Assembly (NCBI GenBank): GCA_903910765.1
Contig: CAIWBA010000291.1
Span: 211,492 to 254,203 of the forward strand
Source of the DNA: an uncultured Bacteroidota bacterium
Lineage (GTDB): Bacteria; Bacteroidota; Bacteroidia; Chitinophagales; Chitinophagaceae
Length of the DNA stretch: 42,712 nucleotides
Direction: 5' to 3'
In this document: positions 1-42,712 of the stretch, piece by piece
Layout: every line of letters starts with the position of its first letter
Position numbering within the stretch: position 1 is the stretch's first letter
The notes under the pieces: generated by a model
Seen by the model: the letters and a program-made list of their open reading frames with translations, nothing else
What the model was told of the DNA's origin: nothing
Database searches by the model: none
Made by a program: the position numbers and the translations under genes

Positions 1-811
1 CATTTGATGTACCATTCGTTCCTTTAATATATGCACCAGTTGCTCTGATATTTGAAATTGCTAAACCAATACCTCCAGCATTTTGAGAAATTGCAGCAAC
101 ATCAGAAAGCGTTTTGTAAATACCTGCAATTGAATCCTCTTGCATAGTTAATAAGAAACAAGATGATAGTTGAGGTCTTTTTGTTCCAGCATTAAATAAT
201 GTAGGAGTTGCATGAGTCATTTTATGAGTTGATAATAATTCATATGTTTTTAATACATTTTGAATATCAGTACCCCAAATACCAACTGCAACTCTCATGT
301 ATAAACTTTGAGGAGTCTCTGCTGGTTGGCCATATGTTTTTAATAGGTAACTTTTCTCAAGAGTTTTAAATCCAAAGTAGTCAAAGTTAAGATCGCGATC
401 ATGGATGATTGCTTCATTTAACGTATCCTTGTTCTTTTGTACAGCAGCATAAGTTTCATCAGAAATAATGCCTGCCACCTTTCCGGTCTTTGGATCTATG
501 TAATTATATAGGTGGTCAATCGTATCACTGAATGATTTGTGGGTCGTTTTGTGTAAACGAGTAATTGCAATTCTAGCTGCAAGTATTGAATAGTCTGGAT
601 GTATATGCGCTAATGCGGCAGCTGTCTCAGCAGCAAGTAGATCAAGTTGCTGAGTACTAATTCCATCATATATTCCAGATACAACTTTAGTTGCTACTTC
701 AAGAGCATCAACATATTCTGTATTTAATCCGTATGTTTGTTTTTTAATTCGGTTTGTTATTTTATCGAGCTTTAGCGTTTCGCTATGGCCATCTCTTTTT
801 ATTACCTTCAT
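1..811 (-). CDS. nrdA: Class Ia ribonucleoside-diphosphate reductase large subunit (N-terminal part; truncated at window edge)
   Basis: Not in the ORF track. Reverse-strand ATG at 811 gives MKVIKRDGHSETLKLDKITNRIKKQTYGLNTEYVDALEVATKVVSGIYDGISTQQLDLLAAETAAALAHIHPDYSILAARIAITRLHKTTHKSF... (ATP-cone) and ...THATPTLFNAGTKRPQLSSCFLLTMQEDSIAGIYKTLSDVAAISQNAGGIGLAISNIRATG... (NrdA core). Lies 14 nt after nrdB. Confidence 0.95.
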   Translation of the reverse strand, partial: MKVIKRDGHSETLKLDKITNRIKKQTYGLNTEYVDALEVATKVVSGIYDGISTQQLDLLAAETAAALAHIHPDYSILAARIAITRLHKTTHKSFSDTIDHLYNYIDPKTGKVAGIISDETYAAVQKNKDTLNEAIIHDRDLNFDYFGFKTLEKSYLLKTYGQPAETPQSLYMRVAVGIWGTDIQNVLKTYELLSTHKMTHATPTLFNAGTKRPQLSSCFLLTMQEDSIAGIYKTLSDVAAISQNAGGIGLAISNIRATGAYIKGTNGTSN

Positions 812-825
812 CGTTTTTAATATTT

Positions 826-1788
826 TTAAAATTCTGCGTCTAATGAAAAACCTGTGTTATCTCCAGATTTTACCCCTGCTTTTTGATATTCGCCTACTCT
901 TTTTTCGAAAAAATTAGTTTTTCCATTAAGTGCGATATTTACCATAAAGTCAAAAGGATTTGTTGAATTAAATATTGGGTTACACCCTAAATCTGATAAT
1001 AATCTGTCAGTTACAAATTCTAAATATTGAGCCATTAAATCTGAATTCATGCCGATTAATTTAACTGGAAGAGCATCGATGATAAACTCTTTCTCTATTT
1101 CCAAGGCAGATAATATAATTTCTTTGATTCTTTCTGGTGATACTTTATTTTCAATATGATGATTATGTAAGTGTACTGCAAAATCAGTATGAGAACCTTC
1201 ATCTCTAGAAATAAGTTCATTAGAAAAACTTAGTCCGGGCATAAGTCCTCTTTTCTTAAGCCAAAAAATTGAACAAAATGATCCTGAGAAGAATATTCCT
1301 TCAACTGCAGCAAATGCAACAAGTCTTTCTTGGAAAGTTGAGTTTTTGATCCAGTTTAGTGCCCATTCAGCTTTTTTCTGAACTGCTGGGATTGTATCAA
1401 TTGCTCTTAATAGGTGCATCTTTTCTTCTTGATCAGTAATATACGTATCAATTAGGAGTGAATAAGTTTCAGAGTGAATATTCTCCATCATAATTTGAAA
1501 TCCATAAAAGAATTTAGCTTCTGGATATTGAACTTCTTTTAAAAAGTTCTCAGCTAAGTTTTCATTAACAATTCCATCACTTGCTGCAAAGAATGCAAGT
1601 ACATGTTTAATAAAATGACGTTCTCCGTCGTTAAGATTTTTTCTCCAGTCAACCAAGTCAGCAGCTAGATCAATTTCTTCAGCTGTCCAAAATGAAGCTT
1701 CTGATTTTTTATAAAATTCCCAAAGATCGTGGTGCTGAATTGGGAAGACCACGAAGCGATTTGGATTCTCTGTTAAGATTTGTTCCAT
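826..1788 (-). CDS. nrdB: Class Ia ribonucleoside-diphosphate reductase small subunit (R2)
   Basis: [93 protein letters not shown] and C-terminal GFSLDAEF are R2 hallmarks. Confidence 0.97.
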
Positions 1789-1912
1789 TTTCTATATTTT
1801 TTTGGTTTAAAGTGTAAGTACTCGTGGATTAACTGAATATGATGTTGACTGTCTGCTAATTAGGGTTGCATAATGCTTAATATGGTTAGCCAGGTGAACA
1901 GTGAACGGTAAA

Positions 1913-1980
1913 TTGCGTGGTATTTTAAATTTCGAGTTATCCATTTAGGTTATTTATATCGAAATTATAATACCACGCAA
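1913..1980. promoter_or_regulatory. Long imperfect inverted repeat (arms 1913-1935 and 1959-1980) enclosing TATAAATAAC on the minus strand
   Basis: TTGCGTGGTATTttAAATTTCGA ... TCGAAATTataATACCACGCAA; perfect 12-bp outer arms TTGCGTGGTATT/AATACCACGCAA. Intergenic between the S1-like gene and nrdB. Confidence 0.75.
1949..1958 (-). promoter_or_regulatory. Candidate late-promoter -10 element TATAAATAAC
   Basis: Matches T4 late consensus TATAAATA. Shares ATAAATAAC with 30763-30772 and 37794-37803. The window encodes a gp55-like sigma factor. Confidence 0.45.
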
Positions 1981-1989
1981 GTGTTAAAA

Positions 1990-3174
1990 TTAGACGAAAT
2001 CGTATCTTAATTGCTTACGAATTGCATCAACTTTATGAACCTTTATTTGACCTGAGTCAGAAATTTTAGTTCTGCCCTTTAGATGATTTACATCACTTTT
2101 AAATGTTTGTTCACCATCTGGCATTGAAATTGCAATTGAGAAGTCTGACTTATCTAAAGTATAGTCTAATGTTTGACCGTCTATTTTAGTTTTAAGATCT
2201 TGCCATTGAAGTTGTTCCTGGCCAATCTTATCATATGAATCAGTTAATATGATACGAGGTTCGCCCTTTTTCATAATAATATCTTTAACATAAAACTCAA
2301 TAGTATCACCAGATTTATATTGTTTACTAACTTCTTCATAATTTTGAAATTCAGTTTTATGAAGTAATCCAGTAAAGTAATTTTGGAATTCAACAAACAT
2401 TCCAAATTCATATGGTTTATTAGTTAAAATACCTGAGTACTTTTCTCCAATTACTAAATCGTGAACTTTTTGAGGTAGAGTTTGTTTAATATATTTTTTG
2501 TATGAAACAATAAATAAGTCATTTGTTTGATCAAAATTCTCAATCATTACTGGAATTTCTTTATTTAAGTAATCATTAAAATCTCTAATTACGTTAGCTG
2601 CTGCATGAGAGCCTGGTAAAAAGCACTTAACTGTGCCTTTGTAAAGAGCAAGATATCCACCTTTAACTAAGTTTGTAACTTTAACATAGAACCATTTTTC
2701 TGTTTTTAAATAGTCTTCTAAGTCTTCGCGATAGGTTAATGCTGCGCAGCGTTTTTCTGAACCTAAGAAGTCTCCATTATCATTTTTGTAAATAATAACT
2801 TTGAAGCTATGGTTAATTTCATTATGTACTAATAATGATGGCTCTGAACTAAATTCTCTAAATGGAACAAAGATTGTGGATAGAGATGCAAGGTCTTGAA
2901 CTTCAATTACCTTTTCATCAAAGTCAATTTTCTTGGCTGTAACTGTACATATTTTACCAAGTTCAAAATCTTTATTTGTAGGTACAAATGAAGTTTCTGC
3001 ATTTGATGAAAAGTACTTATCGTACAGGTCTTGAGCATATGGCTCTTTACAAAAAATCTTAAAGCCCGATCGTTGATCTTCAGCTGTTAATTTAATTGTT
3101 TGGTTAATCTTAGAATTTCCTTGACGAAATAATAAGTCAAAGTCGATTAGTTCTGTTTGGTTGGTTTTTTGCAT
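1990..3174 (-). CDS. S1-domain (ribosomal protein bS1-like) RNA-binding protein
   Basis: At least two S1-like OB-fold segments: WFYVKVTNLVKGGYLALYKGTVKCFLPGSHAA...VSYKKY and IGEKYSGILTNKPYEFGMFVEFQNYFTGLLHKTEF...FYVKDIIMKKGEPRIILT. Confidence 0.8.
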   Translation of the reverse strand: MQKTNQTELIDFDLLFRQGNSKINQTIKLTAEDQRSGFKIFCKEPYAQDLYDKYFSSNAETSFVPTNKDFELGKICTVTAKKIDFDEKVIEVQDLASLSTIFVPFREFSSEPSLLVHNEINHSFKVIIYKNDNGDFLGSEKRCAALTYREDLEDYLKTEKWFYVKVTNLVKGGYLALYKGTVKCFLPGSHAAANVIRDFNDYLNKEIPVMIENFDQTNDLFIVSYKKYIKQTLPQKVHDLVIGEKYSGILTNKPYEFGMFVEFQNYFTGLLHKTEFQNYEEVSKQYKSGDTIEFYVKDIIMKKGEPRIILTDSYDKIGQEQLQWQDLKTKIDGQTLDYTLDKSDFSIAISMPDGEQTFKSDVNHLKGRTKISDSGQIKVHKVDAIRKQLRYDFV

Positions 3175-3227
3175 GTGTTATTATTTAAACGTTGCTAATT
3201 AATTATACACAGAAAATGTCAGTAGTT

Positions 3228-6200
3228 TTATGAAGTATGAACTCCTGGATCAATAAAAATAGTAGGTGACCAGGCAATAGGGTAGAGGGCTGGCATTTTT
3301 GACTGGAATAGTAGAGTACCAGTAGAAGTTATACTTGATCTCCATGCAATTTCATCTAAAAATATTGCAAATAGTGGATTCTTATGAGTTAATCTTTCCC
3401 ATGGTGGAAGATCATCTTGATTAAAAAATGGACTTGAGGCAAGTCGTGCAACCTGAACTCCAGGTTTGCTACCAAAGGCACATGCAAGTATTGAGGCTAG
3501 ATATGCAACTTCTTTAACCACTGGTTCAGTTGCAGTAATTACTGGAATATATACAGCTTTTAATAGCTTAATGGCATCCAAATTAGCCAACTTAAGTTTA
3601 GCTGAATTAGGTATTTGTAATTCAAGAGCCATTATTGCTAGTTTAAGTGGAAGTATATATGGATTAGCTGAATCAATTGTTGTAAAGCTTAAGTCCTTTA
3701 ATGTTTTAGCAATCGTTAAAATTGGAAAAACTACTGTGTTTAATGGTTGTAATATTCCATCGATTGCAGCATTTAATAAACCTCTAATTAATTCAACTAG
3801 ATCAGTTGGTGTAAGTAGAGAAAAATAATTAACTATATCCAAAGGTATTAATGGAATTTTTGGAAGTTTAAGTTTAAATCCATTAGGTAAAGTTACTGAA
3901 ACATAATTTAAGTTTTTATTGGTAGTAACTGTTGCAACCTCAGAATTTCCACATGGAATTTGTCTAATAATATCTTCCAATGATGTTGAATTTGTACCTT
4001 GGGTTGCAGCCAACATGTCACTAGCATCAGCTAACATTTTAAGTATTAATTCAAGTAAATATGCAATTGCTAATTTTAATAAAGGTTTAATTAATATATC
4101 AAGAGGTATTACAATTTGTACTGGCAAAATAGGACCTAATGGATTAGGAGATTGAGGAACTGATAATGCAGTTAGTACAGGCAATATCATTGCTTGCGAT
4201 ATTGATACAATATCTGGTTTTTCTGGTAAAATGATTGGTGGAAATAGGTCAAGCACTGAATTAAATAGAGCAGTCACCGCTGATATTCCAATTTCTTCAA
4301 GCGAATCACCTAATAAACTTTTTAAAACATCAATTGTTAATCCAGATAAAAAAGCCTCAAGTAGTGCATTAAATATGCCTATTGCTGCAAGTATTTGTGG
4401 AGAAATTATTTCAATCGGTGGAGGTGGTGCTGCACAACATGGAGCAGTTGGATCAAATAATTTTAATTCAGGAGCAACTACCGATAAGGTAGTAAAGGTT
4501 AAGGCTTTTTTAAGTCTTTCTTTTCTTAAGGCTGCCGCTTTTTTAATTTTACCTTTTTCTGCATCACTTAAGTTTGGATCAATGTCTTCATCTGCTGGAT
4601 TTGAATTTCCTTGTAAATAGTCAAGTGCCTTATTTGAATATTCTTTTATGGCTTTTTTAAATTCCTTAATATCTTCTGCTTTATTTAAGTTAAAGGATTT
4701 CTTAGATAGTAGCTTAGTTGGATCAACTTGAGCTGCCATCATTTTTATTTTTGAAATAAGGTCAGTTAGGGTAAGATCAAATCCTAATAAACCCTTTGCG
4801 GCTTTTTCAATAGTTGGCTGTAATCCACTAAGTGCCGGTGGTAACTTTGGATTAAGTTTGGTTGGACTATCTGGAAATGAGACTGTACCTAATTTAATTT
4901 TATCAATATACTTATCAAAATCATCAAGTACGCTATCAATTTTAGATTTTAATGTTATTGGGTCTAATGATCGTGAGGCCTTTTTAGATTCACGCTTCTT
5001 TTTTAGGTCAGACTCATTCTCTGCTCCCATTACACTATCCTCTCTAGTTTTTCTGGTTTTTTCTTTTAATTTAGTAACTGCAGATAATTGCATATCCCCT
5101 AATTTATTAAATTGGAGATTCATACTACGTTTAAAATCTTTAATCTGTTTTTCAAAATCATTTCCTAAATCTAAATCCAGGTACTTCATTAATTTTTCTA
5201 AATCAGATGAATATAGTTTGATATAGTCAATTGGATCAATTTCACCAATTGGTGTTCCATCTCTTGTAGTTATTTGAGGTTTTTTACCCATTGCTAATGT
5301 CGCAGCAATTGAGGCTAATCTAACAGCCTTTGCTGAATTTCCAGCAATTGTAACTGGTATACTTAATGCGCCTTTTCCTAATTGACCTTTAAATGGATTT
5401 GCTGGATCAAGACCTATTGGATTTTGAGAGGCTTGAGTTTGATCAATTTCAAATCCATATTTTACAGCAGTTGGTGGAAAGTATGCAACTGGCATATTTG
5501 GTGCAAATAACATATACTTAGTACCATCTGGTGCAAAATATAAAACATAAACACTAGGTAATGGTATTCCAACAATTGCAATTGGCATTGTTAAAAAAGT
5601 AACAAGAGTTCCAATTGGAGTGGATAATGTAAATAAATTTCTCCATTTTTGAGGTATTGGAATTAAGGCAATACCTATTGGGGTTGGAATAATATTATTG
5701 ATTGGATAGTATCTAAATGGTGGAGCACTTATATCTGGAATAGGTAAAAGACTTACTTTATTTAAGGATTTTGTAAATTCTCTCCAATAGCATGGAGTTG
5801 TCATATCTGGTAAACTTGCATCATTTCCATTAAGTGTTCTAATGAATAGCGGATCTTTACCTAATTTTTTCATTACCTCAGCTTCACAATCATTAGTTGG
5901 AATAACATTGGCTGCTGGACCTTTAAAACATGCAACATTAGCAATCTTCTTTGCAATAACATCTTGGTCCATTGAATTTTCTTTGATTAGTGCATCAAGT
6001 TGAGAAATTTCAAGATTACATTCAGTAATTTTTGCAAGTATTTCAGAATAGGTTTTAGTGTAATATGATAAACGCGAAGGAATTATTTGATCTAGTGGAC
6101 TATATGTAAATGTGCCAAAACTATAAATGTTAGAAGTTTTTGCTGTGTATGAAGTTGGCCTAGCTAATTTAAGAGCTGCCTCAGTTGTTCTTCTAAAAAA

Positions 6201-7601
6201 GTCAGCAACTTCCTGTTTTGCAATAATCTTAAGTTCATCAACTGCTGGTTTTATTTGAGCTGGGTAAACCTTAGATACTTCAGTTTTTCGTTTTGTATTA
6301 AGTGTTAAATTTAAGGTTTCATAAAATTTTTCGTATGCAGCCTGACTTTGAATATAAAAATCGGTATCACCTTCTTTTATTGACTTTGGTGCATTTTCAA
6401 TTCCAACAAAGATTGGATCTATTTTATTTGGGTCAACTGATAATCCTCTTTCTTCTAATGTATAAAAATATTGGATTGGATGAGCAAATTTACGATATAG
6501 TCCAGGATAACCATTAGCTGTTTTATTATATAGAGCTCCAGGAATATTTTCATATGTAGATATTGATTTGTTAACTCCAAAATCATATGGAATACTTGAA
6601 CAAAAGGTTGCAAGAGTTTGTTTAAATGGTTCAGTTGATAAGTATGTATTTGATTTAATATTAATATCTTTTTCAATTTGATCAGTTGATCCATCTTCTT
6701 TTATTTGAGGAACGGTTATTCGTGTTGTATCTAAATCAATTATCCTTATTCCAAAAACGGCAGTTCTACCTGGAGTAATAATACCGGAAGTAGATGTTTC
6801 TGTATCAATAAATGTTGGAATTAATTGGCCACTTATTTTTTCGCAAGAGGATTTAATAATTGAAGAAACTATTGCGCTTGATGGCAGGCTTGGTAGTGTA
6901 TTAATTTGTTGGGATAATGCATTTGTTGCTCCTTGCTTAGTAACCTCTTGTCGATCTTGTGCGTATAACCTATTTTTTCTAGATGTATAATATTTGATAT
7001 AAAATTCGTCATTTATAATATATGGATAGTAAGTTTCTCCAACAATTCCAGATAGAATGTTTTCATTATTATAAGTAGTAAGTTGTCTAAAAGTATCGTC
7101 TGACACTGAATATAAAGAGTTCATTGCATACTGATAATTATATTCATATGAATTAATTACATCCGTATATGCATAACTAGCCCAAACTGAATTTTCAATA
7201 GCTAAAGTTCTGGCATATTCATCAGTCCAATAAAGATAGGCAGAAGTTAATGGTTCAACTACGGTGATCGTAGAATTAAAAAAGTCAATTCGTTCTTTAT
7301 AATATTCTGAAATAACTGTATAATGATCAAGTACTTCTTGAACTTTATTTTTAACTACGGCTATTTCAATTGTATTTGCCTGTTTAGACATTTGTTCAAT
7401 TAAGATAGTCTTAACTTCCTCAACTCCTTGATTAACACAGCTACTCTCAGATGGAACAGATAGCTTAACCTCTTTTGCAACTGGTGCAACCGGTTCAGGT
7501 AAACAGGCTTTTACATTGGCTAAGTCAGCTTCAGTAAAAACTGGTGAGGCTAACTTTCCGCACTTAATGTCATTAATTAGGCTTTTAAATGTGACGTCCA
7601 A
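3228..7601 (-). CDS. Giant (1457 aa) putative virion structural protein, function unknown
   Basis: Single long ORF; N-terminal half rich in Tyr/Asn, middle charged coil (KLKEKTRKTREDSVMGAENESDLKKKRESKK), hydrophobic Pro-rich helices (PIEIISPQILAAIGIFNALLEAFLSGL). No family motif recognised; virion assignment from size and context. Confidence 0.6.
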   Translation of the reverse strand: MDVTFKSLINDIKCGKLASPVFTEADLANVKACLPEPVAPVAKEVKLSVPSESSCVNQGVEEVKTILIEQMSKQANTIEIAVVKNKVQEVLDHYTVISEYYKERIDFFNSTITVVEPLTSAYLYWTDEYARTLAIENSVWASYAYTDVINSYEYNYQYAMNSLYSVSDDTFRQLTTYNNENILSGIVGETYYPYIINDEFYIKYYTSRKNRLYAQDRQEVTKQGATNALSQQINTLPSLPSSAIVSSIIKSSCEKISGQLIPTFIDTETSTSGIITPGRTAVFGIRIIDLDTTRITVPQIKEDGSTDQIEKDINIKSNTYLSTEPFKQTLATFCSSIPYDFGVNKSISTYENIPGALYNKTANGYPGLYRKFAHPIQYFYTLEERGLSVDPNKIDPIFVGIENAPKSIKEGDTDFYIQSQAAYEKFYETLNLTLNTKRKTEVSKVYPAQIKPAVDELKIIAKQEVADFFRRTTEAALKLARPTSYTAKTSNIYSFGTFTYSPLDQIIPSRLSYYTKTYSEILAKITECNLEISQLDALIKENSMDQDVIAKKIANVACFKGPAANVIPTNDCEAEVMKKLGKDPLFIRTLNGNDASLPDMTTPCYWREFTKSLNKVSLLPIPDISAPPFRYYPINNIIPTPIGIALIPIPQKWRNLFTLSTPIGTLVTFLTMPIAIVGIPLPSVYVLYFAPDGTKYMLFAPNMPVAYFPPTAVKYGFEIDQTQASQNPIGLDPANPFKGQLGKGALSIPVTIAGNSAKAVRLASIAATLAMGKKPQITTRDGTPIGEIDPIDYIKLYSSDLEKLMKYLDLDLGNDFEKQIKDFKRSMNLQFNKLGDMQLSAVTKLKEKTRKTREDSVMGAENESDLKKKRESKKASRSLDPITLKSKIDSVLDDFDKYIDKIKLGTVSFPDSPTKLNPKLPPALSGLQPTIEKAAKGLLGFDLTLTDLISKIKMMAAQVDPTKLLSKKSFNLNKAEDIKEFKKAIKEYSNKALDYLQGNSNPADEDIDPNLSDAEKGKIKKAAALRKERLKKALTFTTLSVVAPELKLFDPTAPCCAAPPPPIEIISPQILAAIGIFNALLEAFLSGLTIDVLKSLLGDSLEEIGISAVTALFNSVLDLFPPIILPEKPDIVSISQAMILPVLTALSVPQSPNPLGPILPVQIVIPLDILIKPLLKLAIAYLLELILKMLADASDMLAATQGTNSTSLEDIIRQIPCGNSEVATVTTNKNLNYVSVTLPNGFKLKLPKIPLIPLDIVNYFSLLTPTDLVELIRGLLNAAIDGILQPLNTVVFPILTIAKTLKDLSFTTIDSANPYILPLKLAIMALELQIPNSAKLKLANLDAIKLLKAVYIPVITATEPVVKEVAYLASILACAFGSKPGVQVARLASSPFFNQDDLPPWERLTHKNPLFAIFLDEIAWRSSITSTGTLLFQSKMPALYPIAWSPTIFIDPGVHTS

Positions 7602-7628
7602 TGAATTAATTTCTTTATTTTATCTATC

Positions 7629-7675
7629 ATCCTCTCTAAATAGAACAGCGCTTGAGAGGATTACTCAACAAGCGC
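7629..7675. promoter_or_regulatory. Interleaved inverted repeats (H-type pseudoknot topology / alternative stems) in the leader of the 1457-aa gene
   Basis: ATCCTCTC (7629-7636) pairs with GAGAGGAT (7654-7661); GCGCTTG (7648-7654) pairs with CAAGCGC (7669-7675). Each loop contains one arm of the other stem. Located between groEL stop (7699) and ATG at 7601. Confidence 0.7.
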
Positions 7676-7698
7676 CGATCGGTAATAATAATTTGTAA

Positions 7699-9285
<1,587 letters not shown>

Positions 9286-9298
9286 TTATTTGATTATT

Positions 9299-10042
9299 TT
9301 ACTTTATTATTATATCCGATTTTTCGATTTGGTTTAGGTTAGAAAGCTTTAATGCCACCTGAATTAAGGTGATAACGTCTTTTTGGCAGTATTCTTTAAT
9401 TCCTTCAATGTTTCCGGCCCAATAATTCTGGTGTACTTGATCGCCTTTCATTGCATCTTTTGGAGAGTCAATTCCAAGGACCGTTGCTAATAAGTCAAGA
9501 GATGTGAATCCTTCTTGCCATGCACCAAATGACCAAAGTTCAGAAGTATCAACAATTGAGGTTTCCCAAGGTTTTTTATCCCATACTTGAAGAGGGGTAG
9601 GTGTCTCAATTCCTAAGATAAAGGCTCTTTTACATAGGAACGGAACATCAAATCTTTTTACATTATGACCAGCTATTTTTACACCAGTTTTACCAAGTCC
9701 TCCAATTACTTTAAAGGTTTGACGTAGGATTTCAGCTTCGTCATCTCCTGAATAGGAAACAATTTGAGCAGTAGGAACTCCATCTACAAATTTCATTTTT
9801 CCAAATGAAACACAAACAACTCTACCAAATTCAGCATGAAGAGCTGATTTCATTTGATAAAGGTCTTCATCTGACTTATCTTTATTGTCGGGATATTTGG
9901 AACCTAATTGATTTCTAAGGATTTCTGATTTAGCTGACCATAACTCTTGCATCTTTGGAGAGAAAGAGTCTAAATGATTAACTGTTCCAGCTGTTTCTAT
10001 ATCAAAAAATAGAAGCTTTTCTAATTGGAATGGATCGAACAT
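9299..10042 (-). CDS. DEDDy-type 3'-5' exonuclease (predicted PolB-like exonuclease family)
   Basis: Exo motifs [33 protein letters not shown]; family-like [14 protein letters not shown]. Confidence 0.85.
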
Positions 10043-10067
10043 GGTTTTAGTTTTATAAATTAAGCCT

Positions 10068-10073
10068 ATTATA
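10068..10073 (-). promoter_or_regulatory. Candidate sigma70-like -10 hexamer (TATAAT) upstream of exonuclease gene
   Basis: Reverse complement reads GGTATAATAGGC 26-31 nt before the ATG; no convincing -35. Confidence 0.25.
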
Positions 10074-10106
10074 CCTATAAAAAGGGCTAAGTAGCTTAGA
10101 GTCTAA

Positions 10107-10145
10107 AGTCTACTTAATTCTTTATATTAATAAAATAAGTAGACT
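10107..10145. repeat. Perfect 10-bp inverted repeat AGTCTACTTA / TAAGTAGACT with 19-nt AT-rich spacer in the divergent intergenic region
   Basis: Arms 10107-10116 and 10136-10145, between divergently transcribed genes (10042 minus / 10276 plus). Confidence 0.75.
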
Positions 10146-10275
10146 AAGAATCTGTTAACTAAGTCTCTGACGCTATACCCTCCCAACACCCTTATTCTAC
10201 AGTACATTTATAAAAGGTTTTAAGAAAACTAAAAATTAGTTGATAGTAGAATATTTAAAATCACTAATATGAACC

Positions 10276-10941
10276 TTGGTAGTAATAGGTATCGACTTTT
10301 CAATACAGTTTCCAGCTGTATGCATCTGTAAAGACTTTAAATCTTTTCGTTGGATTGCATGCGTCAATACCGGTACAACTAAAGCCCACCGAAAGTTACT
10401 TGAAGATACTCAACTTCAATTTCCTGAGCTTGAATTCATATTTCTACCTCCTAAAAATTTTAAGTACGATACTTATTCTGGAGTTGAAAGAGCTAAATTA
10501 GCAAACTATTCTCTTCTAGTTGATACCTTAATTAATCGAGTTAAAGAAGTAGTTAAATCTGAGCCAGACCGAATTATCTCAATTGAAGGAATTGCGTATG
10601 GCGCACAAGGTAATGCTCTACTTGATATTGCCCAGTCTACTGGAATGTTAAGAAAAAAAGTATTAGATAATATTCTAAATAATAAACAAGAAAGTCTATT
10701 CATATTTTCACCAGGAGAACTTAAAAATGCAATTGGAGCAAAGGGTAATGCTGGTAAAATAGACGTTTATAAACAATTTATGGAGACCCCAATTCTAGCA
10801 GAAGGAAGTGCCTTACATAATGTACTTATTCAATATACTGATCAAATTATAAAAAAAGATGTAGTTGGTTCGCCATTTATGGACATGATAGATTCATATT
10901 TAGCAGTTCTTAAAATTTATACATCACTAAAAGAATCCTAA
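10276..10941 (+). CDS. RuvC-like (RNase H fold) Holliday junction resolvase/nuclease
   Basis: VVIGIDFS (first acidic motif), IISIEGIAYGAQGNALLDIAQSTGMLRKK (second), SPFMDMIDSYLAVLKIY (C-terminal Asp). TTG start; an in-frame TGA lies just upstream. Confidence 0.75.
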   Translation: MVVIGIDFSIQFPAVCICKDFKSFRWIACVNTGTTKAHRKLLEDTQLQFPELEFIFLPPKNFKYDTYSGVERAKLANYSLLVDTLINRVKEVVKSEPDRIISIEGIAYGAQGNALLDIAQSTGMLRKKVLDNILNNKQESLFIFSPGELKNAIGAKGNAGKIDVYKQFMETPILAEGSALHNVLIQYTDQIIKKDVVGSPFMDMIDSYLAVLKIYTSLKES

Positions 10942-10945
10942 CTAA

Positions 10946-11365
10946 ATGTCAAAGGCTAAAGAGAGTAAATATTATATTAATAATAGAGATTTTACAAATG
11001 AAATTATTCGATGTAAACACGGTATGCTTAACGAGGTAACTGGTTATCAACACACTGCTGGCGAATTATCCCCAATTGCAATTAACTATTTTATAATTTT
11101 AGCAAACCGTGCAATCTTAAAATTAAGATTTAGTAATCCACTAGATAAAGAAGATTGTATCCAGTCAGCTCTATTAGATCTTCTTAGATATTGGAGAAAC
11201 TTTAATGAAGAAAAATCAAATAATGCATTTGCTTACTTTACTCAAATTGCAAAAAATGGTTATGCAAAAGAGTACAAGAAAATTTATAAACATATAGGTA
11301 AAGGCGAAAAAGTTGAGTTTGTGTCATTAAGCCATTCAGGAGACTCCGAAATTTATTCAATTTAA
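10946..11365 (+). CDS. T4 gp55-like late transcription sigma factor
   Basis: NNRDFTNEII... and FNEEKSNNAFAYFTQIAKNGYAKEYKKI resemble T4 gp55 (NNKDFHEAM..., FDPEKSKNPFAYFTQIIYYAFIRRI); DKEDCIQSALLDLLRYWRNF region-2-like. Confidence 0.8.
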   Translation: MSKAKESKYYINNRDFTNEIIRCKHGMLNEVTGYQHTAGELSPIAINYFIILANRAILKLRFSNPLDKEDCIQSALLDLLRYWRNFNEEKSNNAFAYFTQIAKNGYAKEYKKIYKHIGKGEKVEFVSLSHSGDSEIYSI

Positions 11366-11384
11366 CTATTTTTACTCTAAACCT

Positions 11385-11391
11385 TATAAAT
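11385..11391 (+). promoter_or_regulatory. Candidate late promoter (TTATAAATCC) upstream of the first large structural gene
   Basis: TATAAAT about 54 nt upstream of ATG 11445; a second TTAATAAATAAAGG lies closer to the ATG. Confidence 0.35.
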
Positions 11392-11444
11392 CCACTAGTA
11401 CTAGGACCCTTAATAAATAAAGGTAAAGATCTGGGCAATATCTC

Positions 11445-14400
11445 ATGAACATTAATAATCTCGTATTTTTTGATAAAAATGGTGAATCTTATAACTTTTC
11501 ACAAAACTCTGAAACTGGTTCTTGGGAAGGATCTGACTATTTTTTACCAATATCAACTGCGTTATACGACGTTTCAAATCTATTCATTCTTGAAAAGATT
11601 GGAGATAATTATCGATTTCCAGCACTAGAGCCAGGTTCTAAATTAACAGTTAAGTGGAAAACTGCTGAATCTTCAGATAATTTTTTCTTATTTACAATTG
11701 CCAAAGAGGATCCACATACTGATTCAACTACTTATTTAACTAGACAAACGAGTCTTGACATAAATTATGAAGACTTATCTCCAGGCGGATTTACCAATCT
11801 AGACTTAGCCTATCCATTACAATTAAATGTAGGTTTTTCTCCATCTGACGAAGTTAGTTATAACCGAATCCTAAATATTTACTATGAAATCGGTTCAAGT
11901 TCAACCCTAATTACCTCTATCTATTTTTATGGTGAAGGCGAAGACGAGGATGAGCGTTTCAGAATTTGGTTAGCCAATTTTGGAATCAAGTTTAATCGAG
12001 AAGATGCTCTTTTACTAAAAGATTATGATCTAAAGGAAGGTTTACCTGACTGGAAACAAATTAATCAAGCCAGAAAGCAATTATTAGTTAATCGTGATCA
12101 AATTTATCCATATGTTGGAACATACAAAGGTCTTACTAACATTATTAATATTTTAGGATACAGAGATGTACTTAGAGTAAAGGAATACTGGCAAGATCAG
12201 GATACTAAGTCAGCATATTATGGAAAATATGCAATGGTTGATGTTACTGATCTTCTTAATACTGGAACAATTGATAATATTGATCTGGTTGACCTAAACG
12301 GTCAAATTAAAAAGGGTGGAAAATTTAAAAAGACTGAGTTTCTTGCTCTAGCCTATGAATTTTCAATTGCTAGTGATATAATTGATGAAGATGGTATACC
12401 TGAAGTTGAATTTACTACTGACTTTACCATAGATGAAATATTTTATAAATTAAATAGATTATCTACTAAATTAAAAACTGAAATGTTACCAATAAATGTT
12501 GTAATCAAGGACATTATTGGAGAATTCATATATTTTAATAAGTTTACAGTTAGACAATGGTCAGACGTAGCATATATTACTGAACTTGAACTTAATGATG
12601 ACTATAATGTAACAATTAATCATCCATCAACTAAGTCACAATTACTATTAATTAGAGACATTAAGCCTTTATACCCTAAGTTAAATGGTACTTCTGAATT
12701 TCCTGAAATTACATTTAACCAAACTTCAATTTATCCATATCAAGATGGACAAAAGTATAATATCACAGAAATGCCAGACCTAATTACTGCAATTTCTGAC
12801 TATTATGAGGATATAAACCTATATGAATTTCAGTTACATGGACAAATCAATCCAACTGTATCTGGTGATGATATTGATGGAAAAGTTGGCTGCCCTATCA
12901 CATTAGAAGCATATATTCCAGATTTTACCCTATCTCAATTAGACGGATCTAAATTTATTGACTTTGTAGACTCTCATTTTACAATAGGAAATATTAGATA
13001 CCGTAATGGCTATGAAATGGAATGGAATATTACTGGTCCTCAAGGTTATGTATTTAATTGGAGAGCTAAGTTAATGGATATTATTAGAATACCACATATT
13101 TTACCGCATGTTGGAGATTACATAATTCAGTCAACTGTATATGATTTACAAGGAGGTCAAAATGTGAGTTATTTACATACAACTGTACTTAGTGAAGAAC
13201 CTGTAATTGAAGTATTTACTAAACTTCAAGATAAAGCTAAATACCAAATTAAGGATTTACATAATATAACACTTGGTGATATTGGTGACAGTCCAATCTA
13301 TTTACCATTTGCTAATGCAGTTAAAGGTGAAGCATTTACCTCAAGTTTAGCTCAACACTATTTAGATTGGAATACTTATTCTAATAATTTTGGAGTTGGT
13401 AATCCACAGACTGAATCCCAAATATTTACAGAAGGTATTGGATTTGAACAAGTTTCAAGCTCATCTAATCCAGCTAAAATTCAATTTGGCACAGGTTCTA
13501 GTCCATATGGCCAACCTACTATCTACGATTATCAAAATGCAACGCTTGGAGATTTAGTATTAAACCGACTTTCTGATCTTGAGTACACAGCAGATAGACT
13601 AAATGGATTTATTATTAAATTAGTAGAATATTCAATAAATCCTCTAATCGGTATTAATTTTTATACTGACAATATTATTTCAAGTTATGTAGTAGCGTCA
13701 TATATCGATGCAGTTGATTTAGCAGATCAGTTAAACCATGAATCAGTTGACCTAAATATTCAAGAATACCGATATGTTGAGGTAAATGGAAATATTCATG
13801 CACACGCAAAGAGACAAGATAAAGCACTACACCGAGTTTTAACACTTCACTATAATGGAGCACCTAAATTTAAAGAGTATGTATATACATTTAGTTATCC
13901 TACCCTAATTTACTCTAATCAACTTATAAGTACCCTAAATTTACAGCTTTCTCAAATTGCCAAAGAAATTGATGAAGACTTATTATTTTTAAATGTACCA
14001 TTTGAAGAGTGTTTACGTAAAACTGGTGAAACTACCTATTCAATGACAGTTTTAACTATTCCAAGCGTATTTACTTCATTTAAAACATTTACCCTAACTC
14101 GAGCCCAAGAATTTATAGTAGGAACAACGGTTAGAGCAACCAGTATTTCAAATCCAGGAGACTGGGTTGAAGGTATTGTTACTCAATCTGCCCTACTTAA
14201 TTCAATTATTATAACGTTTACGAATAGTTCATTAACTGGAAATACCAGAGCAGATTGGGCATTTACTTATGTTGAAACAATTACAAATTTAAAACCAACC
14301 TTTGCTGCTGCAGGTACTCCAAACTATTGGATTAATAACCAAATCGGTAACTATATCAATTTTTCATCATTAACTAGCCCTAGTGCAACTGTTACTGGTT

Positions 14401-14780
14401 ATTTACCATCAACTGTTGACCAAAATACATTTAGTCTTTCCAATTTAAAGACAGGATTAGATGGATTAGTTGTTCCATTACATCAACCGGTATTTGCAGC
14501 TATTTCAAATATAGAGTCTAAAAAGAACTGTATTTGGACCTTAACCTTATTTGGAAAGGAAGTTGTGAAAATCCAAAATATTGCAACCTTTATTTGGAGA
14601 TTTGCTGATCCTGGAGAATATTCATTAACTGCTACTGTAACTGACGTTAATGATAACGAGTATACTCTAGTAACTGCTTTTAATGCAGTTCATGCAAATA
14701 AAATTGAAGACTATACTAAATATATTGAAAACACGCTTGATCGCCGCCGCCTATTATCTGGTTACCGTCGATTTGCTTAA
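11445..14780 (+). CDS. Virion structural protein (baseplate/tail-associated), with Ig/PKD-like beta domains
   Basis: 1111 aa; FRIWLANFGIKFNREDALLLKDYDLKEGLPDWKQINQARKQLL phage-structural-like segment; PKD-like GDYIIQSTVYDLQGG and FADPGEYSLTATVTDVNDNEY. Confidence 0.6.
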   Translation: MNINNLVFFDKNGESYNFSQNSETGSWEGSDYFLPISTALYDVSNLFILEKIGDNYRFPALEPGSKLTVKWKTAESSDNFFLFTIAKEDPHTDSTTYLTRQTSLDINYEDLSPGGFTNLDLAYPLQLNVGFSPSDEVSYNRILNIYYEIGSSSTLITSIYFYGEGEDEDERFRIWLANFGIKFNREDALLLKDYDLKEGLPDWKQINQARKQLLVNRDQIYPYVGTYKGLTNIINILGYRDVLRVKEYWQDQDTKSAYYGKYAMVDVTDLLNTGTIDNIDLVDLNGQIKKGGKFKKTEFLALAYEFSIASDIIDEDGIPEVEFTTDFTIDEIFYKLNRLSTKLKTEMLPINVVIKDIIGEFIYFNKFTVRQWSDVAYITELELNDDYNVTINHPSTKSQLLLIRDIKPLYPKLNGTSEFPEITFNQTSIYPYQDGQKYNITEMPDLITAISDYYEDINLYEFQLHGQINPTVSGDDIDGKVGCPITLEAYIPDFTLSQLDGSKFIDFVDSHFTIGNIRYRNGYEMEWNITGPQGYVFNWRAKLMDIIRIPHILPHVGDYIIQSTVYDLQGGQNVSYLHTTVLSEEPVIEVFTKLQDKAKYQIKDLHNITLGDIGDSPIYLPFANAVKGEAFTSSLAQHYLDWNTYSNNFGVGNPQTESQIFTEGIGFEQVSSSSNPAKIQFGTGSSPYGQPTIYDYQNATLGDLVLNRLSDLEYTADRLNGFIIKLVEYSINPLIGINFYTDNIISSYVVASYIDAVDLADQLNHESVDLNIQEYRYVEVNGNIHAHAKRQDKALHRVLTLHYNGAPKFKEYVYTFSYPTLIYSNQLISTLNLQLSQIAKEIDEDLLFLNVPFEECLRKTGETTYSMTVLTIPSVFTSFKTFTLTRAQEFIVGTTVRATSISNPGDWVEGIVTQSALLNSIIITFTNSSLTGNTRADWAFTYVETITNLKPTFAAAGTPNYWINNQIGNYINFSSLTSPSATVTGYLPSTVDQNTFSLSNLKTGLDGLVVPLHQPVFAAISNIESKKNCIWTLTLFGKEVVKIQNIATFIWRFADPGEYSLTATVTDVNDNEYTLVTAFNAVHANKIEDYTKYIENTLDRRRLLSGYRRFA

Positions 14781-14810
14781 TAAATAAAAAATATAAAAAA
14801 TTAATAAAAA

Positions 14811-15875
14811 ATGGCATTTACTAACCTAACTCTATCCACAACCCCTTTATTAGAGACAACCTTCATCTCTGATATGAGACTAATCGTTAACGCTAACGTT
14901 GCAGTCGTTAAAGGTAAAGTTGAAGACTTAATTAATACTTTTGAATTTGACTTAACTAACAAATACATTGGAGTAGATAATTACTTTAACCAAGTTAAAA
15001 CAAACAATGTTATCCTAGGAAATAGTATTTCTTTTATGGATACAACCAATGTAATTGGAAGCTTAACCAAATCAGTTGGAAAATCAATACTATCTGTTGA
15101 TAAACTGGTTATTCAAGCTGGAGGATCAATCGATATGACTGGTACTGGAAATACAATGGCAGTAAAGAAATTTGGTGTAGGAATGTCGTTAGCCAATTTA
15201 CAAAATGTTTCTCTATTTGCAGATGATGCATTCTACGTAGGTTCACCAGCAACTTCAACTCCAATTAAATCTCAGTTTTATGGCGAAACTAAATTTTTAG
15301 GTCAAGCCGTTACTCAAAGTACTGATACGCCAACTGTTCCTAATTTAATCACATTAAGTGCTGAATCTACGTACTATCATAGTACACTAGTTTTAAGCAA
15401 AACCAGTAATCAATTTATTTACCTTTCTATTCAAGCGGCTGACTCAAGTCCTAGTGGAAAACCGGTTTACTTATTCTTAATGGAAGATGCACTAAACCGC
15501 CCAAACCCAGGACAAAGTTTTACAATTGTAATTAAAGAATATTTAGATAATAGTGGATTATCTGCTTTACCAGTTGCAGATTGGGGACATATTAAAATTG
15601 CTCCAGGTTATATTGATGGAACCAATACTCAAGCACTAATTAATGGTGGAACTCACTCAACTGCTGCAACTTCAGCAAATGCAGTAGTTTTTGCACTAGC
15701 TAATCAACATGTTGAATTATATAATACAGCAATTCAGGCAGATATTACTACTAAACCATTAATATTTGGTTCATCTGTTACTTTTACCAAATTTGAAAAT
15801 TTACCTTCAATTGGAGCAGTTACTGACTGCCGATTTGTTATTACAGGTTCTCATAATATTAATATCATAAACTAA
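14811..15875 (+). CDS. Putative virion/tail fibre protein (354 aa)
   Basis: Beta-rich, Ser/Thr/Asn-rich protein in the structural cluster, e.g. VDKLVIQAGGSIDMTGTGNTMAVKKFG. Confidence 0.5.
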   Translation: MAFTNLTLSTTPLLETTFISDMRLIVNANVAVVKGKVEDLINTFEFDLTNKYIGVDNYFNQVKTNNVILGNSISFMDTTNVIGSLTKSVGKSILSVDKLVIQAGGSIDMTGTGNTMAVKKFGVGMSLANLQNVSLFADDAFYVGSPATSTPIKSQFYGETKFLGQAVTQSTDTPTVPNLITLSAESTYYHSTLVLSKTSNQFIYLSIQAADSSPSGKPVYLFLMEDALNRPNPGQSFTIVIKEYLDNSGLSALPVADWGHIKIAPGYIDGTNTQALINGGTHSTAATSANAVVFALANQHVELYNTAIQADITTKPLIFGSSVTFTKFENLPSIGAVTDCRFVITGSHNINIIN

Positions 15876-15890
15876 TTTAATTAACTACGT

Positions 15891-18065
15891 ATGGCAACCG
15901 CACCACTAATAAAACCAATACAGACTCAAAAGGGAATGTTTTATACATTCCAGAGTTCAATTGAGGATTTAAGTTTAACCTTTAATAATAATACAAATAA
16001 GTTTAAATTCTCTAAATTTGCTCTGTTACGTATTCCGGAAATTTCAATTCCGTCGACTATGGAAACTGACAATAAGACTCAGTTTTTTGCACAAGGTGAA
16101 ACTCCAGTACTTTCAAATCTATCAGCTAACGAAAATTTAAACTTAGCTAATAGTTTTCAAAACTATGCACTTAACTTAGAAAGCTTATTAATATCTCAGA
16201 CTTCATATAAAAGAGAAAAAAAATTAAACGTATCTGAGCGTGTATTTTGGAAATGGTTAAAGGAGAGCGGAGCAATTCGTTGGAGAGATTCAAACTCTAC
16301 TGAAGTTATTTCAAATTTACCAGTTGGTGAATCTCGTTGGAGCGAAGATTGGTATGATCCAATCTTAACTTCATATAATCGAGTAGTTAAATATGTTGGA
16401 GAAATTGATGTAGTAAACTCAGTTCGTAGTAAAGATAACTCATATAGTGAATTATACATACACGTACCTACTAATGTAGGTTCAAGTCCAACTGTCTTAT
16501 TTGAATCAAAGCCTGATGAGAATTACGGACCTGATATGATTATCGTAAATACTCCAGGAGATCCATTAGACCTTGAATACTTAAATGGTAGACACTATAA
16601 TGATACTCATCCATTTGTTGGAATGAGCCTGCAAGCATTTTATGATCTAGATTCAAATATTGTAGATAATTATATTTCAAATACATTAACGGTTCAACCA
16701 AGTACTCTTGGTTTTTGGTGGGGATCTCATTCTATACAAAATGCGTATTATACAGATCCAGCAGAATATTTTGGAACTCCATATGGTGTTCTAACTTCAA
16801 CTCCTAAAGTTCAACGTATTTTTAAAGAATATTCAGCTGCTTCTAGATCTGTTGAATATTTACGATCAACTCATGATGGTATGATTATTGATTTCAATCT
16901 ATCAAATTACTTATTAGCTCAACAAAATACAAATATTAAATCATTTGCTCAATTAAATGATAGTTATACAAATAGTGACTTTGAATTTAATGCAATTCTA
17001 GTTTATTATGATGTATATGATCCATTACCAAGTGCAGTTGCTGGTGTTGAACCAGTTACAGTAACAAATTTATATGGAGTTTATTTCTTAAATAAAGTAG
17101 TTCAAAATGGTAGTGAATTTGTTATACCAATGATAACAAAAAATAAGCCAGATACCATTAATAAAACTAATGGTAATGCCTTTGCGTTTAAAGTAAATTT
17201 AAAATTTGATACTTCAATCGAAGATGTTTCAGTTGAAAAATCAGTTAATGATTATAGTACAGTTGCACTAGAATTATTCTATGATGTATTAACTGAGATG
17301 AGATCATTACAAACTAAATTTAATGATAAATTACTTGAACTTGAAAATTTAAAAACCGATGTTGATTTAGCAAAGGATGCTCTATTAAATACAACAGCCT
17401 TAACCAGTTTAGCAAATAGACTTAGTTCTCTTGAAACAACGGTTGCTGCCTCAACTTCTGCATTTGCTGAAGCTACTTCAATTATGTCATTAATTGACAG
17501 TGTAAATGGTAGAATCGATGAAATTTTAAGTGGAACAACCTCTTTACAAATAAGTTATAATACTGAATCCTTTAAACCTGGATATGGAATGGCTCTAGAT
17601 AAAACAATCCCAAACCAAATTGTATTTACATCAGGTGTTCAAAATTATTCATTAATTAATGAAGTTGACCTTAGTGTAAATACACAAGGAGACAAAACAG
17701 TTGCATTGGGAATTGGTGGAACCCAAATACGTCATCTTAAATTAAACGGGTCAGGAAGCCCTATTCCATTTAATTTAATTAGAGACTTAACCATTTATAT
17801 TGATGATTCATCCAATACTTGGAAATTAGGTCAAACTCTTAGAATTGTTTGTGATTCTCAAATTGTTCCAAGTACCTATGTAATTAATATAAAAACAGAT
17901 TCGCTAAATATTACAAATTCACTTGCTACTTATAATATACTAGTTGCTCAATTAACTGCAGCAGACTTTCCTACTACTTACGGTAGAACTGGTACAACTA
18001 TTATTGATATTATATGTACAAATGCTAAAACTTTAACGTTCAACGTCGATAAAATAATAAGATAA
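15891..18065 (+). CDS. Putative virion/tail fibre protein with coiled-coil (724 aa)
   Basis: Heptad-like segment TEMRSLQTKFNDKLLELENLKTDVDLAKDALLNTTALTSLANRLSSLETTV followed by a beta-rich C-terminus. Confidence 0.55.
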   Translation: MATAPLIKPIQTQKGMFYTFQSSIEDLSLTFNNNTNKFKFSKFALLRIPEISIPSTMETDNKTQFFAQGETPVLSNLSANENLNLANSFQNYALNLESLLISQTSYKREKKLNVSERVFWKWLKESGAIRWRDSNSTEVISNLPVGESRWSEDWYDPILTSYNRVVKYVGEIDVVNSVRSKDNSYSELYIHVPTNVGSSPTVLFESKPDENYGPDMIIVNTPGDPLDLEYLNGRHYNDTHPFVGMSLQAFYDLDSNIVDNYISNTLTVQPSTLGFWWGSHSIQNAYYTDPAEYFGTPYGVLTSTPKVQRIFKEYSAASRSVEYLRSTHDGMIIDFNLSNYLLAQQNTNIKSFAQLNDSYTNSDFEFNAILVYYDVYDPLPSAVAGVEPVTVTNLYGVYFLNKVVQNGSEFVIPMITKNKPDTINKTNGNAFAFKVNLKFDTSIEDVSVEKSVNDYSTVALELFYDVLTEMRSLQTKFNDKLLELENLKTDVDLAKDALLNTTALTSLANRLSSLETTVAASTSAFAEATSIMSLIDSVNGRIDEILSGTTSLQISYNTESFKPGYGMALDKTIPNQIVFTSGVQNYSLINEVDLSVNTQGDKTVALGIGGTQIRHLKLNGSGSPIPFNLIRDLTIYIDDSSNTWKLGQTLRIVCDSQIVPSTYVINIKTDSLNITNSLATYNILVAQLTAADFPTTYGRTGTTIIDIICTNAKTLTFNVDKIIR

Positions 18066-18069
18066 CTAA

Positions 18070-21000
18070 ATGGCAGCAGACAAATCATCATTAAGCGATT
18101 ACTTAGCTGAGCTCGGTGTCGATATTAATAATCTTCAAGAATTTTTACTTAAACTTTCTTTAATATTATCAACGAAATCAGATTCAGTAACCGTTACTCA
18201 AACCCTACAGGATGGAACTAAGTCCGACTATCTAGTACCATCATTTGGTTACTTAAGCGGTCGGGTTAATAGCATTGAACAAAAATTTAATGATCTATTG
18301 AGTGGTAATGCCAATCAATTGGGAGTTAAGGACGCTGATGGTAACCTTAGAAAATTTGAATTAAAAGATTTATCAGGAGTTATTTCTGATTTAGAAAATG
18401 TTGGAAATACTGGAGTTGCTCTACCTGCAACATTTAACTATAAAACAAATTGGTTCTTTGAATCATTCCTAAATCCATTACTTTATATTAATGTAGATAC
18501 TTCTACTATTACAACTGACTCTGATATTAATAAATTTGAAGTTAAGAGACTTATTATTACAAGTAAAGATCAAACCAAATTAAACTATTTTGATTCAACA
18601 TATAAAGGCCAAACTAATTTAATATACAGTGATGTAATTGCAGATTTAGGTACAAGAATAATTGACTATTTTGAAGATGAATCTGAAGTTGAATTACCAC
18701 CTTCTAAAAATACAGTTAGAGGAACCTTTGATATTCTAAATATTTTAGAAGATTCATCAACCTCAATTATCGGTGGTCAAACTTTAACTAATGCAATTCG
18801 TAGATACAGATTAAGTACACTAAAATATTCAAATATATCAGGTCCTACTATTGTTGAAAAAACACTAGTTGCTGGAGACATATTATTAGCGGCTGATAAT
18901 TCAGAATTTAAAGTTGACTCAGTTGATTCTAATTCTAGAACGGTAATTTTATCATTAATTTTTGGAACCGCTGGTTTAAAACAAGGAGCTGCTCAATTAC
19001 GAATAAAACCACAATTAGTTAAGGAGTCTATAATCCAGGTAAATTTAGGATATAACGAAAGAAATATTATTTTCTTAAGACCAATTAGTGATAGACTTTC
19101 TGTAACTACTGATAAATATTCTCAAGGATTTGGAATATTAACAAATGAATTAACGATCACTATGAATAATGGAGATCAAATGACACTAAGCGATTTTTAC
19201 GGAACCTTTGTTTCAGATTTTGGAATGTTATTCTTAAGCTATGCAAAAGAAAAGAAACTTCCATCATCTATGGGAGAGGCTCCAAATTTAGTAACGGTTT
19301 CTTCTAATAATTTTAAAGTTATTCAAACTGATCAGCATATTCAAGATTCAGATAATACTCTTGCAATTAAACAAAAGATTTCTGCTAAAGAACAGGCAGT
19401 TTCTCAAATTAGAGAAATTGATACTCAAATTTCAACAACTAGAGCTAACTTAAATACAAATGCATCTTTAAATGAATCTCAAAAGTTAAAATTACAAAAG
19501 GATTTATCAACTCTTGCTGATACTCGTGCAACATTAACCAATACTCAACAAAGTTTAATTTCGGATATTACTACCTCAATTAAATCAACTCCGAGTTTTA
19601 TAACTAATCCAACTTACCGAGTTAGAGGATTTTGGTCAATTCCTACTGCCCTTACTACTGCATATGGAACTCAACATGTTGTTCAATTTAAAATATCATA
19701 CCGTACTCTAAGTAAAACAGGTAGTTCAAAAACAGCTGATCAATTAGAATTTGTTGATGCAAGTGGAAATAAAGTAACCGGTGCATTTTCACCATGGACA
19801 GAATTTTTATCTAAAGCTAGAACTAAGAAATTAAATACATTAACCGGTTTTTATGAATGGTCAGACGAAAATATTTCTGATCCAAATGAAGTTAACTCTA
19901 ACCAATTAGATATTCCAATTAAAAAAGGAGAAGTTGTTGAAATTAGAATTAAGAGTTTGTCTGAAGCAGGTTGGCCTGATTCACCAGTTGAATCAGCATG
20001 GTCTGAGAGTATTCTAGTTGAATTTCCAGCAGGTATTGAAACGGCTGAAGATGCAACCATTGTTTCTCAACAAGCATTTGCCGATGAGACTAGAATAAAT
20101 TTTCAATCTGAATTAAATGCAAAAGGTTTAGATATTCACTTAAGCTCTGCATTTACTACTCGTGATAAATATTTTGCTCATAAATCAGAAGATATTGCAA
20201 GTGGATTCTTTTCAAGTGATGGAAGCGTGGTTGACCTTTACACAAAGGTTAAGAGTATTTCAGATTCAATATCTGCAGTTCAAACCGCTTTATCTACTGG
20301 AGCTGGTGCACTATCAGTTAGTATCATTGATCAATTAGGTAATCAACAATCAGTTACAAATGGTCAATCATTAGAATTATTTGCTGGATATTATAAAGAC
20401 TTAATTAAAGATACAAGCGTTGTACCAGTTTTATATAATCATGGTAAAATTCTAGCAACTCAATACCTAATACAATTACAAAATACTTCTCAAACTGCAC
20501 TTCAATTAATTTCAACACTGAATGGCGGACTTGCAGAGGTTGCTCCAGCTTCAAATGCTTATATTAATCCAACCGTTAACTATCATGCTAATTTAAGATA
20601 TGATAGATCTCCACTTGTTATTAATAACTCAATTAGTTCAAGTATTAGTGGATTTGTACAAAAAGATGGATATCAATCATCTCAAGTTAAGAGTCAATAT
20701 ATTTACTCAAGATATAAAAGCGTAACTCTAGCAGATACCTTATACTCAGGAGATGGTGTAAATGGAGATGGAGACTCAAGTGGAAGTATTTACTCTCCAT
20801 CTACTTCTAACTATGCGTATGATGGTGTAACAATTGGAACAACAAAAGTTCCATATTCAGATGGTCATTATTTACCATTTAATCCAACTACATCAGCTCC
20901 ATTATATTCACCAGCTGGTGCAGTTACAAATTCAAATATTTGGAATGGAGTAGTTACCTCAAATATTCCACAAGGTGGAGGTCAAGTTAGCGAATTCTGT

Positions 21001-21681
21001 ATTCATAAAGGTCATCCTAGTATTATTGCTGGAGGATCTGCTAATGTTACATGGAATAATTCTACGTACAATATTTCAAGACCTGCTTATACAATTGGTG
21101 AAACCATTCAAAGATATTTACCATTTAGTCATGCAATTCATTCAGAAACAACTGAAGCTGAATCGCAAAATGCATTTGGTGCTAAATATTATCAACAGGC
21201 AGTATATGTTGCACCATCTGCTGTAGTATTAGGTACTGCTGCCACTGCTATGAGAGAGAATCAATACCCAATTAAAATGGGATTTGTAAATAGCGATGAA
21301 TTCTTAGTTGGAAAATATACATGCGGAGCATATTTATATATTGCACCTCAGTCTCATTCAACAATTTCAGTAGACGGTCTTAGTCCTGCAGGTTCTCAAA
21401 AAATGTTAGAATTTGGAGCTGATTCAGCTATTAAAATTCCATTAATATTTCAATTTAGAGCATCTGATAAATTAGGGTTTGTTGGAGGTTGGAGATCAGC
21501 AGTTCCATCAGGATTAAAGAATGTAAGATATGCTAAGAAATTAGGTATTGATATTTACTCATTAAATTCAGTATTCTCTTTTGATGTTTTAGTTAGAACT
21601 CAATATGAAAAGGAAACCGCAGTAGTTACACCAGTTAGTGCTCTTTCAGTTTCATCAATAGGTGTTAGCGCATCTGCTTAA
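18070..21681 (+). CDS. Putative long tail fibre/virion protein (1203 aa) with coiled-coil and FN3-like domain
   Basis: Coiled coil AKEQAVSQIREIDTQISTTRANLNTNASLNESQKLKLQKDLSTLADTRATL; FN3-like WSIPTALTTAYGTQHVVQFKISYRTL...VEIRIKSLSEAGWPDSPVESAWSESILVEFP. Confidence 0.55.
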   Translation: MAADKSSLSDYLAELGVDINNLQEFLLKLSLILSTKSDSVTVTQTLQDGTKSDYLVPSFGYLSGRVNSIEQKFNDLLSGNANQLGVKDADGNLRKFELKDLSGVISDLENVGNTGVALPATFNYKTNWFFESFLNPLLYINVDTSTITTDSDINKFEVKRLIITSKDQTKLNYFDSTYKGQTNLIYSDVIADLGTRIIDYFEDESEVELPPSKNTVRGTFDILNILEDSSTSIIGGQTLTNAIRRYRLSTLKYSNISGPTIVEKTLVAGDILLAADNSEFKVDSVDSNSRTVILSLIFGTAGLKQGAAQLRIKPQLVKESIIQVNLGYNERNIIFLRPISDRLSVTTDKYSQGFGILTNELTITMNNGDQMTLSDFYGTFVSDFGMLFLSYAKEKKLPSSMGEAPNLVTVSSNNFKVIQTDQHIQDSDNTLAIKQKISAKEQAVSQIREIDTQISTTRANLNTNASLNESQKLKLQKDLSTLADTRATLTNTQQSLISDITTSIKSTPSFITNPTYRVRGFWSIPTALTTAYGTQHVVQFKISYRTLSKTGSSKTADQLEFVDASGNKVTGAFSPWTEFLSKARTKKLNTLTGFYEWSDENISDPNEVNSNQLDIPIKKGEVVEIRIKSLSEAGWPDSPVESAWSESILVEFPAGIETAEDATIVSQQAFADETRINFQSELNAKGLDIHLSSAFTTRDKYFAHKSEDIASGFFSSDGSVVDLYTKVKSISDSISAVQTALSTGAGALSVSIIDQLGNQQSVTNGQSLELFAGYYKDLIKDTSVVPVLYNHGKILATQYLIQLQNTSQTALQLISTLNGGLAEVAPASNAYINPTVNYHANLRYDRSPLVINNSISSSISGFVQKDGYQSSQVKSQYIYSRYKSVTLADTLYSGDGVNGDGDSSGSIYSPSTSNYAYDGVTIGTTKVPYSDGHYLPFNPTTSAPLYSPAGAVTNSNIWNGVVTSNIPQGGGQVSEFCIHKGHPSIIAGGSANVTWNNSTYNISRPAYTIGETIQRYLPFSHAIHSETTEAESQNAFGAKYYQQAVYVAPSAVVLGTAATAMRENQYPIKMGFVNSDEFLVGKYTCGAYLYIAPQSHSTISVDGLSPAGSQKMLEFGADSAIKIPLIFQFRASDKLGFVGGWRSAVPSGLKNVRYAKKLGIDIYSLNSVFSFDVLVRTQYEKETAVVTPVSALSVSSIGVSASA

Positions 21682-21696
21682 AATAAAAAATAGATA

Positions 21697-24600
21697 GTGA
21701 TAAATCCAAATTTAACATATACCCAACTGGCTGAGAGAAATGTTAGTTTTCAATTACTTAGAACTAATCCAAAATTAACAACTAATATAAAATTAACAGT
21801 TGATTCAGGTGGCGATTTATGGCTTAATTCGATTAATGCAAATTCTCAACTAGCTAGTCAAAAATATAAAAGATTTTCAATTACTGAAAAGTCAAACCAT
21901 GAAGTTAATTTACATAGATTTTATGATAATGGAAGTACTCCACCAAACATATCATATCAGTTAGGTTCAACTATTGGATTAACTGCAGTTGCTAAAGATT
22001 TAAAGGATCAATATGATTTTGACCTATATACTAGTGGTGCTAAATACCTAACTGATAAACAGTACCCTGAAAAATTTACGTATTTTGCTCCAATTTATTT
22101 AGATAAAGTACTTCCTAAGAAATTTGTAATTTTTAAAATTCCAGGAGCATCTAACTATACGGCAGGTCAAGGTAAATCAAATTCATCTACTTTAACAACT
22201 CAACAATTTGCAAGTGACCTTTTTACAAATGCCCAAATTGTAAAAATATTTGACTTAAGCGAATCTTCTAAAATTGGAAAATATTTAACTAATATTTCAA
22301 AGAATCCAATGTTTACAGATAATCCTCTTTATGTTAATTATAAAAGTGGCGGTTATTCAATTTATAGAGGAGCCTCAATTTCTTCAGGTACATATGTTGA
22401 ATTACCTGAACTAGTTAGTACGGTATTAAGTAGAGCATTACCATTATTAAAGGTTGAACAATTTGTAACTTTAGGTTTTGAACGTAATAATATAGTTCAT
22501 CCAAAAATCCTAAATTTAGAATTTCTATTTGATGATAGTACGGCAAATCCATATGAATTTAATCGATATTTTGGAGTTTATTGTAATGATATTGATCTTG
22601 AAGAGTTTGAATTTAATTTAGATACAATGTATGAATTGAGCTTGACTCAAGGTACCTCAGATAATGATCAAATTTTCCCAATACATTTTAATCAATCAGA
22701 CGATATTTCTTTTAACTTAACTAATACAGATGGTGTTAAATTAAGAGCTATGGGAATAGCTCAAGATTTATCAGATATTTATGCTAACCGTACAAGTAAA
22801 GATACCTTATTTTTTCCATACCTAAAAACAAAGGACCAACAAATCCATTTAATTAAACCATTATCTTGGAATCAATCTGATACCTTAGTTGATTTTAGAT
22901 TAGATGATACTCAATTTGATTTAGGCTTAACATTTGGTCCAACTAACTTAATTACTCAAGAAATTGCCAGCTTATCAACCGTTAACGCTAAATCTACACT
23001 ATTGGTAGAGATTTTAAACACTCCAAAACATTTAGATAAATTAAGAGTATATCATCCAAGTGGATCAAACTTTAGTCTATCTGATAATGGCGGTAAATAT
23101 GACGAACTGGTTTTTGTATCTGGTTATTTTACAGGTAATGAAAGCTATTCATTATCATATTTACCAGTTACTGGAGGTTCGGTAATATACATTAATGCAG
23201 ATAGAGACTTAGACCAAATTGCTGAAGCCATTGTTAATGTAGTTAGCGACCTTAATGATTCATCAATTACTGGAGTTAGTATGAATACTCATGCATTTAT
23301 TCAAGTTCAAAGTTATGGAGATACCTATGGTTCCCTAAAAATTAGGTCATTAGAACAGGTAACAACTATTCCAAAATTTAAAATAAACGATAAACATACA
23401 ACTGACCTAATATTTGCAGATGGCGGATTTTTAAATAGACCACATCCAATTATTGCATTAGGTAATGCAACTAAATTAGTAGATCAATTTGATAATATTG
23501 TTGTAAAAACAACTCAAAACTGGTCAAAGATTAGCAGAATTTGTAATTTAACGGATTCAATTAAGACCGGTTTATCTGATGCTGCTCAAGCGCAAGCAAT
23601 TATTGATTTTAAAACAAAGGCATCAATTGCACTAGTTGATAAAGAAACAGTTAAGGTTGACTATAATAAAATTGAAATTAGAAAAAATTTCAAACCATCA
23701 ATTGGCGTACTATCCATTTTTGAAACAATGGATTTTAATTTCTCTACCTATACTAGTGACTATTCTAGAAATTTATTACTTGATTTGTATAAGGATTTTT
23801 ATATTCCAGAAAATATACTATTATTGGATTTTACCAAATATACATATAAATTAATTGGAGATGGTACAGTTTCAATAAATGGAACAACCTATTCTTCTAA
23901 TACTTTAGGAAATCCACTAATTTGGCAAAATACTGCATCTTTATCAAAATATACAGTTACATCAAATGGACCAAGCGGTAAACCTATTTTAGTATATGGT
24001 TTAAAATTACCAAATACAACACTTGATCCAACTAGCTCTGCATACCCAAATCGTTTAGATATTCCGTGGTATGATGAATCTAATGATATTGAAAATTATA
24101 TTGGCACATTTTCTATAAAAGCAGACCATGTTCCAATTGATCCAACTTTACCAACATATAATTATCGAGATAAATTTACACAAAGTAATTTATCTAGTGA
24201 ATACCATGCATATTTAGAAAATTATATAAAAGACTTTGCAACTGATGGCAGAGTAATTCCATATATTACTAAATGGGGAATTACTGACTCAACTGATGTT
24301 AGAGGTAATCCATATAGACTAAATTCAGATATTCTTTTTGGAAAGGATAATTTTGGATCGTCTCATAGAGAAACTTCAACTACTCCTGAGAAATTAACAC
24401 ATGAGTGGTTTTATATTGAATCAAATTTTGGATATACTCAAGATGTTTCATTAGCTCGAAATAATTTCTACTATTTTGATCAGCCATTATTAATTAGCGA
24501 ATTAATTAGTTCAGCTAATTATTTTGATGAATACTTTACCTATATTCCAACCGTAAATGGAGTTCAAGTAGGTCGACCTCAATACAGATATTCATTATTA

Positions 24601-27468
24601 TCTAAAAATAAATTTACTGGACAATATGAAACTGTTTTTAAAGGTTCACTATTTAGATTTTATGAATTAACCCGAAGTCAAACGCCAGTTTCAAATTCAA
24701 CCAGATTTGAAGACTATAAATTTACAACTCTCTTAAAACCAGTTAAGGAAGACCCACGAGTTGTTAAACAACCAGTTAAATATAGAATAATTGAAAATAC
24801 CAATTCTAAATCAATTACAGCATTAATTGAATTAGCAGTAGGTGATAAATCACAACTTAGTGATTCTATATTTTTACATAATTGGAATACAGCAGAATCT
24901 CCAAATACCGGTTCAATTAGTCAAACTTCATTATTTAATCATACAATTAAATCAAAATCCGTAACTTATCAAATTGATATAACCGTTAATGCCTCTACTC
25001 TAACTGAATACCAAAACTTAATATCTGGAGTAACCACTATACCGAGTTTAGCATTAGGGCAAACTGCTCATATCATCTACTCTGATATATCTGGATTTAT
25101 TATATCTTCAATTATTGCAACTCCAGGGTCTATTGTATATTCTGATATACTTGTAGATAAAATTGCAACTGGCGATAAATTAGGTAATAGAGTATATGCA
25201 ACTGTACAAAAAGGAGTTACGGCAGTGTTAGCAAGTGGAACATATCAAGTTTCAATGATCACTGCCTATTTTGAAGATGCTTGGGAAAATAATGGTACTG
25301 ACCCACTTATAACACTTGCGTCAGGTCAAATTTATGATCAAACTAATCCAGCTGTAATTAACTCATCAACTGCTCAATTGTTTATACATAATACATCATT
25401 TGCTGATCCAGCAAATACATATTTTAATGATCCAGGTGGAATTGACCAATCTGCTAAACTTGATATATTATTAAATACTGCATGGACTCCAAGATTTAGC
25501 ATATTATCTAATAGTTATAATTCTGAAATTATTTTTGATAAAATTTCAACTACTGGCTACTCATCAAATATTTATGATATTGCTGTAAACTATGTATCTG
25601 GAAGTCTTAGTGGTGGACCTGTATTTTTATTTAAAACTCAGTGGTTTATACCAGAATATACAAATTCAAATACACCAGCTCAATATGCTTTTACTATAGA
25701 AAATTCAACTGCCTATTTTGATTCAATGTTTGGAGATTACCGAATTGAATTTGATCAAAATGAAGTATCAAACTTAACTCACTCTTTTTTATATTATGCA
25801 AAAAGCAAAAAATATAATAATGATATTAATGCATACTCTACTATTAAATTATCAAGAGGAGTTGACCTATCAAGCAGTGGAATTCACATAAACTCAACGA
25901 CTCTACTTCCTGACTATACTCAAACTGTAAAACTTGTAGGTCTTGAAAGTTATGATTCATCTGCTGATTCTGAAATTAATCAAGTGAGTCTTAATTTTGC
26001 ACCAATTTATATTATTAAACCTGGAGAAAAGAATTTTATTGTACAACGTAATCCGCTAGTTTCAATAACGCCAGGCGCATTAGCTGACTCATATATCACA
26101 AAGGATGGAGTTGATGGAGCATTTCAAAATGTTGTTAATTTTACAGCAAGTGCAAATCCTCTAACCCTAGTTAGTCCAAGTCCTAATAGTTTAGGAGATC
26201 TTGCTAATTTTGCGTATACTGAATCTGGATTACCTACTGGAATTACCTATAATTGGATAAATGATGCTAACCATTTTCAAATATTTGGAGGTATCAATTA
26301 TTTCCAAAAAGTATTTGAAAATTTATCATTTGCTAAATTCCTTCAACTATTAGATAAAAATCAAAGTGCAATAAGTTGGGAATCATATACGAATGGTATA
26401 CTAAATAATTATAAAACACTATCAATTGAAATAGTTGATGCTGATACAATTAGTAAATCAACAATTATTAATATTACACCAGACCAAGTAAATGAAGGTA
26501 GTATTAATACAATTGCTGGATATACCTTAACTGAGGTACCGTCTACTCAATATGAAGTTAATAGATATTCTGCAAATTACGAAATAATTACTACTCCAAT
26601 TGCTGGATTCAAATATAATTTTTCAATAAATTCAAATAGTTTACCAGGTGCAAATATTTGCCTAAACCCAGATGTTGATAACTTCTTTATTATACCAGAC
26701 TTTGAATATGTTAAATACTCAAAAGAGAGTATATTGGATCTTGAAAATAGTAAAAATTATTCAGCAGTTTATCCATTAATTAATGAGACTCCAATTGCTC
26801 GTACTAATTTTAATAGTTTAGCATCAAGTTGGGATTACGGGTATCATTATAAATCATTAACTAAAGCTTCAGTAATTGGAGTTCCAGGTAGTAGACGAAT
26901 TGTTGAAGATTACTCATTTATTTCAAAATTACTAAATTTACCTAATGAATTTATAATTGAAGACTTTACCTCATCTCAACTTACACTTGAGCTATTTAAA
27001 ACATCTCAAGCAACTGAGGCAGATATTGTATTTGCAAATTATGCTGATCAAGTTAAATTTAAAATTAATATATCCGCTCTAATTACCAAGACTCTATCAA
27101 ATAATGGATTGCGTACTGAGTTTCAAAAATTCTTTAAATATGCAGATGGATCACCAATTATAGAAGATTCTGAGTTTCTTGGAGAATTAACATTTGAGGA
27201 ATTTCTTTCACAATATTGCCTACTTAACCTAATTCAACTATATAATGTTGATCAGTTTGAGTTTTATGAATTAGACGATCGTACCATTCAAGGTAATTTG
27301 GTAGAATTTACTCAAGTTAGCTATAATTCACTTAGTAATTTAGGTTACGACTTAATCAAAAATATACAAATAAATAATACCAAATCAAGCGTAGTTGAAG
27401 GTTCAATTTTATTGAAACCTAACACTGGGGTTAAATTGGTTCCAAAAATAAAAATTAAATTCATTTAA
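21697..27468 (+). CDS. Giant virion structural protein (1923 aa), function unknown
   Basis: One uninterrupted ORF starting with GTG (GTGATAAATCCAAAT = MINPN); beta-rich composition, in the structural cluster. Confidence 0.55.
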   Translation: MINPNLTYTQLAERNVSFQLLRTNPKLTTNIKLTVDSGGDLWLNSINANSQLASQKYKRFSITEKSNHEVNLHRFYDNGSTPPNISYQLGSTIGLTAVAKDLKDQYDFDLYTSGAKYLTDKQYPEKFTYFAPIYLDKVLPKKFVIFKIPGASNYTAGQGKSNSSTLTTQQFASDLFTNAQIVKIFDLSESSKIGKYLTNISKNPMFTDNPLYVNYKSGGYSIYRGASISSGTYVELPELVSTVLSRALPLLKVEQFVTLGFERNNIVHPKILNLEFLFDDSTANPYEFNRYFGVYCNDIDLEEFEFNLDTMYELSLTQGTSDNDQIFPIHFNQSDDISFNLTNTDGVKLRAMGIAQDLSDIYANRTSKDTLFFPYLKTKDQQIHLIKPLSWNQSDTLVDFRLDDTQFDLGLTFGPTNLITQEIASLSTVNAKSTLLVEILNTPKHLDKLRVYHPSGSNFSLSDNGGKYDELVFVSGYFTGNESYSLSYLPVTGGSVIYINADRDLDQIAEAIVNVVSDLNDSSITGVSMNTHAFIQVQSYGDTYGSLKIRSLEQVTTIPKFKINDKHTTDLIFADGGFLNRPHPIIALGNATKLVDQFDNIVVKTTQNWSKISRICNLTDSIKTGLSDAAQAQAIIDFKTKASIALVDKETVKVDYNKIEIRKNFKPSIGVLSIFETMDFNFSTYTSDYSRNLLLDLYKDFYIPENILLLDFTKYTYKLIGDGTVSINGTTYSSNTLGNPLIWQNTASLSKYTVTSNGPSGKPILVYGLKLPNTTLDPTSSAYPNRLDIPWYDESNDIENYIGTFSIKADHVPIDPTLPTYNYRDKFTQSNLSSEYHAYLENYIKDFATDGRVIPYITKWGITDSTDVRGNPYRLNSDILFGKDNFGSSHRETSTTPEKLTHEWFYIESNFGYTQDVSLARNNFYYFDQPLLISELISSANYFDEYFTYIPTVNGVQVGRPQYRYSLLSKNKFTGQYETVFKGSLFRFYELTRSQTPVSNSTRFEDYKFTTLLKPVKEDPRVVKQPVKYRIIENTNSKSITALIELAVGDKSQLSDSIFLHNWNTAESPNTGSISQTSLFNHTIKSKSVTYQIDITVNASTLTEYQNLISGVTTIPSLALGQTAHIIYSDISGFIISSIIATPGSIVYSDILVDKIATGDKLGNRVYATVQKGVTAVLASGTYQVSMITAYFEDAWENNGTDPLITLASGQIYDQTNPAVINSSTAQLFIHNTSFADPANTYFNDPGGIDQSAKLDILLNTAWTPRFSILSNSYNSEIIFDKISTTGYSSNIYDIAVNYVSGSLSGGPVFLFKTQWFIPEYTNSNTPAQYAFTIENSTAYFDSMFGDYRIEFDQNEVSNLTHSFLYYAKSKKYNNDINAYSTIKLSRGVDLSSSGIHINSTTLLPDYTQTVKLVGLESYDSSADSEINQVSLNFAPIYIIKPGEKNFIVQRNPLVSITPGALADSYITKDGVDGAFQNVVNFTASANPLTLVSPSPNSLGDLANFAYTESGLPTGITYNWINDANHFQIFGGINYFQKVFENLSFAKFLQLLDKNQSAISWESYTNGILNNYKTLSIEIVDADTISKSTIINITPDQVNEGSINTIAGYTLTEVPSTQYEVNRYSANYEIITTPIAGFKYNFSINSNSLPGANICLNPDVDNFFIIPDFEYVKYSKESILDLENSKNYSAVYPLINETPIARTNFNSLASSWDYGYHYKSLTKASVIGVPGSRRIVEDYSFISKLLNLPNEFIIEDFTSSQLTLELFKTSQATEADIVFANYADQVKFKINISALITKTLSNNGLRTEFQKFFKYADGSPIIEDSEFLGELTFEEFLSQYCLLNLIQLYNVDQFEFYELDDRTIQGNLVEFTQVSYNSLSNLGYDLIKNIQINNTKSSVVEGSILLKPNTGVKLVPKIKIKFI

Positions 27469-29921
27469 TGTCAGTAATCATAAATCTTAAGGAAATCTTT
27501 GCAGCCGACAGTCAAATTGATATTTCAAGTAAAGTAAATTTTAACTTTAATCAATTAATTGCACTAGGAATTGGACAAACTGGTCCGATTGGACCAGATG
27601 GTCTAGAAGGACCGGCCGGCCCAATTGGTCCAGATGGTCCAGCTGGACCAGTAGGTTCTATTATTTTTGGAGAAACCCCAACCTCAATTACCCCACCAAT
27701 AAGCCCTCCATCTGGAATGAGAGTTGATGATCTTTTAATAACTAGTGATTCAATACTTAAAAAAGTAGATATTGATCCATTAATTCCAGCAACTGCCACT
27801 GGTTGGGAAAAGCTAACTGATTTTAATTCATTAGTATTATCAGCGCTAGGTTCAAATGTTTCACCATATGTTCAATTAACTGGAAATTCTAGAATTATTA
27901 AACCTAGAATTACGTCAGGTTTAGATCTAACTAACGCTAGCAGTCCTGCACCTAATTATCAAACTCCTGGACTTGGTGTAAATTACCAAACGGTTCTCTA
28001 TAATTTTAATGAACTTAAGACCAGTTCAGTAATTATGAATGGCTCAGGTAATATTGTACTAGCCACAAATGGATCATCAACTGTTCCATTTGATTCAACT
28101 AGCGGAGGAGTTAACCTTATTACTAATGTTATAACAGCTGCCTCAATTAGCGGCCATGGATTAGCAAATAAACAATATATAACGTATTCTTCAGAATCAG
28201 GTTCAGTAATTGGAGGACTAACTAATTACGCTGGATATTACGTACTTTATATAGATGCGTATACTTTTAAATTATGCGATACTGAATTAGATGTAGATAA
28301 TGCTAACCCTAAAGATCTTACTAGTTATGGTACAGGTACTCATATCTTAATAACATACCCATCTACTGCTGAGAAAATATTTCCAGCAACTGCAAACTTA
28401 TCAATATACTCTGTATTTGGAAATGACGCAACTCTAGCTAAAGAATTTGCAACTTCAAGTAAAGGGTATCGATCTCAACTTGAATTAGGTTCAGTGGACA
28501 CATTACCTACAGCATATGATATAAATGGAACAATCACTAGCGCAAATTATGTAATTAGTCCAAGTTTTGAAAATTTAAAGGTCAAAAAATATAGAGTAGG
28601 AAGTTATAGTGCAAATGAAGATTATCCTGGAACTTATTATTTAAGAGCTGAATATGATCTTTCTTCTGCTGGTGGAACTACTGCTGAAGCTTTTTCTCCA
28701 AGAAGAAATAGTGAGCAAATTTGGAAAATCAATAAAATTGAAGGGACTCATGATTCCGGCCAAACATTTGAACTTAAATTAACTACCTCAAATCTATTAG
28801 CAGTTAATGAAAGTAGTAGTGGAGTAACAGTTGACGGTTTATTTTTAAAACGTGGAACATTAGATGGAGGTGGAGGTTCAGGTTATATTGGATTTGGATT
28901 TGACCCAAGCGATGTAACTAAAGCCAAAGTAGATGCATCTAGTGATATTACAACAGTTTCATTTAATGGAGTTGCAATTGAATTAAAAAAAGGATCAGAT
29001 TTTGCAACCTTTGAAATAGATACCATTATTTTTGATGGTGATCCTTGTTTATTAATTACTGCACCATTTAGTACAGTTACTAATATTGCTGGAGCCTCAT
29101 ATGAAACTGTTAATTATACTAAAAATGTAATTACCACTGGTAATTCTACACAAACTGCAAGTAATGGAAATATTCAATTAACTGCAAGTAATGCAGCTAA
29201 GTTCATTGCACTAAATAATGCAATCAAAGTAAAAGCAGATCGTCTTGCTCAAGGTATTCCATTTCCGGTAACTCAAGTTTTATCAAGTGATGCAAATACT
29301 CTAGATGACTATGAAGAAGGTACCTCAATTAACCCATTAAAAATTCTTCGATACTATCCCAATCCGGCTCCAGGTGCTCCGATTGGGTCATATATAACTG
29401 GTTTAGTTAATTGTGATGGTATTGCATCATTTGTTACCTCTCAATCATTTTCATATACTAAAATAGGCCAAGTAGTTTCAATTAATGCAGATATCACATT
29501 AAATCTAAATTATTGGCCAGCTGATGGAGAAGAAGTATATCCATTTGGTCCAACCTGGACATATAGTGGAATCGGAGTTTCTTTACCGTTTGCATGTAAT
29601 TCAAGTGGTGTAAATTTATCAATTATGATATATGACGAGTCAACGGTTCCACCGCTTGTTCCATCAATCCTACTCTCTATTAATAATACATATATGAATT
29701 ATACTGGCCATGCTATTGCCGGCACTGACGCAACCCTTGCATACATATACTTATATACTCCAAATACTATCCCTGCAGATAATAGCACAATAATACCCAC
29801 TCAATCTAATCGATTTACTTTATTAGATAGTGCTTCTAGAAGTCCATATGACGATCTTGGCGCTGGCGAATATTCATCAGCTGCAGTTATTAAAATTTCA
29901 GGTTCATATACAGTTGCCTAA
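27468..29921 (+). CDS. Tail fibre-like protein (817 aa) with short Pro-containing collagen-like segment
   Basis: ATG overlaps the previous TAA (TAATG). Collagen-like GQTGPIGPDGLEGPAGPIGPDGPAGPVGS at 27573-27659. Confidence 0.65.
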   Translation: MSVIINLKEIFAADSQIDISSKVNFNFNQLIALGIGQTGPIGPDGLEGPAGPIGPDGPAGPVGSIIFGETPTSITPPISPPSGMRVDDLLITSDSILKKVDIDPLIPATATGWEKLTDFNSLVLSALGSNVSPYVQLTGNSRIIKPRITSGLDLTNASSPAPNYQTPGLGVNYQTVLYNFNELKTSSVIMNGSGNIVLATNGSSTVPFDSTSGGVNLITNVITAASISGHGLANKQYITYSSESGSVIGGLTNYAGYYVLYIDAYTFKLCDTELDVDNANPKDLTSYGTGTHILITYPSTAEKIFPATANLSIYSVFGNDATLAKEFATSSKGYRSQLELGSVDTLPTAYDINGTITSANYVISPSFENLKVKKYRVGSYSANEDYPGTYYLRAEYDLSSAGGTTAEAFSPRRNSEQIWKINKIEGTHDSGQTFELKLTTSNLLAVNESSSGVTVDGLFLKRGTLDGGGGSGYIGFGFDPSDVTKAKVDASSDITTVSFNGVAIELKKGSDFATFEIDTIIFDGDPCLLITAPFSTVTNIAGASYETVNYTKNVITTGNSTQTASNGNIQLTASNAAKFIALNNAIKVKADRLAQGIPFPVTQVLSSDANTLDDYEEGTSINPLKILRYYPNPAPGAPIGSYITGLVNCDGIASFVTSQSFSYTKIGQVVSINADITLNLNYWPADGEEVYPFGPTWTYSGIGVSLPFACNSSGVNLSIMIYDESTVPPLVPSILLSINNTYMNYTGHAIAGTDATLAYIYLYTPNTIPADNSTIIPTQSNRFTLLDSASRSPYDDLGAGEYSSAAVIKISGSYTVA

Positions 29922-30709
29922 ACTTTAAGTTTAAATGGAATCGCCTTCTTTTTCTCAAGAAGGCGATTGCAGTCTAATAAGACATTTGCATCAAATCCAT
30001 GACTTGGATTCATTACTTTATTTAGCAAAATAATATCTTTAGTTAAGGATATCCCATCAGACAAGACTACTTGATCTGTACCTGAAACAACAATAACATT
30101 TTTATCAGGTTGAAAATCTGTAAGATCCGGTTTTTCAGCTAATAGTCTATCTCTAAACTCGCTATTTTTAAGATTAGGTAAACTCAATACAGCCTTTCGG
30201 CTAACTGAATATCCTAAACTTCTATTACTCTTCATATTTAGGGTATAAATTTCATACCTGTCTAATTTAGTAGATTTACAGACAATATAAATCTTTTCCT
30301 GTTTATGTATATTAATATTATTAAAATGAAAGTGTAGATTTTCAAGTACTGGAATCTGTTTTTCAAGATATTTCTGTAATACCTCAGATAGGATCTTGGA
30401 TCCCATCTTCATGATAGATTTACCATTAGAGTCATCTGGTTGAGCAAGTTGATTTACCACATCCATTAAATGAGTGTGTGCCCTAACTGCATTCAAATGT
30501 GAATCGTAGACCTTTTTATCTGCAATTATTGTATTGATATTTAGGTAATGAAATACAATTTCGTAAAAGTTTAAAAAGTCATTCTGTAAATTGGTGAGAT
30601 ACTTTTTCTGTGCATCCAATAGGATATACGTATAGTATTCTAGATCAACAAAGTTCGCTTGGCATAACCACATTGGGTCAAGCACAAGCTTCGGGTTTAA
30701 AGGTTTCAT
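29918..30709 (-). CDS. Conserved-unknown protein (263 aa), transcribed against the surrounding structural genes
   Basis: Full ORF MKPLNPKLVLDPMWLCQANFVDLEYYTY...KKKAIPFKLKV; its TAG overlaps the convergent TAA of the 817-aa gene; no family recognised. Confidence 0.6.
   Translation of the reverse strand: MKPLNPKLVLDPMWLCQANFVDLEYYTYILLDAQKKYLTNLQNDFLNFYEIVFHYLNINTIIADKKVYDSHLNAVRAHTHLMDVVNQLAQPDDSNGKSIMKMGSKILSEVLQKYLEKQIPVLENLHFHFNNINIHKQEKIYIVCKSTKLDRYEIYTLNMKSNRSLGYSVSRKAVLSLPNLKNSEFRDRLLAEKPDLTDFQPDKNVIVVSGTDQVVLSDGISLTKDIILLNKVMNPSHGFDANVLLDCNRLLEKKKAIPFKLKV
29939..29968. terminator. Perfect 12-bp hairpin (6-nt loop) at a convergent gene junction, inside the 3' coding end of the 263-aa ORF
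   Basis: AATCGCCTTCTT-TTTCTC-AAGAAGGCGATT, 18 nt after the plus-strand stop at 29921. No clear U-tract, so terminator function is inferred. Confidence 0.5.
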
Positions 30710-30736
30710 AAGTACCCCGATTTTCTTATTATTTAT

Positions 30737-30784
30737 TTTGGTCTAAAACAGCAATCCTCGACGATAAATAACAAAAAGACCAAA
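30737..30784. promoter_or_regulatory. 8-bp inverted repeat TTTGGTCT/AGACCAAA flanking a divergent AT-rich promoter-like core
   Basis: Arms 30737-30744 and 30777-30784, between minus gene start 30709 and plus gene start 30788. Confidence 0.5.
30763..30772 (+). promoter_or_regulatory. Candidate late-promoter element GATAAATAAC
   Basis: Shares ATAAATAAC with 1949-1958 (-) and 37794-37803 (+); 15 nt before ATG 30788. Confidence 0.45.
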
Positions 30785-30787
30785 TCA

Positions 30788-32857
30788 ATGCAAGTAGTTG
30801 TCTACAAGATCATTCCAGAGCCAGATAAGAACACGGTCACGTACAGTAAAAATTATAGAATTTTTTCTGCGGCTGAACCTTTACCTGGGGCTGTTAAAAT
30901 TGTAGGATTTGGTGAATCAGTTGACCTAGGCTCTGCATTACCTCAAAATATTATCAGAAAGTTTAGATATTCATTTGATATGGGCAATTGGTCATTATGG
31001 TATGACCTAGATCCTGAAAATTTAACAAATATTGAAGATTTACTATTTAATGAAGCTGATGTATTCTTTGAAGTTAAGTATGAATATGATGATACTACGT
31101 ATGACTCACTAACTACTCCGTTAACCGTTAATTTTATAAAATTTAATATTAAAAGTACACATATTTCTGAATCTTTATATACTCCAACTGTTTATTGTTC
31201 TTCTGAGCGTTGTCCAGCCGTTATTGCTGAGAGAGAAGCATCATTTAAACCATATGAAGTTGGAACAGCTATCGGAATTGCCAAAGAATTAAGTTATCAA
31301 ACCAATAAAATATTTGGACATGAAGTTGTCTATTTTAAAACTGAACCTGACCGACCTGCTGGAGATTTTATATTTAAAGAATGGACACTATTTGAAACAG
31401 TTGACCGAAAATGTGCAAAGGTAGTTGTACCAAATAATACCTTTCCAGATAACAAACCTCAGTTTACTGAATTTGGTATTGATTTTGAAGTTCCATTTGA
31501 AATTCATATGGATCATATTTATTTTCAGTCAATATTTGGACCGGGTACTCAACCTCGTAAAAGAGACTATATGTACTTTCCATTAACTAACCGTATGTAT
31601 GAAATTCAAGGTTCATATCTATACCGCGGATTTATGATGGAGCCGCTCTATTGGAAAATACAATTAACTAAATTCCATCCAAATATTGATATGTTAATGA
31701 AGGTTGGTGATCGTAAATTCCTAGATAATATTATCTTGACTAGCGATGAACTATTTGGAAAACAGGCAGAGGTTCAGAAAAAAGATGCTCTTGATAAAAA
31801 ACAATATAAAACTATTTCCAATAAGTTTGATGAAACTCGTAGATCATTACATCCTGACCTAAATAACCGAATTTTAGATCACACATTTAACTATTCTCCA
31901 TTAATTGAATACTACTATGATATGTCTAGTGTAAAACAGGTAATTGCAAATTATGCAGTTACTTCAAATGGAACTCCTGAAGATCAATACCTAACTCAAG
32001 CTGCTCCATATATAATTTATGCATATGAAGGAAGTAATATATTTGGTAAATGGGAGGCTCGCCAACTAAATACTGGAGATACAAGTATTGGAACTGGTGG
32101 ACAAACTTCAATTAAGATGAATGGTCCAAAAGATTCATACAATCCAGCTCTTGGAAAATATGTAGTAGTTGAAGGTTATAAAACTCTTGCTCTAAATCCA
32201 GCAAAGCGGTCAGATCTTACACTTACCTCAACTGGGGTTATTCAATTTAAACAGTCAGAACATGCAGTAGTTTATAAAGCATTTGCCTCAACTGTTAATA
32301 CTCCAAATATGACATTGAGTGCCTTAGTTAAATTTAATAAGGGCACTCAGGATATCAGAATATTAGATGGATATGATAATTTATTAGGTGCAGGTTTACG
32401 TGTATCCTGTTCACTAGTAGATATTGATGGAATACATGTAAATTCAATCTTCTATGTGCAGATTAATGATACTGCTTATCCATTTAGTGTAGGAGAATTA
32501 GAATATGATAAATGGTATTCGTTAATTGTTCCAGTATCATCTCAATATGGACAACTTCAACTTAATCTATATTCATTTGGACAAGATCCAGCAAATATTA
32601 AAAACTATAATAGTTTAGTTAATGTATATTCAGGTTCTGCAACTCCTGGAAACTTTACATTTGTAACTGAACAAAATTGGGCTCTACCTTCTGCTAATTA
32701 TTCAATTGCAAATATCCGACTATTTAATACAATGGTTCAGCCAGAAGATCATGAATTTATAGTAAGTCAACTATTCATAAGAGATGAATCTCTTCTTGAA
32801 TTAATAGATAATGCCCGACCTAGATTAAATGTACCATTCATTGCAATAAATAGCTAA
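30788..32857 (+). CDS. Virion structural protein (689 aa) with LamG/concanavalin-like C-terminal domain
   Basis: C-terminal NMTLSALVKFNKGTQDIRILDGYDN...YDKWYSLIVPVSSQYGQLQLNLYSFG...YSIANIRLFNTMV resembles LamG-like folds. Confidence 0.55.
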   Translation: MQVVVYKIIPEPDKNTVTYSKNYRIFSAAEPLPGAVKIVGFGESVDLGSALPQNIIRKFRYSFDMGNWSLWYDLDPENLTNIEDLLFNEADVFFEVKYEYDDTTYDSLTTPLTVNFIKFNIKSTHISESLYTPTVYCSSERCPAVIAEREASFKPYEVGTAIGIAKELSYQTNKIFGHEVVYFKTEPDRPAGDFIFKEWTLFETVDRKCAKVVVPNNTFPDNKPQFTEFGIDFEVPFEIHMDHIYFQSIFGPGTQPRKRDYMYFPLTNRMYEIQGSYLYRGFMMEPLYWKIQLTKFHPNIDMLMKVGDRKFLDNIILTSDELFGKQAEVQKKDALDKKQYKTISNKFDETRRSLHPDLNNRILDHTFNYSPLIEYYYDMSSVKQVIANYAVTSNGTPEDQYLTQAAPYIIYAYEGSNIFGKWEARQLNTGDTSIGTGGQTSIKMNGPKDSYNPALGKYVVVEGYKTLALNPAKRSDLTLTSTGVIQFKQSEHAVVYKAFASTVNTPNMTLSALVKFNKGTQDIRILDGYDNLLGAGLRVSCSLVDIDGIHVNSIFYVQINDTAYPFSVGELEYDKWYSLIVPVSSQYGQLQLNLYSFGQDPANIKNYNSLVNVYSGSATPGNFTFVTEQNWALPSANYSIANIRLFNTMVQPEDHEFIVSQLFIRDESLLELIDNARPRLNVPFIAINS

Positions 32858-32864
32858 CAAATAT

Positions 32865-34217
32865 ATGTATAAAGATTTAACAAAAAGCCCACTATTCGAT
32901 AACGTAAAATTAGGATTTGAATTTGAATTCTTTTCTCCAATTTCTCGTTCACAATTAGCTGAGAACTTAACCTCAATTTTAGGAAAAAACGTGGTTAGTA
33001 CAAATGAATATGGTTCTGATATTCCAGTAAGCTATGATACTTTTAAAATTGAACCTGATTTTTCAGGTGGATTTAAAATGAATGAATTAGTTACCGGAGT
33101 ATTACCGTATAGTGAGGCAATCCATGTACTATATAAAGTCTTAAATTTCATTGATGAAAATGGATTTACTACTGAACGAACAGGATTACATATCAATATT
33201 TCATTAAATGAATTTGATCTTGGGCTAAATGAACGTCTTCAAAACTTAAATGTATTCAAATATATCTTAGGACTAGATGAGGCAAAGATTTTTGAATTAT
33301 GGCCATCTGCTAAGTCAAGAATTCAAAAAATTTATAAGAATTCAGTTAGTAATATTTACCCTAAAAATAAATTTTTGGCAGAAACTTCATTAACCTATTC
33401 AAAACCAAATAGTCCACTTGACTTTTCATATCCACATTCAAAATATTTTGGACTAAACTTTGATAAATTAAGTCAAGGTTATCTAGAGGTTAGATATGCA
33501 GGTGGTGTTGATTATCAATTAAAAAGATCAAGTGCAACTGAGTTAATAAACTATATTTCTGAATCTCTATATAATACTCTACAAATAAACCATTCATATT
33601 CACTTGATGAACAGAAAAAAGTTCATGATGTTATGAAGAAGCAGAGAGAAAATACGCTGGCTATTAAAACATATGAAAATTTCAAAAAGAATTTTCCAGA
33701 AATTGAATTGTATATTGACTTAAGAGATGATCCTAGAATTATTGAATCAAATTACCTAAATCTTCGTGAAAAATTATTTGACCTAATTACATTTGGTAAG
33801 ATCAAAAAGGGTCAAGTAAATTATGATACTCAAAATAAACGAGTTCAGTTAAAAGAGTCTAAACTTGAAGAAGGTTTTGGAATCCATGATATTGACCTTA
33901 TTAACTGTAAAATTGAGGCTGAAATTTCTAACTGTACTCTATATGGATGCAAAGTTAGATCGTCTCATGTTACTGAGTGTAGAATATTAACCGGTAATGA
34001 TATTAGATATTGTCATTTAGATGAATGTCTATTTGAAAGAGGTTGTCATAACCGAATTGACTTAAGTTATATTAAGAGTTCTCCTGAAACAATTATTTAT
34101 GCTGACTTAAATGAATGTATTGTTCGATCAGGTATTATTTCATTGGATTCAAAAGTTGATAATAAAACGGAAGTTCTTTCAGGAAATTCAAAAGGCAGTA
34201 AGAGTCAAATAAAATAA
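32865..34217 (+). CDS. Amidoligase-family enzyme (glutamine-synthetase-like carboxylate-amine ligase) with C-terminal beta-helix/pentapeptide-like repeats
   Basis: LGFEFEFFSP (E-x-E), RTGLHINISL (His), YLEVRYAGG (E-x-R) match the amidoligase signature. C-terminus DLINCKIEAEISNCTLYGCKVRSSHVTECRILTGNDIRYCHLDECLFERGCHNRIDLSYI is short-period and Cys-rich. Confidence 0.7.
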   Translation: MYKDLTKSPLFDNVKLGFEFEFFSPISRSQLAENLTSILGKNVVSTNEYGSDIPVSYDTFKIEPDFSGGFKMNELVTGVLPYSEAIHVLYKVLNFIDENGFTTERTGLHINISLNEFDLGLNERLQNLNVFKYILGLDEAKIFELWPSAKSRIQKIYKNSVSNIYPKNKFLAETSLTYSKPNSPLDFSYPHSKYFGLNFDKLSQGYLEVRYAGGVDYQLKRSSATELINYISESLYNTLQINHSYSLDEQKKVHDVMKKQRENTLAIKTYENFKKNFPEIELYIDLRDDPRIIESNYLNLREKLFDLITFGKIKKGQVNYDTQNKRVQLKESKLEEGFGIHDIDLINCKIEAEISNCTLYGCKVRSSHVTECRILTGNDIRYCHLDECLFERGCHNRIDLSYIKSSPETIIYADLNECIVRSGIISLDSKVDNKTEVLSGNSKGSKSQIK

Positions 34218-34240
34218 TGAATAAAATTTTTTAATTAATA

Positions 34241-36769
34241 ATGGCAGTACAATTAAAAATATCAAGTATTAAATCAATAAACGGTTCAAGTTTAAATACC
34301 ATTGTTGATTTGACTAACTTTAACTTTAGCACAATCAAGTCAGCAATTGATGAATTTTTAACAACGATTAATTATTCTCAACTTAATGGGGATATTTCAG
34401 TTGATATTCAAGGAATCACTACTAATACACTTATTGTTAAGGACGGATTAACTGTATATGGAGCTCAACAAATGAATGGCACATATCCAGAGGTAATAAA
34501 CATGTATCCAACTGGTGCAATTACAGCAAAAAATGTTGTAGTTGAAGATGTACTTGAAGGCAAGCGACTTAGACTTAAATTATATGGAATACTTCCTCCT
34601 ACTGCTGTTCCTGGAGAAATTGTCTATATTACTGGACAGCCTGGTAGAATTGAAGGTTTTTACGGATACTTAAATTCAACAGGTTGGTGTCTACTTAGTT
34701 GTGGTGGAGGTGGTGATGGCCAGTGTACTGCAACTATTACGCGGTCAGTTACACCTGACACAATAACTGGAGATGGAATATTAGTATCTGATGGATTATT
34801 ACCAATGCCTTCACCAATTCCAACTACTGAATACTTATTATTTGTTAATGGACACCAAATTACGGTAGGTGATGGTGATATTACTGCAGCTGCCTATTTT
34901 AGTAAAGATGGTGGAACAACTGCAACCATTTATTCGCAAGTTGATGTAACTGATTCACTTTATTGGAATACTGTCTCTGCTGGTTATGGATTAGATAGTG
35001 GAGATACAGTTACGTTAATGTATTCAACTGTTGATACTAATTGCGCTGGTGCAAATGGCTCAACGTGTATAACAAATATAGTAACTACTGGAAATACTGA
35101 ATCCTTATTTTCTCAAGTTGGAGTTGACATTATTATGGATGACTCTGCTCCAGAAAATAATTATATTACCGTTTGTACACTACCTATTCCAACAATTGAA
35201 CCAGATGGAATTAGTTTACCAACAAATTATCTATTAACTAATTCAGTATTAGCTTTTCAAATTACAACGCCATTTATTAGTTGTGCAACAATTGGATTTG
35301 CACTACCTGATGGAATAAGTGAAATTGACTTTAACTCAGTTATAATATTCCAAGAAGTATTAGGAGTTTACACAGATGTTACTATTTTAACTGGTCCATA
35401 TGCGCCTGATTATTCAAGCCGTACCATTTATGCAAGTGCTTGTGAGTATGGATCATTTTATTTAATACCAATTTATGTAGCTCCAGTTATACCTACTACG
35501 ACTACCACAACTACTGTAGCTCCTACGACTACCACAACTACTGTAGCTCCTACGACTACTACAACAACGGTAGCTCCTACGACTACTACAACAACGGTAA
35601 CTCCTACGACTACTACAACGACCGTAGCTCCTACGACTACTACAACGACCGTAGCTCCTACGACTACTACAACTACGGCTGAACCTACGACTACTACAAC
35701 TACGGCAGCAATAACAACAACTACTACAACCGTTGCAGCTTTACCATTTATTTCAACATGGAGAACATCATCGCCTAGCGAAACTATTAATTTACCGTAT
35801 GATGCAGTTGGTACATACAGCGGAACAATCGATTGGGGAGATGGTACTATTGTTGCAAATAGTTATGCAAATAGAAGTCATACATATGCAATCGCTGGAG
35901 ATTATACAGTAACGGTCACAGGTACAACTACTGGATTTGGATTTAATAATGACCCAACTAACCGTCTTAACTTATTAACAGTTGACCAATGGGGTACTTT
36001 AATTATTTCAGATGGAGGTGTTCAATTTGGTGGATGTACGAATCTTACTCTATCTGGAGTTAGTGATATACTTGACTTAACTGGAATAACCAGTTTTAAT
36101 GGAATGTTCCAAAATTGTACCTCATTAACTACCGTTAATAATATAAATTCATGGAATGTAAGTAGTGTAACCGATATGTCAAATATGTTTGCCTTAGCAA
36201 CTTCATTTAACCAAAATATAGGTGCATGGAATGTAAGTAGTGTAACCGATATGCAAAATATGTTTAGTGGTGTAACAAACTTTAATCAAGATCTTAGTAC
36301 ATGGAATGTTGGACAAGTAACCAACATGGCATATATGTTTAAAGGTACTAAATTTAATCAAGATATTAGTTTATGGAATGTAGGTAATGTAACCAATATG
36401 AATAATATGTTTGCAAATATTACTACATTTAATCAAGATATTAGTTCATGGGACGTAAGCAAAGTAACTGATATGTCATACATGTTCCAAGCATGTACAG
36501 TATTTAACTCAGATCTAGGTTCATGGAATGTAGGTAACTTAATTAATGCAACTCAGCTATTTAGAGGATGCTCTGCATTTAATCAAGATATTGGTTTATG
36601 GAATGTTTCAAATACAACTACTATGACTGGTATGTTTATTAATGCAAATTCATTTAATCAAGACCTAAGCGGTTGGTGTGTATCATTAATAGCTTCACCT
36701 CCAACTAATTTTGCAACAGGTGCTTCATCTTGGTCATTACCTCAACCAGTTTGGGGTACTTGTCCATAA
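34241..36769 (+). CDS. Tail fibre/adhesin (842 aa): fibre-like N-terminus, Thr-rich mucin-like linker, PKD-like domain, DUF285 (BspA-like) repeats
   Basis: (PTTTTTTVA)n linker; TYSGTIDWGDGTIVANSYANRSHTYAIAGDYTVTVTG (PKD); repeated WNVSSVTDMSNMFxxxxxFNQNIGAWNV units (DUF285). Confidence 0.8.
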   Translation: MAVQLKISSIKSINGSSLNTIVDLTNFNFSTIKSAIDEFLTTINYSQLNGDISVDIQGITTNTLIVKDGLTVYGAQQMNGTYPEVINMYPTGAITAKNVVVEDVLEGKRLRLKLYGILPPTAVPGEIVYITGQPGRIEGFYGYLNSTGWCLLSCGGGGDGQCTATITRSVTPDTITGDGILVSDGLLPMPSPIPTTEYLLFVNGHQITVGDGDITAAAYFSKDGGTTATIYSQVDVTDSLYWNTVSAGYGLDSGDTVTLMYSTVDTNCAGANGSTCITNIVTTGNTESLFSQVGVDIIMDDSAPENNYITVCTLPIPTIEPDGISLPTNYLLTNSVLAFQITTPFISCATIGFALPDGISEIDFNSVIIFQEVLGVYTDVTILTGPYAPDYSSRTIYASACEYGSFYLIPIYVAPVIPTTTTTTTVAPTTTTTTVAPTTTTTTVAPTTTTTTVTPTTTTTTVAPTTTTTTVAPTTTTTTAEPTTTTTTAAITTTTTTVAALPFISTWRTSSPSETINLPYDAVGTYSGTIDWGDGTIVANSYANRSHTYAIAGDYTVTVTGTTTGFGFNNDPTNRLNLLTVDQWGTLIISDGGVQFGGCTNLTLSGVSDILDLTGITSFNGMFQNCTSLTTVNNINSWNVSSVTDMSNMFALATSFNQNIGAWNVSSVTDMQNMFSGVTNFNQDLSTWNVGQVTNMAYMFKGTKFNQDISLWNVGNVTNMNNMFANITTFNQDISSWDVSKVTDMSYMFQACTVFNSDLGSWNVGNLINATQLFRGCSAFNQDIGLWNVSNTTTMTGMFINANSFNQDLSGWCVSLIASPPTNFATGASSWSLPQPVWGTCP
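35492..35740 (+). repeat. 27-bp tandem repeat encoding PTTTTTTVA (eight P-starting units plus a degenerate ninth)
   Basis: CCTACGACTACTACAACNACNGTAGCT units read directly. Confidence 0.9.
36091..36690 (+). repeat. DUF285/BspA-like repeats (about 7 units)
   Basis: FNGMFQNCTSLTT...WNVSSVTDMSNMF..WNVSSVTDMQNMF..WNVGQVTNMAYMF..WNVGNVTNMNNMF..WDVSKVTDMSYMF..WNVGNLINATQLF..WNVSNTTTMTGMF; exact DNA repeat TGGAATGTAAGTAGTGTAACCGATATG in two adjacent units. Confidence 0.85.
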
Positions 36770-36808
36770 TAGTGATAAACTCTATTAATTTATCGAGTAT
36801 AAGTTAAT

Positions 36809-37762
36809 ATGTTAACGAAGAAAACTATTTTTATATCAGCTCAACCTGACCATCAATATTTTCATTGGCAAGTTGAGGTTGTAATTCATGATTTTATAAA
36901 AAATGGAATTAATCCAAATTGGATTGAAATTCTATTTGCTTATAATGATTCACCTAGCCCAGAAGGCTTAGCTTTAGCCGAAAAATATCCAATGGTTAGA
37001 TTCTTTTTCTATAAAAAGAGAGTAACTGATAATTTTGGATATATTCCAATTCTTAGACCTGACATTCTTGAACAACACTGGATTGCCTATCCGGAATTAC
37101 GTGGAGAAACTGTATTTTACCATGATTCTGATATTATTTTTAGAAAACTTCCAGATTTTGACTCAATGCACACTGATCTGTATTGGTATGTAAGTGATAC
37201 TGTTTCTTATATTGGAGCAAACTATATTAAAAGTAAATCGCATGACCTATTTACTGACCTATGTAGCTTAGCTATGATTACTCCTGAAATGGTTGAAAAC
37301 AATCAGGCAGTTTCAGGTGGAGCTCAATATTTAATGAAAGGGGTTACCTCTGCTTTTTGGAAAGGTGTAATTGATGACTCATTAACTATGTATAAGTATA
37401 TGGCAGATCGTGAAACCTATGAACGCTCCACACTGTCTCCAGAAGAGTTAAAAACCTATAACCCTATTCAAAAATGGTGTGCAGATATGTGGGCTGTTCT
37501 TTGGGGAGGATGGAAAATGGGAGCTCAATCGGTAATTACCTCTGACCTAAGTTTTAGTTGGGGAACTTCCTCAATTGATGACTATAATAGTTGTCCAATC
37601 ATGCATAATGCTGGTGTAACTGAGGATAGAAAACCTGATCTTTTTTATAAAGCTGATTATCGAGATATAAGCCCATTTGATACGGATCTATCTAATATTA
37701 AACCTGATACTGCCTCTGCTAAATATGTAGAAGCAATTCTTTACGCAAAAGAAAGACGATAA
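36809..37762 (+). CDS. Glycosyltransferase-like protein (GT-A-like, DxD motif)
   Basis: VFYHDSDIIFRKLPDFDSMHTDLYWYVSD (DxD context), KWCADMWAVLWGGWKMGAQSVI, CPIMHNAG; no transmembrane segment apparent. Confidence 0.6.
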   Translation: MLTKKTIFISAQPDHQYFHWQVEVVIHDFIKNGINPNWIEILFAYNDSPSPEGLALAEKYPMVRFFFYKKRVTDNFGYIPILRPDILEQHWIAYPELRGETVFYHDSDIIFRKLPDFDSMHTDLYWYVSDTVSYIGANYIKSKSHDLFTDLCSLAMITPEMVENNQAVSGGAQYLMKGVTSAFWKGVIDDSLTMYKYMADRETYERSTLSPEELKTYNPIQKWCADMWAVLWGGWKMGAQSVITSDLSFSWGTSSIDDYNSCPIMHNAGVTEDRKPDLFYKADYRDISPFDTDLSNIKPDTASAKYVEAILYAKERR

Positions 37763-37793
37763 ATTGAACATGCCTTATCCCTTATGTTATGCT

Positions 37794-37803
37794 GATAAAT
37801 AAC
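37794..37803 (+). promoter_or_regulatory. Candidate late-promoter element GATAAATAAC
   Basis: Same 10-mer as 30763-30772; 29 nt before ATG 37833. Confidence 0.45.
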
Positions 37804-37832
37804 TGTAGGTAGAAAAATGCAAGTCCAAGATA

Positions 37833-39713
37833 ATGTCAAATAAACTCAAAATAAAACAGGTTGACCTCAGTGGAGTAACCCAAGATAATTCCAAGACCCG
37901 ATTTTTAGCAATAGATTCAACTGGTAATGTATATTGGAATGATTCTCTAACTGGTGGAGGCGGTGGAGGCGCTATTGATTTCTATGATGAAGGCGTCCTA
38001 GTCGGAACTTATTCAAAAGTTAATTTTGTTGGAGTTGATATACTTGGAGCTCAAAAACCTGGAGACTCAAGCACAATAAACGTATATGTTCCAACTCCTA
38101 CATTTGCAAGTCATTTTAATACATTAGATGGAACCTCTTCAGGTTTAGTTGCTGAAACTTTATCAAGATCAAATGTTAGAATCAGTACACCTACCTCAGA
38201 AGGTACTCCATTTAAAGCAGGCTCTTGGGCAGGAAGTACTCGATCTGCTACTACTAATAATATAGTATCATTTAGTACAGCAAATGCAGTAACTGGACAA
38301 GGTGGAGATGCTACTGTAACTGTTGATGTATATGACGCAGATGGAGTTACTATAATTTCTACATATTCTCATGGAGTAACCGCAGATGGCACCTATTCAA
38401 GCACAGATGGAATTGATATTATTATCTCTGGCTTTATTGCTGATAGTTTAAAAGAAAAGGCCGATATTACAGTAACTGTAGATATTGATCAAGTTCTTTC
38501 AGGTGTTGGTTTAACTGATGGTGGTAAATATAATATCGTAATTACAAATTTAACTGATTCAACTAGTGATGGTGCTCAAACATTTACGTATACTCAACCT
38601 GCCGTTTTCTTTGATACTAATTTAACTACTCCAAGTTTTGGAGGAGGCGCTACCTGTACAATTGAAGAAACTGTTGGTAATATTATTACTAAACACTTAA
38701 GTGGAGTTGAGTACTATACTTTAACTTCTCAATTTACTGCGCACGTTGATGCAATTAATGACTTAAATGCAAATACTCAAGGCCGTTCGCTTGGAGCAAA
38801 TACTAATTTTCAATTTGCTGCACCCGCATATGGACTTTCTACTCTATATGAATATGCATGGTCTCCTGTGTATGGATCATTTACTGGATGGACTAACTTA
38901 TTTAATGATACATCAGATGATTATGATATTTCAGATTGGGCAATAAGCTCAACTTCATTTAGATATCGTGGAACTGGAGCAGCAGCAACTGCTTCATTAT
39001 TTGAGCCATGGAATTCAGGTGGAACTAAGAGCTCATCTACTCATTCAATACTTGTTGATACCTATGCAACTAGCGGAAATAGTACACAATATATTGAAAA
39101 ATTTGATGATGAGGCTTTTAGATTACAGTCAGATTATAGTACAGTATGGGATCCAACTGCAACTCTATCAAACGGTGAAGCTTGTGTAGTTGGTGGAACT
39201 ATTGTTAGACCTGATCAATTCTTTTTGACTTCACCAAGTACTTCAACGATTCAACCTAACTTAAGCTCATTTAAGTCTGACTTAAATGGTACAAATCCAA
39301 ATTATACTTCACTTACTGCGGCTGCTTCATATTACCGAAAGTTTTATACAACATTAAGTGTATCAACTGTTCCAATTCCAAGTTTTTCAATGGTATTTTC
39401 TGGAACATTTGCTGGAGGAACTGCTCTAGCCGACTTAATTAGTGGAGCTCTTACCATAACCGTTCGTAAAATTGGAGCAACTGGTGGAGTATATGGCCCT
39501 ATTTCTTATCCATTATTTTTAAATGGATCAGGTTATAATTTTGGAACATTTGATGATGGCGCTACTGATAGTCAAATCAGGTTAGGCAGCTCAGTTGGAA
39601 ATACAATTAATGGTACATTTGGAGGATTTAATGCAACCAATGGAATATACGTAGAATTTAAAATTTCAAATTCAGCAATTAGAATTGATACTGTTACTGT
39701 AACATTTAACTAA
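37833..39713 (+). CDS. Putative tail fibre protein (626 aa)
   Basis: Fibre-like N-terminus LKIKQVDLSGVTQDNSKTRFLAIDSTGNVYWNDSLTGGGGGG, then Ser/Thr/Gly-rich beta domains. Confidence 0.6.
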   Translation: MSNKLKIKQVDLSGVTQDNSKTRFLAIDSTGNVYWNDSLTGGGGGGAIDFYDEGVLVGTYSKVNFVGVDILGAQKPGDSSTINVYVPTPTFASHFNTLDGTSSGLVAETLSRSNVRISTPTSEGTPFKAGSWAGSTRSATTNNIVSFSTANAVTGQGGDATVTVDVYDADGVTIISTYSHGVTADGTYSSTDGIDIIISGFIADSLKEKADITVTVDIDQVLSGVGLTDGGKYNIVITNLTDSTSDGAQTFTYTQPAVFFDTNLTTPSFGGGATCTIEETVGNIITKHLSGVEYYTLTSQFTAHVDAINDLNANTQGRSLGANTNFQFAAPAYGLSTLYEYAWSPVYGSFTGWTNLFNDTSDDYDISDWAISSTSFRYRGTGAAATASLFEPWNSGGTKSSSTHSILVDTYATSGNSTQYIEKFDDEAFRLQSDYSTVWDPTATLSNGEACVVGGTIVRPDQFFLTSPSTSTIQPNLSSFKSDLNGTNPNYTSLTAAASYYRKFYTTLSVSTVPIPSFSMVFSGTFAGGTALADLISGALTITVRKIGATGGVYGPISYPLFLNGSGYNFGTFDDGATDSQIRLGSSVGNTINGTFGGFNATNGIYVEFKISNSAIRIDTVTVTFN

Positions 39714-39728
39714 AAAAAAATTAAAAAT

Positions 39729-39929
39729 ATGGAGACAAGTTTCGATAAAAAGCTTAAGGTTAAAATAGATAAAGATAAGCAAAGTGTTTCTCTTAGCATC
39801 CGAGTGTCAGATGATATGGTTAACGTATTTAAAACAACCTTAAATGAATTTAATATTATGGTTGCAGAATACCAAGGTCAATTATATGAGGCTCATCAAG
39901 AGGACCTAATAGAAAACCAAATAAATTAA
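39729..39929 (+). CDS. Small conserved-unknown protein (66 aa)
   Basis: Clean ORF with tight spacing between fibre genes; METSFDKKLKVKIDKDKQSVSLSIRVSDDMVNVFKTTL. Confidence 0.5.
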   Translation: METSFDKKLKVKIDKDKQSVSLSIRVSDDMVNVFKTTLNEFNIMVAEYQGQLYEAHQEDLIENQIN

Positions 39930-39936
39930 TTAGTAG

Positions 39937-41742
39937 ATGGCAGGCTATACAGATAATGAAAGACTCAAACTCGTATTTAAGGTTCAAGCTGCGAATGTAA
40001 TTGATGCAGCTCCTAACTTTAATTGGTATGAAGCAAAGTTTGCATTTAACCCAAATATTTCAGCTGATCGAGTTTTAACCCAATTTAATGTAGTTAAGGC
40101 AAATCCGGTTGCAAATAAATCAGCTGCATTAGCCTTATTAACCTCAGGTCAACCATTAGAAAATATTGTAGCTGATGCTTATTCTACTGGAGTTGCTGTA
40201 CAATTAAGTCAAGTTATTTCAGGTAATAATACTACATGGGTAACTTGTTCAACTCTTAATGATTTTAATACCCAAATATTAGATTGGATTCAACCTCAAA
40301 AAATATTACAAGTAAGTGGATCTCCTTCAATTGGATGGAATGCTGAATTTTGGAATGGTGATCCTTCTGCTGGCGGAACTCAAATATTAACAACTGACGA
40401 TGCTAGTGTTAATGAAGTAAGTTGGGTATTTAATTATGATAATGGTATATTATTATTATCAACATCGATGGTTGCCTATTTAACTTCTACCTATGGATCA
40501 GTTGATCCATATATTAGAGGTTTTTACTATATTGGAACAACCTTGGGAGGATTTGCTGGTACATCAGGAACAAGCGGTACTTCTGGAGATGGTTATCTCT
40601 ATCCAACTGACTTAACTGTTTCATTAACTGCAGGTAAGAGCTTCGGTCGATACTTAAATGGAGATACCATTCCAGCAACTGGATTAACTGCAGCTGAGGT
40701 AATTGAATTAGCCATAGCTGAACCAATTCCACCAACGGTTTCATTAACCTCAAGTTCAACAATTGCATTTAATGATACAGCTATTAGTAATGTACTAAAT
40801 TTTGACTATACAATAAACAGTATAGGCGAAACGGTTACAAGTGTTTCTCTTGAATGGAGAAGAGGAGGTACTGGTACATGGACAGTTTTATCAACATCAA
40901 CTACTACTCCTGATACGTATACACATTCATTAACTGACACTAATTATAATGCAGATGCATTTAACTACCAGTATATTGTAGTTGACTCTTCTGGAGCAAC
41001 ATCTACTGCTACTTTAAATATAACACCAGCTCCATATATTGCTCCATCTATTTCATTAACCGTTGCAGCAGTTTCAAGTACTTCACCTGAAACTTCAGTT
41101 AAGAGAGAAATTGGAAATATTGATACTGACCTAAGTGGAACAGTTACATTAAATACTCCAAATGTTGCAATTACTAGCTATACACTTCAATATTCATTAA
41201 ATAATAGTACATGGACCGATATTGGTTCGGCTGTTTCAATTGGACCAGGTACTTCAAGTATTTCATTAACTAATCATAATGATATTTCATTAATTGCATC
41301 AACTGTAATATATTATAGAGTAAAAGTAGTTGATGATTATCAAACTTCATTATCGAGTTTTGTAACTGGTGGAAATACAACAGTTAGTTTTTTAAATATT
41401 ATATTTTACGGACCATCATCATCTGCGCCAGCTACATCAAGTTCAGTTAGAGCACTACCTAACCGTATGTTTACGGATGGAAGTAATCCATTTAACCTAT
41501 TAACTGGTTCAGTTGAGAGGATTTTTACAGCAGCAATGCCAGCAGGTTTATCAATAAGTCAAGTTTTAGATATTGATGCACTAAATGCAAATATTACAGC
41601 AAATTATATACTTTCAACATTTAATGTGAATAATGGAGCAGGCATTGGAACATCATATCATGTATATACGATGACTAATGCAATACCATATTCAGCAGGT
41701 GGAACTCCTGCAGGAAATCATAGACACCAAATAACTAGATAA
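39937..41742 (+). CDS. Putative tail fibre protein (601 aa) with short [10 protein letters not shown] segment and Ig-like domains
   Basis: [53 protein letters not shown]; Ig-like segments such as FNYQYIVVDSSGATSTATLNI. Confidence 0.6.
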   Translation: MAGYTDNERLKLVFKVQAANVIDAAPNFNWYEAKFAFNPNISADRVLTQFNVVKANPVANKSAALALLTSGQPLENIVADAYSTGVAVQLSQVISGNNTTWVTCSTLNDFNTQILDWIQPQKILQVSGSPSIGWNAEFWNGDPSAGGTQILTTDDASVNEVSWVFNYDNGILLLSTSMVAYLTSTYGSVDPYIRGFYYIGTTLGGFAGTSGTSGTSGDGYLYPTDLTVSLTAGKSFGRYLNGDTIPATGLTAAEVIELAIAEPIPPTVSLTSSSTIAFNDTAISNVLNFDYTINSIGETVTSVSLEWRRGGTGTWTVLSTSTTTPDTYTHSLTDTNYNADAFNYQYIVVDSSGATSTATLNITPAPYIAPSISLTVAAVSSTSPETSVKREIGNIDTDLSGTVTLNTPNVAITSYTLQYSLNNSTWTDIGSAVSIGPGTSSISLTNHNDISLIASTVIYYRVKVVDDYQTSLSSFVTGGNTTVSFLNIIFYGPSSSAPATSSSVRALPNRMFTDGSNPFNLLTGSVERIFTAAMPAGLSISQVLDIDALNANITANYILSTFNVNNGAGIGTSYHVYTMTNAIPYSAGGTPAGNHRHQITR

Positions 41743-41747
41743 CTCAT

Positions 41748-42712
41748 ATGTCATTAACACCAGGATTACAATTGCCATTTGGTATACAGCCAGTTAACCC
41801 ATTCCCAGTAGATGCATGGTCAGGTCCGTATATTGGAATAGATGAAATAACTGCGCTAGCAGTAGCTAACTCAGAAATCCTTTCAGCAATCCGATTCCAG
41901 TCAATGGAAGTACGCCTTATTATAAATGGGGTTTCTCATAAATATTGGTATCGTGATGGAATTTTAGATACAGATCTAGTTGAATTTGCATCAAATGGTT
42001 CAGCTGGTACTGCTGGTACTTCAGGTACATCAGGGACTTCCGGATCAGACGGCTCAAGCGGTACATCTGGTTCAGACGGCTCAAGTGGAACTTCAGGTTC
42101 AGATGGTAGCTCAGGAACTTCAGGTTCAGATGGTAGCTCAGGAACTTCTGGTTCAGATGGGACTTCAGGGACTTCAGGTTCAGACGGTTCAAGCGGTACT
42201 TCTGGTTCAGATGGAACTAGTGGTTCAGACGGTAGCTCAGGTACTTCCGGGTCAGATGGTAGCTCAGGTACTTCCGGTTCAGATGGAAGCTCAGGGTCAG
42301 ACGGCTCAAGCGGTACTTCTGGTTCAGATGGTTCAAGCGGTACCTCAGGCTCAGACGGAACTAGTGGATCAGATGGTACTTCTGGAACTTCTGGTTCAGA
42401 TGGTACTTCAGGATCAGACGGAAGCTCAGGAACTAGCGGTTCAGATGGTTCAAGTGGTACTTCAGGTAGTTCCGGTTTAAGTGGAGTAGACGGCTCTAGT
42501 GGAACTTCTGGTTCTAATGGTTCAAATGGTAGCTCTGGTACTAGTGGTACATCAGGTTCAAATGGAAGCTCAGGTACTTCAGGTTCAGATGGCTCAAGTG
42601 GAACAAGCGGTTCAAATGGTTCTTCTGGTACTTCAGGTTCAGATGGCTCAAGTGGAACAAGCGGTTCAAATGGTTCTTCAGGAACTTCAGGTTCAGATGG
42701 CTCAAGTGGAAC
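41748..42712 (+). CDS. Collagen-like tail fibre protein, N-terminal part (runs off window)
   Basis: Missed by the ORF track because it is open at the window end. ATG 41748: [114 protein letters not shown]..., no stop to 42712. Confidence 0.85.
41997..42712 (+). repeat. Gly-X-Y triplet array (about 79 triplets in window, nearly all TS/SD/SS/SN), with 54-bp periodicity at its 3' end
   Basis: Gly codon every 9 bp in frame from 41997; near-identical 54-bp units start at 42582, 42636 and 42690. Confidence 0.95.

Follow-up and report, generated by a model that had tools for sequence, protein, structure and literature searches.

The window, the whole stretch of DNA analysed here (42,712 nucleotides), forms the end (42.7 kb) of a phage contig of 254,203 bp that was binned in a bacterial MAG. 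Between a gene for a putative neck protein and a gene for a fibre-like protein it carries a 450-aa open reading frame that had been singled out, at the coordinates where we also find it, as an amidoligase fused to a beta-helix-like tail. The features on which the argument draws are as follows.

10946 to 11365, plus strand: late sigma factor, T4 gp55-like (phrog_234, E=4e-17), presumed to recognise the late motif.
30763 to 30772, plus strand: late-promoter motif GATAAATAAC, directly 5' of the neck gene.
30788 to 32857, plus strand: predicted neck protein Hc2, T4 gp14-like, with a LamG-like C-terminal domain (phrog_679; LamG/pentraxin fold match).
32845 to 32853, plus strand: weaker late-promoter variant AATAAATAG, directly 5' of the amidoligase start.
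32865 to 34217, plus strand: amidoligase/beta-helix fusion protein, 450 aa (ORF; PF12224; full-length relatives; AlphaFold2 model).
32901 to 33497, plus strand: predicted Amidoligase_2 domain, residues 13 to 211 (profile match, residue alignments, Foldseek).
33525 to 33794, plus strand: helical linker, residues 221 to 310 (DSSP on the AlphaFold2 model).
33807 to 34184, plus strand: pentapeptide-type beta-helix, residues 315 to 440 (period-5 test; AlphaFold2 model; PF13599 in the relative L003).
34241 to 36769, plus strand: fibre-like protein, a Thr-rich linker with DUF285 repeats (PF03382, E=2.9e-97), which adjoins the amidoligase also in relatives.
36809 to 37762, plus strand: next gene downstream, conserved (phrog_4417, E=9.3e-63; gene context in relatives), glycosyltransferase-like by eye.

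The upstream gene, separated by 7 nt from the start codon of the amidoligase, had been described as encoding a LamG-like virion protein. That description holds for its C-terminal domain; judged by sequence, the gene as a whole is predicted to encode a head-closure Hc2, T4 gp14-like neck protein. phrog_679 (Hc2) matches 10 of the 12 members of this family, with a best E of 5.3e-8, and the Pfam T4_neck-protein profile gives 19 bits, below its cut-off of 25; a PDB sequence search with the protein found no match. The C-terminal part of the AlphaFold2 model matches LamG/pentraxin folds. Because the core is poorly modelled, the fold search supports the LamG-like part only. A T4-type late-promoter motif lies 5' of the neck-amidoligase gene pair. 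On the phage contig, counting both strands, [AGT]ATAAATAA(C) occurs 80 times, and 55 of these copies lie 5 to 45 nt upstream of an ORF start, where 1.7 would be expected; TATAAATA is not enriched there (2 seen versus 11 expected).

PF12224 (Amidoligase_2) matches residues 13 to 211 of the fusion protein at E=1.4e-9 and 38.6 bits, above the cut-off of 22 (39.1 bits in a genome-wide search). The hallmarks first noticed, GFEFEF, GLHINIS and EVRYAGG, are borne out. GFEFEF, NELVTG and GLHIN align with G-x-E-x-E, E-I and G-x-H-x-N, the equivalents of ExE, D, E, H and N being invariant in the 26 bacterial proteins compared, and the E-x-R motif is matched in the amidoligase of Geobacillus phage GR1 ("TIEFRHHQGT"). 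The residues in question are E19, E21, D65, E74, H109, N111, Y194, E208 and R210, and all those predicted to serve Mg/ATP binding and catalysis (ExE, D, E, HxN, ExR) are present in the window protein. ExE, H and ExR correspond to the known metal/ATP ligands of the glutamine synthetase/GCS superfamily.

An AlphaFold2 model built from 22 window and IMG/VR sequences (mean pLDDT 84.5, pTM 0.77, with pLDDT about 90 or more over the beta-helix) shows an alpha/beta N-terminal domain and, at residues 316 to 422, a beta-helix whose short strands are mostly 5 residues apart. Among solved structures, the best Foldseek matches are the bifunctional glutathione synthetase GshF (3ln7, E=2.8e-4) and then glutamine synthetases; GshF, GS 5dm3 and GmaS 9qur share the fold with E values of 2.8e-4 to 1.5e-3 and probabilities of 0.94 to 0.99, at TM-scores of only 0.2 to 0.3. 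Sequence searches of the PDB gave zero matches at E<=10, and the top hit of a profile search (E=0.016) was an unrelated protein. In a structural search of viral models, many proteins labelled "amidoligase enzyme" match in part, with E down to 1.5e-11, and A0A6J5PQ40 of an uncultured Caudovirales phage matches over the full length (TM 0.91, 35% identity). This last protein belongs to the same family; its database entry ("Uncharacterized protein") describes neither function nor context. Taken together, profile, residues and model place the N-terminal domain in Amidoligase_2, with a predicted glutamine-synthetase-like fold and intact predicted Mg/ATP residues, an outcome on which the original prediction had been staked.

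A short-period, Cys-rich repeat had been proposed for the C-terminal third. The repeat is real: its hydrophobicity peaks at period 5.0 (family mean power 4.15 versus 1.01 in shuffles, maximum 1.22), and 8 cysteines fall in residues 335 to 425, with 0 in residues 1 to 330. Its extent is nearer the last quarter of the protein, and its type is that of a pentapeptide repeat. By inspection, the cysteines appear to sit where a helix of the pentapeptide type takes a small residue, so that the Cys-rich appearance would be a product of the 5-residue repeat. PF13599 (pentapeptide) reaches E=5.6e-6 and 26.8 bits in the best relative, L003, which is below the Pfam cut-off, and the Pfam pentapeptide profile gives 11.8 bits on the window protein, against a cut-off of 38. 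Thus, of the features of the pentapeptide-repeat (Rfr) fold, the protein has the 5-residue period and, in the model, the beta-helix, and we call the domain pentapeptide-type rather than file it as a member because it stays under the Pfam cut-off. The Foldseek matches to EfsQnr, QnrB1 and MfpA are weak. A trimeric tailspike-type beta-helix was considered and rejected, given that the repeat is of the 5-residue pentapeptide type. For the same reason trimerisation, one of two jobs suggested for the helix, is not indicated; the other, docking, is plausible. Pentapeptide-repeat fusions are known from another tail-like machine, the type VI secretion system, in which DUF2169-pentapeptide-repeat proteins, noncanonical spike accessories, likewise carry the repeat at the C terminus (PMC11883445). 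Those proteins have an unrelated N-terminal domain and belong to the T6SS spike, not to a phage neck or baseplate, and the likeness is one of analogy only.

The full-length fusion occurs as a single copy in phages of about 250 to 735 kb. One IMG/VR scan gave 383 relatives; the near relatives of the window phage in IMG/VR measure 270 to 271 kb. In the phage collection, the fusion is present in six uncultured megaphage records of 462 to 735 kb (two records, both 735,411 bp, share one match), and the only other sequence match there is a marginal one to the canonical amidoligase of GR1, the sole isolate matched. Nineteen of the 20 long records searched carry the gene, in single copy save for one weak partial second match. 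One scan of bacterial genome contigs for carriers yielded only a partial match, on a Burkholderiales MAG contig. At one locus (L050:4409-5792) the amidoligase frame is split in two (311 + 125 aa), probably by a frameshift or an assembly error. The moraphage paper lists nine genomes with a "glutamine synthetase", a label that could stand for either true GlnA or the tail-linked amidoligase family. In the literature searched on amidoligases together with phage, jumbo phage or virion, of which coverage was partial, we found no description of the fusion; an earlier one may exist elsewhere.

Linkage to tail genes in relatives had been named as a point on which the prediction should stand or fall, and it was found. 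Neighbouring genes were clustered in 91 non-redundant loci from seven clades and named by PHROGs, Pfam and PDB; as core genes we counted the gp5-like hub, gp53, gp13/Ad2, gp25, gp14/Hc2 and gp6, at a distance of five genes or fewer. A core neck or baseplate gene lies within that distance at 71 of the 91 loci (78%), versus 17% of the genes on the window contig under the same rule. The 91 loci are related by descent and are not 91 independent tests; gene order differs between the clades, and each of the seven includes loci close to neck or baseplate genes. In clade A, to which the window belongs, the order is Hc2-amidoligase-fibre and all 15 loci have a core gene within reach. So do all 14 of clade B, with the order hub-1699 aa-S1-amidoligase-Ad2-gp25-gp6. 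In megaphages it is mostly gp53 or the hub that lies near the amidoligase; a core gene is within reach in 31/39 loci of the L004-like clade, and three small clades give 1/1, 2/2 and 4/5. The L003-like (735 kb) clade has a core tail gene that close in only 4 of 15 loci. The gp13-type neck neighbour Ad2 is matched by phrog_211 (E=7e-9) and by gp13 in the PDB (E=1.8e-5); the assignment of gp25 is weak alone (E=0.002) and fits the position of the gene beside gp6. When we anchored instead on the neck gene, 62 of 80 loci carried an amidoligase homologue, most of them directly downstream; of the remainder, 9 break off too soon and another 9, which are more distant, have none nearby. A place in a tail/fibre gene cluster had been noted, and the link to virion genes in relatives supports it, with the qualification that the anchor is as much neck and baseplate as fibre.

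At about 35 loci a DHH-family-like protein (PF01368, E=3.9e-5, below the cut-off) is encoded one or two genes from the amidoligase, for example at the megaphage loci L004:13850-16126 and L194:13503-15167, and some copies have a capsid-targeting-like start.

Of the 134 unique sequences, 104, some as low as about 25% identity, keep all eight of the positions E19, E21, D65, E74, H109, N111, E208 and R210. Since the set is kept in most lineages over such deep divergence, the residues are presumably used. In others they are changed. Clade B (22 sequences; L057-L086) has H109Q and N111G, and also Y194N, and L174 has H109Q with N111S; the parallel H109Q in two separate lineages could reflect a change in how metal or substrate is used and not an inactive enzyme. 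In the L255-L266 lineage, which lies directly behind the neck gene and still matches the family profile at E of about 1e-97, all eight residues are changed, from EEDEHNER to TDLRKDTK, with one member keeping N111. The orthologue in the L275 record, between gp6 and a fibre gene, reads IEKVKNFQN over nine positions (Y194 included) and appears dead as well. According to the trees, active-site residues were lost separately in at least three lineages; tree support bearing on one loss or two for the L275-record copy and the L255 lineage ranges from 0.34 to 0.85.

The pattern of loss is selective. Intact sequences share 38 near-invariant columns; of these, the dead clade retains none of the 8 catalytic ones versus 18 of the 30 others (Fisher p=0.0035). 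That exactly these eight are lost while most other near-invariant columns are kept argues that they are a functional set in the other lineages. Whole-gene dN/dS is 0.042 to 0.053 for dead pairs versus 0.062 for intact clade-A pairs and is similarly low in both domains, these values being approximate with dS near saturation. The whole protein is thus kept after the active site is lost, which points to a binding or structural job. Catalysis is therefore not the whole story, in that at least three lineages lost catalytic residues and kept the entire protein, under strong purifying selection where this was measured.

The domain is that of other Amidoligase_2 proteins, with which (GR1 UDY80723.1 and the 26 bacterial proteins) it shares the residue set GxExE, D, E-[IL]-[VI], GxHx[NH] and ExR and the predicted glutamine-synthetase-like fold; what is new is the fusion, the tail linkage, the absence of a partner and the dead orthologues. 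The bacterial loci have, in 25 of 26 cases, a conserved neighbour of class-I GATase-like sequence, and in GR1 a gamma-glutamylcyclotransferase adjoins the amidoligase. In contrast, the protein of the window family has a beta-helix fused to it and sits among neck and baseplate genes. A GATase-like peptidase or Aig2/GGCT partner is typical of Amidoligase_2 though not strictly defining; on the 254,203-bp contig we looked for a GATase or GGACT gene and found none, in keeping with the earlier remark that no GAT-II or peptidase partner was visible.

How might these observations fit together? A tail-docked ligase is the simplest joint account of dead copies kept whole and of a residue set kept in most lineages. 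We put at about even the chance that the fusion protein, encoded in single copy, serves late in the tail morphogenesis of jumbo phages and megaphages, docked by its beta-helix and, in most lineages including the window phage, also active as a ligase. In those lineages, we infer, its target is probably a tail, neck or fibre protein, on which it would make an amide bond at the expense of ATP. One can envision that the C-terminal beta-helix and the overall fold dock it to a protein of the neck, baseplate or fibre base, a binding or structural function that would be retained in every lineage. The N-terminal domain would bind Mg-ATP and activate a carboxylate as an acyl phosphate; an amide bond would then be formed on a nearby structural protein, either as an isopeptide cross-link or by the addition of an amino acid or amine, and would make the neck or tail tougher or bring it to maturity. 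Because the neighbouring gene changes from clade to clade, the loci point to no one substrate. The protein may be present in the virion or only during assembly. Carried further, the fusion could represent a phage-encoded, tail-docked protein ligase, forming ATP-driven amide or isopeptide bonds in giant-phage necks, baseplates or fibres, with dead orthologues turned into pure tail proteins; in this broader form we offer the idea only tentatively.

Separate active-site losses without gene loss, a fully dead N-terminal domain under constraint equal to that on an intact one, and dead copies that keep their locus and neighbours would all suit a purely structural protein, in which the glutamine-synthetase fold is a tail building block or assembly chaperone in every lineage and the residues are a nucleotide or metal structural switch, making no bond on another protein. 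Conservation of all eight residues in most sequences and the loss of exactly the catalytic set in the dead clade weigh against this, and we consider it unlikely, if worth keeping in mind. We are more doubtful that the enzyme acts on the host, whether on peptides of its cell wall, on a polymer at its surface or on a translation factor. Host-type targets for bacterial and phage Amidoligase_2 proteins in general were reportedly proposed by Iyer et al. in 2009, an S1-domain (translation-type) gene is close by in clade B and L001, and VanY-like genes lie near the amidoligase in megaphages. However, the phage contig lacks the GATase/GGACT partner, the late motif and a neck gene stand directly upstream, and dead orthologues are kept at the same place; modification of the host cell wall, an option in the original prediction, is not favoured.

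A role in making a small metabolite of the gamma-glutamyl type or in capping a peptide, with a tail location that is incidental (late-operon hitch-hiking), would fit the varying gene order and the nearest solved folds, GshF and glutamine synthetase being small-molecule enzymes. It seems improbable, given that neck and baseplate linkage recurs in seven clades in different orders, that the fused beta-helix is conserved throughout and that the persistence of fully dead copies is unexplained by a metabolic role. Many phages do have "Amidoligase enzyme" proteins of similar predicted fold, so that the gene might be an ordinary catalogued phage amidoligase with no special tail role. This we regard as very improbable: the family stands apart in sequence, with the phage-collection matches confined to the megaphage records and marginal GR1, and fusion, linkage and dead orthologues are found in the tail-linked family.

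If the tail-docked ligase is real, it bears on what gives very large virions their strength. The literature we found contains no account of an enzyme forming amide bonds on phage tails, and virion maturation by such a ligase would be distinct from autocatalytic cross-linking of the HK97 type. PafA and Dop have a fold related to that of carboxylate-amine ligases. The fusion protein does not belong with them by sequence: it matches no PDB chain, and they are absent from its best 50 fold matches in Foldseek. Chemistry of this sort on proteins nevertheless has a precedent in pupylation, where the Pup ligase PafA/Dop, related to the carboxylate-amine ligases, attaches Pup to lysines of proteins (PMC3511204). 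The family also provides a testable system, a gene present in single copy and tied to neck and baseplate genes, with intact and naturally dead orthologues to set side by side, and it illustrates how the fold of a metabolic enzyme was taken into a tail locus and how its active-site residues were lost repeatedly. The fusion gene is in addition a candidate marker for jumbo phages and megaphages.

Several other features of the window phage were apparent. A Shine-Dalgarno sequence is present in 3 of 275 ORF leaders (20 nt), versus 7.8% of random 20-mers, and this near-absence suggests a Bacteroidota host; for a CRISPR link to a host, Cas1 was not found in the assembly. A short start peptide of the type MKYIKLFE.. 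/ MKNVIKRFTQFVNE begins 33 of 276 ORFs, versus 2% in internal control stretches, and 16 of these lie behind the late motif; the observation extends over the window phage contig (loci L195-L205) and megaphage loci L001-L005. Such peptides resemble T4 capsid targeting sequences, and the ORFs that bear them may encode proteins packaged in the head and injected. The amidoligase itself was considered as a packaged head protein and rejected, its N terminus being without the capsid-targeting-like peptide common in other proteins of this phage. On the minus strand of the window are a ribonucleotide reductase small subunit (826-1788; phrog_86, E=1.2e-60), a GroEL-like ORF, recognized by eye (7699-9282), and an S1-domain protein (1990-3174; PF00575, E=1e-10), a homologue of which adjoins the amidoligase in clade B (L057-L086) and is close by in L001.
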